A stretch of 62,733 nt of DNA, taken from the NCBI GenBank assembly GCA_003696565.1, contig RFHA01000114.1:1-62733 (forward strand). The letters are read 5' to 3'. Under the pieces are notes generated by a model. The model was not told where the DNA came from and searched no databases. It saw only the letters and a list, made by a program, of their open reading frames with translations. The first letter of the stretch is position 1. Each line of letters begins with the position of its first letter. The position numbers and the translations under genes are program-made. Positions 1 to 62,733 of this stretch are shown here, piece after piece. This DNA comes from Chloroflexota bacterium. Lineage in GTDB: Bacteria > Chloroflexota > Anaerolineae > Aggregatilineales > Phototrophicaceae.

Positions 1-63
1 CGCGCAGAGGCACCCCTTTGGTGCATAATCGCGTACACTAACTTCTTCAAATTGCGAACTGAC

Positions 64-92
64 ATTATAGCAATCCAGACACCCAGCGACAA
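64..92 (-). promoter_or_regulatory. sigma70-type promoter reading out of the left edge
   Basis: On the minus strand TTGTCG (87-92) and a perfect TATAAT (64-69) are separated by 17 bases. The start site would be near 57 and transcription would leave the window. The first 56 bases hold a short hairpin (GCACC/GGTGC) and no open frame I can support. The transcribed gene lies outside the window. Confidence 0.6.
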
Positions 93-99
93 GGGCGCA

Positions 100-633
100 T
101 TAAACCCCTAACTTTCGCGCAACAATCATTAAGGCTGTTGTGGTTTTACTATCACAAATCTCACCCGTTTCAATCAGCTTCAGTGCATCAGTCAGCGACA
201 TTGTCACCGTTTCAATAAACTCATCCGCATCCATCTCAAGTGATGAGGGCTTTAAATCAGTTGCCAAAAACAGGTGAATATATTCAGTGGTATAGCCTGG
301 TGCAACAAAAATACCACCTAATGATTCGAGCTTTCCAGGCTTAAAGCTAATTTCTTCCTGCAATTCACGTTCAGCACAGACCAATGGATCTTCACCTGGT
401 TCCAGCGTTCCAGCAGGAATTTCCAGCAGCACACGATCCGCCGCAATACGATACTGCCGCACCAGATGAATTGTCTGGTCAGCATCCAGTGGGACAATCG
501 CCACCGCCCCTGGATGCCTAACCAATTCTCGCTGGCTTGTGCTACCATCCGGGAGCATGACCTCATGTACATCAAGCTTAATAACTCGCCCCTCAAAAAT
601 ATGCTTTGTGGATGTAATTGTCTCGTTCATCAT
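100..633 (-). CDS. NUDIX hydrolase, ADP-ribose pyrophosphatase type
   Basis: This 177-aa protein has the ADP-ribose pyrophosphatase layout. An N-terminal beta domain carries the substrate loop, and a NUDIX box follows at about residues 75-97. The box reads G-x5-E-x7-RELQEE, so the metal-binding glutamates are intact. The usual Gly two residues after REUxEE is Ser. The family hydrolyses ADP-ribose or related nucleoside diphosphate sugars in the cytoplasm, and the exact substrate cannot be read from sequence. The start ATGATG overlaps the stop of the upstream LysM lipoprotein gene (ATGA), so the two are probably translationally coupled. Confidence 0.85.
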   Translation of the reverse strand: MMNETITSTKHIFEGRVIKLDVHEVMLPDGSTSQRELVRHPGAVAIVPLDADQTIHLVRQYRIAADRVLLEIPAGTLEPGEDPLVCAERELQEEISFKPGKLESLGGIFVAPGYTTEYIHLFLATDLKPSSLEMDADEFIETVTMSLTDALKLIETGEICDSKTTTALMIVARKLGV

Positions 634-1619
634 TGACTCGGCGGGATTGTGATTGTTGTTTCCATCAGGACGAAGTTAGGATCAGTAATAGACGGATTTG
701 CCGCTAAAATTTGATCCACCGTCACACCATAACGCAACGCAATTTCAAACAAGGTTTCTCCCTGGCGAATGGTATACTGCGTTCCGCCCACGATTGGCTG
801 TGTGGTGGTAGTGGTCGTAGTGGTACCACTAACGCTAGACGTTGTCGATACACCAGATGCAATTTGCGTGGGATCAGGCGTATTAGTCGATGTTGGCGGT
901 GGGAAAGTGCCTGTTGTTCCACATCCAGGGATTGTTAACCGCTGCCCGACAACAATCAATTGAATATTACTAATACCATTCACCCGTGCGATATCAGATA
1001 CTAATACACCATATCGCAGTGATAACCGATACAGATTGTCACCAGCACGGACTTCATGCACGCAATCTGCACCAAGCTGCACCGGTGCATTCGTAAAGGT
1101 TGGCGTAAAAATAGGTGTTACAAAAGGATCAACCGTCGGCGTAAACGTTGGCAAAGGCGTAACAGGACCTTGCGCTGTCAGTGTTAAGTTAAACACCCGT
1201 TGCGTTTCTGCGGCGATAATTTCTGTCGCTTGAGCAAATTGCGTTGCTTCCGCAGGGTTAGCAACAGGTTGCTGAAACGGCGTTTCAGTGGCAAATTGCA
1301 CTTGTTCTAAGCCGGGCTGAGCCTCATTATCCGTATTACTCGACTCCACCCCACTCGCATCTGCAACCTGGGCTTGTGCCTCAAAAGCCGTCGTTGGTTC
1401 TGGCGTGGAGGTGACAACTTGAACAATTGATGTCACAATAACTTCTGCCGGCTGTGTAATAATGAATGGTGTATTAGTCGGCAGTGTTGGGAATGGTGAC
1501 GGCGTAAAGGTTTCTGTATTACGTGGGGCAGCTCCCGGCGAATCAATTGGTTCGCTAGCAGACCTTAAACACCCTGCTGCTGCAAGTATTATAAATAATG
1601 CCGGCAAAAAATTTCTCAT
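630..1619 (-). CDS. LysM-domain lipoprotein
   Basis: A secreted lipoprotein of about 329 aa. An upstream in-frame ATG exists, but I chose the ATG at 1619 because AGGAG lies 7 bases before it and because it places a proper lipoprotein signal (LAAAGC lipobox) at the N-terminus. A long low-complexity Thr/Pro/Ser linker follows. Two LysM modules come next, one containing HEVRAGDNLYRLSLRYG and the last containing RQGETLFEIALRYG. LysM modules bind peptidoglycan-type glycans. No catalytic domain is visible, so it is probably a wall-binding surface protein. It is co-transcribed with the NUDIX gene. Confidence 0.8.
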   Translation of the reverse strand: MRNFLPALFIILAAAGCLRSASEPIDSPGAAPRNTETFTPSPFPTLPTNTPFIITQPAEVIVTSIVQVVTSTPEPTTAFEAQAQVADASGVESSNTDNEAQPGLEQVQFATETPFQQPVANPAEATQFAQATEIIAAETQRVFNLTLTAQGPVTPLPTFTPTVDPFVTPIFTPTFTNAPVQLGADCVHEVRAGDNLYRLSLRYGVLVSDIARVNGISNIQLIVVGQRLTIPGCGTTGTFPPPTSTNTPDPTQIASGVSTTSSVSGTTTTTTTTQPIVGGTQYTIRQGETLFEIALRYGVTVDQILAANPSITDPNFVLMETTITIPPSQ

Positions 1620-1651
1620 AAATTTGCTCCTAGCAAAACAAGCTCTCATAG

Positions 1652-1657
1652 ATTATA
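1652..1657 (-). promoter_or_regulatory. -10 element for the LysM lipoprotein gene
   Basis: TATAAT on the minus strand lies 33 bases before the chosen start of the LysM gene. I find no convincing -35 at 17 bases (TAGCCG). The call rests on the -10 alone. Confidence 0.4.
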
Positions 1658-1698
1658 CAGAATCTTGTGCGACACGGCTATGTTTGAGGATAAACCAC

Positions 1699-2322
1699 AT
1701 GATTGAAAATATTAAATGGCTTGGTCATGGTAGTTTTGTCATTGAAGGACCACCCATTATTTATATTGATCCCTGGCGTGTAGTGAAGCAAGTTTTTCAT
1801 CCTGATGTCATTCTCATCTCTCATGAGCATTATGATCATTTCTCCGTTGCAGATATTAGTAAAATTCGCGGACCAGAAACACGCATCATCAGCAACGAAA
1901 CCATCGCCGCACAACTTGATGGTGTCACAGTGTTACGTCCCTGGCAAAGTATAACTGTCGAACGTGCTAGCATCAAAGCTGTTCCTGCTTATTCGCTAAA
2001 TAGTCTGCAACATCCCAAAGAAGCCGGTGGTTTAGGTTTTGTCATTTCCCTTAACTTGTATGATATTTATTATGCTGGGGATACACAAATTATCCCTGAA
2101 ATGGAGCGAATTCAACCGGATATTGCCATCCTCCCTATTGACGACAACGGGACGTTAACAGTCGAGCAAGCAGCGCAGGTCGTCCGTAAAATGCGCCCGC
2201 GCTGGGTTATACCCAGTAATTGGGGAACAACAACCGAAGGGGCATCATCAATGGATGCCAAAACGCTACAAGAACTTGTTAGAGATTATGCAAAAGTAAT
2301 TATTCCAGAACAAACAAGATAG
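1699..2322 (+). CDS. metallo-beta-lactamase-fold metal-dependent hydrolase (UlaG/UPF0173-like)
   Basis: A cytoplasmic protein of about 207 aa. The MBL-fold signature SHEHYDHF (HxHxDH) is present, as is a later AGDT Asp motif. The N-terminal WLGHGSFVIE and YIDPW are typical of the UlaG/UPF0173 branch. The start at 1699 follows GAGGA by about 8 bases; the open frame extends further upstream but those codons overlap the divergent LysM gene. The substrate is unknown. The next gene begins 9 bases downstream, so they probably share a transcript. Confidence 0.8.
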   Translation: MIENIKWLGHGSFVIEGPPIIYIDPWRVVKQVFHPDVILISHEHYDHFSVADISKIRGPETRIISNETIAAQLDGVTVLRPWQSITVERASIKAVPAYSLNSLQHPKEAGGLGFVISLNLYDIYYAGDTQIIPEMERIQPDIAILPIDDNGTLTVEQAAQVVRKMRPRWVIPSNWGTTTEGASSMDAKTLQELVRDYAKVIIPEQTR

Positions 2323-2331
2323 GAAAATCAA

Positions 2332-4206
2332 ATGTTCAAACAACTATTTTTCATCTATTTTAGCCTGTTATCAATTTTTAGTGTAACACTAGCCCAACGT
2401 CCTGATGCGCCGACGTATGCTTTACCTGGTCAATATCCTGTTGGCACACGTGATTATATCATCGAAGATGATACACGCCCCCTAGATGTTACGATCTGGT
2501 ATCCCGCACAAACTACCGACGATCAAGCAACGCAATATCAAATGGGTTTAATTACAATACAAGGTCGTGCTATCCGTGATGCTCCTCCCCTCATAGATAA
2601 TGCACCTTATCCATTGGTGTTGTTTTCTCATGGTAACAGTGGCTATCGTTTTCAAAGCACATGGTTTGTAGAACATCTTGCGTCCTATGGTTTTATCGTC
2701 ATGGCGGTTGACCACCCTACCAACACCATCATGGATCTCGTACAAAATAGAGAGCAGTTTTCTCAAGATATTGCACCAAACTATATTTACCGCCCACAAG
2801 ACTTACTGAGAGTAATCAATTTTGCAGAGGAATTAAACACGGATGAAATGCTCGGCATAATTGACATAAATAACATCGCTGTTTCTGGTCATTCTTTTGG
2901 CGGATACACTGCATTAGCAGTTGGTGGCGCACGGTTAAATTTTGATCAGCTTGAAGAACGATGCAACACAACCACCGAAAACCCAGAACGACTATATAAT
3001 GTATGTTTCTTGCTTAATCAAGAACAGCAAATTGCCCAAACAGCCGGATATGACACCCCGCCACAAGGCACATGGGAAGCTATTAGTGATTCACGTGTTA
3101 AAGCCATCATCGCCTTTGCTCCATGGAACGGACAGATTCTTGACCAAACCACACTCAATAACCTAAACATTCCCACGTTAATCATGGTCGGCTCAGCTGA
3201 TCAAGTCACACCACCAGAACGAGATGCTTATGTTATTTATGACGAATTACTTCATGCGCCACGCATTCTAACTGTTTTTGACCACGCTGGGCACTATATT
3301 TTTGTGGATTCTTGTTTTGATTTAGCTATTCGTTTCGGCTTTTTTGGCAGTTGCTCTGATCCAGTGTGGGATATGGCACGAGTACATGACATCAGCAACC
3401 ACATCACAACCGCTTTCTTGTTGAGCGTATTTTATGGTGATGAAGCCGCACAGACAGCCCTCGATCCAACCAACAACCAGTACACTGGCATTTACTATGA
3501 GCAACAATTCCCTACTACATATGAAACACGTAGTCCACAAATACTTGATATATTACCTCATGATCCAAATGCTTTTACCCAGGGCTTGTTGCTTCATGAT
3601 AACATGCTCTATGAAAGCACCGGTTTATATGGTCAATCAACCTTAAGAAGAGTTGATCCAACAACTGGCGAGGTCGATCTGATGATTACAGTCAATGACA
3701 GTTACTTCGCAGAAGGCTTGGCTTTGGTCGATGATCGCCTTATTCAATTAACCTGGCGCGAAAACACAGCATTTGTGTATGATGTAAACACGTTTGAGCT
3801 GCTAGATCAATATACATATGACGGGGAGGGCTGGGGATTGTGCTACGATGGCGACTGGCTTTATATGAGCAATGGCAGTAGTGAGCTAACCCGCCGCGAC
3901 CCACAAACTTTTGAACCACTTGAAATTATCCCTGTTCACCTAGATGGGCAACCTGTATCAAATCTCAATGAGCTAGAATGTGTTGGAGAAAACATCTATG
4001 CCAATATCTGGCAGACAGATCAAATTATTCGGATTAACAAAACAACTGGGGTTGTCAACATGGTGATTGATGCCAGTGGTCTGCTCTTACCAGAGGAATA
4101 TGCTAACGCGGATGTGTTAAATGGAATTGCATATGACCCGGAAAACGACTGGTTTTATATCACAGGTAAGCTATGGAACAAGTTGTTCATTGTGCGGTTT
4201 GAATAA
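2332..4206 (+). CDS. secreted esterase (PAF-acetylhydrolase-like) fused to glutaminyl cyclase-like propeller
   Basis: This 624-aa protein begins with a signal peptide (about residues 1-21, ending LAQ). Residues about 25-395 are an alpha/beta hydrolase of the platelet-activating-factor acetylhydrolase/dienelactone hydrolase type. Visible features are LFSHGNSG (oxyanion region), GHSFGGYT (nucleophile elbow Ser), a late Asp region (MVGSADQ) and His in FDHAGHY. Residues about 400-624 match the plant-type glutaminyl-peptide cyclotransferase propeller (PHDPNAFTQGLLL, LNELECVGENIYANIW, LNGIAYDPEN). This second family converts N-terminal Gln to pyroglutamate. I know of no standard protein joining these two activities. 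The start follows AGGAAA. Confidence 0.8.
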   Translation: MFKQLFFIYFSLLSIFSVTLAQRPDAPTYALPGQYPVGTRDYIIEDDTRPLDVTIWYPAQTTDDQATQYQMGLITIQGRAIRDAPPLIDNAPYPLVLFSHGNSGYRFQSTWFVEHLASYGFIVMAVDHPTNTIMDLVQNREQFSQDIAPNYIYRPQDLLRVINFAEELNTDEMLGIIDINNIAVSGHSFGGYTALAVGGARLNFDQLEERCNTTTENPERLYNVCFLLNQEQQIAQTAGYDTPPQGTWEAISDSRVKAIIAFAPWNGQILDQTTLNNLNIPTLIMVGSADQVTPPERDAYVIYDELLHAPRILTVFDHAGHYIFVDSCFDLAIRFGFFGSCSDPVWDMARVHDISNHITTAFLLSVFYGDEAAQTALDPTNNQYTGIYYEQQFPTTYETRSPQILDILPHDPNAFTQGLLLHDNMLYESTGLYGQSTLRRVDPTTGEVDLMITVNDSYFAEGLALVDDRLIQLTWRENTAFVYDVNTFELLDQYTYDGEGWGLCYDGDWLYMSNGSSELTRRDPQTFEPLEIIPVHLDGQPVSNLNELECVGENIYANIWQTDQIIRINKTTGVVNMVIDASGLLLPEEYANADVLNGIAYDPENDWFYITGKLWNKLFIVRFE

Positions 4207-4210
4207 CTAA

Positions 4211-4251
4211 AATGGCGCGGTCAATGTCTGTGATCCGCGCCATTGTTTTTT
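4211..4251. terminator. bidirectional intrinsic terminator
   Basis: A perfect 10-bp stem (4211-4220 with 4235-4244) is flanked by a T-run on the plus side (4246-4251) and an A-run on the other side (4209-4212). It sits between the convergent esterase/cyclase gene and clpX and probably serves both. Confidence 0.85.
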
Positions 4252-5545
4252 ACGCTGCCGGGTAAAGCGTCCCGTCATCCCCCCACTCTAACTCTTTATC
4301 CGCATTGGTAAAGATATGGGGTGGGCGTAATCCATTGATGACATCAGCATCAATAACAACTTTACGAATATCATCACGCCCAGGGATTTCATACATAACA
4401 TCAAGTAAGCAGCTTTCAATAATTGAACGCAAACCACGCGCCCCTGTCTCACGCTTGATAGTCAATTCTGCTGCGGCATCTAATGCAGACTCTTCAAATA
4501 TCAGTTCTACATTGTCCAAGCTCAGCAAATATTGATATTGTTTGGTAAGCGCGTTCTTTGGCTCAACTAAAATCCGCTTAAGTGCTGCCTTATCCAGCGG
4601 GTCAATGCTGACCACAACAGGCAGTCGTCCCACTAATTCAGGGATCAAACCATGGTGCATCAAATCCTCAGGCGCAATTTTACGCAATAACGTTGCACGG
4701 TCAACCTCTGCACGAGAAGCACTTGCTCCAAACCCAATAGAGCTTTTTGTGCCAATGCGTTTACTAATCACATCTTCAATACCGTCGAACGTGCCACCAC
4801 AAATAAACAAAATATTGGTGGTGTCAATCTGTAAAAATTCCTGATGTGGATGTTTACGCCCACCCTGAGGTGGTACATTGGCTAATGTTCCCTCAATGAT
4901 CTTTAGCAGTGCCTGCTGCACACCTTCACCAGAAACATCGCGGGTAATTGATGGATTGTCATTAGACTTCCGTGCAATTTTGTCAATTTCGTCGATGTAG
5001 ATAATGCCTTTTTCCGCACGAGCAATATCACCATCTGCCGCTTGGATAAGACGCAGTAAAATATTTTCTACATCCTCACCAACATAGCCAGCTTCTGTTA
5101 AAGCAGTAGCATCTGCAATACAAAATGGCACATCTAAAATCCGCGCTAATGTTTGTGCCAACAGTGTTTTACCGCTGCCCGTGGGTCCTAAAATTAGGAT
5201 ATTGCTCTTTTGTAAATCAATATCCCCTGCACCTTTGCCAGATTGAATGCGTTTGTAATGATTATAGACCGCCACACTCAGAACACGTTTGGCGTGGTGC
5301 TGACCAACAACATACTCATTCAGATGTTCCATAATCTGGCGTGGCGAAAGCAGATTCTTGATCTCAAAATCATCGTCATAAGAATTGCTACGGGTTAAGT
5401 CTTCATCCAGCAGCAAGTTGTAGCACAACTCAACACAATAATTGCAGATGAAAACCCCATCCGGTCCGGCAATTAACCGCTCAACTTCATCATGATGACG
5501 ATTGCAAAATGAACAGCGATGTTCACCTGTTGACATATATCCCAC
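4250..5545 (-). CDS. clpX: ClpX, ATP-dependent unfoldase of the ClpXP protease
   Basis: A 431-aa AAA+ protein of normal length. The N-terminal zinc-binding domain has four cysteines (C11, C14, C34, C37). Walker A GPTGSGKT, the GYVG pore loop, Walker B IIYIDEID and the C-terminal sensor-2 domain ([11 protein letters not shown]) follow. It unfolds tagged substrates and feeds them to ClpP. The start is taken as a GTG overlapping the clpP stop (TAGTG), with AAGGGG ten bases before; an ATG three codons later is the alternative. It is last in the tig-clpP-clpX operon, so de novo folding and degradation genes are linked. Confidence 0.97.
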
Positions 5546-6150
5546 TAGCGTTTGTCCCCTTTCTCAATCTCCAGTACAGAATCAACCAAACCATATTCCA
5601 CAGCTTGTTTTGCACTGAAGTAAATATCGCGGTCAGTATCACGCTCAATCACTTCATAATCTTTGCCTGTGTGCTTTACAAAGATATTGTTTAGCAATTC
5701 CTTCAGGCGGACAATCTCATTTGCCTGAATAACAATATCAGAAGCCTGACCTTGCGCACCACCCAACGGTTGATGCATGTGGATGGTCGCGTTAGGCAAT
5801 GCGAACCGCTTTCCTCGTGTTCCTGCAGCTAATAATACGGTTCCAAAACTAGCGGTAATCCCAACCGCCGTTGTACTAACATCCGGGTTAATAGCCTGCA
5901 TAGTGTCATAAATCGCTAAGCCGGAATAAACGATACCGCCGGGGGAGTTGATATACATCTGGATCATGCGCTCAGCGTCTTCACGATCCAAAAATAACAG
6001 TTGTGCAACAATCAAATTCGCAACTTGGTCATTAATCCCTGACCCCATAAACACAATACGCTCTTTTAATAGCAGAGAATAAATATCATATGCACGCTCA
6101 CCACGGCTTCCCTGCTCAATCACCATTGGAATAACATTATGGAAATTCAT
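5545..6150 (-). CDS. clpP: ClpP, serine protease subunit
   Basis: 201 aa, normal for ClpP. The catalytic triad is visible: Ser in [10 protein letters not shown], His in ATIHMHQP, and Asp in [10 protein letters not shown]. The N-terminal [13 protein letters not shown] matches the family's processed N-terminus. The serine motif reads ASFG rather than the commoner ASMG, a conservative variation. It forms the degradation chamber used by ClpX, which starts on its stop codon. Confidence 0.97.
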
Positions 6151-6234
6151 CGAATTCGGCGCAACAATTACGCCTTACTCCTTTCTTATTAAAGAACGGT
6201 GTTTTAACAATTCAAACACTCAAACGCAAGCAGC

Positions 6235-7734
6235 TCATTCCTGCTCTTGGTCACTCGCTTCGGTCTCGGTTTCTGCTGGTGTTTCTTGAAGAGAGACTTC
6301 TGCCTCTGATTGAACGTCCTCTTGAGATTGCTCAGCTTTTGGAGCAGGTATTTCCTCACCTTTAGCAATCGCAATAATGCGATCATATAACGCTTTTTGC
6401 AGCAAATTCTGCCGGATATTACTCCGCATACGCGGTGTATCAAATATCTGCCGGATTGTTTCTGCTTGTTCACCAAATTGAACAACCATTTCATCAATTT
6501 GTGCATCGATGTCTTCTTCTGGTACAGAAACATGTTCTTGCAGTAAGATTTCGCCCAGAGCTAATGACCGCTTGATATTAACTTCTGCTGCTTCACGATA
6601 ATCTGCACGAAGTTCTTCATTGGTCTTCTGCATTATATTAAGGAATTGTTCTAAAGATATGCCTTGCTGCTTTAGTCTTTCTTCCAATTCCTTCACCAAG
6701 TCATCAATGAAATCATCAACCATTGCCTCTGGATAAGTAAATTCAGAGATAGACACAATTTCGTCCATCACATTATTCAGGTATTCCTCATTCGCCCGTG
6801 ATTCCAATTCTTTCTGGAGAGTTTCACGGATTTTTTCACGCAGTTGTTCAAGCGAAAACGGACCATCTGGATCATCGGCAGAGACACGCTGAGCAAAATC
6901 ATCGTCTAATTCTGGCAATGTCACTGTCTTTACTTGATTGACAATAATATTAAACGCAATCTTACGTCCAGTAATGTCCGAGTACTGGTCATCATCGGGA
7001 ACAGTTAGCTCAAAATCGAGTTCATCTTCTGCCTTCGCACCAATGATCTGTTCCAAAAAACCTGGCATCACAGGATCATCATCTAAGTCAATATCACACA
7101 CAAAACCATGTTCGTGCATAAATGGCGCGCCTTTTTCTGGCTGTTTATCTGTACCCTCATCCGCATCTGCCTCAGTAAGTTGGGGCGGATCATCTGCGAA
7201 AGTAGCATGAACATCAAGCTCAACTTGATCGCCAGCCTCAGCAGCACCTTCCTTTACATCTACAACAGCATGTCTTTTACGCAGGTCTTCCAATGCCTTT
7301 TCTAGCATTTCATCGGTGACTTCCGGCACGCTGAATTCTTTACGAATGGCACGGTAATCCCCTAATTTAACGACAGGTTTTAATGGCACGCTGTAAATAA
7401 ATGTTGGCGCAGCAGCCTCTTCATCGAACTGAATATCATCAAAATTACCTGGACCATACGGTTCCACACCAGATTGCTCCAATGCTTCTCGATAAACAAC
7501 CTGGGTTAGGTCTTCGATTGCCTCATTGATGATATAGCTTTCAAAACCATTACGCACTAAAACAGAATAGGGTACTTTCCCCTTACGAAAGCCCCGAATA
7601 TTGACCTGCTTGGCAATTTTACGTGCAGCTTTTTGTTTTGCGTTTTCAAACCGCTCAGCGTCTAATTCAACAGTAAAGCGGGCTGTATGATTATCGAGGT
7701 GTTCAGTCTGGAACTTCAAGGCTATGTCCTTCAT
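6235..7734 (-). CDS. tig: trigger factor, ribosome-associated chaperone
   Basis: 499 aa, longer than the usual 430-450. The N-terminal ribosome-binding domain carries the docking signature (GFRKGKVP). The FKBP-like PPIase domain follows and contains an acidic insertion of roughly 40 residues (around DDPPQLTEADADEGTDKQ). The C-terminal chaperone arms come next, then a Glu/Gln-rich acidic tail of about 40 residues. It binds nascent chains at the ribosome exit tunnel. The ATG lies only 7 bases after a TATAAT, so the mRNA may be leaderless. It is first in the tig-clpP-clpX operon. Confidence 0.95.
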   Translation of the reverse strand: MKDIALKFQTEHLDNHTARFTVELDAERFENAKQKAARKIAKQVNIRGFRKGKVPYSVLVRNGFESYIINEAIEDLTQVVYREALEQSGVEPYGPGNFDDIQFDEEAAAPTFIYSVPLKPVVKLGDYRAIRKEFSVPEVTDEMLEKALEDLRKRHAVVDVKEGAAEAGDQVELDVHATFADDPPQLTEADADEGTDKQPEKGAPFMHEHGFVCDIDLDDDPVMPGFLEQIIGAKAEDELDFELTVPDDDQYSDITGRKIAFNIIVNQVKTVTLPELDDDFAQRVSADDPDGPFSLEQLREKIRETLQKELESRANEEYLNNVMDEIVSISEFTYPEAMVDDFIDDLVKELEERLKQQGISLEQFLNIMQKTNEELRADYREAAEVNIKRSLALGEILLQEHVSVPEEDIDAQIDEMVVQFGEQAETIRQIFDTPRMRSNIRQNLLQKALYDRIIAIAKGEEIPAPKAEQSQEDVQSEAEVSLQETPAETETEASDQEQE

Positions 7735-7738
7735 CTAA

Positions 7739-7747
7739 CACATTATA
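7739..7747 (-). promoter_or_regulatory. extended -10 promoter of tig
   Basis: On the minus strand TGTTATAAT gives an extended -10 (TGnTATAAT, TATAAT at 7742-7747). No -35 fits at 17 bases. The start site predicted 7-8 bases downstream coincides with the tig ATG at 7734. Confidence 0.6.
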
Positions 7748-7798
7748 ACACTGGGTTCATGAGTGGTGGTGTAAATGTTTTATCAGAAATATGTAATA

Positions 7799-7820
7799 CA
7801 AGGCGCAGAGGTGCGCCTTG
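7799..7820 (-). terminator. hairpin downstream of tRNA-Leu
   Basis: A perfect 9-bp inverted repeat (7799-7807 with 7812-7820) with a 4-base loop starts 6 bases after the tRNA 3' end. The tail on the minus strand is AT-rich but lacks a clean U-run. It is probably a terminator or processing structure. Confidence 0.55.
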
Positions 7821-7825
7821 TAATT

Positions 7826-7907
7826 TGGGGAAGGAGGGACTCGAACCCTCACCTCGTAGGAGACATGATCCTAAGTCATGCGCGTCTGCCAATTCCGCCA
7901 CTCCCCC
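7826..7907 (-). tRNA. tRNA-Leu (anticodon TAG)
   Basis: An 82-nt gene. The acceptor stem GGGGGAG pairs with CTTCCCC and the discriminator is A. The D arm contains AATTGGCAGAC. The anticodon stem CATGA/TCATG holds the loop CTTAGGA (anticodon TAG, reading CUA and probably other CUN codons). A class II variable arm CCTACGAGG and the T arm GAGGG-TTCGAGT-CCCTC follow. CCA is not encoded. Confidence 0.95.
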
Positions 7908-7955
7908 GTAGCCGCTTCATTATAGACAAGAGACCTCATTTGAACAAGGGTGTCT

Positions 7956-8516
7956 CTACTCAATTTCAACCCGCGAAATCGCATTAAGATCAACTGTCGC
8001 CACCTGATCCAGCAAACTAGTAATGACCAATTGTGCAAAACGAAACAATGCTTGCATTTGTTGCATACGCTCTAAATAAAGTTCTGCGTGTTTGCGGTCA
8101 TCATCATCCATGTTTTGCATCACATCAGACAACAGTTGCGTGTTTTCATCCATGACATGCAACGCACGCTCTACATCGCGCATTTCTCGTCCGCTCAGGA
8201 TGTTGGTGATAATCTGAATAAAATCAGTCTCAGCTTCATAATATTTACGTCGTCCGCTTTTGCCCCGCATCCACACCTGACGTACCATACCCATATGCTC
8301 TAAGGTACGCAGGTTCATGCTCACACTAGCCTTAGAAATACTCAACCGCTCCATCAAATCATCCAATGAAAGCGGTTCAGCACTCATCAGCAAAGCGGCA
8401 TACAGTTGTCCCATCAATTTATTAAAACCAAAATAATCAGAAAGCTTCCCTAGCCCATCCAACATGCTATCATGGACCATCTGTAAAGCTTCTTTTGGTT
8501 TTATATCATTCGTCAT
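7956..8516 (-). CDS. GbsR/MarR-family transcriptional regulator
   Basis: A 186-aa cytoplasmic DNA-binding protein. A winged helix occupies about residues 35-100 (LSLDDLMERLSISKASVSMNLRTLEHMG is a typical HTH and recognition helix region). A helical region rich in Met/Asp follows (about 105-170), probably for dimerisation. It resembles the GbsR branch of the MarR superfamily, which regulates osmoprotectant or efflux genes in other bacteria; its targets here are not evident. It lies 20 bases downstream of the uncharacterised gene at 8537-9103 and probably shares its transcript. Confidence 0.75.
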   Translation of the reverse strand: MTNDIKPKEALQMVHDSMLDGLGKLSDYFGFNKLMGQLYAALLMSAEPLSLDDLMERLSISKASVSMNLRTLEHMGMVRQVWMRGKSGRRKYYEAETDFIQIITNILSGREMRDVERALHVMDENTQLLSDVMQNMDDDDRKHAELYLERMQQMQALFRFAQLVITSLLDQVATVDLNAISRVEIE

Positions 8517-8536
8517 AAAGTCCCCAAACGTTTTAA

Positions 8537-9103
8537 TTACCTACGTGTTGTTTCAACAAATGCCACCACCGTCTTTTGGAACATATCAGGAGCTTTAGCA
8601 ATAAGCAGATGACGCGCTTTTTCGGCATCATCAAATTTATAAAATGCCATGCCTTTACTTGCCCAAAGCACAACAAAGTCATCACGGATCCGTGCCATAA
8701 ATTCATCCGCTAATTGCAAATCATTTAGGCAGTTGTTCACCGCTTTCAAATGACTCCCTGGTAACACAGTATTCAAATAATAAGAACGTGTCCGGTTGCG
8801 CTCCCACTCAGTCAGTCCATCCAATAATCGGCGTTCCGGCAAGGGACAAAGCCAGACATAATCTTTATCATATGCCTCCACTAAGCCGGCAACTTGAAGT
8901 TGATGCAACTCATAATCCGTAATTGAAGCACCAAAATCTCGCTTCTGATAAATTCGATAGTGTCCGGTTTCTAATTCTTGTACGCGGTTATCGCTCCAAC
9001 GGACAACAAATGTACCATCTAGCAACACAAACACACGTGAACGTGGCACAGCGTCATGATCTTCTAGCTCGTTTTCACCCACTATTCGTATACCAATCGT
9101 CAA
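8537..9103 (-). CDS. uncharacterised 188-aa protein
   Basis: I do not recognise this protein. It is soluble and rich in charged and aromatic residues, with no signal peptide or membrane segment. Residues about 20-60 (FVLLDGTFVVRWSDNRVQEL) look like a small beta-rich domain. A part predicted to be mainly helical follows. The start codon is TTG at 9103 with a poor ribosome site; a GTG seven codons later is the alternative. It is probably co-transcribed with the GbsR-type regulator downstream and is divergent from the PA14 gene. Confidence 0.6.
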   Translation of the reverse strand: MTIGIRIVGENELEDHDAVPRSRVFVLLDGTFVVRWSDNRVQELETGHYRIYQKRDFGASITDYELHQLQVAGLVEAYDKDYVWLCPLPERRLLDGLTEWERNRTRSYYLNTVLPGSHLKAVNNCLNDLQLADEFMARIRDDFVVLWASKGMAFYKFDDAEKARHLLIAKAPDMFQKTVVAFVETTRR

Positions 9104-9174
9104 GCTCTGATATGATTAAAACATTTAGAATTTATTATATAACAGAGTCAATCATCTAAGAAAGGAGCATGCAC

Positions 9175-10602
9175 ATGAAACGCCTGTTATTAGTGCTTAG
9201 TATATTACTCAGCTTAGGTAGCGTTGTCCAACCATTACAAGCACAAAACGCTGTCTGGCGTTTGGAAGTGTTTGATAATCCTTATTTTATCGGCAATCCA
9301 GTTATTGATCGTAATGAAAGCCGTGTTGCGTTTTATTGGGGAGCTGGTTCACCGGGGACAGGTATTCCTAATGATAACTTTACCGCGCGTATCAGTACGG
9401 ATGTTTTTTTACCAGCGGGAACTTATCGCTTCTACTTGTTAGCGGATGACGGCGCAAATGTCGTCTTGGATTTCAACAGGAGTATTGTTAACACCTATAA
9501 TAATCCACGCCCTGGTGAGATTATCAGCAGCGATTTGACGCTTGGCGCGGGAACATACCACATCCAAATTGATTACATCGAATATGATTTAAACGCCTAT
9601 ATTTATTTCGGCTGGGAAAGTACGGCAGATGGTATTCAAGGACCAAACTTTCCAGCAATCCCAACCAGTGACGCGCTCAATCCAGGAGAAACTACTCAAG
9701 AAATCACAAACATCACTTGGACAGGACAATATTATAACAACCGTAACCTAACGGGTTTTCCGTCTGCAATCGTTGGTGAAATTGGCTTAAGCAAAGACTG
9801 GGGAGCAGGCGCACCTTATCCTACAATGAATAGTGATAACTTCTCTGCCCGTTGGAGTACAACGCAATATTTAGATGGTTCAGAATATCTGATTCAAGTC
9901 CAAGCGGATGATGGTGTACGGGTTTGGTTAGATGGTATTTTGGTCATTGACCAGTGGAACCTTGCTACAGGTCAAACTTATAACTATCGTATTCAACCCA
10001 TTGCAGGAAATCACAGCTTACGTGTTGAATTTTATGAAGCGGAAGGGCTAGCATTTATCAATTTCAAGCTCGCTAAAATTGTGTTGAATGGTCAAGTTAG
10101 CCCAACAAATTCTTGGGCAACCGTAACAGCATACCGCTTAAATGTGCGTGATTTACCAAATGCTACAACTGGTAATGTCCTTACCCGGATTAGTCGTAAT
10201 GAAACATATCCTGTTTTAGGGCGCACTGCTGACAATCGTTGGGTGCAAATTAGTGTGGACGGGTTAACCGGTTGGGTTAGCACTGGCTGGGTCAATGTGA
10301 CCAATATCTTCAGTGTGCCTGTCACATATAATACTACAGTATCACCAACAGCTACCCCTGCCCCAGCAATCTACACCGCACGCACCCGTACAGAAGTCAA
10401 CTTGCGAACAGGTCCAGGAACAAACTATGACCGCGTTCTCATCATCCCACAATTTGCCACTGTAGACATCATTGGGCGTAATCTACGCGCTACTTGGTGG
10501 CAAGTGCGATATGATGGAACAGTAGGTTGGGCAAGCGCAGAATATGCCATCATCCAAGATGGTGCAGACCTCAACCGTATTCCGGTTACGTGGAACAATT
10601 AA
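9175..10602 (+). CDS. secreted protein with two PA14 and two SH3b domains
   Basis: 475 aa with a signal peptide (residues about 1-24, ending LQAQ). Two PA14-type carbohydrate-binding modules follow: about 28-155 (FTARISTDVFLPAGTYRF, LADDGANVVLDF) and about 180-300 (FSARWSTTQYLDGSEY, ADDGVRVWLDG). Two bacterial SH3 modules come last (VTAYRLNVRDLP and RTEVNLRTGPGTNYDRV). These modules suggest binding of surface glycans; no catalytic domain is seen. I chose the ATG at 9175 over that at 9169 because the latter is only one base from AAAGGAG. Confidence 0.8.
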   Translation: MKRLLLVLSILLSLGSVVQPLQAQNAVWRLEVFDNPYFIGNPVIDRNESRVAFYWGAGSPGTGIPNDNFTARISTDVFLPAGTYRFYLLADDGANVVLDFNRSIVNTYNNPRPGEIISSDLTLGAGTYHIQIDYIEYDLNAYIYFGWESTADGIQGPNFPAIPTSDALNPGETTQEITNITWTGQYYNNRNLTGFPSAIVGEIGLSKDWGAGAPYPTMNSDNFSARWSTTQYLDGSEYLIQVQADDGVRVWLDGILVIDQWNLATGQTYNYRIQPIAGNHSLRVEFYEAEGLAFINFKLAKIVLNGQVSPTNSWATVTAYRLNVRDLPNATTGNVLTRISRNETYPVLGRTADNRWVQISVDGLTGWVSTGWVNVTNIFSVPVTYNTTVSPTATPAPAIYTARTRTEVNLRTGPGTNYDRVLIIPQFATVDIIGRNLRATWWQVRYDGTVGWASAEYAIIQDGADLNRIPVTWNN

Positions 10603-10611
10603 TGGATATAT

Positions 10612-10639
10612 AGCGGGGCACTTGCTTGAGTACCCCGCT
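10612..10639 (+). terminator. putative terminator after the PA14 gene
   Basis: A 7-bp stem AGCGGGG/CCCCGCT (10612-10618 with 10633-10639) starts 10 bases after the stop. The tail (CGTCTT) is poor in T, so termination may be partial. Confidence 0.45.
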
Positions 10640-10707
10640 CGTCTTATCACAACAAAATTCAATTAGCATATCTCCCGTCATTTGTGGTAAGATGACGGTT
10701 ATTGCAT

Positions 10708-10725
10708 TTGTGCAATTCAGCACAA
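10708..10725 (+). promoter_or_regulatory. Rex operator in front of rex
   Basis: The 18-bp sequence TTGTGCAATTCAGCACAA has perfect TTGTGC/GCACAA half-sites. It matches the known Rex consensus form TTGTG-N8-CACAA. It lies 17 bases before the rex start and would let Rex repress its own gene when the NADH/NAD+ ratio is low. Confidence 0.7.
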
Positions 10726-10742
10726 CACGCAAAGGAGACAGA

Positions 10743-11369
10743 ATGGCATTCAACTCAAATATCCCAGATATTGTGATTGGTCGTCTGCCAATTTATTTGC
10801 GGGCACTAAATCGTCTGGCACAAGAAGGGCATGAAGTTACATCATCGCATGAACTTGGTAAACGCTTAGGAATTAGCTCCGCACAGATACGCAAAGACCT
10901 TTCACACTTTGGTGGCTTTGGTAAACAAGGAACAGGTTATCAAATTAGTTACTTGGAAGAAAAGCTACGTCAAGTTTTACAAGTCAACCGGGAATGGGAA
11001 GTTGCCTTAGTTGGTGTTGGGGATTTAGGAACAGCAATTGCTCACTATCGCGGGTTTGCGGATCGCGGATTTCATATTTGCTGTTTATTTGATAACGACC
11101 CTCAAAAAGTTGGCAAAAAGGTCGGAGAGGGATTGGTGATTCAATCCATTGACGATATGCCTAATGTTATCAAAAAGAATAATATCCAAATTGCCATGAT
11201 TGCCGTCAATGCAGAACACGCCCAAGAAGTTGCAGATCAACTCATCGCTGCTGGCGTACGCGCGATCCTCAACTATGCCCCCATTAATTTGAACGTGCCG
11301 GAAGGCGTACACGTTCAATATATTGATCCGGTGCTGCATTTGCAGCGAATGACTTTTTACCTCAAATAG
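10743..11369 (+). CDS. rex: Rex, NADH/NAD+-sensing transcriptional repressor
   Basis: 208 aa from the ATG preceded by AAAGGAG; the longer open frame upstream is not needed. The N-terminal winged helix (SSHELGKRLGISSAQIRKDLSHFG) carries the family's RKDLSHFG recognition region. The Rossmann domain follows (LVGVGDLGTAI, FDNDPQKVG), with the C-terminal swapped helix (YIDPVLHLQRM). Rex proteins bind DNA when NAD+ is high and leave when NADH rises, controlling fermentation and respiration genes. A matching operator lies just upstream, implying autoregulation. A second candidate site lies in front of hisD at 46061-46078. Confidence 0.95.
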   Translation: MAFNSNIPDIVIGRLPIYLRALNRLAQEGHEVTSSHELGKRLGISSAQIRKDLSHFGGFGKQGTGYQISYLEEKLRQVLQVNREWEVALVGVGDLGTAIAHYRGFADRGFHICCLFDNDPQKVGKKVGEGLVIQSIDDMPNVIKKNNIQIAMIAVNAEHAQEVADQLIAAGVRAILNYAPINLNVPEGVHVQYIDPVLHLQRMTFYLK

Positions 11370-11390
11370 GACGCAGGCTGATCTGCGTCC
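11369..11390. terminator. hairpin between rex and mreB-like gene
   Basis: A perfect 8-bp stem GGACGCAG/CTGCGTCC (11369-11376 with 11383-11390), overlapping the last base of the rex stop. The tail CCTTACCCTT is weak on the plus strand. It sits between convergent genes. Confidence 0.55.
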
Positions 11391-11398
11391 CCTTACCC

Positions 11399-12427
11399 TT
11401 AATAAGCTTGCTGTGTTAATCGTCGCAAAATCGCGCGATCTTCTAGCGCGCGCCCTGCCCCAACAGCCACTGCAATCATTGGGTTTTCCGCTCGATAAAC
11501 AGGGACTTCCGTCTCACGGGTGAGGAAGTCATCTATGCCACGCAACAATGCTCCGCCACCGGTTAAGGTAATCCCACGGTCAATAATATCCGACGCTAAT
11601 TCCGGCGGGGTATTGCTTAAAACGCTTTTCACCACCCCTGCAACCGTATTCAGCGGCTCAGCCAATGCCTCTACCACTTCTCCCGTCGTTAAGGTAATTG
11701 TACGGGGTAAGCCACTGACGTTATCTCTCCCTTGAATTTCCATTGAAAGGTCTTCTGGTTGATTTACCGCCGCCCCAATTTGGATTTTAACCGCTTCTGC
11801 CGTTGGTTGACCAATAACCAAGTTATATTTACGCCGTACATAAGAGATGATTGCATCATCCATCTTTAAACCGCCAACACGCCCACTTTCTGCCCGGACG
11901 ATATTGCTCATGCTGATGACTGCCGCCTCTGTAATCCCACCACCGATATTAACAACCATATCACCAGCTGGGGTACTCACTGGCAAGCCAGCCCCAATTG
12001 CCGCCGCCAATGGTTCCCAAATCAAAAACGCCTCGCGTGAACCTGCCTCAATTGCTGCTTCACGCACTGCACGCTTTTCTACGCTAGTTACCCCATATGG
12101 CACAGAAATCATCACTGTCGGTTTAAACAAGCGCATCCGCCCGGCAACCTTGCCCATGAAATATGCCAGCATGAACTGAGCAACCTCATAATCCGCAATC
12201 ACCCCATTTTGCAGTGGACGGACAACTTGAATTTCCTCTTCAAAAACACGCCCCATCATTTCGCGGGCAGGCTGACCAATCTCCAACACACTGATGTTGC
12301 CCTTCAGGTCTTCCTCTGCAGATACAGCTACCAATGATGGTTCTTGCAGGACAATTTGCCCGTTTTCATAAATCAGCACATTGACCGTTCCCAGGTCAAT
12401 GCCGAGGCTTTTACTAAATAGTGGCAT
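11399..12427 (-). CDS. MreB-like actin homologue
   Basis: A 342-aa protein of the MreB/Mbl family, of normal length. The phosphate-1 motif (GIDLGTVNVLIY), phosphate-2 region (VVNIGGGITEAAV) and adenosine motif (TGGGALLRGID) are all present. MreB filaments guide lateral wall synthesis at the inner membrane. The usual mreC-mreD-pbp2 neighbours are absent, and the gene lies directly downstream of the atp cluster, separated by a hairpin. The ATG is preceded by AGGAAA. The divergence from canonical MreB at the N-terminus (GTVNVLIY for GTxNTLIY) leaves room for a different cytoskeletal role. Confidence 0.85.
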   Translation of the reverse strand: MPLFSKSLGIDLGTVNVLIYENGQIVLQEPSLVAVSAEEDLKGNISVLEIGQPAREMMGRVFEEEIQVVRPLQNGVIADYEVAQFMLAYFMGKVAGRMRLFKPTVMISVPYGVTSVEKRAVREAAIEAGSREAFLIWEPLAAAIGAGLPVSTPAGDMVVNIGGGITEAAVISMSNIVRAESGRVGGLKMDDAIISYVRRKYNLVIGQPTAEAVKIQIGAAVNQPEDLSMEIQGRDNVSGLPRTITLTTGEVVEALAEPLNTVAGVVKSVLSNTPPELASDIIDRGITLTGGGALLRGIDDFLTRETEVPVYRAENPMIAVAVGAGRALEDRAILRRLTQQAY

Positions 12428-12457
12428 TTTGTTTTTTTCCTACCTCGCCTGCGAAAG

Positions 12458-12484
12458 AACGCCCGACTGGTGTCGTCGGGCGTT
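12458..12484 (-). terminator. terminator of the atp operon
   Basis: A perfect 10-bp stem AACGCCCGAC/GTCGGGCGTT (12458-12467 with 12475-12484) begins 8 bases after the atpC stop. A short T-stretch (CTTTC) follows on the minus strand. Some read-through into the MreB-like gene is possible. Confidence 0.65.
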
Positions 12485-12491
12485 TTGAGGA

Positions 12492-12947
12492 TTACTGACT
12501 GTCATTTTCATCATCTTTGATGATCCGCAAAATTGACCCGCTGCTTTTTAATTTGCGGCTAATTTGTAGCTCCAGGTTTGCCCGTCGCAGTTCTAAAACA
12601 GCTGCACGCCGTTCTTCATCCGTCACGCCTTCCCGCAGGGATTTCTGTGCTGCTTCGCGTGCGCGTTCGGCTGCTTCAACATCTAACGCAAATGATGAGG
12701 CAGCAAGTTCAGCTAAAACCACAACTTTACCCGGACGAACATCAACTACCCCACCATAAATCGCAAAGCGTTCTTCAGCATTACCTTTACGGATCACCAA
12801 CTCACCAAAGCCCAGTGTGGTCAGCGTTGGGGCATGACGAGGGAGTACCCCCATCTGCCCTTCCGCAGCTGGCACCAACACCATATCTGCTTCTTTTTCT
12901 TCAAATACTTTCTCCTCACGGGAGACAACTTCAACATGCAGTGGCAT
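12492..12947 (-). CDS. atpC: ATP synthase epsilon subunit
   Basis: About 151 aa from MPLHVEVVSREEKVF; the open frame continues upstream but overlaps atpD. The N-terminal beta-sandwich (ADMVLVPAAEGQMGVLPRHAPTLTTL, the family signature) and the C-terminal helical hairpin with AERAREAAQKSL are present. Epsilon joins gamma in the central stalk and can inhibit ATP hydrolysis. The gene starts 4 bases after atpD, last in the cluster. Confidence 0.95.
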   Translation of the reverse strand: MPLHVEVVSREEKVFEEKEADMVLVPAAEGQMGVLPRHAPTLTTLGFGELVIRKGNAEERFAIYGGVVDVRPGKVVVLAELAASSFALDVEAAERAREAAQKSLREGVTDEERRAAVLELRRANLELQISRKLKSSGSILRIIKDDENDSQ

Positions 12948-12951
12948 GATT

Positions 12952-15607
<2,656 letters not shown>

Positions 15608-15649
15608 CGTTTTCTCCTCTCATCTTCTAAGGGTGTAAGGAATGTACCA

Positions 15650-15669
15650 GGGCACGCCTAAACGTGCCC
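15650..15669 (-). promoter_or_regulatory. stem-loop between atpA and atpG
   Basis: A 7-bp stem GGGCACG/CGTGCCC (15650-15656 with 15663-15669) lies in the 81-base atpA-atpG gap. It has no T-run, so it more likely tunes mRNA stability or relative subunit output than ends transcription. Confidence 0.45.
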
Positions 15670-15688
15670 ATTTGGCTTACCCTACACA

Positions 15689-17194
15689 CTAGCTCCAGTT
15701 CTCGTTAAATTCTTTTAAGGCTTTCTTTAATGCCTCAACCGTGTCATCATCCAATGCTTTTGTGGTCTGAATTTTATTGCGCAGTTCAGCATATTGAGAC
15801 TGGAAGGCACGAGTAAAATCATGCTGCCACTGCTTCACACGGTCTACCGGCACATCATCCAAATAGCCATTTGTACCAGCAAAAATCACTGCTACCTGAT
15901 CTGCCAACGGAATAGGCGTATATTGCCCTTGCTTGAGCAATTCATTCAAACGCATACCACGATCTAACTGCCGTTGGGTGGATTTATCCAGGTCAGAACC
16001 AAACTGGGCAAACGCCGCCAAAGCACGGAACTGCGCTAAATCCAGACGCATACCACCAGCAACCTTCTTCATTGCTTTTGTTTGGGCAGCACCACCAACG
16101 CGGCTAACACTGATACCCACATTCAACGCCGGACGCTGACCAGCGTAGAACAAATCTGATTCCAAATAAATTTGCCCATCTGTAATGGAAATCACGTTTG
16201 TAGGCACAAATGCCGATACATCGCCCAGCAATGTTTCGATCACTGGCAAAGCGGTTAAACTACCACCACCGCGCTCTTTACTAAGCTGTGCAGCACGTTC
16301 TAATAAGCGGCTGTGTAAATAGAACACATCCCCTGGATATGCTTCACGTCCGGGTGGACGGCGCATCAACAAGGAAACTTGACGATAAGCCCAAGCATGT
16401 TTAGACAAATCATCATAAATGACCAATGCATCCTTGCCATTTTCCATGAACCATTCACCAATGGCACACCCAGCATATGGCGCAATATAGTTCATCGCTG
16501 CCGGGTCAGACGCAGAAGCCACAACAATTGTGGTGTAATCCATGGCACCATATTCTTCCAACAAAGCACGGATACGAGCCACTTCACCTTTACGCTTGCC
16601 AATGGCAACGTAAATGCAGTACATATCCTGCCCTTTTTGGTTGATGATGGTGTCAATTGCAATCGTCGTCTTACCTGTTTGACGATCCCCAATGATTAAC
16701 TCACGCTGCCCACGCCCAATCGGTATCATCGCATCAATTGCCATGATACCCGTCTGCACTGGACGATTCACGCTTTCACGTTCCATCACCCCTGGGGCAA
16801 TCCGCTCAATGTTATAATATTCACTAAACTGAATTGGACCTTTGCCATCTAGAGGGTTACCCAGGGCATCTACCACACGCCCAACTAACCCCATACCAAC
16901 TGGCACAGACGCAATACGTCCCAGCGGGCGTACTTCATCGCCTTCTTTGATGTCATCATAATTACCCATGATGATGATACCGACGTTATCCCGCTCCAGG
17001 TTGAAGGCAATCCCTGCAACGCCATTTTCAAACTGTACTAATTCACTAAACCGGATGTTATCCATACCAGTTACACGGGCGATGCCGTCACCGACTTCTA
17101 ACACATAGCCGACTTCAACATCCTCAATGGTTCTTTCAAACGCGCTAATCTGATCTAAAAGCGACTGATACATATTTTCGGAGGCTTCCGCCAT
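15689..17194 (-). CDS. atpA: ATP synthase alpha subunit
   Basis: 501 aa, normal length. The N-terminal beta-barrel ([19 protein letters not shown]), Walker A GDRQTGKT, the alpha-type [15 protein letters not shown] and the C-terminal helical domain are intact. Alpha binds nucleotide non-catalytically in F1. The start is preceded by AGGAG at 9 bases. It is the first gene of an atpAGDC cluster. In the common order atpBEFHAGDC the F0 genes and delta precede it; here proC lies immediately upstream, so those genes must be elsewhere. Confidence 0.97.
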
Positions 17195-17233
17195 AGTTTT
17201 AGTCTCCTAATAATCTTTCCATACACGGCATGC

Positions 17234-17262
17234 ACTATAATAGGTAAATTGTAACTTATCAA
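17234..17262 (-). promoter_or_regulatory. promoter of atpAGDC
   Basis: On the minus strand TTGATA (17257-17262) and TATAGT (17234-17239) are 17 bases apart, about 33 bases before the expected transcript start-to-ATG stretch. It supports the cluster being an independent transcription unit starting at atpA. Confidence 0.65.
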
Positions 17263-17280
17263 GATAGGGCTGTCTATCTT
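17261..17280 (-). terminator. hairpin after proC
   Basis: A 7-bp stem AAGATAG/CTATCTT (17261-17267 with 17274-17280) lies 11 bases past the proC stop and abuts the atpA -35. There is no T-run on the minus strand, so termination is uncertain. Confidence 0.35.
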
Positions 17281-17291
17281 TTCACAAATAC

Positions 17292-18119
17292 CTAATCATC
17301 TTCATCCTTTCCAAGCTCAACAGATCGCTCATAAGCCGCCCAAATGGCGCGGGAAATCACGGTACGGATACGCCCCTTTTCTAAATGATACAATGCCGCC
17401 GCACTCGTCCCCCCGGGGCTAGTCACTTGGTTACGCAATTCTGCAGGATGCATCCCAGACTCAATTGCGTATCGAACAGAGCCGAGCATAGTCTGATGCA
17501 CTAATTTTTGTGAATCTTGACGAGAAAATCCCATATGAACCCCGGCATCAATCATGGCTTCCATCAACAGAAACACATAAGAAGGACCACTCCCATTAAG
17601 TGCCGTTGCCATATCCATAAATTTTTCGTCATCCACATATAACGTTTCTCCCAGGGCACCTAACACTGCTTCTGCCCAGTGTCGTTGTTCAGCAGAAACT
17701 TCTGGTGTTGCTACCCAAACCGTGATTCCTTCACCGATTTGTCCAGGCGTATTGGGCATAGCACGCACCACCGATGGATTACCACAACCTTTTGCAATCC
17801 GCTTGATTTTCACCCCGGCTGCAATGCTCAACACTAACGCCCCATGTTTGACATGCCCTAAAATGCCAGATAACACACTGTTCATCACTTGTGGCTTCAC
17901 ACTCAATACCAACACATCACCCTGTTCGGCAGCTTCAACATTATTTGTTGTAAAACGCAGCCCGTACCGCTCTACCAAATCCGCACCACGCTGTTCATGT
18001 GGGTCAGCCGCAATGATACGGTCTGGTTCAATAAGGCGATTTTTCAGCAACCCCCGTATCATCGCCTCACACATCACCCCCGCCCCAATAAAAGCAACTG
18101 TTTTATTCATTAATGGCAT
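17292..18119 (-). CDS. proC: pyrroline-5-carboxylate reductase
   Basis: About 275 aa from the ATG at 18119, which has GGAGG 8 bases before; five further codons upstream are open but overlap the ribosome site. The Rossmann motif (VAFIGAGVMCEAMIRGLL) and the C-terminal ProC signature (GSGPSYVFLLMEAM, TSPGGTSAAALYHLE) are complete. It reduces pyrroline-5-carboxylate to proline with NAD(P)H. It lies 49 bases downstream of the epimerase-like gene on the same strand and may share its transcript. Confidence 0.95.
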   Translation of the reverse strand: MPLMNKTVAFIGAGVMCEAMIRGLLKNRLIEPDRIIAADPHEQRGADLVERYGLRFTTNNVEAAEQGDVLVLSVKPQVMNSVLSGILGHVKHGALVLSIAAGVKIKRIAKGCGNPSVVRAMPNTPGQIGEGITVWVATPEVSAEQRHWAEAVLGALGETLYVDDEKFMDMATALNGSGPSYVFLLMEAMIDAGVHMGFSRQDSQKLVHQTMLGSVRYAIESGMHPAELRNQVTSPGGTSAAALYHLEKGRIRTVISRAIWAAYERSVELGKDEDD

Positions 18120-18168
18120 TTGTACATCCTCCATTACAATATGGCATCACATTTTTGCTAAATTAGCA

Positions 18169-19122
18169 TCAAATACTGCGCGGACGACGCTTAAAGGCGT
18201 ATCGAAGCGCGCTGAAAAAGAATGATTTCTGTGGTAAATAAGTCATTAAGGTATCTTCAAAACGACGTGGCTGAAACCCAAAGTAACGATACATATTCCC
18301 TAACGGAGCTGTACGGCTGGCAGCTAAAATATCTAACCATTGCGGTGTAATCAACGTTCGGCTAAACAAAAAGCCGTATAGCGTTGTCAACCAGCGCATC
18401 ATATAAGGCTGCACTTTGATAATCGGGCGATAAAATCCTGTCACTCGCATAATTGTCCATACTAAATCTTCAAATGTGATATATTCCGCACCGCCAATTT
18501 CAATCACTTCATCCACTGTATCAATTTTATGCAGGCTGATTTGTAATGCTTTGATGAGATCATCAATATAAAGTGGGTGCAAAATAATTTCTCCATATCC
18601 GGGCATCACAAAAAAAAACGGATTGGTACTCATCACCATCGCCAAATGATTCACAAAAGCGTCTTCCGTCCCATAAATAATGCCAGGGCGGATAATAGTA
18701 TACGCTAACCCGCTATCTCGAATAAGTGCTTCTTGCTGTCCTTTAATGCGCAATAGCGTAAATGCCGATGAAGGTGATGCCCCCAAATGGCTTAAGGTAA
18801 TAATTCGCCCAACCCGTGCCGCACGTGCTGCTGCTACAAGATTGCGCGTCCCTACCAATTCGACCCGCTCTAAGTCGCGCGTTCTTCCCCACCACATCGC
18901 ATTTTCTAAATGAAAAACCACATGAACACCACTTGTTGCAGCAAATAACGCTTCATCGTCCATGAGTGTGCCGATGATGATTTCTGGGGCATGGGGGTCT
19001 TGCACATCCCAGGGTAGTTGCTCATCGGAGGTTAATAAGACACGGAGTTTGTGCCCATCTTGCATCAATTGTTGAACTAAATTCCGTCCAACATGCCCAC
19101 GCGCACCTGTAATCAATATCAT
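18169..19122 (-). CDS. NAD(P)-dependent epimerase/NmrA-like SDR protein
   Basis: About 317 aa from the ATG preceded by GGAGG at 5 bases. The extended-SDR N-terminus (MILITGARGHVGRNLV) binds NAD(P). The body reads like atypical SDRs such as NmrA or the NDUFA9-type: AYTIIRPGIIYG and a long, basic C-terminus (FSALRYAFKRRPRS). The classical YxxxK is not evident, so it may bind rather than turn over substrate. Function is unassigned. Confidence 0.7.
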   Translation of the reverse strand: MILITGARGHVGRNLVQQLMQDGHKLRVLLTSDEQLPWDVQDPHAPEIIIGTLMDDEALFAATSGVHVVFHLENAMWWGRTRDLERVELVGTRNLVAAARAARVGRIITLSHLGASPSSAFTLLRIKGQQEALIRDSGLAYTIIRPGIIYGTEDAFVNHLAMVMSTNPFFFVMPGYGEIILHPLYIDDLIKALQISLHKIDTVDEVIEIGGAEYITFEDLVWTIMRVTGFYRPIIKVQPYMMRWLTTLYGFLFSRTLITPQWLDILAASRTAPLGNMYRYFGFQPRRFEDTLMTYLPQKSFFFSALRYAFKRRPRSI

Positions 19123-19237
19123 GAAATCCTCCATGCTGAAAATTGCGCAACTTTAACAGGTGGAAAGATGCACACTTATGCGCGTAACCACCATCGTGCA
19201 GCAAACAAATTAGCAATGATGTGCCATCACACGTTAA

Positions 19238-19266
19238 ACCGCCTCCAACAGTATCAAATAGGCGGT
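19238..19266. promoter_or_regulatory. hairpin and promoter-like region before fabF
   Basis: In the 282-base gap between the divergent epimerase and fabF genes, a 7-bp inverted repeat ACCGCCT/AGGCGGT (19238-19244 with 19260-19266) directly precedes TTGACA (19269-19274). A -10-like GCTAAA lies 17 bases further on (19292-19297). The fabF leader would be about 100 bases. I see nothing else in the gap. Confidence 0.45.
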
Positions 19267-19404
19267 CATTGACAAAGCATTTCTTTGCTATGCTAAACTA
19301 AGTGCGGCATTATATCATAGAAGACTTCAATGGGATGATAATTCATTCTAGCATGTCATGCCTGATTGACTTATCATTCACTCATCACAAATTTGGAGGA
19401 TCAT

Positions 19405-20652
19405 GTGAAACGCCGGCGTGTCGTTGTAACAGGAATGGGCATCATTTGCCCAACAGGAAATACCGTACAAGAAGCCTGGGAAAATACTGCCACAGGTCGT
19501 AGTGGCATTACACGAATTACACGATTTGACACATCACGGCTGGAAAATCATATCGGCGGTGAGGTCAAAAACTTTGACCCAGATAAAATTCTAGGGAGGC
19601 GTGAAGCACGCCGAACTGACCGCTTTACACAAATGGCATTATATACCGCACAACAAGCCCTTCTCGATTCTGGTTTACAAATCACCCCAGAAAATGAATA
19701 TCAAGTCGGTGCAATTATCGGTACCGGAATCGGTGGAATCGCAACAATTTATGCCAGTACAAGCACGTTTATCAATCGTGGTGCCAAAGCGGTCAGCCCA
19801 TTGCTAGTGCCGATGATGCTACCAGATGCCGCTGCCGGTAAAGTTTCTATGCACTTTGGCTTACGCGGACCCAATTATGCCATCTCTACGGCGTGTGCCA
19901 CTGGCAACAATTGCATTGGAGAAGCCACTGAACATATTCGACATGGGCGGGCAATTGCCATGCTCGCAGGTAGTTCAGAAGCAGCGTTAGAAGAAATTAC
20001 CATCGCTGGTTTTAACAATATGACCGCTATCTCCCGCCGTAATGATGAACCAGAAAAAGCATCTCGTCCCTTTGATATTGATCGTGACGGATTTGTTGTA
20101 GCAGAAGGCGCGGCAACGCTTGTGTTAGAAGAACGTGATCACGCACTAGCACGTGGAGCACATATCTATGCAGAAATTCTTGGCTACGGGCACACATCTG
20201 ATGCGTATCATATCACTGCCCCACTAGAAACCGGTGAAGGCGCAGCAGAAGCAGTACGACTCAGCCTACAAGATGCCGGCTTGCGCCCGCAAGATATTGA
20301 CTACATTAACGCACATGGAACCGGAACCCCCCTTAATGATCGCAGTGAAACCCTGGCAATTAAAACTGCCCTCGGTGAATATGCCTATGAAATCCCCATT
20401 AGCTCTACCAAATCAGTCACAGGGCATATTATGGGCGGTGCAGGTGCTGTAGAGGCGGTTTTTAGTATCATGTCCATTTTACACAACTTTGTGCCACCAA
20501 CTGTTAATCTTGATAATCAAGACCCAGAATGTGACCTAAATTATACGCCTCATGTTGGTATTCATCATGAGATCAACACCGTTATGAGTAACTCCTTTGG
20601 TTTTGGCGGGCACAACGCTGTGTTAATCTTTGGTAGGCATAATGGCGCGTAA
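19405..20652 (+). CDS. fabF: 3-oxoacyl-ACP synthase II
   Basis: About 415 aa from a GTG preceded by GGAGG (VKRRRVVVTGMG); the open frame starts further upstream without a better site. The catalytic Cys lies in STACATGNN, and the two His in NAHGTGTPLND and VTGHIMGGAG. It elongates acyl-ACP by condensation with malonyl-ACP in the cytoplasm. It overlaps fabH by 11 bases, so initiation and elongation condensing enzymes are coupled. Confidence 0.95.
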   Translation: MKRRRVVVTGMGIICPTGNTVQEAWENTATGRSGITRITRFDTSRLENHIGGEVKNFDPDKILGRREARRTDRFTQMALYTAQQALLDSGLQITPENEYQVGAIIGTGIGGIATIYASTSTFINRGAKAVSPLLVPMMLPDAAAGKVSMHFGLRGPNYAISTACATGNNCIGEATEHIRHGRAIAMLAGSSEAALEEITIAGFNNMTAISRRNDEPEKASRPFDIDRDGFVVAEGAATLVLEERDHALARGAHIYAEILGYGHTSDAYHITAPLETGEGAAEAVRLSLQDAGLRPQDIDYINAHGTGTPLNDRSETLAIKTALGEYAYEIPISSTKSVTGHIMGGAGAVEAVFSIMSILHNFVPPTVNLDNQDPECDLNYTPHVGIHHEINTVMSNSFGFGGHNAVLIFGRHNGA

Positions 20653-21817
20653 TCGAAAAAGGCAATCTCAGTCAAACATTTACGCACATATCATTGGGTG
20701 GGGAATGCGTGTGCCGCGTACCGTTCTAACCAATGAAGACTTAGCAGCTATCATTGAAACAACGGATGAATGGATTGAATCACGCACCGGCATTAAAGAA
20801 CGACGTATCGCTAATGACCGCGAAACAACCGCCCAACTTGGGCTTCGTGCTGCAAAAGATGCCCTAGCAATGACCGATGTATTGCCCAGTGATATTGACT
20901 TAATCATTGTAGCAACTAGTACCCCAGAGAATATCTTCCCCAGCACAGCTAGCATGATTCAACACTGGCTAGGGGCGTATAATGCCGGCGCATTCGACCT
21001 CAGCGCAGCGTGTTCTGGCTTTGTTTATGCTCTAGATATGGCTGCCCAGGCGATTCGTTCCGGCAGTATCGAAACAGCCTTGGTTATTGGTGCGGAAACC
21101 ATGAGCCGCGTCTTAAATTGGCAAGATCGTGGTACCTGCATTTTGTTTGGGGACGGTGCCGGGGCAGTTGTGTTACAAGCAAGAGATAACCCAGGCGGTT
21201 TGCTTTCTAGCGTGCTGCGCTCAGATGGCTCCGGGCATGATCTGCTTGGTATCCCTACGTTTAATAGTCCAGAGGTGCGCTCACCAAGCGGCATCTCAGA
21301 GCCACGCCTCCATAAAATGTATATGTCCGGCGGCGCAGTGATGAAATTTGCCACCCGTGTGATTGGTGCCAGTATCAAAGAAGCATGTCGGCTAGCCGGC
21401 ATCACATTAGACGACGTAAAATTAGTCATTCCGCATCAAGCAAATGAGCGTATCATCCAAGCTGCAGCCCGTAGCCTCGGGTTTGAAAATGATCGATTTA
21501 TGAGCAATCTGAAATACTATGGTAACACATCCGCAGCATCGATCCCTATTGCCTTATGCGAAGCCTTAGAACAAGGCAAGGTTAGTGCCGGGGATTATAT
21601 CGTTCTGGTTGGCTTTGGGGGGGGATTAACTTGGGCATCCACCGTCATTAAATGGGGCGTACCATACCCGGCAGATCGTTCCATCAACACCTTACAAGAG
21701 CGTCGCCGACAAGCAGAATATTTCTTAGTGAAACTCCGTGTTCGTATGAGCCGGTGGCTTCGGCGTTTATCCGATCTTATCCGTTTCCGTCGCAATCGAG
21801 ATGATTTTGATTGGTAA
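20642..21817 (+). CDS. fabH: 3-oxoacyl-ACP synthase III with basic C-terminal extension
   Basis: About 391 aa against the usual 310-330. The Cys-His-Asn triad is visible: Cys in LSAACSGFVYAL, His in VIPHQANERI, Asn in YGNTSAASIPIAL. FabH condenses acetyl- or branched acyl-CoA with malonyl-ACP to start fatty acid synthesis. The family normally ends near FGGGLTWASTVIKW. Here about 50 residues follow, very rich in Arg (RRRQAEYF, RMSRWLRRLSDLIRFRRNR), possibly an amphipathic membrane or partner contact. The start is the ATG inside fabF after GGTAGG. Confidence 0.93.
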   Translation: MARNRKRQSQSNIYAHIIGWGMRVPRTVLTNEDLAAIIETTDEWIESRTGIKERRIANDRETTAQLGLRAAKDALAMTDVLPSDIDLIIVATSTPENIFPSTASMIQHWLGAYNAGAFDLSAACSGFVYALDMAAQAIRSGSIETALVIGAETMSRVLNWQDRGTCILFGDGAGAVVLQARDNPGGLLSSVLRSDGSGHDLLGIPTFNSPEVRSPSGISEPRLHKMYMSGGAVMKFATRVIGASIKEACRLAGITLDDVKLVIPHQANERIIQAAARSLGFENDRFMSNLKYYGNTSAASIPIALCEALEQGKVSAGDYIVLVGFGGGLTWASTVIKWGVPYPADRSINTLQERRRQAEYFLVKLRVRMSRWLRRLSDLIRFRRNRDDFDW

Positions 21818-21889
21818 TCTTAATTCTTTAATTCTTTGTTAATGGTAAAATAATTATCAAAGTCCAATGATCATGTAAAGAGGCTTATT

Positions 21890-22279
21890 ATGGTAAAAAT
21901 TCTATATATCGAAGATAACCCGCAAAATATGCGCCTCATTCGTAAGATCGTGACCAGTGCGGGATATGAGATGATTGAAGCAATGGACGGCAAAAGCGGT
22001 TTAGCAGCCACCATGCGCGAAAATCCTGACCTGATTTTGATGGACATTAACTTGCCAGATATTGACGGAACAGAAGTCACCGCCCGGATCAAATCCGACC
22101 CACAAGTTGCCCATATTCCCATTATTGCCCTAACAGCTAATGCTATGATAGGTGATCGCGAAGCCTATTTAAGTGCCGGCTGTGACGGGTATCTTGCGAA
22201 ACCCGTCAGCCGAACTGAGTTATTAAACACATTAGCCCATTTTCTAGAAGCAAAATCGTTAGTCGCGGCGCGACACTAA
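21890..22279 (+). CDS. single-domain response regulator (CheY/DivK-like)
   Basis: 129 aa, one receiver domain only. The acidic pocket (YIEDN), the phospho-acceptor Asp at about residue 52 (LILMDINLP), the switch Thr (IIALTAN) and the Lys (GYLAKPV) are all present, so it should be phosphorylatable. There is no output domain and no kinase nearby. It resembles DivK-type relays. Its 3' end overlaps the convergent zinc peptidase gene by 21 bases. Confidence 0.88.
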   Translation: MVKILYIEDNPQNMRLIRKIVTSAGYEMIEAMDGKSGLAATMRENPDLILMDINLPDIDGTEVTARIKSDPQVAHIPIIALTANAMIGDREAYLSAGCDGYLAKPVSRTELLNTLAHFLEAKSLVAARH

Positions 22280-22945
22280 TGAGATATAGTAAATGAGTGT
22301 CAACAAAGATGAAATAAACGCCGCCACATAGGTTAGAGCCGCTGCTGTTAAAATTTGACGCGCCCCATTTCGATCCTCAGCAGTCACCATCAGTCCACTC
22401 TGCTCCAACAGCTTTAACCCTCTGCGGCTAGCATCAAATTCAACAGGAAGCGTCAATAGCATAAAGCCAACCACAATAGCAAAAAAGCCAATTCCTAACC
22501 AAGCTAAAGGCATAATGCTAAAAAGCAAACCAGCCAAAATTAATGCATAAGAAATCATCGGGCTAAATTGCATAGCTGGCACTAAAAAGCTCCGCATGGC
22601 AATAAAAGGTGATTTTTCCTCATATTGCTGCGCATGACCTAGCTCGTGTGCTACAATCGCCATCGCCGCCACGGATGGAACGGTTGCCACGCCTTGGGAC
22701 ATTCTCACCGTGTGGTTAGATGGATCATAATGGTCAGTCAGTTCACCAGCTGTGCCTTCAAAACGAACACCATGTAAACCAGATGTTTGCAAAATTCGTT
22801 GCCCTACTTGGGCACCTGTCAACCCACTACCATTACGAGTATTGCCCCATTTTTTGTAAGCAGATTGTACAAACATTTGTGCCCCAAGTGATAAAATCAG
22901 ACTGGGGATCATAACCAATAATAAATAGTTGGGATCAAAAAACAT
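22259..22945 (-). CDS. membrane zinc metallopeptidase (YugP-like)
   Basis: 228 aa, of the neutral zinc metallopeptidase family typified by YugP. An N-terminal membrane segment (YLLLVMIPSLILSLG) is followed by the zinc motif VAHELGHAQQYEE (HExxH). Two or three further membrane segments follow (ISYALILAGLLFSIMPLAWLG region and the C-terminus). A strong AGGAGG precedes the ATG. The substrate is not known for this family. Confidence 0.85.
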   Translation of the reverse strand: MFFDPNYLLLVMIPSLILSLGAQMFVQSAYKKWGNTRNGSGLTGAQVGQRILQTSGLHGVRFEGTAGELTDHYDPSNHTVRMSQGVATVPSVAAMAIVAHELGHAQQYEEKSPFIAMRSFLVPAMQFSPMISYALILAGLLFSIMPLAWLGIGFFAIVVGFMLLTLPVEFDASRRGLKLLEQSGLMVTAEDRNGARQILTAAALTYVAAFISSLLTLIYYISLVSRRD

Positions 22946-23040
22946 CGCAATACACCTCCTTGAGTGATGTTTTCCAATTAATGCTATTCATCATAGCCAA
23001 GTATCGTTAGAACCCCGCATGAAAATCGTAAAATAAATGA

Positions 23041-23850
23041 TTACGAAATAGGCGTTGGCGTTGGAATAGGACGGCTAATCCGAATCGTTACCTGGCACGA
23101 TGCCACAAGTTCAGTTGCCGTGTTAAACACCATCAATCGAAAATCGTATAACCCCTCTGGATAAGGACTTGGATCAAATTGCCCTAACGTGCCAAGCTCT
23201 TCTACTGGGACAATGCCTTCTCGTGTTGTGGAGAACTGATTTTGTCCTGCCGGGCTAATCTCAAATTTATAGACTGAAAAATCTTCGTAATAAGCAACGC
23301 CACGGACTGGTTCAACCTTAAAAACCACCATGCCATTTGCTGGAATTTGCAACTGAGCATAGGGCGTATCACATCCAATAACAGGCGGTGCTGATTCAAT
23401 CGTGCCGACAGGTGTCGGTGTTAAGGTTGGTGTGGCAAAAATTTGTGGCGCATTTTCATCCCCTAATTCAATACCACTGGCATCAATTGGAGGCGGCTGT
23501 AAAAATGCCGGCGGTGTGCTGGTAGCGAACTCACCTTCTTCTACATCAACATCCTCAATCGGCATCACAGCCATCGCCATTGTACGCCTTACCTCGCGGT
23601 CTTCACGCATTTGTGGGGCAACAACATTTTGGACACCAGCCACGAACAAGCCAAATTGTAACAAAACGACCATGATCGTGAACGCATTAGCACGTCGATA
23701 ACTGGCATAATCCCGTTCTAATTCAAAAACGGTTGCCCGATAATCTCGCTGTGCAGCCATCCATCGCCGCCAATAGATAAAAATGCCGACCCCGGTCAAA
23801 ATATATAACCCTGGGGCAAGTCGTTCAATCAGAAAAGCTATTGTCGTCAA
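23041..23850 (-). CDS. uncharacterised membrane-anchored protein
   Basis: 269 aa. I see two N-terminal membrane segments (about 8-27 and 56-76) around a short charged loop. A Thr/Pro-rich linker (FATPTLTPTPVG) follows, then a probably extracytoplasmic beta-rich domain with two cysteines (VIGCDTPYA and VASCQVTI) ending in PTPTPIS. It has no recognised catalytic motif. The TTG start overlaps the PNP stop (TTGA), so the two genes are coupled, but I see no functional link to purine salvage. Confidence 0.65.
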   Translation of the reverse strand: MTTIAFLIERLAPGLYILTGVGIFIYWRRWMAAQRDYRATVFELERDYASYRRANAFTIMVVLLQFGLFVAGVQNVVAPQMREDREVRRTMAMAVMPIEDVDVEEGEFATSTPPAFLQPPPIDASGIELGDENAPQIFATPTLTPTPVGTIESAPPVIGCDTPYAQLQIPANGMVVFKVEPVRGVAYYEDFSVYKFEISPAGQNQFSTTREGIVPVEELGTLGQFDPSPYPEGLYDFRLMVFNTATELVASCQVTIRISRPIPTPTPIS

Positions 23851-24674
23851 ATCTTCTGTAACACTCCACGAATAATTGTTTCCAACTTAGGAACAATCAC
23901 CTTGCCAGTTTCTAAGACTTCTTCGTGATTCGTCTCAAACTCCACATCTGGCGAATCAATGGCAACATTTGTAATACCCGAACATGCCATCACACGCATC
24001 CCAGCATGGCGAGCCACAACGACTTCATGCGCAGTAGACATACCCGCTGCATCTGCACCAAGTATCCGCAACATACGCACTTCAGCAGGTGTTTCAAATG
24101 TTGGACCTGCTAAGCATACATAAACCCCTTCTCGCAAAGTGATGTTATTTTCCCGTGCGACATCCCGCGCGATGGCACGCAATTCTCTATCATAAGATTG
24201 TACCATGCCAGGAAAACGCGGACCGATTTCATCATCATTAGGTCCACGCAATGGGCTAAACCCTGCCATACCAACAAAGTTAATGTGATCTTGTAACAAC
24301 ATCACATCGCCAGCAGAATAATTCACATTCAATCCACCAGCAGCGTTAGTCAAGATAAGTGTTCGCACCCCCAAGTAATACATAATGCGAATTGGGAATG
24401 TAACCTGTTTAAGATCATATCCTTCATAAAAGTGTGCTCGTCCTTGTTGAGCAACAACAATTTTCCCCTCCAATTCGCCGATGACCAGCTGCCCACTATG
24501 ACCTGCTACTGTTGATTGGGGCCACCCCGGAATTTTATCATATGCAATGGCAACACGGTTTTCCAGTGTATCTGCCAGCTTGCCCAACCCAGACCCAAGC
24601 ACTAAGCCGATTTCTGGTGTTTTATCCGTATATTGGCGGATGACATCAATCGCTTTCTTATAAATCTCTTGCAT
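23847..24674 (-). CDS. purine-nucleoside phosphorylase (trimeric type)
   Basis: 275 aa, the size of the low-molecular-mass trimeric PNP family. The phosphate-binding GSGLGKLAD, the His in TVAGHSGQL, the LTNAAGGLN loop, the purine-site Glu in GPTFETPAE and the Asn in GITNVAID are present. It cleaves inosine and guanosine to base plus ribose 1-phosphate. It overlaps the downstream membrane-protein gene. Confidence 0.93.
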   Translation of the reverse strand: MQEIYKKAIDVIRQYTDKTPEIGLVLGSGLGKLADTLENRVAIAYDKIPGWPQSTVAGHSGQLVIGELEGKIVVAQQGRAHFYEGYDLKQVTFPIRIMYYLGVRTLILTNAAGGLNVNYSAGDVMLLQDHINFVGMAGFSPLRGPNDDEIGPRFPGMVQSYDRELRAIARDVARENNITLREGVYVCLAGPTFETPAEVRMLRILGADAAGMSTAHEVVVARHAGMRVMACSGITNVAIDSPDVEFETNHEEVLETGKVIVPKLETIIRGVLQKI

Positions 24675-24782
24675 AATCGTTTACCCTTTCTTAAGTTCAT
24701 GTTATAAACTAGTCAAACCTACAAAAAGCTCAAAAAAACTATAGAATATGAGCTATAAAATACGTTGACTAAGGAGAATATT

Positions 24783-26033
24783 ATGCGCGGGCTAATCATT
24801 GCCTGTCTATTGTGCTTATTCACTCTGCCCATATTAGCACAAGAAACTGATGATGAAACTGTAATTGTAACGGATTTTTTTGGGAATGAGGTCACAATTT
24901 CTGATCGTTCTCGTATTATTAGCATCGGTGGCGCAGTCACAGAAGTGATTTATGAGCTTGGTTATGGCGATAACCTGGTTGCTGTCGATGAATCCAGTAT
25001 TTACCCACAAGCAGCAACCGAATTACCACAAGTTGGCTACTTGCGTTTTCTTTCTGCTGAGCCAATTTTATCCTACAATCCGACGTTAATTATCACGACA
25101 GAAGATGCCGGACCACCCGAGGCTTTAGAACAATTACGAGCTGTGGGTATTCCGGTTTTAGTTGTGCCAGCAGAAGACACCTTACAGGGTGCAGTCGATA
25201 AAATCCGTCCAATTGCCGCCGCACTTAATCGTGTCGAAGAAGGCGAGCAGCTCATCGCTCAAATGCAAGCCGATATTGAACAAGCACAGGCACTCACTGC
25301 CAATTTGGAGGAGCGTCCGCGTGTGTTATTTGTCTTTGCTGGTAGTTCTGTGGCACTTGGCGTACTAGGGCAAGAAACCGGTGCCAATGAAATGTTAAGA
25401 CTAGCCGGTGCCACCAATGTCATTGAAGATCAAACTGGGTATATTCCGCTTACTTCAGAGGCAATCGTCGCAGCAGCACCGGATATTATCGTCACCACAT
25501 CATTGAGTGTTGAGCGTGTTGGGGGCTATGAGCGTTTCTTGCAGTTACCTGGTATTGCCCTAACACCTGCCGCAGAAAACGGTCGTATTATCTATGAAGG
25601 GTTGGATGACCTTTATTTACTTGGTTTTACTCCGCGTCTAGGTGATGCTATTCTTGATCTAACTTACTTGCTTCATGAATCACTCCCCCGCCCTATTCCT
25701 GTTGTCATCCGGTTAAATACATCCTTGAATTTGTTTGAAGATGCCATTGATGCTAGTGAGTTAGAAGATATCCTTATGGATACCACCGGCTTATATACCG
25801 TTTTTGCTCCAAGCGATACTGCTCTGGCTGATTTCACAGGGGAGCTTGATCCGGTACGTTATGTGATAGAAGGTGCTTATTCAATTGATGAGCTTACACC
25901 TGGCACAACCCTGACTGCACTTGACGGTCATACCCTCACCATCACACAAGACTTGTTAGATGCGCTGGTTATCACTGATCTTGAAGCAGCTAATGGCATC
26001 ATTCACGTTGTTGATATGGTATTAAGTGAATGA
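24783..26033 (+). CDS. heme ABC transporter substrate-binding protein fused to a fasciclin (FAS1) domain
   Basis: About 416 aa from the ATG preceded by AAGGAG. A signal peptide (ending ILAQ) is followed by a class III substrate-binding fold of the HmuT/hemin type: RIISIGGAVTEVIYELG, VVAVDESS-like VAVDESSIYPQ and LGFTPRLGDA. A FAS1 domain spans residues about 295-416: TGLYTVFAPSDTALADF, LDGHTLTIT and NGIIHVVDMVL. FAS1 domains mediate adhesion in other proteins. I know the two families separately; their fusion is unusual. The gene begins a four-gene operon with the permease, the ATPase and an IsdG-like monooxygenase, which fits heme as ligand. Confidence 0.85.
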   Translation: MRGLIIACLLCLFTLPILAQETDDETVIVTDFFGNEVTISDRSRIISIGGAVTEVIYELGYGDNLVAVDESSIYPQAATELPQVGYLRFLSAEPILSYNPTLIITTEDAGPPEALEQLRAVGIPVLVVPAEDTLQGAVDKIRPIAAALNRVEEGEQLIAQMQADIEQAQALTANLEERPRVLFVFAGSSVALGVLGQETGANEMLRLAGATNVIEDQTGYIPLTSEAIVAAAPDIIVTTSLSVERVGGYERFLQLPGIALTPAAENGRIIYEGLDDLYLLGFTPRLGDAILDLTYLLHESLPRPIPVVIRLNTSLNLFEDAIDASELEDILMDTTGLYTVFAPSDTALADFTGELDPVRYVIEGAYSIDELTPGTTLTALDGHTLTITQDLLDALVITDLEAANGIIHVVDMVLSE

Positions 26034-27178
26034 GTTCAACAAGCCAAGTGCAAGTAAAAACAACAACTCAACGCATTCAAATTACCCCAGCCCGTCGTCG
26101 TGGACCGCTTGTGATGGCGGGTTTATGGGTCTTTCTTATCATTAGCACAATTGCCTCAATCGGTATTGGACAAGTTGAGATCGAACCTGATCAAATTATT
26201 ACTATCCTATTGGATGAAATTCATGTCGCATCACCTACTATCACCATTGGTGACTTTAACCTACCAGCAGATTACACAACTGTCCAAAAAGGCACTGTTA
26301 CCATCATCCGCTTGCCACGGGTGATCTTAGGCTTGATGGTTGGTGCAGCATTAGCCGCAGCAGGGACATTGATTCAGGGGATGTTTCGTAATCCATTAGC
26401 AGACCCCGGTTTAATTGGTATCTCTGGCGGGGCGGCATTCAGTGCTGCATTGATGATCGTACTAGGAAATACAGTTTTCAGTGGGTTAAGTGATTTGCTA
26501 AATCAGTTTGGCATTCGTCCGGTGCCAATTGCTGCGTTTTTAGGTGGCATTATCACAACGTTTCTTATCTATCGTTTGGCAACTGTTAACGGCAGAACCA
26601 GTGTTCCGACGATGTTATTAGCCGGTATCGCCATCAATTCACTAGCTGGAGCGGGCATCGGCTTATTAATCTCATTTGCGGACGATAACCAAGTACGTGA
26701 TATTACATTTTGGAATTTGGGTAGCTTGGTTGATGTCACATGGGAACGGGTAGAGACCACAGCCCCGTTCATCCTGATTTCAATATTACCGATGTTGTTC
26801 CTCTCACGTCAGTTAAATGCCTTGTTATTAGGTGAAACAGAAGCACAACACCTAGGTGTAAACGTTCAGCGCACCAAACAAGCTGTTGTACTGCTATCTG
26901 CCCTAGCGGTAGGGGCAAGTGTTTCCGCCGCCGGAATCATCGGATTTGTTGGACTGGTTGTGCCACATTTGGTGCGTTTAATGGTTGGTCCTGATCACCG
27001 CTATGTGATTCCTGGCTCACTATTACTTGGTGCCGGGCTGCTCGTCACAGCAGATTTAGCTGCCCGCAATCTTACCGGAGGAAGTGAGATTTTACTTGGT
27101 GTCGTCACTGCCTTAATCGGCGCACCTTTCTTCCTGTATTTACTTTTAAGAGACCGCCAACGAGGTGCCTTAATATGA
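26030..27178 (+). CDS. heme/iron-complex ABC transporter permease (FecCD family)
   Basis: 382 aa with about ten membrane segments. FecCD hallmarks are visible: RLPRVILGLMVGAALAAAG, QGMFRNPLADPGLIG, GRTSVPTMLLAG and SAAGIIGFVGLVVPH. The start ATG overlaps the stop of the binding-protein gene (ATGA), and the end overlaps the ATPase gene in the same way. It forms the inner-membrane channel of a heme or siderophore importer; the neighbours favour heme. Confidence 0.93.
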   Translation: MSSTSQVQVKTTTQRIQITPARRRGPLVMAGLWVFLIISTIASIGIGQVEIEPDQIITILLDEIHVASPTITIGDFNLPADYTTVQKGTVTIIRLPRVILGLMVGAALAAAGTLIQGMFRNPLADPGLIGISGGAAFSAALMIVLGNTVFSGLSDLLNQFGIRPVPIAAFLGGIITTFLIYRLATVNGRTSVPTMLLAGIAINSLAGAGIGLLISFADDNQVRDITFWNLGSLVDVTWERVETTAPFILISILPMLFLSRQLNALLLGETEAQHLGVNVQRTKQAVVLLSALAVGASVSAAGIIGFVGLVVPHLVRLMVGPDHRYVIPGSLLLGAGLLVTADLAARNLTGGSEILLGVVTALIGAPFFLYLLLRDRQRGALI

Positions 27179-27969
27179 GTATTGAAGCCAAAGACCTGAC
27201 CGTTAAAGTCAATCGCAATACCATTTTAGTTAACCAGGTCAGTTTAACAATTCACCCAGGGGAAATATTGGCAGTTGTTGGACCAAACGGTGCAGGCAAA
27301 TCCACCTTATTACGTGCAATCACAGGGGATATAAAAGTCGATTCTGGCAGTGTGTGGATGGATGGTCAACCATTAGAACAATGGAAACTCGGCGAGCGCG
27401 CTAAAGTGCGTGCGGTTTTGTCACAAACATCTGTGTTAAGCTTTGCTTTCACAGTGTTAGAAGTCGTGTTAATGGGGCGCGGACCACACCTTAACGGCAG
27501 CGCAGAAACCAAACGTGATTATGCTATCGCTTATGAAGCACTTGCTGCCGCAGAGGTTGAACACCTGGCAGAACGGTATTTCACCACGCTTTCCGGTGGG
27601 GAAAAACAACGGGTTCAACTAGCGCGCGTCTTAGCACAAATTTGGGAAACACCCCCTAATAATGGCAATCGTTATTTGTTTATGGATGAACCCACAAATA
27701 ACCTTGACCTCACTCATCAACACCGAGCTTTACAAATCGCACGACAGTTAGCAAACCAACAAGTTGGTGTTATGGTTATTTTGCATGATTTAAATCTTGC
27801 GGCACAATATGCAGATCGCATTATGATCATGCACCGTGGTGAGGAGGTTATCACTGGTAATCCCTGCCAAGTCCTGACACCGCAATATATCGAGCCAGTA
27901 TTTAATATTCCAATCATCGTCACACAACACCCAACGTTAAATCGTCCGTTGATTGTTTCTACAGCATAA
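27175..27969 (+). CDS. heme ABC transporter ATP-binding protein (HmuV-like)
   Basis: 264 aa. Walker A GPNGAGKST, Q-loop in VLSQTSV, signature LSGGEKQRV, Walker B YLFMDEPTNNLD and the H-loop His in VILHDLNLA are complete. The pattern matches HmuV/FecE-type ATPases that power heme and siderophore import. It is followed after 9 bases by the monooxygenase gene. Confidence 0.93.
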   Translation: MSIEAKDLTVKVNRNTILVNQVSLTIHPGEILAVVGPNGAGKSTLLRAITGDIKVDSGSVWMDGQPLEQWKLGERAKVRAVLSQTSVLSFAFTVLEVVLMGRGPHLNGSAETKRDYAIAYEALAAAEVEHLAERYFTTLSGGEKQRVQLARVLAQIWETPPNNGNRYLFMDEPTNNLDLTHQHRALQIARQLANQQVGVMVILHDLNLAAQYADRIMIMHRGEEVITGNPCQVLTPQYIEPVFNIPIIVTQHPTLNRPLIVSTA

Positions 27970-27978
27970 GGAGTAAAT

Positions 27979-28278
27979 ATGTTTGTTGTTTGTAACCGCA
28001 TTCCCGTCAACCCAGAACATGCACAAGCGTTTGAAGCAGCGTTTGCCCAACGCGCCGGTTTGGTCGATCAAATGCCGGGGTTTATCGCCTATCAATTGTT
28101 ACGCCCCACAACAGAAGGTGCGCCGTATGTGGTCATGACAACTTGGGAAAGCGCAGCACACTTCCACGCCTGGACACAATCTCCAGATTTTCAACAAGGT
28201 CATGCTCGTTCCGGCACACTACCTAAAGAGACGTTTCTGGGTCGCCCCGTGTTAGAAACCTTTGAAATCATCAGTTGA
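27979..28278 (+). CDS. ABM-fold monooxygenase, probable IsdG-like heme oxygenase
   Basis: 99 aa. The fold is the dimeric ferredoxin-like ABM type. Comparing with IsdG, the three residues needed for heme breakdown can be placed: Asn6 (VVCNRI), Trp56 (MTTWES) and His75 (FQQGHAR). The gene is last in the heme import operon, so releasing iron from imported heme is the obvious role. Generic quinone-type ABM monooxygenase is the alternative. The start follows AAGGAG. Confidence 0.8.
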   Translation: MFVVCNRIPVNPEHAQAFEAAFAQRAGLVDQMPGFIAYQLLRPTTEGAPYVVMTTWESAAHFHAWTQSPDFQQGHARSGTLPKETFLGRPVLETFEIIS

Positions 28279-28284
28279 AATCAT

Positions 28285-28302
28285 TTTGTAACAATTTACA
28301 AA
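28285..28302. promoter_or_regulatory. perfect palindrome TTTGTAA-N4-TTACAAA
   Basis: An 18-bp dyad with perfect 7-base arms lies just after the heme operon, in an AT-rich 114-base gap. A looser inverted repeat (AACCATTTG near 28302 against CAAAATGGTT near 28346) surrounds it. It may be an operator for the downstream channel operon; the protein that binds is unknown. Confidence 0.4.
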
Positions 28303-28392
28303 CCATTTGTGCGAAAAATAAATGAAATTTTCTAAATTTTTGCAACAAAATGGTTTACAATAGGGGCATGTGGATTGTTTAGCGAGGGTGTT

Positions 28393-28632
28393 ATGAGTGT
28401 CTCTACCACTGAAAAGATTGTCGCCCATTATGCTGAGGCATATCAAAAGTTATATAATCGTGCCCCCAAAGATCTGCGAATGATTGATAATGACTGGGTC
28501 ATCGTTAATGGTGCCCGGATGCGTGTGCGTGAATTAGAATATCTGACCGAGCAGTTGCACAAAGAATATAACCAGGGCAAAGAAGAAAAACGAAATGTTG
28601 TGTTGCGTCTATTGAAATGGTTTAAGGGTTAA
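28393..28632 (+). CDS. small uncharacterised protein next to K+ channel
   Basis: 79 aa from the ATG preceded by GAGGGTG; a TTG six codons earlier is possible. It has no signal peptide or membrane segment. It is highly charged, with a helical C-terminal half (ELEYLTEQLHKEYNQGKEEKRN) ending in a basic LLKWFKG. I do not recognise it. Its stop codon touches the TTG start of the channel gene, so the two are made together and it may be a channel accessory. Confidence 0.6.
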   Translation: MSVSTTEKIVAHYAEAYQKLYNRAPKDLRMIDNDWVIVNGARMRVRELEYLTEQLHKEYNQGKEEKRNVVLRLLKWFKG

Positions 28633-30630
28633 TTGAAATCATTTGAACAACTACAACGTCAGTTTCGCTTTGCCATCATCGCCGCTGCTGTGATTTTCCC
28701 TTTAGGGACTGTGGGCTATATGCTCACAGAAAATATGTACTTCGGTGATGCACTTTGGCTGACGATTGTCACACTTGGCACAATTGGTTACGGTGATATT
28801 GTGCCAGAAACATCAGCTGGAAAAATCTTTACCATTCTTTTGATCTTTTTGGGTTTAGGTGTCGTCGCCATCAGTGCGCAATCCGCCATTGAATTTCTGA
28901 TTAGCCCAGATATTCGGCGGATTCGCCGGCGACGATTAGCAGAACGCAAAATTAAACAAATCAAAAACCACTTTATTATTTGTGGAGAAGGCGAACTGGT
29001 CGATAAGACCATTAGTTATCTGATACGACGCGCAGAATTGCGTCGTGAACACCAGCGTGAAGCGATTGCTGCGCCGATTCAACATCATCTAGACCGCTTT
29101 TTAGGCAAAAACTTATTCCGCCAATTCATAGAAAACCTGATCTTACAGTTCTTATATTGGCGACATCGCGGGCAAACGATCTTAGATGTCATTGTTGTTA
29201 TCACAGAGGATGAAGAGTATGCCAGCACCCTCAGCGCGTCGGGATTGTTAGTTGTCAATGATGATCCAACTGATGACCGTACACTGCGCCGTGCGAATAT
29301 CGCCCATGCGCGTGCTATGCTGGTTATTTTAGAAAACGATGCCGATACCCTGTTAACTGTGCTAACAGCACGCAGCCGCAATCATAACTTGTATCTAACA
29401 GCCGCTACTCAAAATGATAAACTCAATATGAAAATTATCCGGGTAGGAGCCAATAACGTCTTGCCACCGTTTGAAATCGCCGGACAATTTTTGAACAATG
29501 CCACACTACGCCCAGTAGTCAATGATTTTTATAACAGCATCTTATTTGATCAAAAAGCCAGTTATCAAATTGTCCAGCTTTATATTGCAGAAGGTTCAAG
29601 TTGGGTTGGTAAATCAATTGATGATCTACAATTACGTGAGCGTTTTTCAACCGGCATCATCGGGCTAAGAACTTATTACGGACGATATTTTTATGCCCCT
29701 AGCCATCATCATGTATTTGAAGCAGGGGATATCGTGTTAGCTGTTACCCCTGGCGCGCAAATTCAACGCCTACAACAAGACTGCATGATCACTGCATCAC
29801 CAGCCGCAAACCCACCAGACCCACCGAACTGGCAGCGAATCCCGCCAATCCATACACCACTCACTAGCCCTAAAATTTATTCGCTTAAAGAAGCGGAAAA
29901 GATGATTGATGAGTCATCACAGCACTATATCATCTGTGGAGAAGGTACACTTGTACGTGCTGCTCTAGATTTTTTGAATCCCGCACGCCCATTTATCGTT
30001 ATTAGCCACAACGATAACGAGCTAACCAGCGATATGATGAAGCGTGGGTTTCGGGTCGTGCATGGCAACGCAGCAGAAGACGACACGCTACAGCGCGCTA
30101 ATGTTAAGCAAGCTCTGGCAATTATGATCGTTATTGAGGATAAAGCCGAAAGCGTATTAACCACACTCAATGCCCGCAGTATGAATAAAGAGCTTTTAAT
30201 TATCGCAACAGCCACCAGTGATGACATGATCCCACGCTTGCGGCGAGCAGGTGCAGACCGTGTTGTGTCCCCGTTTCGCATCGCCGCACAATTTGTTTTA
30301 CTGGCAACCATTCGCCCAGTAGTTAGCGACTTTTTGCAACACGTTTTATACAATTATCAAGCAGGTATTGAGACAACCGAGCTTTATATGCAAGATAATA
30401 CCCCCTGGATCGGGCACACCATTGAAGAAACACGCCTAGGTGAACTCTATAAAGCTTGGGTCATTGGCGTAAGACAAACTAATGGACGCTTTATTTATGC
30501 ACCGTCAGAAAAACACGTTATCCAAGTAGGAGATGTGTTGGTTGTGATTACGCCAATGCAACATGCAGATACAATTCGGCTCATCGCACATGGGGGTATT
30601 AGCCAGCGTCCCCGGACAATGCGTCTATAA
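28633..30630 (+). CDS. two-segment potassium channel with tandem RCK (TrkA) domains
   Basis: 665 aa. Two membrane helices flank a pore with selectivity filter TLGTIGYGD (about residues 47-55). RCK1 starts near 113 (HFIICGEGEL) and carries an insertion of roughly 60 residues (RREHQREAIAAPIQHHLDRF onward) between the first nucleotide-binding strand and the rest. RCK2 starts near 432 (HYIICGEGTL). Each is followed by a TrkA-C domain. It resembles GsuK/MthK-type ligand-gated K+ channels in the cytoplasmic membrane. The start is TTG directly after the upstream stop, with AAGGG before it. Its 3' end overlaps the convergent gene at 30599 by 32 bases. Confidence 0.9.
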   Translation: MKSFEQLQRQFRFAIIAAAVIFPLGTVGYMLTENMYFGDALWLTIVTLGTIGYGDIVPETSAGKIFTILLIFLGLGVVAISAQSAIEFLISPDIRRIRRRRLAERKIKQIKNHFIICGEGELVDKTISYLIRRAELRREHQREAIAAPIQHHLDRFLGKNLFRQFIENLILQFLYWRHRGQTILDVIVVITEDEEYASTLSASGLLVVNDDPTDDRTLRRANIAHARAMLVILENDADTLLTVLTARSRNHNLYLTAATQNDKLNMKIIRVGANNVLPPFEIAGQFLNNATLRPVVNDFYNSILFDQKASYQIVQLYIAEGSSWVGKSIDDLQLRERFSTGIIGLRTYYGRYFYAPSHHHVFEAGDIVLAVTPGAQIQRLQQDCMITASPAANPPDPPNWQRIPPIHTPLTSPKIYSLKEAEKMIDESSQHYIICGEGTLVRAALDFLNPARPFIVISHNDNELTSDMMKRGFRVVHGNAAEDDTLQRANVKQALAIMIVIEDKAESVLTTLNARSMNKELLIIATATSDDMIPRLRRAGADRVVSPFRIAAQFVLLATIRPVVSDFLQHVLYNYQAGIETTELYMQDNTPWIGHTIEETRLGELYKAWVIGVRQTNGRFIYAPSEKHVIQVGDVLVVITPMQHADTIRLIAHGGISQRPRTMRL

Positions 30631-31003
30631 GCCTCACCGCTTTTTGAATGGAGCCAGCGACACGCACCCGTCCCCGGTTGCGCTTGTAGTAGCGATTAAG
30701 AATAATCGACGCGATCATCAAACTGAGCGGATTCGTGAGCAAGAAACCATGCCCCACCCCCACAAACAGCCGAAAGTTAGGCGGCATCACATTACACAAA
30801 ATGCCAATTTCCTGCAAAATCCCGCGCAGATTAGGCAGTTCTGCCCCCGCTGCAAGATAGAGAATCACGCTAACTGGATGATCCACCTCACGCACCATCA
30901 TCGGGAGTTTGCCCTCCATCACGGCGTATGTTTCAACATCAAACTCACCTTCTAAGGTGCATAGAATAATGTCATCTGTATACCAAGTTAGTGTTGCCGA
31001 CAT
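30599..31003 (-). CDS. uncharacterised STAS/SpoIIAA-like protein
   Basis: 134 aa, soluble. The order of strands and helices (WYTDDIILCTLEGEFDVETYAVMEGKL, VSVILYLAAG) recalls STAS-like folds, but no conserved phosphorylation Ser is clear. A hydrophobic stretch (PLSLMIASIILNRYY) lies near the C-terminus. Function is unknown. The ATG follows AGAAGG. The gene converges on, and overlaps, the K+ channel gene. Confidence 0.6.
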   Translation of the reverse strand: MSATLTWYTDDIILCTLEGEFDVETYAVMEGKLPMMVREVDHPVSVILYLAAGAELPNLRGILQEIGILCNVMPPNFRLFVGVGHGFLLTNPLSLMIASIILNRYYKRNRGRVRVAGSIQKAVRLIDALSGDAG

Positions 31004-31080
31004 TTTTCAACCTTCTCTCTTTTGATTCACATAAAAGCACGCTATCATGGGGCAAGTCTGAAAATAGAATTGAGTGAGCA

Positions 31081-32460
31081 GTGAAACCACTAACCCTTAA
31101 ACACGATGGACAACCTCTCAATCAATTGATCGCCAAATTACAGGGACACATGACACGCTATGGCTATCAACTTATCGAAACACCAATTATCGAAAAAGCG
31201 GATTTATTCCTAACGAAAGCTGGCGATCAAGTTGCAGAACGTTTATTCACGTTCGAGCGTCATGGGCATAACCTGGCATTGCGTCCAGAGTTTACCGCAG
31301 CTGCCGCGCATCTTTATATTACAACAAAACATAAAACCCCAGTGCGTTGGCAGTTCAACGGTCCAATTTTTGAAGATAACCCATCCGATCCTACACAACA
31401 GTATCAACATTACAGCAGTGGCGCAGAACTAATCGGTTTGGCAGGACCAATCGCCGAAGCAGAAATTATCAGCATGGCAGTACAGGGATTAAAAGAGTTA
31501 GAAATTGAAGATTGGACATTGGTCATTGGGCATGTAGGGTTAACTCGGCATCTTTTAGCAAGCTTTGACCTTGATCCACGTACACAGCATTTCATCCTGT
31601 CTCATCGGGATATGCTCCGCTATGGGTCAAAAGGGAAAATCAATCTATTAGCCCTACTCGCACAATACATCCCATATATGGAACGTCAACATCCAGAATA
31701 TATCAGCCAAAACAGTGCGGAAGATTTATTAGAGGTATTACTGAATACCACCGCCAATGCCAGCACAATGGGCGGGCGTTCTCGTGATGATATTGCACGG
31801 CGACTCCTTAGAAAACGACAGCAAGGGGCACAAGCTACACAAATTAAAGATGCTCTTTATTTTCTGCAGAAATGGATGAACATTCGCTCTACCCCGGCAT
31901 GGGCGATGGATGATATTGAGAATTTTGTCGGTTATGATGTTGATGCAGCGGCACTTTATGCGGACTGGCAAACGGTTATTCAACTGTTACAAGCATATCA
32001 AATCCCATTGGAACGTGTGATGATTCAACCAGATTTGGCACGTACCTGGGATTATTACACAGGGCTTGTCTTTGAAATCCGTACAGAAACCGGGTTACAG
32101 CTCGCCGGTGGTGGACGATACGACGAACTCACTCGTTTAATCGGTGGGGTTGATTCGGTGCCGGCTGTTGGTTTTGCCTATTATGTGGATCGCCTGCTTC
32201 GTATCTTACCTAAAGCTCATATTGAACAGCCACGCACGTTTTATTTGTTGATGAATGTTTCTAACAGTGCTATTGCTGCCCAATGGGCAACTGAACTACG
32301 GAAACGCAGCATCAACATTATTTTGACCGATCAAGCTGAACACACTGCCAATGCTATCATCTCATTGCAGGTTGATACGAACGGCAACCTACTCCTTGGA
32401 CGCAAAACCTACACATTTGAGACAATTGATTTACTCGTTAAAACACTCAACGGACGTTAA
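31081..32460 (+). CDS. hisZ: ATP phosphoribosyltransferase regulatory subunit (HisZ-like)
   Basis: 459 aa of the class II histidyl-tRNA synthetase fold. GGGRYDEL and TWDYYTGLVFEI are conserved. The motif-2 Arg that binds ATP in true HisRS is replaced: the region reads NGPIFEDNP where HisRS has FR.E. That argues for HisZ rather than an active synthetase. It begins with GTG and lies 2 bases before hisG. Oddly, the adjacent HisG is the long form that normally works without HisZ. A short divergent C-terminal region follows the catalytic-like core. Confidence 0.8.
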   Translation: MKPLTLKHDGQPLNQLIAKLQGHMTRYGYQLIETPIIEKADLFLTKAGDQVAERLFTFERHGHNLALRPEFTAAAAHLYITTKHKTPVRWQFNGPIFEDNPSDPTQQYQHYSSGAELIGLAGPIAEAEIISMAVQGLKELEIEDWTLVIGHVGLTRHLLASFDLDPRTQHFILSHRDMLRYGSKGKINLLALLAQYIPYMERQHPEYISQNSAEDLLEVLLNTTANASTMGGRSRDDIARRLLRKRQQGAQATQIKDALYFLQKWMNIRSTPAWAMDDIENFVGYDVDAAALYADWQTVIQLLQAYQIPLERVMIQPDLARTWDYYTGLVFEIRTETGLQLAGGGRYDELTRLIGGVDSVPAVGFAYYVDRLLRILPKAHIEQPRTFYLLMNVSNSAIAAQWATELRKRSINIILTDQAEHTANAIISLQVDTNGNLLLGRKTYTFETIDLLVKTLNGR

Positions 32461-32462
32461 GT

Positions 32463-33470
32463 ATGGAACGATTTACTTTAGCATTGCCAAGTAAAGGCGC
32501 AATTGCCGACCCAACTCAAAATTTTCTAAAGGACTGCGGCTTAAAAGTTAATAAACCCAACCCCCGCCAATATACCGGGTCAATGCCTGCCATCCCACAA
32601 CTAGATGTGTTGTTCCAGCGGGTAAAAGATGTTGTTTATAAAGTGGCAGATGGCACCGCTCAATTAGGCATAACCGGTTACGATGTCGTCATGGAAAATC
32701 CTGATGATAACCTCATTGTTATCCATGACCAACTCGGTTATGGACATTGTTCACTGGTAGTAGCGGTTCCTCAAACCTGGGTCGATGTGGAAATCATGGC
32801 AGATTTGGTTGACGTAGCAATGGATTTTCGTGAGCAAAAAGGGCGTAATTTACGCATTGCCACCACCTATACCCACATGACACGGCATTTTATGCACACC
32901 AACGGAATCCATCATTTCACCATTGCCAAAGCAGAAGGTGCCATTGAAGCCGCACCAACAATCGGCTATGCCGATATTGTGGTTGATCTCACTCAAACCG
33001 GGACAACCCTACGAGAAAATCATCTACGCCCAATTCGTGATGGCATCATTGTGGAATCACAAGCCTGCTTAATTGGCAACAAACCCATGCTCAAAGCATA
33101 TCCACAATTATTAGAAATTGTACGTGTGATGCTAGAACATATTGACGCTGCGCATAACGGCAAAGCTCACTCTCAATTAACTGTTAATATACGCGGCAAC
33201 AATGCAGAAGAAGTTGCCGAACGTGTAGCTGCCAACTCAATCACTAGTGGGCTACTTGGTCCTACAATTGCCCCAATCTATAGTGCAAACGGCAACCGCC
33301 AGGATAAACAATGGTTTACCGTCACAATCATCATCAAAACAAAGCAGATGTTAAATGCGGTTGAATACTTACGCAGCATCGGCGGTAGTCAGATCATTGT
33401 TCAACCGGTTGATTATATTTTCCATGAAGAATCACCTACCTTTAACCGCTTACTTGAGGCATTAAAATGA
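32463..33470 (+). CDS. hisG: ATP phosphoribosyltransferase, long form
   Basis: 335 aa. The catalytic domains (LALPSKGAIAD, LGITGYDVVME, ATTYTHMTRHF, ADIVVDLTQTGTTLRENHL) are followed by a C-terminal ACT-like HisG_C domain (WFTVTIIIKTKQMLNAVEYL, IIVQPVDYIF) which binds histidine for feedback inhibition in the long form. It catalyses the first step of histidine synthesis from PRPP and ATP. It overlaps the next gene by ATGA. Confidence 0.93.
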   Translation: MERFTLALPSKGAIADPTQNFLKDCGLKVNKPNPRQYTGSMPAIPQLDVLFQRVKDVVYKVADGTAQLGITGYDVVMENPDDNLIVIHDQLGYGHCSLVVAVPQTWVDVEIMADLVDVAMDFREQKGRNLRIATTYTHMTRHFMHTNGIHHFTIAKAEGAIEAAPTIGYADIVVDLTQTGTTLRENHLRPIRDGIIVESQACLIGNKPMLKAYPQLLEIVRVMLEHIDAAHNGKAHSQLTVNIRGNNAEEVAERVAANSITSGLLGPTIAPIYSANGNRQDKQWFTVTIIIKTKQMLNAVEYLRSIGGSQIIVQPVDYIFHEESPTFNRLLEALK

Positions 33471-34432
33471 TTACAGCCCGTGCTAATTCCAATATCGCAT
33501 TTATCAAATATTGGGGAAACCTAGACGATAACTTACGGATTCCAGCTAACCCCTCAATCAGCATGAATTTAGATGGAATTCATACCACCACTTCAGTAAG
33601 ATGGGATGATCGTTTAGCGTCAGATAAGCTGGTGCTAAATCAAACCGAAACCACCGGACAAGCTCTAGAACGGGTCAGCCAGCATTTAGATATTATCCGT
33701 CAACGGGCTGGCATCCATACCTATGCAGAAGTTATCTCATCCAATAACTTTCCAATGGGAGCAGGGATTGCGTCATCAGCTTCATCGTTTGCCGCACTCA
33801 CTGTTGCCGCCGCCACTGCCGCCGGGCTTACCCTCTCTGAGCGTGAGTTAACCACTATCGCACGGTTAGGGTCTGGGTCTGCTTCGCGCTCTATTCCGAC
33901 GGGGTTTGTCCAATGGCATCAAGGGACAGACCATGAATCATCGTATGCAGAAAGCATTACCGAACCAGATCACTGGGATTTACGAGATGTGATTGCTGTA
34001 GTCAGCCATGCTCATAAAGAAGTCGGCTCACGCCAGGGACACACAACAGCTAACACAAGCGATCTTCAAGCTGCACGAGTAGCCGGCGCAACCAAACGAT
34101 TAGAAGTTGTCAAACAAGCGATCCTCAATCGTGATTTTGCTACATTCGCTGATGTCGTGGAGTATGACAGCAACTTAATGCACGCTGTCATGATGACCAG
34201 CCGTCCACCGCTTTTTTATTGGCAACCGGCTACATTAACCGTTATGGAAAAAGTACGTCAATGGCGACAAGATGGGCTGGAGGTCTGTTATACCCTAGAT
34301 GCCGGACCGAATATTCATTGCATCTGTACCGCCCAAGCTGCATCAACTGTTGCCGCAGAACTAAGGCAATTAGATGATGTTCAGGATATTCTCATCGCCA
34401 AACCGGGCACTGGCGTGTTGATTATTTCCTAA
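33467..34432 (+). CDS. mevalonate-type decarboxylase, probably phosphomevalonate decarboxylase
   Basis: 321 aa GHMP-family decarboxylase. The ATP loop (AGIASSASSFAAL), SGSASRSI with its Arg, and the catalytic Asp in YTLDAGPN are present. Against diphosphomevalonate decarboxylases such as the S. aureus enzyme, KYWGK reads KYWGN and the basic KK before SRxG reads KE. Loss of these charges fits a monophosphate substrate, as described for the Roseiflexus enzyme that makes isopentenyl phosphate. An isopentenyl phosphate kinase gene is present at 50906. It shares an operon with hisZ-hisG for no obvious metabolic reason. Confidence 0.85.
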   Translation: MITARANSNIAFIKYWGNLDDNLRIPANPSISMNLDGIHTTTSVRWDDRLASDKLVLNQTETTGQALERVSQHLDIIRQRAGIHTYAEVISSNNFPMGAGIASSASSFAALTVAAATAAGLTLSERELTTIARLGSGSASRSIPTGFVQWHQGTDHESSYAESITEPDHWDLRDVIAVVSHAHKEVGSRQGHTTANTSDLQAARVAGATKRLEVVKQAILNRDFATFADVVEYDSNLMHAVMMTSRPPLFYWQPATLTVMEKVRQWRQDGLEVCYTLDAGPNIHCICTAQAASTVAAELRQLDDVQDILIAKPGTGVLIIS

Positions 34433-34447
34433 AATCCCACTTATAAT
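34418..34447 (+). promoter_or_regulatory. promoter of rseP
   Basis: TTGATT (34418-34423) and a perfect TATAAT (34442-34447), 18 bases apart, at the very end of the decarboxylase gene. It gives rseP and the HEAT gene their own promoter inside the his/mevalonate cluster. Confidence 0.6.
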
Positions 34448-34479
34448 GCCCATAAGTATACAAGCGAGGCAACAAGTGA

Positions 34480-36006
34480 ATGTTTGATTTTCTGGTAGGT
34501 AATGACTTTTTATCGGCAATAGTAGCGTTTGTCATTGTTTTAATTCCTGCGGTTATCATCCATGAGTTAGGGCATTTTTTTGCCGCAAAAGCCGTTGGAA
34601 TCACCATCCTTGAATTTGGTATTGGCTTTCCACCACGCATCGGCAAACTGTTCACCTGGCGTGAAACAGAGTTCACATTCAACTTAATTCCGCTAGGTGG
34701 CTTTGTGCGTCCATTAGGTGAGGACATTGTGCGCCCAACAACAAAAGGGCTTGAGGCAAAAGACCAGCTTCATCATGACCAAATCCAGCCCAATACCCCT
34801 TACTATGCCGAACTACAACGACTTAAAGCACGTGGATTTACTGAAGTCAAATCAGTGTATGATGTCAAACCACTACCGCGTATTTTCTTTATGGCGGCTG
34901 GTGCATTAGCTAATTTCGTCTTTGCTGTTGTGGTGTTCATCCTAGTTGGCTTGGTTGGCTTGCCAACTGAAGTTGGAACGCGGATTGGCTTGGCAGAACT
35001 TTCTCCCAACTCTGCAATGGCAACTATCGGATTTCAAAAGGGTGACTGGATACGCCGCGTCAATGATACGCCTATTGCAAGTTATGATGATTTCATCGAA
35101 ACATTACAGGCAAACAACGGGCAATCCGTCACAGTAGCAATTAGCCGCCCACAAAACCCAAATGATCAGAACACATCATTTTTTGATGAAACACTTACCT
35201 TCACCGTTACGCCAGAGCTGCTAGCAGAATGGGCAGCCATTGGTAGTTATGTACGGGTCAGTAGCGTCACAGAAGGCAGCCCAGCAGATCAAGCCGGTAT
35301 CCAACCGGGAGATTTGATTTATCAGTTTAACGATGTATCCGTGTTGGAATCGTTTGACCCAGCATCTGATCTACAAACGATGACAGCCAATGCCGCAGGA
35401 GAACTCGTCACACTAGCCATATTACGCGATGGTGAAACAACTACCGTCAGCCTCACCCCACGTGTTGATCCACCAGCAGGTGAAGGACGTATGGGGATCG
35501 GTATTCGGTCGGAATATACCACACCAGATGAATCGTTTGTATTCATCCAAAACCCAGAGGTCGATTATATTCCACAGCCGTTTGGTCAATCGATCCAATA
35601 TGGCTTTGAAAGCACCGGCGAAATTTTAGGCTTAATTCTAGAATTTCCATCACGCCTGATTCGTGGCGAAACACAACCAGGTGAAAACCGGATCGTTAGC
35701 GTGGTAGCAGTTAGCCAGTGGGGTGGCGAATTACTGCAAGATAGTGTGGAAGATCAGCAAATTAGTACTTTCCTACGTTATATCGGCTTAATCAGTATTG
35801 CATTAGGGTTCACCAACCTATTGCCTATCCCAGCATTAGATGGTGGACGTATCCTATTTGCCGTCATCGAGCTAATCCGTGGTAAGCCGATTTCACCCGA
35901 GCGGGAAGGGTTTGTCCATATGATTGGTTTGATTTTGCTCTTGTCGTTGAGTGTTCTTTTGATTATCAACGACCTTTCCAATCCAGTAACGGATTTACTC
36001 CCTTAA
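34480..36006 (+). CDS. rseP: site-2 membrane protease RseP-like
   Basis: 508 aa. HELGH lies in the first membrane segment (IHELGHFFAAKAVG). The second zinc-ligand motif is PIPALDGGRILF near the C-terminus. Two PDZ domains lie between (around ELSPNSAMATIGFQKGDWI and EGSPADQAGIQPGD). The loop after the first membrane segment is longer than in many homologues. RseP cleaves membrane-embedded anti-sigma factors or signal peptides; its substrate here is unknown. Confidence 0.93.
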   Translation: MFDFLVGNDFLSAIVAFVIVLIPAVIIHELGHFFAAKAVGITILEFGIGFPPRIGKLFTWRETEFTFNLIPLGGFVRPLGEDIVRPTTKGLEAKDQLHHDQIQPNTPYYAELQRLKARGFTEVKSVYDVKPLPRIFFMAAGALANFVFAVVVFILVGLVGLPTEVGTRIGLAELSPNSAMATIGFQKGDWIRRVNDTPIASYDDFIETLQANNGQSVTVAISRPQNPNDQNTSFFDETLTFTVTPELLAEWAAIGSYVRVSSVTEGSPADQAGIQPGDLIYQFNDVSVLESFDPASDLQTMTANAAGELVTLAILRDGETTTVSLTPRVDPPAGEGRMGIGIRSEYTTPDESFVFIQNPEVDYIPQPFGQSIQYGFESTGEILGLILEFPSRLIRGETQPGENRIVSVVAVSQWGGELLQDSVEDQQISTFLRYIGLISIALGFTNLLPIPALDGGRILFAVIELIRGKPISPEREGFVHMIGLILLLSLSVLLIINDLSNPVTDLLP

Positions 36007-36031
36007 ACAGATAAAATGAGGTGTAACCAAC

Positions 36032-37039
36032 ATGAACTTCGATTTCAGTCAATTTGATGATGTTTATGATGACGAAGAGGATACACGCCTAGAAGAAAGC
36101 CCCTCGCTTGAGAGTGTTATACAAGCGTTGCAAAACCTGCACGACACCTCTCCAGTTGAACGAAATATCATCTATGGTCTCTCTGGATTATCGCATGATG
36201 ATTGTGTACATTTAACCCCTACTTGGAACCAGACTCATGCTGCCATTCGGCGTAAATTGATCCGTTCATTAATTCATCATAGTGAGGCAGATTTCCGCTT
36301 GGATTATCGCTCTTTTGGGATTCTCTGTTTACATGATGCTGATCCGCATGTCAGAGAGGCTGCCGTAGAATTACTGTGGGAAGACCAATCACTAGAAGTC
36401 ATGCACAGCCTGATTCAAATTGTCAAACAAGATGACAGTTGGGATGTACGTGCCACTGCCCTCAGCGGCTTAGGGCGTTATATCCTTGCAGGCGAATTAG
36501 AAGAACTCCCACAAGAAGAAACCCGCCCCGCATTACAAATTGCCTTGGATATTTGGCAAAACACACAGGAAGATATTAATGTTCGCCGTCGTGCATTAGA
36601 AGCCATCGCTAATTCCAGCCACGCGAGTGTACCCACAGCTATAGAAGAAGCCTTCAATAGCCCTTACCAGCAAATGCAAGTTAGTGCTGTTTTTGCCATG
36701 GGGCGCACCTATGACGCTGAGCGTTGGGGTGAGCGTGTGATTGATTTGATTGATCACGATGATCCAGAAATCCGCTATGAAGCCGCGCGTGCCGCCGGTG
36801 AACTTTCCCTTATGGATGCTGTGCCCAAATTAGCACAAATCATCATGGAAGATGACCATGAAATCAGAATTGTCGCCATTGAAGCCTTAGGAGAAATTGG
36901 TGGTAAAACAACAGCGCGCATCCTAGATGCCTTACTTGAAAAAGCAGAACAAGAAGAGGATGATGAGTTGCAAGAGATTATTGAGGACGCAATCGCTAAC
37001 GCCAGTCTTGTAGACCGCCTCAATGACTATGATTTCTAA
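36032..37039 (+). CDS. HEAT-repeat protein
   Basis: 335 aa, very acidic N-terminus (FDDVYDDEEDTRLEESPSLES). Residues about 60-330 form HEAT-type repeats (DADPHVREAAVELLW, DDPEIRYEAARAAGELS, DDHEIRIVAIEALGEIGG). This gives a curved helical scaffold for protein binding, cytoplasmic. It lies 25 bases after rseP in the same unit; a role tied to the protease is possible but not shown. Confidence 0.8.
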   Translation: MNFDFSQFDDVYDDEEDTRLEESPSLESVIQALQNLHDTSPVERNIIYGLSGLSHDDCVHLTPTWNQTHAAIRRKLIRSLIHHSEADFRLDYRSFGILCLHDADPHVREAAVELLWEDQSLEVMHSLIQIVKQDDSWDVRATALSGLGRYILAGELEELPQEETRPALQIALDIWQNTQEDINVRRRALEAIANSSHASVPTAIEEAFNSPYQQMQVSAVFAMGRTYDAERWGERVIDLIDHDDPEIRYEAARAAGELSLMDAVPKLAQIIMEDDHEIRIVAIEALGEIGGKTTARILDALLEKAEQEEDDELQEIIEDAIANASLVDRLNDYDF

Positions 37040-37042
37040 CAC

Positions 37043-37072
37043 AAAAAGGGGCGCAGATGCGCCCTCTTTCTT
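37043..37072. terminator. bidirectional intrinsic terminator
   Basis: A GC-rich stem GGGCGCA/TGCGCCC (37049-37055 with 37058-37064; the real loop is probably four bases). It is followed by TCTTTCTTGTTT on the plus side and preceded by AAAAA, giving T-runs for both strands. It separates the HEAT gene from the convergent SCP2 gene. Confidence 0.8.
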
Positions 37073-37097
37073 GTTTCATAAAGCCCTTGCTAGCTTA

Positions 37098-37421
37098 TCA
37101 ACCTGTCTTGAACATACCTTGCATCTTCATGGCAAGTCCCATGTCACCTTTAATCTTAATTTTTCCGCTCATAAACGCTTGCATCGCGTTCATTTTACCG
37201 GTTGCCACATTGTAATAATCCTCAGTCGCTGCGGATAGCGTCATATTAGCACTTTCTGCCATGCCATCGTGTGCTTCTACGGTCTTATCTTTAATGACTA
37301 AAAAGAACTGCCCAGCATTATCACCAGACAAATCAAACTGAATTGTTGCATCAACACCATCAGCTTTATCTGCGATAAATCCTGCAACCATTGCATCTTT
37401 AATTTCAGAAACAGTCGGCAT
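37098..37421 (-). CDS. SCP2 sterol-binding domain protein
   Basis: 107 aa, a single SCP2-like lipid-binding domain (DATIQFDLSGDNAGQFFLVIKD, FMSGKIKIKGDMGLAMKMQGM). Such domains bind fatty acyl-CoA or sterol-like lipids in a hydrophobic pocket, in the cytoplasm. The gene stands alone. Confidence 0.88.
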   Translation of the reverse strand: MPTVSEIKDAMVAGFIADKADGVDATIQFDLSGDNAGQFFLVIKDKTVEAHDGMAESANMTLSAATEDYYNVATGKMNAMQAFMSGKIKIKGDMGLAMKMQGMFKTG

Positions 37422-37520
37422 TTTTTAGCTCTCCTAGTTTATAATATTTATATTGCCAAAGCATAGTATAGCGTTAAACACCCAGTTATCAAAGATTCGT
37501 TTGATTGTTAAGGAAAAATC

Positions 37521-38771
37521 GTGAAACATTTTAGTTTACTGTTTATTGTATTACTCGTATGTGTGTTATCTATATCTGCCCAACAACATGCTGTCCCCGG
37601 TAAAATTGTCTATATTGGACAAGATAACAATGTCTATACTTATGATCTCATGGCGGGTGAACACCATATCCTAACTGACGATGCCACCCCCGCCCGCGTT
37701 TATCAATATCCAGTATGGTCTAATGATGGCAGGTTAGCTTATTTTTGTTGTGATGCCACCCGCACCTCGCAATTACAAACTCAAGTCTATATTTCATCAG
37801 ATGGCATCCAAGCCGGTGAGCTTGTTCACCAAATACCACTTTCGATCTTCACTTATGCGTATTGGGCACCACGTAACTGTGATACCGACGCAAGTTGTCG
37901 TGATTTAAGTATTTTAGTTGGTGGGAATGAAGGTTTTTCGCTTGTATTCGTACGTGATCTTCAGACTCAAAACACCAGCCAAATTATCGGGCAAGGCGCG
38001 CCATTTTATTATAGTTGGAGTCCTGATGCCAAACAATTAATAACCCAACGCAACCAACGCCAGCTTGATATTTATCATATTGATCAAGAAACTTTCCAGA
38101 CTATCCCTCTACAACCAGGTTTTTTCTCCGCACCAGCGTGGTCACCCGTTGATGACCGTTTATTGATGGGAGTTTTAAACCCAATAGATCGTACCACTGA
38201 TCTAGTCATCTATGCTAACGATAGTACCACCACGTTAGTAGAGGGGCTAGCTGGCAGTGTCGCCTTTAGCTGGTCACCAGATGGCAATATGATCGCATAC
38301 CGCACAATTACACGAGATAAAATAGGTGATCTTATTGTCATCGATGCCATTACAGGAGAAATCATCACAAGAACAACAAACAAGGAGGCATTATCTTTTT
38401 TTTGGTCGCCAGATAGTCAAAAAATTGCATTTGTGACGATCGCCCAACCCCGTGGCACCTTCAATATCAGTTATCCACTTCAGGAAACGCCTTTAAGCCT
38501 GTTAGGATGGTCTGTACTAGATGTCACCAACGGCATCGCCCGCGCTTACAGCAACTTTACCCCAACAGCTGAGATGATCTATGTTCTGACTTATTTTGAC
38601 CAATTTACCCAAAGTCATCGCATCTGGTCACCAGATAGTACACATATTGTATTTAGTGAAGTACTGCCCAATAATCAGGGAAACGGTATAAGTATCCTTG
38701 ACACAACCCGTCCCGATACAGTACCGTTTTTTATTGCAGAAGGTGTAATTGGTTTTTGGAGTTTTAATTGA
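37521..38771 (+). CDS. secreted beta-propeller (TolB/WD40-like) protein
   Basis: 416 aa from a GTG preceded by AAGGA, with a signal peptide ending ISAQ. Repeats of the PD40 type are visible: YPVWSNDGRLAYFC, FYYSWSPDAKQLI, PAWSPVDDRLLMG, FSWSPDGNMIAYR and FFWSPDSQKIAFV. These form a propeller of six or seven blades. A structural or glycan/protein-binding role outside the cell is likely. It overlaps the next lipoprotein gene. Confidence 0.8.
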   Translation: MKHFSLLFIVLLVCVLSISAQQHAVPGKIVYIGQDNNVYTYDLMAGEHHILTDDATPARVYQYPVWSNDGRLAYFCCDATRTSQLQTQVYISSDGIQAGELVHQIPLSIFTYAYWAPRNCDTDASCRDLSILVGGNEGFSLVFVRDLQTQNTSQIIGQGAPFYYSWSPDAKQLITQRNQRQLDIYHIDQETFQTIPLQPGFFSAPAWSPVDDRLLMGVLNPIDRTTDLVIYANDSTTTLVEGLAGSVAFSWSPDGNMIAYRTITRDKIGDLIVIDAITGEIITRTTNKEALSFFWSPDSQKIAFVTIAQPRGTFNISYPLQETPLSLLGWSVLDVTNGIARAYSNFTPTAEMIYVLTYFDQFTQSHRIWSPDSTHIVFSEVLPNNQGNGISILDTTRPDTVPFFIAEGVIGFWSFN

Positions 38772-40357
38772 GGCTTTTATTTAGCTTGCTCATGTTGGCA
38801 GGTATTCTGATGGGGTGTTCATTATCAGCAGATAACGAACCACGTATTGTTTACATTACAGCAACGCCGCAATCAGCCTTATTACCCACAACTCCCCCAC
38901 CAACGGCAATTCCTCGTGTTGATCTATCACCAGTGCCAGCTGTACAAACATTCTTTCCCAGTCCCAATCCACCACGCTTTGAAACAGCCACTGATGCTAT
39001 CGATACACACACCGTCCGCGCTGGAGACACATTATATGGCATTGCGCAATTATATGGCACAACATTAGATTCTATTTTGGCATTAAATTCGCTGGAAAAT
39101 CCAAATGTGCTAGAAATTGGTCAACAAATCAAACTCCCTGCTATCCCAACAGAAAGCACCCCCGCATTCAAGATCATTCCTGATGGACGTTTTGTGCGTG
39201 GACCTGGCAGTGATGAATTTGATGTCTTTACTTTTATCAATCAACAGCCGGGGTATATTCGCTTTGTAACCGATACAGTGGAAACACGTCAGCAAGACGG
39301 TAGTATTTTAGAACAAACGCTAACCGGCGCACAAATTATAAACCAAGTTGCATTAGAATATAGCATTGATCCACGGTTGCTATTAGCACTTCTTGAATAT
39401 CGCGCTGGATGGTTAAGTAACCCAAATCCACCCGGAACGCTCAAAACACACCCGTTCATTTCACCATTTGAAAGCAGTAACCGAGATGGACTATATAAAC
39501 AACTTACATGGGCAGCCAATCAGCTTAATTTTGGTTATTATGGTTGGAAATATCGCGGATGGACAGTGCTAGAGTTGAATGATGGCACACGCTTGCTTTA
39601 TCATGCTGGCTTAAATGCAGGAACTGTTGCTTTACAATATTTCTTAAGCATCAACCAAACATATCCCCAATGGCTACCACAAATTGCTGATGTCAACGGA
39701 TTCTACAACGTTTACTATGCTTACTTTGGCGATCCTTATGCCAATGTTGTTGATCCAATTGTACCATCTGATTTACAACAACCACCATTAACGCTTCCTT
39801 TCTCACCTGGTCAAACATGGTTTTTTACAGGCGGCGCACATGGTGGTTGGGGGAGTGGCAGTGCATGGGCTGCCATAGACTTTGCCCCACCAGATGAGCG
39901 AACTGATGGCGTATTCTGTTTTATCTCAAATTTCTGGGTAACAGCTGTCGCACCTGGAGTCATCGCTCGTAGTCAAAATGGTGCTGTTGTGCTTGATTTA
40001 GATTACGATGGCGATGAATCCACTGGATGGGTCATTTTTTACCTGCATATCGCCACGCAAGATCGCGTCGCCGTCGGCACTAGGGTCAACACGGGAGACC
40101 CGATTGGACGCGCTTCTTGTGAAGGTGGGTTTTCAACTGCAACACATTTGCATATCGCCAGAAAATATAATGGCGAATGGATTCCAGCAGATTGTTTTGT
40201 ATGCCCATCACACGACACCCGCCCAGTATTTGACTTAGGTGGATGGAAAGTTGTTGGAATCAACAATCAAGAATATCAAGGTTATTTAGAGTTTAACGGA
40301 GAACGTCGTACCGCTGAACAAGGGCGTGTATCGTTAGTGAACCGTATATCTTGGTGA
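38768..40357 (+). CDS. lipoprotein with LysM and M23 (LytM) peptidase domains
   Basis: 529 aa from a TTG preceded by GGAG. The signal ends with lipobox LMGC. A Pro-rich linker is followed by one LysM (THTVRAGDTLYGIAQLYG). Residues about 180-320 look lysozyme-like helical (NQVALEYSIDPRLLLALLEYRAGWL). The last part is an M23-type domain with GGAHGGWGSGSAWAAIDF (His/Asp) and THLHIAR (HxH), the zinc ligands. It probably cleaves peptidoglycan cross-links outside the cell. It overlaps the upstream gene stop. Confidence 0.85.
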   Translation: MRLLFSLLMLAGILMGCSLSADNEPRIVYITATPQSALLPTTPPPTAIPRVDLSPVPAVQTFFPSPNPPRFETATDAIDTHTVRAGDTLYGIAQLYGTTLDSILALNSLENPNVLEIGQQIKLPAIPTESTPAFKIIPDGRFVRGPGSDEFDVFTFINQQPGYIRFVTDTVETRQQDGSILEQTLTGAQIINQVALEYSIDPRLLLALLEYRAGWLSNPNPPGTLKTHPFISPFESSNRDGLYKQLTWAANQLNFGYYGWKYRGWTVLELNDGTRLLYHAGLNAGTVALQYFLSINQTYPQWLPQIADVNGFYNVYYAYFGDPYANVVDPIVPSDLQQPPLTLPFSPGQTWFFTGGAHGGWGSGSAWAAIDFAPPDERTDGVFCFISNFWVTAVAPGVIARSQNGAVVLDLDYDGDESTGWVIFYLHIATQDRVAVGTRVNTGDPIGRASCEGGFSTATHLHIARKYNGEWIPADCFVCPSHDTRPVFDLGGWKVVGINNQEYQGYLEFNGERRTAEQGRVSLVNRISW

Positions 40358-40365
40358 GGTTTATT

Positions 40366-41172
40366 ATGCGTAAAATCGCTATGTTTCTGATGTTTTTTGT
40401 GATATTTGTTTGGGTCTTAATTCGTTGGGATACTAACACAACAGCCCAAGGGTTTGCCACGCCCACCCCCATCCGTGTGGTGATCCCAACTCAACCCATC
40501 ATCCCAACCATTGGACCCGCTCAACCAACACCCTTCCCTACTTTTACGCCAACCGAACAAGGCGGTCCACGTTTACAGTTAGCCCCAGATGCTGAATCAG
40601 CTAATATCCGTGCCGAAGCTGACCCAGAAGCACAAATTTTGGGCACAATCGCCCCTGGGGAGCAATATGAGGTAACAGGGCGTTATTTTTTGTGGTATCA
40701 AATTCGTTTACAGCCTGGTTCTCAACAACGCGGTTATGTGTTTGGTGCATTGGTTGAAATTATCGGCGATGAATCGCTCATCCCTGATCTAACAATTGAC
40801 CCCCTACCAACACAAGACCCCACTATCGTAGCGGCAACACAAACCACTGAAGCCATCCAGAATCTACCAGGTGGTCAGCTCACTTTAACTGCCAGCGTTC
40901 GAGAAATCGCACCACCAGGTGCAGAACAAATTTTGCCAGGTGGTGATATACAAGCACCCGGTACACCAGAGGCGCAGCAGATTCTACCCACATTTACATT
41001 CCCACCCAACATCCCTGCACAAGCACCTAATTTAAGTGTCATTGCTAGCCCTACCCCACAAAACGGATTAAACCTTGCCACCAATAACAGCATCCCACCT
41101 ATTACACTTGTTGTGGTTTTTGCCGGTGCTGGGATCATTGGTTTACTGCTTAGTCGGCTTGTTGATCGTTAG
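40366..41172 (+). CDS. membrane-anchored SH3-domain protein
   Basis: About 268 aa from the ATG preceded by GAGG. A single N-terminal membrane segment is followed by a Pro/Thr linker. One SH3b domain spans about residues 70-130 (SANIRAEADPEAQILGTIAPGEQYEV). A Gln/Thr/Pro-rich region follows, then a C-terminal membrane segment (LVVVFAGAGIIGLLL) and a basic end. It is probably a wall-facing partner of the adjacent LysM/M23 lipoprotein. Confidence 0.7.
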   Translation: MRKIAMFLMFFVIFVWVLIRWDTNTTAQGFATPTPIRVVIPTQPIIPTIGPAQPTPFPTFTPTEQGGPRLQLAPDAESANIRAEADPEAQILGTIAPGEQYEVTGRYFLWYQIRLQPGSQQRGYVFGALVEIIGDESLIPDLTIDPLPTQDPTIVAATQTTEAIQNLPGGQLTLTASVREIAPPGAEQILPGGDIQAPGTPEAQQILPTFTFPPNIPAQAPNLSVIASPTPQNGLNLATNNSIPPITLVVVFAGAGIIGLLLSRLVDR

Positions 41173-41190
41173 TATCGTTAGTTTAGAATC

Positions 41191-41216
41191 AAAAAATGGG
41201 TGCAACCAAGCACCCA
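41191..41216 (-). terminator. terminator of erpA
   Basis: Stem TGGGTGC/GCACCCA (41197-41203 with 41210-41216) followed on the minus strand by six T. Confidence 0.85.
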
Positions 41217-41257
41217 CTAAATGGCTTTATATTCACTTTATAGGTTATAGGCTGAAG

Positions 41258-41686
41258 CTAATAGCTAGAACACGTTCCACAACCGCCAGCTTCGTTAAAT
41301 GTGCCATCTTCCTGCTCGTCTTTAGCCTTAAAGGATTTACCACATCCACAGCCACCGGCACTATTCGGATTTTCAATGCGGAAACCGCCACCCATTAAAC
41401 TATCCACAAAATCAATCGTTGCGCCATAAAGATAGCCCAAACTGGTCGGATCAACGATTAAACGCACGCCATCTACTTCAATCAAAGTATCTGTTGCTTC
41501 CGGTGTTTCCTCAAACACCATACCATATTGCAACCCAGAGCAACCACCACCTGCCACAAAAACACGCAAATGATGATTAGGTATCTGCCGTTGTTCTAGC
41601 AAACTGCGAATTGTCGCTACGGCTGCAGGGGTCACTGCCAACGCGCTGTTATCTGTCTTAATCTTATCTGGTTCAATCACTGCCAT
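41258..41686 (-). CDS. A-type iron-sulfur carrier (ErpA/IscA-like) with Cys-rich tail
   Basis: 142 aa, about 30 longer than typical. The three conserved cysteines are present: GGGCSGLQY and GGCGCG. The extension (KAKDEQEDGTFNEAGGCGTCSSY) adds a CGTC pair near the end, close to the carboxy-terminal Tyr. A-type carriers deliver [4Fe-4S] or [2Fe-2S] clusters to target proteins. A SufR-like regulator gene lies directly upstream on the same strand. Confidence 0.9.
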   Translation of the reverse strand: MAVIEPDKIKTDNSALAVTPAAVATIRSLLEQRQIPNHHLRVFVAGGGCSGLQYGMVFEETPEATDTLIEVDGVRLIVDPTSLGYLYGATIDFVDSLMGGGFRIENPNSAGGCGCGKSFKAKDEQEDGTFNEAGGCGTCSSY

Positions 41687-41717
41687 CTGGTTGCTCCTAA
41701 CTTAATCACCTAATTTC

Positions 41718-41753
41718 TGACAAAATTGTATCACTATCTGTCAAGCAAATCAA
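41718..41753 (-). promoter_or_regulatory. erpA promoter with overlapping dyad
   Basis: On the minus strand TTGATT (41748-41753) and TACAAT (41725-41730) are 17 bases apart. TGACA (41718-41722) and TGTCA (41739-41743) form a dyad over the -10 and spacer, a possible operator for the adjacent regulator. Confidence 0.5.
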
Positions 41754-41777
41754 TTAAATAGATACATATTATAAAAA

Positions 41778-42404
41778 TTATCCCACAGGTATCAAATAAG
41801 CACAGACTGAATTACCATCAGAAACGCGAGAAAGCATACGCGGTACAATACCAATCAATGAAGCAACTAACCGCATATCCATATTACACAATGCCTCTGT
41901 GGTATGTGCTAAATCATGATATGGGCAATTCGCTGTGTAAAGGATGAACCCTTCGTCAGATTGCTCAAAATATGCCTGATACCCCTGATCATTCAAATAG
42001 ACAACAGCCGCCTTCAAACGATCCTCCAATGATGCTTCCGTCACATTTGCTTGCTTTGCCATGGACTGAACCATTCCCTCGATAATGACGTTCACACTAT
42101 CAGGCGGCAAGTGCCCTTGAACTTGTTCCAACAAGCTCGCTGCTAAATTACGATAATTGTTAGGGAAATGTTCATGCGCTTTTTCCGTCAGGGCATAGAT
42201 ATGCTGTGGACGACCTGGTGTACTGCGGTGTTTTAGCTCTGGCATAGTGATCAACTGCTCTTTTTGTAGATAATTTAAATGATGCCGAACAGTCACCGCC
42301 GTAATTGCTCCTCGACGGGTTTGGAGTTCTGCCACAATGTCATCAACAGTCGCTTGTCCTTTTTCTCGTAAAATTTGCAGGATTTGTTGCCGTGTCTCTT
42401 GCAT
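41778..42404 (-). CDS. SufR-like Fe-S-sensing transcriptional regulator
   Basis: 208 aa. An N-terminal winged helix (VDDIVAELQTRRGAITAVTVRHHLNYLQ) of the DeoR/ArsR type is followed by TPGRPQHIYALT. The C-terminal half has the SufR-type sensor motif with Cys160, Cys173 and Cys201 (ANCPYHDLAH, ALCNMDMRL, NSVCAYLIP). Cyanobacterial SufR uses such cysteines to hold a [4Fe-4S] cluster and repress the suf operon. The position next to an A-type Fe-S carrier supports a role in Fe-S homeostasis. Confidence 0.78.
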   Translation of the reverse strand: MQETRQQILQILREKGQATVDDIVAELQTRRGAITAVTVRHHLNYLQKEQLITMPELKHRSTPGRPQHIYALTEKAHEHFPNNYRNLAASLLEQVQGHLPPDSVNVIIEGMVQSMAKQANVTEASLEDRLKAAVVYLNDQGYQAYFEQSDEGFILYTANCPYHDLAHTTEALCNMDMRLVASLIGIVPRMLSRVSDGNSVCAYLIPVG

Positions 42405-42465
42405 GAATTCACCAACAGTTTATATTATTGTCATCGTAAAAAAGTTTAACATACTTCTAATCTGC

Positions 42466-42494
42466 TTGACAACTACCTTAAAAAGCGATATGTT
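42466..42494 (+). promoter_or_regulatory. promoter of the pheA leader
   Basis: A perfect TTGACA (42466-42471), 17 bases, then TATGTT (42489-42494). Transcription from near 42501 gives a leader of about 208 bases before pheA. Confidence 0.65.
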
Positions 42495-42560
42495 ATCTGG
42501 CATGATATAAAATGACATTTAACAGGGGGAACTTTCCCCAAACTAAGTGACTTAACCAAT

Positions 42561-42632
42561 ATGATACTTTTGATGAAACACTTCACATTTAGCTTTACTC
42601 GCTTTACAACACTTCTTGGCAGAAGAAAGTGA
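42561..42632 (+). CDS. phenylalanine leader peptide
   Basis: A short reading frame of 23 codons (19 from the internal ATG at 42573, beginning MKHFTFSFTRF). Four of eight consecutive codons are Phe (42582, 42588, 42594, 42603). E. coli pheL also begins MKH and is Phe-rich. The stop (42630-42632) abuts the RNA segment that can form an antiterminator. The ribosome site is weak (AAGTGA, ten bases before the first ATG). It would sense charged tRNA-Phe for control of pheA. Confidence 0.75.
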   Translation: MILLMKHFTFSFTRFTTLLGRRK

Positions 42633-42686
42633 AGGTTTCACGTGGCAAAATTCTAATGCGTGTGGAAACCTCCACACGCTTTTTTT
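42633..42686 (+). terminator. attenuator: terminator and competing antiterminator before pheA
   Basis: The terminator is a perfect 9-bp stem (42658-42666 with 42671-42679, 4-base loop) followed by seven T (42680-42686). The alternative pairing is 42633-42641 (AGGTTTCAC) with 42662-42671 (GTGGAAACCT), one bulged G; it can extend outward by weak pairs. It occupies the left arm of the terminator, so the two cannot coexist. The arrangement with the Phe-rich leader just upstream is that of a classical ribosome-mediated attenuator. Confidence 0.8.
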
Positions 42687-42708
42687 ATGTGTTCTTTAGG
42701 AGGTAAAT

Positions 42709-43545
42709 TTGACTGATATAGTAGCATTTCAAGGAATACACGGCGCGTATTCTGAGCAAGCAATCCGGCAACATTTTGGTGATTCGGTAGATGTGCTACC
42801 TTGTCGCAATTTTTCTGAGTTGTTTCACGCTTTACATGAAAACAAAACGAAATACGCCATGCTACCTGTAGAAAACGCGCTAGCCGGAGCAGTTAATCAG
42901 GCATATGAGTTATTGATGGATTATGATTTTCGAATCCAAGCAGAAGTTATTTTGCATGTACGGCATCAGTTACTCGCTCCAAAAGGGACAAAGTTATCTG
43001 AGATTCGTTACGTTCGCTCACACCCCCAAGCACTTGCCCAATGTGAAAATTTCTTGCGGCGTAATAACCTAGAACCCATCCCAACTTATGACACGGCAGG
43101 TGCCGCACGGATGTTAGCCGAAGACCCAGAACCATGTACCGGCGCAATTGCCAGTGCCTTAGCGGCTGAGCTTTATAACTTGGATATTTTGGAGCCAAAT
43201 ATTGAGGACGTGACTTTTAATTACACGCGCTTTTTTGTACTTGGTCATGATGACGCACCGCGTGGTGAATACAACAAAACATCACTCGTCTTCGCCACAC
43301 GCAATCGCCCCGCCGCCTTATATGACTGCCTGGGTGAGTTTGCTCGTGCCGGTATTAACTTGACCAAAATTGAATCACGTCCACGCCGTAATCGTCCCTG
43401 GGAACCGGTTTTTTATCTGGACTTTGAAGGGCATTGGCAAGACCCAGTTTGTCAAGAGGTGATGGCGCGCCTGCTGCAACGCGCTTCGTTTGTCAAGATG
43501 TTCGGGTCGTATCCTGCAATAAAAACACAGTCAGTCGGCATTTGA
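42709..43545 (+). CDS. pheA: prephenate dehydratase
   Basis: 278 aa. The catalytic domain (FQGIHGAYSEQAI, MLPVENALAGAV, TFNYTRFFVLG with the conserved Thr) is followed by an ACT domain (ALYDCLGEFARAGINLTKIESRP) that usually binds Phe for feedback inhibition. There is no chorismate mutase domain. It turns prephenate into phenylpyruvate. The start is TTG, 5 bases after AGGAGG. It lies behind a Phe leader peptide and attenuator, so it is likely controlled by both attenuation and feedback. Confidence 0.95.
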   Translation: MTDIVAFQGIHGAYSEQAIRQHFGDSVDVLPCRNFSELFHALHENKTKYAMLPVENALAGAVNQAYELLMDYDFRIQAEVILHVRHQLLAPKGTKLSEIRYVRSHPQALAQCENFLRRNNLEPIPTYDTAGAARMLAEDPEPCTGAIASALAAELYNLDILEPNIEDVTFNYTRFFVLGHDDAPRGEYNKTSLVFATRNRPAALYDCLGEFARAGINLTKIESRPRRNRPWEPVFYLDFEGHWQDPVCQEVMARLLQRASFVKMFGSYPAIKTQSVGI

Positions 43546-43562
43546 AGAGAAGGTGAAACACA

Positions 43563-44654
43563 ATGGATAAACTTAAAGTCGCTATCCTGGGTGCAACCGG
43601 TGCTGTTGGGCAGCGATTCATCCAATTACTAGATAATCATCCCTGGTTTGAAGTGGCAGAATTAGTTGGCTCAGAACGTAGTGCAGGCAAACCATATATC
43701 GAAGCAGCAAACTGGGTATTAGATGGCACACCACCTACCAAGATCGCTCACATGACCGTCAAGGGGTTACATGACTCACTTGAATCCCCATTAGTTTTTT
43801 CCGCCTTACCAAAAGAGCCAGCCCTCTTGCGTGAGGTTGAGCTAGCCAGTGCTGGGCATGTGGTGTGTACCAATGCATCTGCGCATCGTATGGCAGAAGA
43901 TGTTCCACTATTATTACCAGAGATCAATGCCGATCATATCGGATTGATTGATGTTCAACGTCGCAAACGTGGATGGACAAGCGGTGCTTTAGTTGCAAAC
44001 TCTAATTGTACAACCATGCCCGTTGTTATGACACTCAAACCATTAATGCAGTTTGGCATCACAAGGTTGATGATGGTCAGTCAGCAAGCAATCAGCGGTG
44101 CAGGATACCCCGGTGTCGCCTCATTAGATATTCTGGACAATATCATCCCATACGTCAGTGGGGATGAAGGCAAAATGGAAACCGAACCCAATAAAATGCT
44201 TGGCAAATTTAACGGTGACCGCATTGAAGCATTTGAGGTTATTTCTAGTGCAACTTGTACCCGTGTTCCTGTTATTGATGGGCATTTGGTCAATATCTCT
44301 GTATCGTTAGCTCAACAACCCACAATCGATGACATCATCCAAGCCTGGGAGTCCTTCCGTGGACCTGCGCCAGTGCCATCATTACCCAGCGCACCCCAAA
44401 AACCACTGCAATATCTACCGCAGATTGACCGCCCACAGCCCCGCAGAGATCGCATGTTTGGTAATGGGATGGCAACGTCCATCGGGCGGCTACGTCAATG
44501 CCCTATACTAGGATATAAATTCGTGACACTTTCACACAATACCATCCGTGGAGCCGCTGGATGTAGCATTCTAAATGCAGAATTACTGGCAGTAAGTGGT
44601 TATCTTGGTGAATTTACGCCTGCCACCGTTGACAGGTTACAAACCGGTGATTAA
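43563..44654 (+). CDS. asd: aspartate-semialdehyde dehydrogenase, archaeal/fungal-like type
   Basis: 363 aa. The N-terminal NADP motif (AILGATGAVGQRFIQLL) and the active-site Cys in VANSNCTTMPVV are clear. SGAGYPGV and the family region around TRVPVIDGHLVNIS follow. It makes aspartate semialdehyde for the Lys, Thr and Met branches. It begins 17 bases after pheA and so is probably under the same Phe attenuator, although it is not a Phe enzyme. Confidence 0.93.
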   Translation: MDKLKVAILGATGAVGQRFIQLLDNHPWFEVAELVGSERSAGKPYIEAANWVLDGTPPTKIAHMTVKGLHDSLESPLVFSALPKEPALLREVELASAGHVVCTNASAHRMAEDVPLLLPEINADHIGLIDVQRRKRGWTSGALVANSNCTTMPVVMTLKPLMQFGITRLMMVSQQAISGAGYPGVASLDILDNIIPYVSGDEGKMETEPNKMLGKFNGDRIEAFEVISSATCTRVPVIDGHLVNISVSLAQQPTIDDIIQAWESFRGPAPVPSLPSAPQKPLQYLPQIDRPQPRRDRMFGNGMATSIGRLRQCPILGYKFVTLSHNTIRGAAGCSILNAELLAVSGYLGEFTPATVDRLQTGD

Positions 44655-44735
44655 ACTCCTGTTAAGTTTTCGTGGCTTTAATACGCTAGCAGTGTTGTTA
44701 AAGTCAGTGAGTTAAGTATTTTGGAGAATAAATCA

Positions 44736-45953
44736 ATGAGAGTATTCATTACCGGGATTGATGGTTATTTGGGCTGGACATTAGCTCAATATCTAACCGC
44801 ACGCGGACATGATGTAGCCGGGGCAGACACCATGATGCGCCGCGAATGGGTTGCAGAAATGAACAGTCAAAGCGCAATCCCGATCTATAGCCGCGAAGAG
44901 CGTATCGCCGCTTTTAAAGAACGCTATGGTAAAAACCTTGATTTCCGCGTTGGTGACTTTACCGATTATGATTTTGTCACAAGCTTCTTTGAGGAATTCA
45001 AGCCAGAGGCGATTGTTCATCTAGGTCAAATGCCATCCGCCCCATATTCCATGATTGATCAAAAGCATACCGTCTTCACCCAATATAACAACGTTATCGG
45101 CAATCTCAATATTCTGTATGCCATGAAGGAAATCGTGCCAGATGCACACCTGCTTAAGCTAGGCACAATGGGTGAATACGGCACACCAAACGTTGATATT
45201 CCAGAAGGATTCTTTGAAATCGAATATCGTGGACGCAAGGATTACCTCCCCTTCCCACGTCAAGCCGCCAGCTTCTATCATTGGAGCAAGGTGCATGATT
45301 CCAACAACACTATGTATGCTTGCAAAATTTGGGGGCTGCGTGCCACCGATGTGATGCAAGGTGTTGTATTTGGCACACGCATTGATGAAATGGGAGAAAA
45401 CCCAGACCCACGTCTGCGCACCCGTCTAGATTTTGACCAATGTTTTGGCACTGCTATTAATCGCTTCTGCTGCCAAGCCGTCATCGGTCATCCTTTAACC
45501 CTGTTCGGCGCAGGGCATCAAAAACGCGGGTTCCTGCCGCTACGCGATTCAATGCAGTGTTTAACCATCGCATTAGAAAATCCGCCTAAAGAAGGTGAAT
45601 ATCGCGTATTTAACCAATTTGAAGAGACATATACCATTGTTGAATTGGCGGATATGGTGCAGGAAGTCGCCGGCGAACTTGGCTTAGATGTAGATATCTA
45701 TGAATATGAAAATCCACGTCATGAAGCCGCTGAGCATTATTACAACCCTGATCGCAAACATCTGATTGACCTGGGATATAAACCCACCCATGATGTCAAG
45801 GCAGAAATGAAGATCATGATTCAAGACCTTATGCAGCATCGTGATCGCATCATGGAAAAGAAGGACATCCTCGTACCGGATATCCGCTGGGATGGCAAAC
45901 ATCACCGCTCCACGGTGATCGGCAAACGCAGTGAACGCAATGTCAAAGCCTAA
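44736..45953 (+). CDS. UDP-sulfoquinovose synthase-like (SQD1-type) SDR
   Basis: 405 aa from the ATG after TTGGAG; the open frame starts five codons earlier. It closely follows plant/bacterial SQD1: GTMGEYGTPN (catalytic Thr), FPRQAASFYHWSKVHDS (Tyr, His, Lys), FNQFEETYT and PRHEAAEHYYNPD. SQD1 makes UDP-sulfoquinovose from UDP-glucose and sulfite for sulfolipid. Where SQD1 has FGEQRSAPYSM this protein has LGQMPSAPYSM, so an Arg of the active-site region is lost. It could be a sulfolipid enzyme or a relative acting on another nucleotide sugar. Confidence 0.82.
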   Translation: MRVFITGIDGYLGWTLAQYLTARGHDVAGADTMMRREWVAEMNSQSAIPIYSREERIAAFKERYGKNLDFRVGDFTDYDFVTSFFEEFKPEAIVHLGQMPSAPYSMIDQKHTVFTQYNNVIGNLNILYAMKEIVPDAHLLKLGTMGEYGTPNVDIPEGFFEIEYRGRKDYLPFPRQAASFYHWSKVHDSNNTMYACKIWGLRATDVMQGVVFGTRIDEMGENPDPRLRTRLDFDQCFGTAINRFCCQAVIGHPLTLFGAGHQKRGFLPLRDSMQCLTIALENPPKEGEYRVFNQFEETYTIVELADMVQEVAGELGLDVDIYEYENPRHEAAEHYYNPDRKHLIDLGYKPTHDVKAEMKIMIQDLMQHRDRIMEKKDILVPDIRWDGKHHRSTVIGKRSERNVKA

Positions 45954-45975
45954 ACCTATCCAGCAGTAAGTTAAA

Positions 45976-46010
45976 CGAGTATGAGGACAGTCCTCATGCT
46001 CGTTTTTTTT
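45976..46010 (+). terminator. strong intrinsic terminator
   Basis: A 12-bp stem (45976-45987 with 45991-46002, one G-T pair) and a run of eight T (46003-46010) after the SQD1-like gene. Confidence 0.88.
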
Positions 46011-46060
46011 ATCATGATTAAGGTGTTCATTCTTGGTTGTTAGTTCGTATCGTGTTATCT

Positions 46061-46078
46061 TTGTGAAGTAGTTCACGA
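46061..46078 (+). promoter_or_regulatory. candidate Rex operator before hisD
   Basis: TTGTGAA-GTAG-TTCACGA differs from the Rex consensus TTGTGAA-N4-TTCACAA at one position. It lies 54 bases before the hisD start. It sits inside a larger imperfect dyad (TGTTAG at 46039 with CTAACA at 46079), so an RNA hairpin is an alternative reading. A Rex gene is present in the window. Confidence 0.5.
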
Positions 46079-46131
46079 CTAACACCCCATGCCTCAAAAC
46101 TAGTAACTGTATGATAAAGGAAGACACAAGC

Positions 46132-47448
46132 ATGACTATTCAATATCTGAAGTTAAGTGAGTTATCAGAAGCTCAGCGTAAAAAAATCATGCGCCGCGCA
46201 GAGCAAGACATCAGTGATTTACTACCCCTTGCGAAAGACGTTTCAGAACGCATCCGTAAAGAAGGTGATGCCGCTGTTGTAGATTATGCGCGTCAATTTG
46301 ATGCAAAAGACTTTACAGCCGATATGTTACGCGCCAAGCCAGAGGATTTTGTAGCCGCTCGCGCGGCACTCGCACCAGATGTGATTGCCGCAATTGAGTC
46401 AGCGTATGCCAATATCCGTAAATTCCATGAAGAACAAATGCCCGAGCCGATGTGGTTTACAGAAGTTCAACCGGGGATTATGGCGGGTGAAAAGACAACC
46501 CCAATTGCAAGTGTTGCGCTTTATGTCCCGCGTGGAAAAGGCGCGTTCCCTTCTGTCATGTTAATGCTAGCAACGCCGGCAAAAGTTGCTGGTGTAGAAA
46601 AAGTTATTGTCCTTACACCACCCCGCCCAGATGGTAAAGCAGATGATGCCTCACTCGTCGCCGCACAAGTCTGTGGCGTGGATGAAGTTTATGTTGTGGG
46701 CGGTATGCAAGCCATTGCCGCTGTTGCATATGGTACAGAAACTATTCCAAAGGTGGATAAAGTGATTGGACCCGGCAGTAGTTATGTTTCTGCCGCCAAA
46801 CGCTGGCTATTTGGGACAATCGATGTTGGCTTACCCGCTGGACCAAGTGAGTCAATCATCCTAGCAGATGAAACAGCAGACCCACGCCTGGTTGCGCTTG
46901 ATCTTTTAGTAGAAGCGGAACATGGACCAGATTCTGCCGCATTGTTGGTAACACACAGCGAAGTTGTTGCTCAACAAGCCTATGAGATTTTGCCAGAATA
47001 TATTGCACAAATTCCTGAATGGCGGCGAGGGTTTATTCAAAACGTCTTAGAAAATTATGGTGGTATTCTACTCACCAACAGCCTAGATGAATCTATTCAG
47101 TTTGTAAACGATTATGCCCCAGAGCACCTTGAAGTGATCGTTAATGAGCCATTTATCGCTCTGAATAAAATCAAAAACGCTGGCGAAATCTTGCTTGGCT
47201 CACTAACTCCCATTCCTACTGCCAATTATTGCTTGGGGTTAAACGCCATTTTGCCCACTGGTGGGTTTGCAAGAACATTCTCCTCTGTTAGTGTTATGGA
47301 TTTCCTTAAGCGTAGCGGTATTGGGTATTTATCACGAGAGGGCTATGAGCGATTGCAAAAGACAACAGCCATTCTAGCCGATTATGAAAATTTCCCATCA
47401 CATGCTTTTGCCATCCGCAAGCGGAATGAAATTATCGGTTTGAAGTAA
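46132..47448 (+). CDS. hisD: histidinol dehydrogenase
   Basis: 438 aa from the ATG at 46132, ten bases after GGAAG; an ATG at 46111 lies before that site. Family hallmarks: ALYVPRGKGAFPSVMLM, VIGPGSSYVSAAKRWLFG, AGPSESIILADE and APEHLEVIV (catalytic Glu-His). It oxidises histidinol to histidine using two NAD+. A Rex-like site lies upstream. The other his genes in this window (hisZ, hisG) are 13 kb away, so the pathway is scattered. Confidence 0.95.
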   Translation: MTIQYLKLSELSEAQRKKIMRRAEQDISDLLPLAKDVSERIRKEGDAAVVDYARQFDAKDFTADMLRAKPEDFVAARAALAPDVIAAIESAYANIRKFHEEQMPEPMWFTEVQPGIMAGEKTTPIASVALYVPRGKGAFPSVMLMLATPAKVAGVEKVIVLTPPRPDGKADDASLVAAQVCGVDEVYVVGGMQAIAAVAYGTETIPKVDKVIGPGSSYVSAAKRWLFGTIDVGLPAGPSESIILADETADPRLVALDLLVEAEHGPDSAALLVTHSEVVAQQAYEILPEYIAQIPEWRRGFIQNVLENYGGILLTNSLDESIQFVNDYAPEHLEVIVNEPFIALNKIKNAGEILLGSLTPIPTANYCLGLNAILPTGGFARTFSSVSVMDFLKRSGIGYLSREGYERLQKTTAILADYENFPSHAFAIRKRNEIIGLK

Positions 47449-47449
47449 C

Positions 47450-48661
47450 ATGACCTTGCTACAAACAATACAACAATTACAATTTACCGATAAGCCACAG
47501 GCGGAAGCCCTGTTGCTGGATTTCATCAATCAGACCTTCCCAGAATTAGATGTTGTCACCTGTGATCTGCGTCCACAAGCGATTTCATTAAATTCATTTA
47601 ATGGGTTTATCACACTGGCAACTGGCAAAAAGTTGTTCTTCAAAACGCATACCGAAGAAGATAACCAGATTGATGAATACTACAATGCACAAATGCTAGA
47701 AGCCGCCGGTTATCCTATCATCAAACCGATCTATAGTTCTACCCAAGCTGGGCAACATCTGCTGATTTATGAAGTCATTGAGTCACCATCGGTGTTCGAT
47801 TTAGCGTGGGAAATTGAGCAAATGGGGGGCGATTTTACCGCCCTCCAAGCCGCCCAAAATCGTGAAGATGCAGCGTTGTTTGAGCGATACACCCACACAC
47901 TGGCTTTTCAATCCAGTCGTGATGCAGCCAAAGCACCTATTCATCAATTATTTTGGCACCGCATCACTGGCGGACGGCTAACACGCTTCTATAATGGACA
48001 AACTATCACTCTACCCGATGGTGCAACCTACACAACAGATGATCTATTCAACGCCACTTGGATCATCAATGGACAACGATATGAACAGACTATATATGAC
48101 ATCATCGAGCAAGCCAAGCACTTGCTCAACCCAAATCAAAGCGGCATCAGCATCATTGGGCATGGCGATGCACATAACGGTAATGTCTTTTTTACCGGTG
48201 ATCTGCTATATTTTGATCCAGCATTTGCCGGGCGGCATCACCCACTGTTAGATTTAGCCAAGCCACTGTTTCATAATGTGTTCGCTATGTGGATGTATTA
48301 TCCCAACATCAAGCAGCAACACACAAACATCACATACCAATTTGAAGCTGGCGTGATGAATGTCGTTCATGATTATCACCTACCAGAAATACGTCATATG
48401 TTTTTACGTAGCAAAGTTGAACACACACTTATTCCGATTGTCACGTATCTGTTTGAACGCAGTGATTTACGAGCGGACTGGCGTACTTACCTGAAATCCG
48501 CATTATTTTGCTGCCCATTCTTAACACTTAATCTAGCAGATCATACGCGCTTCCCACCAGCAATTACACTATTAGGGCTTGCGATGTCCGTTGAAATGGG
48601 CGCAGAATCAAAAGACATTCGCAGTTTAATTGACCGCACGCTTGATGAGGTAATAATATGA
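47450..48661 (+). CDS. APH-family small-molecule kinase-like protein
   Basis: 403 aa of the aminoglycoside phosphotransferase fold. An ATP-binding Lys is likely in KKLFFKTH. The catalytic loop is IIGHGDAHNGNVFF (HGDxHxGN) and the metal Asp follows in YFDPAFAGRHHPLLD. The family phosphorylates antibiotics, choline, homoserine and others; the substrate here cannot be told. It starts one base after hisD and overlaps the small gene downstream by ATGA, so all three are co-transcribed. Confidence 0.75.
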   Translation: MTLLQTIQQLQFTDKPQAEALLLDFINQTFPELDVVTCDLRPQAISLNSFNGFITLATGKKLFFKTHTEEDNQIDEYYNAQMLEAAGYPIIKPIYSSTQAGQHLLIYEVIESPSVFDLAWEIEQMGGDFTALQAAQNREDAALFERYTHTLAFQSSRDAAKAPIHQLFWHRITGGRLTRFYNGQTITLPDGATYTTDDLFNATWIINGQRYEQTIYDIIEQAKHLLNPNQSGISIIGHGDAHNGNVFFTGDLLYFDPAFAGRHHPLLDLAKPLFHNVFAMWMYYPNIKQQHTNITYQFEAGVMNVVHDYHLPEIRHMFLRSKVEHTLIPIVTYLFERSDLRADWRTYLKSALFCCPFLTLNLADHTRFPPAITLLGLAMSVEMGAESKDIRSLIDRTLDEVII

Positions 48662-48957
48662 GTGATTTACCAGAGTTTGATAAACACGTCCCGTTTCATA
48701 AAGCAAACAGCTTTGCCATACAAATTTTTGGAGATAAGTTTGTCAATTTACATGCCCATGATGATGGGCACTATCGTGTTGTGTTTAAGAAATCCTTCTT
48801 TACACTAACGCAAGACAATACCGAACCCACAAAATCCCAATGGAACACGCTAAAAAAGCGCATGAAGCGAATCAACAAACGAGTCTTTATCTTCAAAGAA
48901 CACGGTGAAACCTCCGAAGATCATTATTATATGGATTTTGGCTTCTTTGCTTATTAA
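48658..48957 (+). CDS. uncharacterised 99-aa protein
   Basis: Soluble, rich in Lys, His and Phe (FHKANSFAIQIF, HAHDDGHYRVVFKKSFF). No motif is recognised. The start overlaps the kinase stop, which supports translation and a possible shared function with that kinase. Confidence 0.6.
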   Translation: MSDLPEFDKHVPFHKANSFAIQIFGDKFVNLHAHDDGHYRVVFKKSFFTLTQDNTEPTKSQWNTLKKRMKRINKRVFIFKEHGETSEDHYYMDFGFFAY

Positions 48958-49075
48958 TAAACCATTGTCGCACCTCACAACCATGCCTATAATCGCTTGA
49001 TTGATTTCAATTTGAGTGTTTGTAATGGCTAGGCTGTTTTGGCTAGATACTAAACAACTTGCATGAGGAGCTTAC

Positions 49076-49978
49076 ATGCGGGCATTTATTGGGCTTATCA
49101 AAACAATGCGCCCCAAACAGTGGACTAAAAACTTACTGTTTGTTTTCCCTGCGATTGTGTTTGATGGCAAATTATTTCAATTAGAGCCGTTTTTGCGTGT
49201 GTTTATCGCATTTGTGTTACTTTGCCTCATTTCCGGCACGGTTTATATCATCAACGACTTAGTTGATATCGAGGCAGACCGTAAACATCCCAAGAAAAAA
49301 TTCCGTCCATTACCCTCCGGCGAACTGCCAAAGAGTATTGCAATCGCCGCAGCTATCATTATCCCAGTCGCGGGGATTGGCTTTGCATTTGTGTTTAGCT
49401 TACCATTGGCACTGATCTTGATCGCTTATTTACTCATGCAAATCGCTTATTCTTTCCGGCTCAAGCATATTGTTATCGTTGACGTATTAACCATTATGAT
49501 TGGCTTTTTGATGCGCGTTGGCGCGGGGGCGGTTGTGTTTGATGTAGAAAACTTCTCTCCCTGGCTATTCGCTGCAACCGGATTGCTTGCGTTGTTCTTA
49601 GCAGTTGGCAAGCGGCGCGGTGAGCTAATCGAAATGGGAGAAAACGCCAGTAACACACGCAAAATTTTAGAGCATTATAATTTACCACTCATTGACGACA
49701 TGATGCGGATTGTCGTCACTAGCACCTTAATCACTTATGTGTTATACACAATTGAAGTTCCAGTCAATACAGACCCGCCACCTGATCCCCCATATTTGGG
49801 TTTATTAACTGTGCCATTTGTGATGTACGGCTTGTTTCGATATTTATATCTTATACATGTTAAAGGAGAAGGCAGCGCACCAGATGAGGTATTGTTAAAA
49901 GATCGTCCGTTGCAAATGACACTCGTTTTATTTGGTTTAACATTTATCTTGATTTTATACATTTTGCCGAGTTTATAA
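49076..49978 (+). CDS. UbiA-family prenyltransferase, decaprenyl-phosphate phosphoribosyltransferase-like
   Basis: 300 aa with about eight or nine membrane segments. The first Asp motif reads NDLVDIEADRKHPKKKFRPLPSG. The second region reads YSFRLKHIVIVDVLTI. This combination is closest to the decaprenyl-phosphate phosphoribosyltransferase (Rv3806c-type) branch of UbiA. That enzyme transfers phosphoribose from PRPP to a polyprenyl phosphate for wall arabinan. The next two genes make isopentenyl diphosphate, the precursor of its lipid substrate. Confidence 0.82.
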   Translation: MRAFIGLIKTMRPKQWTKNLLFVFPAIVFDGKLFQLEPFLRVFIAFVLLCLISGTVYIINDLVDIEADRKHPKKKFRPLPSGELPKSIAIAAAIIIPVAGIGFAFVFSLPLALILIAYLLMQIAYSFRLKHIVIVDVLTIMIGFLMRVGAGAVVFDVENFSPWLFAATGLLALFLAVGKRRGELIEMGENASNTRKILEHYNLPLIDDMMRIVVTSTLITYVLYTIEVPVNTDPPPDPPYLGLLTVPFVMYGLFRYLYLIHVKGEGSAPDEVLLKDRPLQMTLVLFGLTFILILYILPSL

Positions 49979-49985
49979 GATAACA

Positions 49986-50909
49986 ATGAATGCACCTGCC
50001 AAAATCATCCTATTTGGTGAACACGCCGTTGTTTATGGACAACCTGCGATTGCTGTTCCGGTTTCATCCCTTCGGGCAGAAGCCACCATCCGCCCAGCAC
50101 CGGTTGGTACAGGATTACATATTGAAGCTGCTGATTTAAACGAGGTTTTGCCGGTTGATTTAGAATCTGACTTAGTCGATAACGCCTTAATCCTGACTGC
50201 ACGCACCGTTTTAAAGGCACTCAATGCTCCACCACCAGATGCCATTATCACCGTAACCTCTCATATCCCTATGGCAAGTGGACTAGGTAGCGGCGCAGCC
50301 GTATCTACAGCCGTTGCGCGCGCAGTAGCAAAAGCTGTTCATGTAGATATCACACTTGAGCAAACCAATCAAATCGTATATGAAATCGAGAAAATCTATC
50401 ATGGTACACCAAGCGGTATCGACAACACTGTTATCGTCTATGAACAGCCTGTTTATTTTATTCGTGAGCAGCCGATTGAAAAATTAACCATTGGTGCCCC
50501 CATGACACTTGTCATCGCAGATACTGGAGAAGCCTCCCTAACACGAATTGCTGTTGGCGATGTGCGAAAACTATATGAAGCGGAGCCGGAGCGCATCCAG
50601 CCTATTATTATGGAAATTGGTGATATTGCCCGACGAGCAAAAACTGCGATCCTCAACGGCAATATTAGCTCTTTAGGTCCTCTCATGCTTAAAAATCACG
50701 CGCTTTTGCAAAAACTCACTGTTTCTGCACCATCATTGGATCATTTGGTGGATACCGCTATGGAAGCCGGGGCACAAGGGGCAAAACTCTCCGGAGGGGG
50801 GCGCGGCGGGAACATGATCGCACTGTGTGCGCCACATCGTGCCGAACATATTAAAGAAGCTCTGTTACGATCTGGAGCTGTCCGGGCGTTTATCACAAAG
50901 GTAACATGA
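49986..50909 (+). CDS. mvk: mevalonate kinase
   Basis: 307 aa GHMP kinase. The N-terminal PAKIILFGEHAVVYGQPAIA, the ATP loop MASGLGSGAAVSTAV, and GTPSGIDNTV are all typical of mevalonate kinase. The C-terminal GAKLSGGGRGGNMIAL completes the fold. It phosphorylates mevalonate at the 5-hydroxyl. It starts 8 bases after the prenyltransferase gene and overlaps the isopentenyl phosphate kinase gene (ATGA). Confidence 0.93.
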   Translation: MNAPAKIILFGEHAVVYGQPAIAVPVSSLRAEATIRPAPVGTGLHIEAADLNEVLPVDLESDLVDNALILTARTVLKALNAPPPDAIITVTSHIPMASGLGSGAAVSTAVARAVAKAVHVDITLEQTNQIVYEIEKIYHGTPSGIDNTVIVYEQPVYFIREQPIEKLTIGAPMTLVIADTGEASLTRIAVGDVRKLYEAEPERIQPIIMEIGDIARRAKTAILNGNISSLGPLMLKNHALLQKLTVSAPSLDHLVDTAMEAGAQGAKLSGGGRGGNMIALCAPHRAEHIKEALLRSGAVRAFITKVT

Positions 50910-51688
50910 TGATCTTTATCAAACTAGGTGGTTCACTCATTACAGATAAGCGTCAAGAAAGATCATTCCGTGCCGATGTCATGACTCGCCTTGCCAAAGA
51001 AATCGCCACGGGATGGAATCCTAATAGTCCATTGTTAATTGGGCATGGCAGTGGATCGTTTGGGCATGTCATTGCTAAACAACACGGCACAATGCAAGGT
51101 GTGCATACACCAGAACAATGGCGTGGTTTTGCTGAAGTTGCTACCGTTGCCGCTGAGTTGAATTATCTAGTCGCAGATGCCTTGTCAAAAGCAGGCGTTC
51201 CGGTCTGGCGTATCCAACCATCCGCTTCAGCAAAATGTCGCGATGGTAAAATCATCCATATGGCACTATTCCCCATAAAAACTGCGCTTAAACATCGAAT
51301 AGTGCCACTTGTATATGGTGACGTAGCATTAGATGAAATACGTGGCGGAACAATTATCTCCACTGAAACAGTCATGAGTTATCTCGTAGATCACCTACCT
51401 GTACAGCGAATTATCCTACTAGGTGAAGTTCCAGGTGTATTAGATGAACAGAAAGCGGTCATTCCACGGATTACACCACAAAATATTAAACAATATCAAA
51501 GCATATTAGGTAGTTCCGAGGGGACAGATGTAACTGGTGGGATGCTAACCAAAGTCACTGACATGCTAGAATTGGTCAAGCTCAAACCAGAATTAACCAT
51601 CCAAATTATGGATGGGCGCGTGCCGGGTTTACTGCATGAGACATTGGTTAATCACACACATACCGGCACGTTGATTACAGCGCAATAA
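50906..51688 (+). CDS. ipk: isopentenyl phosphate kinase
   Basis: 260 aa of the amino-acid kinase fold. The N-terminal IKLGGSLITDK and the glycine loop GHGSGSFGH with the family's catalytic His are present. GTDVTGGMLTKV is the distinctive IPK region. It phosphorylates isopentenyl phosphate to isopentenyl diphosphate, the last step of the alternative mevalonate pathway. It overlaps the mevalonate kinase gene and needs the phosphomevalonate decarboxylase, probably the gene at 33467, to link them. Confidence 0.93.
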   Translation: MMIFIKLGGSLITDKRQERSFRADVMTRLAKEIATGWNPNSPLLIGHGSGSFGHVIAKQHGTMQGVHTPEQWRGFAEVATVAAELNYLVADALSKAGVPVWRIQPSASAKCRDGKIIHMALFPIKTALKHRIVPLVYGDVALDEIRGGTIISTETVMSYLVDHLPVQRIILLGEVPGVLDEQKAVIPRITPQNIKQYQSILGSSEGTDVTGGMLTKVTDMLELVKLKPELTIQIMDGRVPGLLHETLVNHTHTGTLITAQ

Positions 51689-51709
51689 GCATATGCTTAA
51701 ATTAAAATG

Positions 51710-52951
51710 CTATTGGCTCGCCTCTAAACGGAGTTGTACTTCAAAAACCGGCTCATATGTGCCTAAAGCTAATGTATCTAGCCATTCATTTGCCACAACA
51801 GGGCTACCATTCGGGAAAGTGCTATGTGTTACAATAATCGCCCGCCCCACTTGCCGCCACATAACAGCCGCAGTAGAGGCTTCATCACACGCTGTTGTAT
51901 CCCACGTATAAAGCGGTAATTGAGAAAACAACATCACATCTTGGGTAAATTCATTCCCCCCTGTGATGATTTCCACCAAGCGTTCATCTTGTGCTGCAGC
52001 ACGTGCGTCCGCCGGTGTCTCAAATAAATGAATTTGATACCCCAAATCATACAGTGGCAGCTCCTCATAATTACACGTCTCGTTGATATGGTGTAAAGAC
52101 ACTGTGCCAACGTGATTATAATCGGTAAAGAATGACTCTGCCGCCTCACGAATCGATTCCGGCAATGACGTGACAAACGCCTGTGTATCAAAATTGCCTG
52201 TTAATGCTGAATCTGCCATCAGCAAATCGCTCAACGGTGGGAATGTATCAACCTGGGCAGCATATTCATCAAATGAAGCTGGTTCTGGCGGGGTATAATC
52301 CACATCAACCATTGATGGGTCTGTGATAATAACAACTGTATCTAGACGAGCATTGGGTTGAACCTCAGTAGGTGGAATTGCCTCTACATTCTCCTGACCA
52401 TAAAGCACTTCACCAAAAATAGTATGGTTATAATTCAGCCAATCTGTGACAACTGTCGTGATAAAGAATTGACTACCGTTCGTATTAAACCGCCCCATAT
52501 CACGATTATTGGAGTTCGCTGTTGCCAATAATCCAGGGCGATCAAACACCATATAGCTCACATATTCATCGTTAACGGTGTATCCAGGACCACCCCGCCC
52601 TGTGCCTTCTGGATCTCCACCCTGTGCCATAAAATCCGCAATTACGCGATGAAAAACGGTGTTATTATAAAAATTGTTCTGTGCCAAAAAGACAAAGCTA
52701 TTGACCGTTTGAGGTGCCAAGGTCTCAAACAAGTTGACATATATCGGACCGTATTCTGTGCAGAAGATTGCATAATAATCTACACCTGGCTCCAGCACCT
52801 GATCCGGTGCAGTAAATGTTTGTGTAGCAGCATCTGGCGCAGGTGTTGCCGCCGCACAAATTTCTTCTGGTGTTTGGGGCGTATCTTCTTGAGCATTAAT
52901 CGCTGGCATACTCCACAAAAGTAACACCCAAATAATTAGAACTCGCTTCAT
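51710..52951 (-). CDS. secreted cyclophilin-type peptidyl-prolyl isomerase with extra C-terminal domain
   Basis: 413 aa with a signal peptide (ending INAQ). The cyclophilin domain covers about residues 60-205 (PQTVNSFVFLAQNNFYNNTVFHRVIADFMAQGGDP split motifs: FHRVIADFMAQGGD, GTGRGGPGY, NGSQFFIT). A roughly 190-residue C-terminal domain with several cysteines (NETCNYEELP, TTACDEAST) is unrecognised. It should help fold proteins outside the cytoplasmic membrane. Confidence 0.85.
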   Translation of the reverse strand: MKRVLIIWVLLLWSMPAINAQEDTPQTPEEICAAATPAPDAATQTFTAPDQVLEPGVDYYAIFCTEYGPIYVNLFETLAPQTVNSFVFLAQNNFYNNTVFHRVIADFMAQGGDPEGTGRGGPGYTVNDEYVSYMVFDRPGLLATANSNNRDMGRFNTNGSQFFITTVVTDWLNYNHTIFGEVLYGQENVEAIPPTEVQPNARLDTVVIITDPSMVDVDYTPPEPASFDEYAAQVDTFPPLSDLLMADSALTGNFDTQAFVTSLPESIREAAESFFTDYNHVGTVSLHHINETCNYEELPLYDLGYQIHLFETPADARAAAQDERLVEIITGGNEFTQDVMLFSQLPLYTWDTTACDEASTAAVMWRQVGRAIIVTHSTFPNGSPVVANEWLDTLALGTYEPVFEVQLRLEASQ

Positions 52952-53040
52952 TCTTCATTCTCCAATTCAAAATTTATCATAAGGAGTCTATCATAGAACG
53001 TAGGTAAATCGTATAGCATCCGCTTCAGGTCTGTGATAAC

Positions 53041-54477
53041 ATGCCCAATATGGAACGAAACAAATACCTATTCAGTTTATTACTTTTATTCGGGGTGATG
53101 ACTCTCTTTGCTTGCTCATCACCGGAGCCTATTCAGATTCGTATTACTCCCACACCGCAGGCAACCGCCACTTATACGGCATCGCCTGTACCAACACTGT
53201 TAATTCCTAGTCAAACCCCTAGCCTTACGCCAGATTCAACCACCGCAACAGAGAACCCGTACTATCGCGGTCCAATCACAGGGGAAAACTACACCTTACC
53301 AACATTAGAGCAAGAATTTGCTGATATTCCAACTATTACCCCAACACCACTACCCCCAACACCGCAATCCCCAACAGCCACACCAGGACCCACATCCACA
53401 CCTGTGCCGCTGATGGATGCCAATAACATGGGGATTCAGGTCTATTCCAATGTTGATTTTGATCGCTGGATGCGTGTTATTGGGTTAGCACAAGTTACCG
53501 GGGTCAAATGGGTTAAAATTCAAGTTAACTGGGGATTTATCCAACCGGAAGGTCCAAACACATTTGGCGAACAGTTTCAGTTATTTGAACGCCAAATTGA
53601 AGCGGTCAAACGCGCTGGTTTTAACGTTATTTTAAGTATAGCAAAAGCACCGAACTGGGCACGGTCAGTACAAATTGAAAGTGGACCGCCAGACGATCCA
53701 CAAGTCTATGCAGATTTCCTGACTTTTATGCTGACCAATACAAAAATAGGGCAAAGCATTGATGCCATTGAAGTTTGGAATGAGCCTAATCTGCGGCGTG
53801 AATGGCAAGGTACTCTCGATTTCAGCGGTGCGGGCTATATGCGTCTGTTTGCCCCTGCATATCAGGCAATCCGTGCTTATTCCCCCTCGATGACCATCAT
53901 CACTGCTGGCTTGGCACCAACCAGTAACTTGGACGGCGCAGTGGATGATCGGTTATTCCTGCAACAGATGTATGATGCTGGTTTAGGTAATTACACAGAT
54001 ATTGCCATTGGGGCACACCCCTATGGTTGGGGCAATCCACCAGATGTACGCTGCTGTGATGCTATTGCCGGGCGTGGTTGGGATGACAATGAGCACTTCT
54101 TTTTCATCCACAACTTAGAAGATACCTATGCCATTATGTCACAAAATGGACATAATAATTTACAAATTTGGGTAACAGAGTTCGGTTGGGCAACTTGGGA
54201 AGGGTTACCGTCTGAGCCGCCAGAAGAGTGGATGCTTTATAATACCGCAGCCGACCAAGCAAATTACGCTCTTCGCGCTTTCCAAATTGGGGATGAATTG
54301 CCCTATGTTGGACCGATGATTCTTTGGAACTTAAACTTTGCCAACGCCTTCACCGTAGAAAATCGAGATGAAGTCGCCGCATATAGCATCATTAACCCCG
54401 TGATTTTCCCACAAGAACGCCCGCTTTATTGGGCACTCGCTTGGGCAACAGGTAGTGTAGAAGAACCACGTGATTAA
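53041..54477 (+). CDS. lipoprotein glycoside hydrolase (clan GH-A, GH39/GH5-like)
   Basis: 478 aa. Signal with lipobox LFAC, then a Thr/Pro linker (PTPLPPTPQSPTATP). The TIM-barrel domain runs from about residue 130. The acid/base Glu is in IEVWNEPNLRREW and the nucleophile Glu is probably in WVTEFGWATWE. The layout fits GH39/GH5-type enzymes; the sugar cannot be named. A nearby polysaccharide deacetylase suggests surface-glycan work. The ATG at 53050 is a possible alternative start. Confidence 0.8.
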   Translation: MPNMERNKYLFSLLLLFGVMTLFACSSPEPIQIRITPTPQATATYTASPVPTLLIPSQTPSLTPDSTTATENPYYRGPITGENYTLPTLEQEFADIPTITPTPLPPTPQSPTATPGPTSTPVPLMDANNMGIQVYSNVDFDRWMRVIGLAQVTGVKWVKIQVNWGFIQPEGPNTFGEQFQLFERQIEAVKRAGFNVILSIAKAPNWARSVQIESGPPDDPQVYADFLTFMLTNTKIGQSIDAIEVWNEPNLRREWQGTLDFSGAGYMRLFAPAYQAIRAYSPSMTIITAGLAPTSNLDGAVDDRLFLQQMYDAGLGNYTDIAIGAHPYGWGNPPDVRCCDAIAGRGWDDNEHFFFIHNLEDTYAIMSQNGHNNLQIWVTEFGWATWEGLPSEPPEEWMLYNTAADQANYALRAFQIGDELPYVGPMILWNLNFANAFTVENRDEVAAYSIINPVIFPQERPLYWALAWATGSVEEPRD

Positions 54478-54479
54478 AC

Positions 54480-54515
54480 AAAAAAATAATGGCACAGAAG
54501 AAACACTGTGCCGTT
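54480..54515. terminator. bidirectional terminator between GH and deacetylase genes
   Basis: A 10-bp stem with one G-T pair (54488-54497 with 54506-54515) follows seven A (54480-54486), giving a T-run on the minus strand. It overlaps the deacetylase stop codon. Confidence 0.78.
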
Positions 54516-55236
54516 ATTCTGCTTCTTCATCATCGCTAAATGCCTGCGTCAAATTGACAATACGATACGGCTCTCCAGCTTCTGTCGTTAAAGCCATCAC
54601 ATCATCTATGTGGTTTTCTAACCAATTCATATCTGTTGGGCGCGGGTGAACCAACACAATTCCGCCACCATTTTCATGCCGTAATACAGCCTCAAAATAT
54701 GCCATTGTTAAATCAAAACGTGTTACTAAATTCCACCGAACAGTCACCAAATTATTCGCTTCTGCCCACTCCAACCAATTGCGATCCCAAACGCCATATG
54801 GCGGACGAACATACCGAATTGTATAATCCGGATCATCCAATACATCACGTAAATCTGCCTGAAACGCTGCAAAATCTTCCTCTAATTCAGGGATCGTCAT
54901 CCCTTCGTTGTGATAACGTGTATGATACCCAATCTCAAAACCAGCATCGATAATTTCCTGCCATAACGTTGGGTCATGCTCAATGAGTTCCGAACCAAGA
55001 GGAAAAAAAACCGCCGTGATGTCATGTTCAACTAAAAATTCAAACATCTGACGTGTCAACACTTCATCAATGCAATCATCAATAGTAATCAAAATATTAT
55101 TCCGTAATGCCGGTTCGTTTCCATAAATTACCAACGGAATATCTGGCGTTGGTGTATCAGGTTCTGGCGTGGTTTCTTGTGCCACCAAAGGATAAGCAAA
55201 CCATCCCATTATCAAAATCATTAAAAAACGCATCAT
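54514..55236 (-). CDS. secreted polysaccharide deacetylase
   Basis: About 240 aa from MMRFLMILIMG; a longer frame starting at 55278 would run into the rpoC terminator stem, and GAGG lies 7 bases before the chosen ATG. A signal peptide ends VAQ. The deacetylase motifs are ITIDDC (metal Asp pair), YHTRYH (HTxxH) and RPPYGVWD. DDC replaces the common DDG. It removes N-acetyl groups from peptidoglycan or another glycan. Confidence 0.85.
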   Translation of the reverse strand: MMRFLMILIMGWFAYPLVAQETTPEPDTPTPDIPLVIYGNEPALRNNILITIDDCIDEVLTRQMFEFLVEHDITAVFFPLGSELIEHDPTLWQEIIDAGFEIGYHTRYHNEGMTIPELEEDFAAFQADLRDVLDDPDYTIRYVRPPYGVWDRNWLEWAEANNLVTVRWNLVTRFDLTMAYFEAVLRHENGGGIVLVHPRPTDMNWLENHIDDVMALTTEAGEPYRIVNLTQAFSDDEEAE

Positions 55237-55253
55237 GACCATCCTCACAAATG

Positions 55254-55277
55254 AAAAAGGATGAGGCGCATGCCTCA
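55254..55277 (-). terminator. terminator of rpoC
   Basis: Stem TGAGGC/GCCTCA (55262-55267 with 55272-55277) followed on the minus strand by five T. It lies 28 bases after the rpoC stop. Confidence 0.82.
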
Positions 55278-55305
55278 CCCTTCTCAGTTATATCATAGGG
55301 AGTGC

Positions 55306-58300
55306 TTAATTTGAAAGCACATCTTCTTCCACATTGTCATCATCATAAGCATCATCATCGTCGATGTCATACGCCCCCTGATCTTCCAAAGAGACATTCG
55401 GGGCGATCAATTCACGGTCTTGGTAGGTATGGAAACCTGTACCCGCCGGAATCAACTTACCGATGATGACATTTTCCTTCAAGCCATACAGATTATCAAC
55501 TTTTCCTTCAATCGCCGCACCGGCTAACACTTTGATCGTGTGCTGGAAGCTAGACGCAGATAGGAAGCTATCTGTATTGAGTGCTGCTTTCGTAATCCCC
55601 AACAAGATAGGAACACCGGCAGCGGGTTCTTTACCTTCCGCAATCAATTTCTCGTTCATATCCAGCAGACGCAAACGGTCAATCAATTCCCCAGGTAAAA
55701 GATCACTATCCCCACTGCGGGTAATCTGCACCTTTGATAACATCTTGCGGATCATAATTTCAAAATGCTTATCCGCAATGTTAACCCCCTGGTTACGGTA
55801 AACCTTCTGTACTTCCGTTAGCAAATACTTTTGAGTAGCATCTGCCCCCAATACACGCAAAATCCGATGCGGGTTTTTAGACCCTTCTGTCAATTGCTGA
55901 CCAGGATATACCTCACAGCCATCATAAACATTTGGCATCCAACGCGCACTAGAAGGAATTTCATATTCTTCTACACGGCGGCGTTCATAGCGAATATAAA
56001 TGGTGTGTCCTTCAATATGGACTGTCCCTTCCATCTTAGCGATGATGACACCATCACCATCCACTTCTTTGGCAATTTCCGTACCTTCTTTGATACGTGC
56101 CTCATCTTCCACTAAGATTTCCCATCCAACCGGAATGGTATGCTCTTCGTTAAACACCTCGCTATCGATCACAGTTGCAATCCGCACGTCGTCACGCTTG
56201 CTGATACGCAAAACACCGCCGATGTCGGTCATTACAGCTTCGCCTTTAGGCTTCTTGCGTGCTTCAAAAAGTTCTTCCACACGTGGCAAACCGGTTGTAA
56301 TATCACCACTTGCTTGCGCTGTACCACCCGTGTGGAACGTCCGCAGGGTCAATTGTGTACCTGGCTCACCAATAGATTGCGCCGCTACAATCCCAACTGC
56401 CGAGCCGATCTCTACCATTTCACCAGTGCCCAGGTCGCGCCCGTAGCACAATGCACAAATACCATGAATTAAGTCACAGGTCATTGGACTACGAACAGGC
56501 ACTTCGTCAATCGTGCTATTTTCAATAGAATCAGCAATGTCTTCGTTAATCATCCCATTGCGTGCCACAATCAGTTCGCCAGTTTGTGGGTCATGAATAT
56601 CGCGTGCCGCACAACGTCCTACAATTCGCTCACTCAAGGCTTGCCCAGCAATATCATCATTACGATTGATCCACAAGGCTTTATGTGTACCACAATCCAA
56701 CCGGTTGACGATCACATCTTGCGCCACATCAACCAAACGCCGAGTTAAATACCCTGCATCAGCGGTACGTAACGCGGTATCTGCCAAGCCTTTACGTGCC
56801 CCATGCGTAGAGATAAAGTATTCCAGTGCGGTTAACCCCTTACGGAAGTGACTGGTAATCGGTAGGTCGATAATCCGTCCAGATGGATCAGCCATCAGCC
56901 CACGCATACCCGCTAACTGAGTGATCGGACCAAACCCACCTTTCGTAGACCCAGAAATTGCCATAATGGCAATCGGACCATAAGGATCAAGCGTGTTCTT
57001 GATGATGTCCTGCAATTTATCTTTGGCTGCTGTCCATTCATCAATTGTAATCTGATACCGTTCTTCTTCTGTGGTCAACCCACGCCGGAAGTCCTGTTCA
57101 GCACGCTCTACAACCTTCTCCGCTTCAGCCAAAATCCGTTCACGCTCTTCTGGTACAGTCAAATCATGAACGGCAATTGTTGTACCGGAAATTGTTGCAT
57201 AATAAAAGCCAAGGTTTTTGATGTCATCTACCACATCCGTCGTGCGCTCAGAGCCAATCTTTTGGTAGCAACGTGCCACAAGCCGCTGTAACGCCTTTTT
57301 ATCCATTGTCTCTTGAACAAAGCGCAATTCATCCGGCAAAATCCGATTAAAAATTGCCCGTCCCACTGTGGTGATTTCCGGTTCTTCCTGTGGGCTTTGG
57401 TTATCATAAACATTGCCCAACAAAATCGGTGTATGTAACTTCACAATACCTAAATTGTAAAGATACTCCACCTCATCCATATCAACAACAAGACGACGCT
57501 CATGTAAATTAGTGATCTCTAACTCATCCCATTTGTTTTTGCGGATGAGTTTGCGCATCTCAACCGCATTCGCCAAGATCACATCAACATCACCTTCATG
57601 TAAGGCACGCACAGCACGATTAAACGCACTCTCTACAACTTGTTCGCGTCCGTTTTCATCCTCTGCCTTAATGTCATCAAACAGTACCATGCCAGGGATA
57701 ATACGGTGCAAGGCGAAGTAAAAACCGTTACTACGGACAGCAACCCCAACACGTACCTCTGGATTATAAATTGTCTCAATCGTGCGGAATTCATCTGCAC
57801 GGGATTTCAGCGCGACTAATTCCACCGTTGGGTCCATCGTCAGGTAATAATTACCCAACACCATATCCTTAGCCGGACCCACAATTGGCTGACCATCCGC
57901 CGGCTTTAGCAGATTCTTCGTGCTTAGCATTCGCTCACGCGCTTCTTGCACCGCTTTTTCACTCAGCGGAACATGCACTGCCATCTGGTCACCGTCAAAG
58001 TCTGCATTAAAGGCAGAGCAAACCAACGGGTGAATTTGAATCGCCTTACCTTCTACCAATTGCGGTTCAAATGCCTGGATACCTAAGCGATGTAACGTTG
58101 GGGCACGGTTGAGCAACACCGGACGTTCTTTAATAACTTCTTCTAGCACTTCCCAAACTTCCGGCTTCTCCCGTTCGATAATCCGTTTAGCCCCTTTCAC
58201 ATTGCTGGCATAGTTATAATGCACCAAACGGCTAATCACAAACGGACGATAAAGTTCTAATGCCATTGTCTTGGGCAAACCACACTGATGCAACTTCAGC

Positions 58301-59880
58301 TTTGGACCAATCACGATCACAGAACGACCGGAATAATCCACACGCTTACCCAATAAGTTACGGCGGAAACGTCCCTTCTTACCTTTCAACATATCGCTTA
58401 AGGATTTCAGCTCGCGTCGCCCACGACGACTCAACGCCTTGCCACGTTGACTGTTATCAATCAAGCTATCAACGGCTTCTTGAAGCATCCGCTTTTCATT
58501 CCGCACAATCACATCTGGCGCACCCAATTCCAGCAGATGTTTAAGGCGATTATTACGGTTAATCACCCGCCGGTACAAATCATTCAAATCACTGGTTGCA
58601 AATCGTCCACCATCTAACTGCACCATCGGGCGTAAATCCGGCGGAATCACTGGCAGCACCGTTAGGATCATCCATTCCGGGCGATTACTGCTTTTACGTA
58701 GCGATTCCACCACACGTAGGCGTTTGGTGGCTTTCTTTTTACGCTGTTTAGATTTTGTACTGCGGACTTCTTGCCATAATTCTGCTGAAAGTTTGTCTAA
58801 ATCCAGATTTTGCAGAATCTTATAGAATGCCTCCGCACCCATATCTGCCTCAAAAACCGTTCCATAACGGCTTTTCAGCTCACGATAGCGTGTTTCAGAA
58901 AGGAATTGCAACACATGCAGTTCTTTTAACTCTTGCCGCGCTTTTTCTGCTGCGGCACGCACATTGCGCATCCGGTCATCTAACGCACCCAGGTGTTCAT
59001 CTAGCAGCCGCCGTGCTTCATCATTGATGCTGTCAGCTTCATGATCAAGACTATCCAGCTCCTGTTGACGCATTTCCTCAATTTCAGCTTGAAGCTCATT
59101 TAAATATTGGTTAACAGCGTTTTGCACCTGGCTAATATGATCCGTTGTGACCATCTCGCCCTTGGCAACAATCACTGTGTCCGTGCTTTCAAAATTGATG
59201 TCATTAGGTGCTACCTGCCCCACCAGCGTTTCAATCCGCTGCTGGATAGCCTGCGCTTCCCCCATCAACCGGTCACTTAAGCGTGCCAGTTCTTCATCAA
59301 AATGTTGATTAATCTCTTGCGCACGATCTTCAAATTGGCTCAAGACCTCATCACGTTCGCCGCGGATGGACTGCATTTGTTCTTCAATATCGCCGCCCAT
59401 TTCGCGCTCTTTTGACTGCAATTCTTTATCAATGCGCGCCAATGCCCGGTTACGCGCCTCTTCATCAATTGCAGTCACCACATACTGAGCAAAATACAAA
59501 ACACGATCCAGGTTACGCCGGCTGATATCCAACAATAACCCAAGATAACTCGGTACCCGGCGGGTATACCAAACATGCGCAACCGGGGCTGCTAATTCTA
59601 TATGCCCCATACGTTCACGCCGTACGGATGCACGGGTTACCTCTACGCCGCATTTATCACAAATAATGCCCCGATACCGGATATTTTTGTACTTACCACA
59701 GTAACATTGCCAGTCCCGTGTCGGTCCAAAAATCGCCTCACAGAATAACCCATCCTTTTCAGGACGAAGCCGACGGTAGTTGATGGTCTCTGGTTTGGTT
59801 ACTTCGCCATATGACCACTCACGGATCTGCTCTGGTGATGCCAGGCTGACACGAAGTGCGCTGAACTCTCTTGCTTCCAC
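55306..59880 (-). CDS. rpoC: RNA polymerase beta-prime subunit
   Basis: 1524 aa. The N-terminal zinc ribbon has C59, C61, C74 and C77. The catalytic [12 protein letters not shown] is intact, and the bridge/trigger region ([23 protein letters not shown]) and second zinc site ([10 protein letters not shown]) follow. Between about residues 137 and 325, where E. coli has a short link, there is an insertion of about 190 residues rich in Glu/Arg/Gln, with two predicted coiled-coil arms separated by a short beta-like segment. The start is GTG, 8 bases after GGGAG. Unusually, rpoB is not next to it; a CobW-type gene lies upstream. Confidence 0.97.
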
Positions 59881-59920
59881 AAGCAGTACTCCCTTTAAGG
59901 CTACACGAATAGCAAAATCA

Positions 59921-59945
59921 GCGTGTGAAAGCTTATTTTCACCGC
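59921..59945 (-). promoter_or_regulatory. stem-loop in the rpoC leader
   Basis: GTGAAA/TTTCAC with flanking GCG/CGC pairs and one bulge (59921-59945), within the leader of about 90 bases before rpoC. It could affect translation or mRNA stability. Confidence 0.45.
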
Positions 59946-59976
59946 TGAGTTCAGGTGAAGAAATTGAAAGTTTAAC

Positions 59977-60005
59977 ATTTTATTATTTTTGATGTCCGCA
60001 GTCAA
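59977..60005 (-). promoter_or_regulatory. promoter of rpoC
   Basis: On the minus strand TTGACT (60000-60005), 17 bases, then TAAAAT (59977-59982). It supports rpoC being transcribed on its own rather than with rpoB. Confidence 0.7.
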
Positions 60006-60062
60006 GGTGGAAACTATTGACAATGCTTGCTTATGCCATGTTAACTGTATCTCATAATTTTG

Positions 60063-61091
60063 TCAACCCCGCAACCAGCTAAGGATTTTGCGCCCTAATC
60101 GCTCAATATCTGTTTTCGATGCGTTACACGCTAAAATATTCGTCATTTGCTCCTGTAATACTTCATGATCTACCCCGCCATGGGCACTAATCAATACAAA
60201 TTGAGAAGACGGTGGCGTTTCTCCCCAAGGTTCGCCCATTTCCAAATTCACCCGCCGCCCTACAACTTGTAAAATTGCCCGATGCTCTGGATCATCCGCC
60301 AAATAGAAAACCCCCTTCGCGCGATACACTGAAGCAGGCAAAGATTTAATAAAACGCTGTAATGCTTTAAGGGAAACTGGTTCCTTATTGACCCAACTCC
60401 ATGTATCAAAAATCAAGCTGTGGTCATGGTGTGAATGATCCTCCGCCCCAACTTCATGCACATGCACATCTTGCGTGCTAGTGGTCAAAATCCGTTGGTC
60501 ATCATACTGCCCTACATTCAGTAATAACTCGATTGGCACTTGGCACTGAACTGTTTCTAAAATTCGCGCATCTTTGACGATCCGATGCACATAATCCCGC
60601 ACACGTTGTAATTGTCCATCCGTAACCAAATCGATCTTATTGATGATGACAATATCCGCCATCCCCACCTGATTCATCGCCAGCACTGCATAGTCATGCT
60701 GTAGCGTATAAATTTGTTCGGCATCAATCACTGTAATCACACTGTCAATCCGCACAGAAGATACAGCACGCAACGTCAAACCAATATCAATTGGGTCTGC
60801 TACGCCGCTTGCTTCTACCACAATATAATCCGGTGGATCATCACGCCGCACTAACTTATCCAATGCTGCCAGTAAATCCCCCTGAATGGTACAACAAATA
60901 CACCCGTTAGACAGGTTAACCATATCCTCAACATCTGTTTCTACCACAAGCTGAGAATCGATGTTAATTGAACCAAAATCATTCACCAACACCGCGATTC
61001 GTAACCCATGATCTGAATGCAAAATACGGTTTAAGAGCGTGGTTTTACCAGCACCCAAAAAACCGGTTAAAATCGTCAAAGGAATTGCCAT
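60063..61091 (-). CDS. CobW/COG0523-family metallochaperone GTPase
   Basis: 342 aa from the ATG at 61091, with GGAG eight bases before. Walker A GFLGAGKTTLLN, the metal motif GCICC (CxCC), the NKID base motif and a C-terminal CobW_C domain (VYRAKGVFYLADDPEHRAILQVVGRR region) are present. A His-rich stretch (HVHEVGAEDHSHHDH) likely binds zinc or another metal. Members load metal into target enzymes with GTP hydrolysis. The target and the metal are not evident from the neighbours. Confidence 0.9.
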   Translation of the reverse strand: MAIPLTILTGFLGAGKTTLLNRILHSDHGLRIAVLVNDFGSINIDSQLVVETDVEDMVNLSNGCICCTIQGDLLAALDKLVRRDDPPDYIVVEASGVADPIDIGLTLRAVSSVRIDSVITVIDAEQIYTLQHDYAVLAMNQVGMADIVIINKIDLVTDGQLQRVRDYVHRIVKDARILETVQCQVPIELLLNVGQYDDQRILTTSTQDVHVHEVGAEDHSHHDHSLIFDTWSWVNKEPVSLKALQRFIKSLPASVYRAKGVFYLADDPEHRAILQVVGRRVNLEMGEPWGETPPSSQFVLISAHGGVDHEVLQEQMTNILACNASKTDIERLGRKILSWLRG

Positions 61092-61171
61092 CAAAAAATC
61101 TCCACAAAAATATTAGGAGGCACATACATGATATGATGCCCCCTAATTCATTCCTATATTATTAGCCAGCA

Positions 61172-61202
61172 GTAAAGACTATCTTTATAGCATAGTCTTT
61201 AC
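61172..61202 (-). other. stem-loop overlapping the mdh stop codon
   Basis: A perfect 11-bp inverted repeat (61172-61182 with 61192-61202) spans the end of mdh. It lacks a T-run. It may protect the 3' end of the mRNA or allow weak termination. Confidence 0.4.
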
Positions 61203-62171
61203 ATCTTCGCGCTCGCTCAAAAGCTCTTCTTCCGTTGCCTTAATTTTCGATTTGGCATAATCGCTCAGTTCCAAACCGTCCACAAATTCCCAGTTGCCCT
61301 TGCCATCGCTACGGAGCGGGAAAGAATAGAAAATACCATCCGCAATACCATATGGATTACCGTTTGACCACACTGCCGCGCTAAACCAATCACCAGCAGG
61401 GGTGGGTGTAATCAGGCTGCGGATTGTATCCAAAGCTGCGTTTGCTGCGCTCGCTGCAGAGCTTTTACCACGTGCTGCAATAATGGCAGCCCCGCGCTTT
61501 TGCACGGTTGTCATAAATTCGCCCTCTAGCCATTCGCGATCCGTAATCACCTCGGTAGCCGGCTTCCCGCTAATCTTCGCATGTTCAAAATTCGGGAACT
61601 GCGTTGCGCTATGATTTCCCCAAATTCCCACGTTAGTCACTTCTTTAAGCAATACCCCGGCTTTATCTGCTAATTGTGACTGCGCACGGTTTTGATCTAA
61701 CCGCGTCATAGCGAACCAGCGATCTGCAGGAATATCCGGCGCATTAGACTTAGCTACCAAGCAGTTGGTATTGCACGGATTTGCCACGACCACAATCCGA
61801 ACATCCGAAGCAGCATTATCGTTAATGGCTTTGCCCTGTTCAACAAAAATTTTGCCATTCTCTGATAGCAAATCTGCACGTTCCATACCCGGACCGCGTG
61901 GCTTACCACCAACCAGAATCACCCAATTAGCATCCTTAAACGCCACATTTGGGTCATCCGTGGCAATGATATCATGCACCAAGGGCTGAGCCGAATCTTT
62001 TAGCTCCATCACCACCCCTTTAAGTGCCTCCATCGCCGGGGTGATCTCCAATATCTGCAAAATAACCGGTTGATCTGGACCAAAAACCTCACCATTACCC
62101 AGGCGGAAAAGCAGACTATATGCGATCTGACCTGCCCCACCGGTGACTGCAATACGAATAGGTGTTGTCAT
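61185..62171 (-). CDS. mdh: malate dehydrogenase (cytosolic-type)
   Basis: 328 aa. The NAD motif ([19 protein letters not shown]), [15 protein letters not shown] (substrate loop Arg), TRLDQNRA and [12 protein letters not shown] (catalytic His) match the cytosolic-type MDH of eukaryotes and some bacteria. It interconverts malate and oxaloacetate. It follows pckA, and the pair covers oxaloacetate handling between the citric acid cycle and gluconeogenesis. AGGAG precedes the start. Confidence 0.95.
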
Positions 62172-62201
62172 TCAAAATTCTCCTAAATTTCAATAAACAT
62201 T

Positions 62202-62236
62202 AAAAAGCAGAGATCAGACCCTATCCAATCTCTGCT
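62202..62236 (-). terminator. terminator of pckA
   Basis: A perfect 9-bp stem AGCAGAGAT/ATCTCTGCT (62206-62214 with 62228-62236) followed on the minus strand by TTTTTAAT. Only about 30 bases separate it from mdh, so read-through may supply mdh. Confidence 0.75.
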
Positions 62237-62256
62237 GATTTTATCTGATTTTATCC

Positions 62257-62733
62257 CTAAACTTTAGGTCCACCAGATAGAATTGCTTCAGAAGCCCGAT
62301 CTTTGAATTGCTCAAAGTTCTTCTTGAACATCTCAGCTAATTGTTTTGCTTTGGCTTCATAAGCCGCTTTATCTGCCCAAGCATTCGCAGGGTTCAAAAT
62401 ATCATCTGGGATATCCGGCACGGATTCGGGGATCATTAACCCAAAGAATGGCTCTTCGTGATATGCTACATCATCTAGGTCACCGTCCAGCGCGGCATTC
62501 ACCATACGACGGGTATAAGCGAGTTTCATACGCTTGCTTTCATCCGTCCCCGGTTGCCCTTGCCAACCCGTGTTGATAAGCCACACATTGCTACCATGCT
62601 CTTTGATTTTCTTTTCTAGCAATTCTGCATAGACTGTTGGATGTAATGGCATAAATGGTGCCCCAAAGCATGCACTAAAGGTTGCCTGTGGCTCCGTTAC
62701 ACCACGCTCTGTGCCTGCCAGCTTTGCCGTATA
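62257..62733 (-). CDS. pckA: phosphoenolpyruvate carboxykinase (ATP), partial
   Basis: The C-terminal 158 codons of the gene; the 5' part lies beyond the right edge. The frame is open to the last base and begins YTAKLAGTERGVTEP, followed by FSACFGAPFMPLHP. Both match the ATP-dependent PEPCK closely. NTGWQGQPG is also a family motif. An internal ATG at 62652 is not the true start. The enzyme converts oxaloacetate plus ATP to phosphoenolpyruvate in gluconeogenesis. Confidence 0.93.
   Translation of the reverse strand, partial: YTAKLAGTERGVTEPQATFSACFGAPFMPLHPTVYAELLEKKIKEHGSNVWLINTGWQGQPGTDESKRMKLAYTRRMVNAALDGDLDDVAYHEEPFFGLMIPESVPDIPDDILNPANAWADKAAYEAKAKQLAEMFKKNFEQFKDRASEAILSGGPKV

Follow-up and report, generated by a model that had tools for sequence, protein, structure and literature searches.

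A 304-nt gap upstream of the prephenate dehydratase gene pheA in a Chloroflexota genome of 4.1 Mb raises the question of whether a translated leader peptide controls the genes behind it, and if so, which amino acids it reads and where the arrangement came from. The window analyzed here, a stretch of 62,733 nucleotides, holds pheA on the plus strand (42709..43545), with a TTG start and an AGGAGG Shine-Dalgarno sequence at 42698..42703. The gene encodes a monofunctional enzyme (PF00800, E 1e-62; PRK11898 above cut-off), and its nearest PheA relatives are found in Anaerolineae MAGs, some of them labelled Aggregatilineales. The aspartate-semialdehyde dehydrogenase gene asd (43563..44654, plus strand) starts 18 nt after pheA and provides a step of the aspartate pathway towards Thr, Met and Lys. 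Among 118 distinct pheA loci that we compared, 57 have asd near pheA, directly downstream in all except L044, and the pheA-asd order is conserved at nearly all loci of the window's family. The gap separates pheA from a divergent SufR-like regulator gene (41778-42404, minus strand). Together with a gene for an ErpA-type Fe-S protein, this gene adjoins pheA in divergent orientation (41258-42404, minus strand), and the upstream sequences of many relatives suggest that the regulator has been retained beside pheA.

The original prediction placed a promoter, a short ORF, a stop codon, an antiterminator and a terminator in this gap, and a direct check of the sequence bore out all five. The candidate promoter TTGACA-N17-TATGTT (42466..42494, plus strand) was identified by its consensus match, with boxes at 42466-42471 and 42489-42494, a 17-nt spacer and a sigma-70-like score of 10/12. 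Given an extended -10-like element further downstream (TGATATAAA, 42503-42511), transcription may start closer to the leader ORF. Folding also placed a small 5' hairpin, GGGGA/TCCCC, at 42526..42539 (plus strand). The leader ORF, MKHFTFSFTRFTTLLGRRK, comprises 19 codons (42573..42632, plus strand) and ends at a stop codon at 42630-42632. It has Phe at codons 4, 6, 8 and 11, giving the predicted four Phe codons in eight, and Thr at codons 5, 9, 12 and 13. From codon 4 to codon 13 the peptide is F T F S F T R F T T: of these ten residues four are Phe, and four of the six others are Thr. No clear Shine-Dalgarno sequence was seen 5' of the leader ATG. Another ORF (42656-42706, MRVETSTRFFYVFFRR) was rejected as a Phe leader, since its Phe codons stem from the T-run of the terminator.

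The leader contains regions, all on the plus strand, that can pair in alternative ways. Region 1 (TGAAAC-a-CTTCAC, 42574..42586) pairs with GTGAAGGTTTCA at 42629-42640 to form a 1:2 protector helix of 12 bp with one bulged A and a duplex energy of -16.5 kcal/mol. This helix, the Thr codons and the position of asd are additions to the original prediction. Region 2 (GTGAAGGTTTCACG, 42629..42642) has two possible partners, region 1 (via 42629-42640) and region 3 (via 42634-42642). Region 3 (42658..42670), placed by folding and by a covariance-model match described below, contains the 5' arm and loop of the terminator and is shared with the antiterminator. In the latter, AGGTTTCAC, immediately behind the stop codon (42633-42641), pairs with GTGGAAACCT (42662-42671), overlapping the terminator 5' arm. 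The intrinsic 3:4 terminator, GCGTGTGGAAACCTCCACACGC followed by T7 (42658..42686), forms a perfect helix of 9 bp (42658-42666 with 42671-42679) ahead of a T-run at 42680-42686. Direct pairing and masked folds agree with the prediction that antiterminator and terminator exclude each other.

To follow the switch, we folded only the RNA left exposed by a ribosome at each position. The full switch was obtained. When RNA polymerase has reached 42670 and the leader carries no ribosome, the 1:2 helix forms. With the ribosome stalled at Phe4, Phe8 or Phe11, the 2:3 helix forms (42634-42642 with 42661-42670). With the ribosome at the stop codon, region 2 is covered and the terminator is free to form. 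In equilibrium folding the terminator wins once region 4 has been synthesized, so the order of synthesis matters, as in known attenuators.

These folds suggest the following course of events. Transcription would start near 42500 and a ribosome would enter the leader ORF. Under ample supply of Phe-tRNA and Thr-tRNA, the ribosome would reach the stop codon and cover region 2 (42629-42642), the 3:4 terminator would form and RNA polymerase would leave before pheA. When Phe-tRNA is short, and probably Thr-tRNA too, the ribosome would stall at codons 4-13 and cover region 1, freeing region 2 for the 2:3 antiterminator, and polymerase would presumably read through into pheA and asd as one transcript. 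If the leader were not translated, regions 1 and 2 would pair and the terminator would form by default.

We compared these elements with dinucleotide shuffles of the gap, keeping the terminator intact in the test of the whole switch. The full switch, with all four ribosome states, was found in none of 3000 shuffles, and both stalled states in 102 of 3000. Single elements gave modest values: P = 0.010 for an ATG ORF with at least four Phe in eight codons, 0.05 for the 2:3 duplex and 0.03 for the 1:2 duplex (86/3000 shuffles), and it is the elements taken together that carry the case. At least four Phe and at least four Thr codons in ten occurred in one of 30000 shuffles of the gap, a test computed on Thr codons that had already been noticed.

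These values bear on a rival explanation, in which the hairpin acts close to the promoter as a terminator that is constitutive or under some other control, or else stabilizes the mRNA, and the Phe-rich ORF arose by chance in AT-rich DNA. The P for the Phe-run is about 0.01-0.03. Moreover, five relatives (L004, L009, L052, L057 and L071) have a GTGGAG..CTCCAC-type hairpin with a T-run before pheA, soon after the pheA-asd promoter, and no leader ORF. In some relatives a similar hairpin before pheA leaves no room for a leader peptide, which indicates that the hairpin alone may serve another role. We nevertheless consider this explanation unlikely for the window, given the absence of the full switch from the shuffles and the near-identical hairpins in the family that follow Thr/Met leaders with covarying antiterminators. 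The short codon-rich ORF, the mutually exclusive antiterminator and terminator, and the protector helix are features of the attenuator class. These sequence features make it highly probable that pheA-asd is an operon under ribosome-mediated transcription attenuation that works like the classical type. This reading, already made in the original prediction, is supported by the anatomy of the leader, by masked folding and by a covariance model built independently on the family's Thr leaders.

The model derives from leaders at another operon. A DNA search with the window's leader matched about 40 other sites in the family, every one through the hairpin. All 27 of the copies inspected precede an aspartokinase gene, nearly all of them behind a Thr/Met-rich ORF (L126-L152), and the window's genome itself has such a leader, MFNIICTTTTMTMMTPHRKDGWGYLRLV, before aspartokinase (L133:1374-1516). 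The window's terminator is near-identical to those of these Thr/Met leaders. In the latter, region 2 pairs better with the terminator of the same leader than with those from relatives (0/20000 permutations, a figure inflated by relatedness), and one antiterminator pair covaries, exchanging GC, AT and TA. Covariance model R1 was built only from the 27 Thr/Met leaders of aspartokinase genes, with the window's leader excluded. In a search of the window, R1 picked out this leader with 38.8 bits and an E of 6.2e-8; a large share of the score is owed to the terminator. Across the genome the leader ranked second among the matches. At E <= 0.1, R1 has matches in 88 of 98 genomes of the family.

This likeness may mean that a Thr-leader attenuator of local origin was copied in front of pheA-asd and its codons then changed to Phe, or else it may reflect convergence on a common terminator sequence. 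The near-identical terminator, the GGTTTC antiterminator core and the remaining Thr codons are consistent with a copy. However, the spacer and peptide are otherwise unlike the Thr leader of the same genome, the loop of that leader is AAATCC and not AAACCT as before pheA, and similar hairpins already precede pheA in relatives. Copying is thus a possible origin that we put forward only tentatively.

At pheA itself, the comparison covered other genera of the window's family, with at most 77% PheA identity. No Phe/Thr leader ORF was found at their pheA loci, so direct conservation or covariation was not seen for the window's leader. The pheA version stands on one genome and on a shared design, which is conserved and covaries at aspartokinase and aroH. 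The relatives' pheA upstream regions told partly against the original prediction, in that other genera lack the ORF, although further operons retain this design. The wide unrecorded spread that it had envisaged applies to the mechanism among Anaerolineae and does not extend to the window's pheA leader. The locus comparison also rejected conservation of a Phe leader before pheA throughout the class.

Beyond the window, only three of the 118 distinct pheA loci, the distant Anaerolineae loci L107, L103 and L120, have an aromatic ORF convincingly followed by a terminator, and none was found before pheA among the additional class loci and genus loci compared. L107, in which a DAHP synthase gene follows (pheA-aroF), has the Phe leader EFAFFSRFF. 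L120, with two such genes (pheA-aroF-aroF), and its relative L103 have the leader RGFSFGNFWFGYYF, containing Phe, Trp and Tyr, and by inspection a GTCTCCAC / GTGGAGAC antiterminator. The DAHP synthases at L107 and L120 were named via sequence motifs. Aromatic-looking ORFs at L002/L045, L048, L072 and L116 were rejected because they have no terminator; that of L116 additionally overlaps an upstream coding stretch. A plasmid search gave no match. Leader codons appear to track operon content: Phe and Thr at pheA-asd, Phe at pheA-aroF (L107), and Phe, Trp and Tyr at pheA-aroF-aroF (L120).

Which amino acids would the window's leader sense? The original prediction read it as a Phe sensor, and the Phe codons are there. 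Phe codons 4, 6 and 8 are also the best placed for masking region 1: this region is masked best by stalls at codons 4-8, and a ribosome stalled at codons 11-13 has it on its upstream side. The operon, moreover, begins with pheA. An attenuator for Phe only, with incidental Thr codons, is thus quite conceivable, if somewhat short of an even chance. Against it stand the share of Thr among the non-Phe residues of codons 4-13 and the closely spaced asd in a conserved gene order. Considering that four Phe and four Thr codons fall within ten and that asd follows pheA in the family, we suggest that the leader is a mixed Phe/Thr sensor matching the pheA-asd operon, which we regard as probable, though finely balanced.

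Leader-peptide designs also precede other biosynthetic genes. Weaker R1 matches pointed to the chorismate mutase gene aroH. Of the family's aroH loci (L237-L266), 27/30 have a terminator, most behind an aromatic-rich ORF such as RYYYFYFKSHIE, and Tyr/Phe-rich leaders are conserved at aroH in this family; in the window's genome the Tyr/Phe leader MFFYALGFYYFANHMMQGRVCLRANQ precedes aroH-aroF (L253:1300-1450). The cognate antiterminator/terminator pairing of aroH leaders beats permutation (0/20000). In sister families of the order, hisG is preceded by His-rich leaders and terminators, e.g. MSKMTVHAHHQHHHHKTS, with peptides such as HAHHQHHHH and YHHHHHNF (among L306, L310, L312, L316, L318 and L322). 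No His leader was seen before hisG in the window's own family, nor at hisG and hisD within the window. In a single case (L231; G028:C816, 2586-2671), a Cys-rich short ORF, MNMLACVCCSNITQGC / MNMLACVCCSNITQGCVPRFI, and a terminator precede a cysteine synthase gene. The trpE gene of the window's genome has a T-box leader (RF00230, 119.5 bits; L277:1089-1352), so that T-box and putative leader-peptide control coexist in this genome. None of the leader-peptide loci passed the cut-off when scanned against the Rfam leader families.

We see about an even chance that one peptide co-senses Phe and Thr for pheA and asd on a Thr-leader scaffold, within a lineage-wide, unrecorded set of Chloroflexota attenuators (Thr/Met, Tyr/Phe, His, Phe and perhaps Cys) whose codons follow the genes of their operons. 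If true, the Phe/Thr leader on pheA-asd would be an instance of leader codons following operon content, and would suggest that one RNA scaffold has been re-coded between amino acids. With attenuation at several operons in a phylum that branches deeply, comparison could test how old the mechanism is and whether it arose more than once.

Naville and Gautheret, 2010 (PMC2965389) state that leader-peptide systems had until then been demonstrated in no phyla other than Proteobacteria and Actinobacteria, to which they added Firmicutes; His leaders in further Firmicutes are reported in PMC9413887. Our search of literature outside subscription journals found no report of leader-peptide attenuation for Chloroflexota, Chloroflexi or Chloroflexus. 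The mechanism is classical; the phylum, the RNA family and the Phe/Thr pairing appear to be unrecorded in the literature searched. Actinobacteria and Firmicutes likewise use ribosome-mediated attenuation outside Proteobacteria, but these cases concern other phyla and Trp, Leu/Ile/Val, Cys or His, and a Phe/Thr leader is absent from the portions seen of PMC1262725, PMC2965389 and PMC9413887. The T-box (RF00230) likewise responds to amino-acid shortage; it instead binds uncharged tRNA directly and has no leader peptide. An Rfam scan found neither a T-box nor another Rfam element in the pheA leader.

The enterobacterial pheL-pheA attenuator (RF01859) likewise has a Phe-rich leader peptide, 1:2, 2:3 and 3:4 helices and an intrinsic terminator before pheA. 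The same order of parts upholds the likeness drawn in the original prediction, which had also pointed to an MKH start that we take to be shared with pheL. This start is not evidence of kinship, because the window's leader scores 15.4 bits against the Phe_leader gathering threshold of 55, which places it outside that family, and because region 1 itself covers those codons. A transfer from enterobacteria would account for both resemblances, yet the monofunctional pheA is of local type and the terminator resembles those of local Thr leaders; we find such a transfer extremely improbable, and kinship with pheL was rejected on the Rfam score and the local pheA type. The window's leader further differs in its mixed Phe/Thr codons, in a region 2 that lies after the stop codon and in preceding a monofunctional pheA with asd. 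The thrL attenuator of thrABC (RF00506) likewise combines a Thr-containing leader, an aspartate-pathway gene in the operon and a three-helix logic; the Thr/Met leaders of the window's family are below the Rfam cut-off for Thr_leader (best 29.8 vs 55 bits). Compared with thrL, the window's leader adds Phe codons and has pheA as first gene, and its terminator matches the Thr/Met leaders of its own family.
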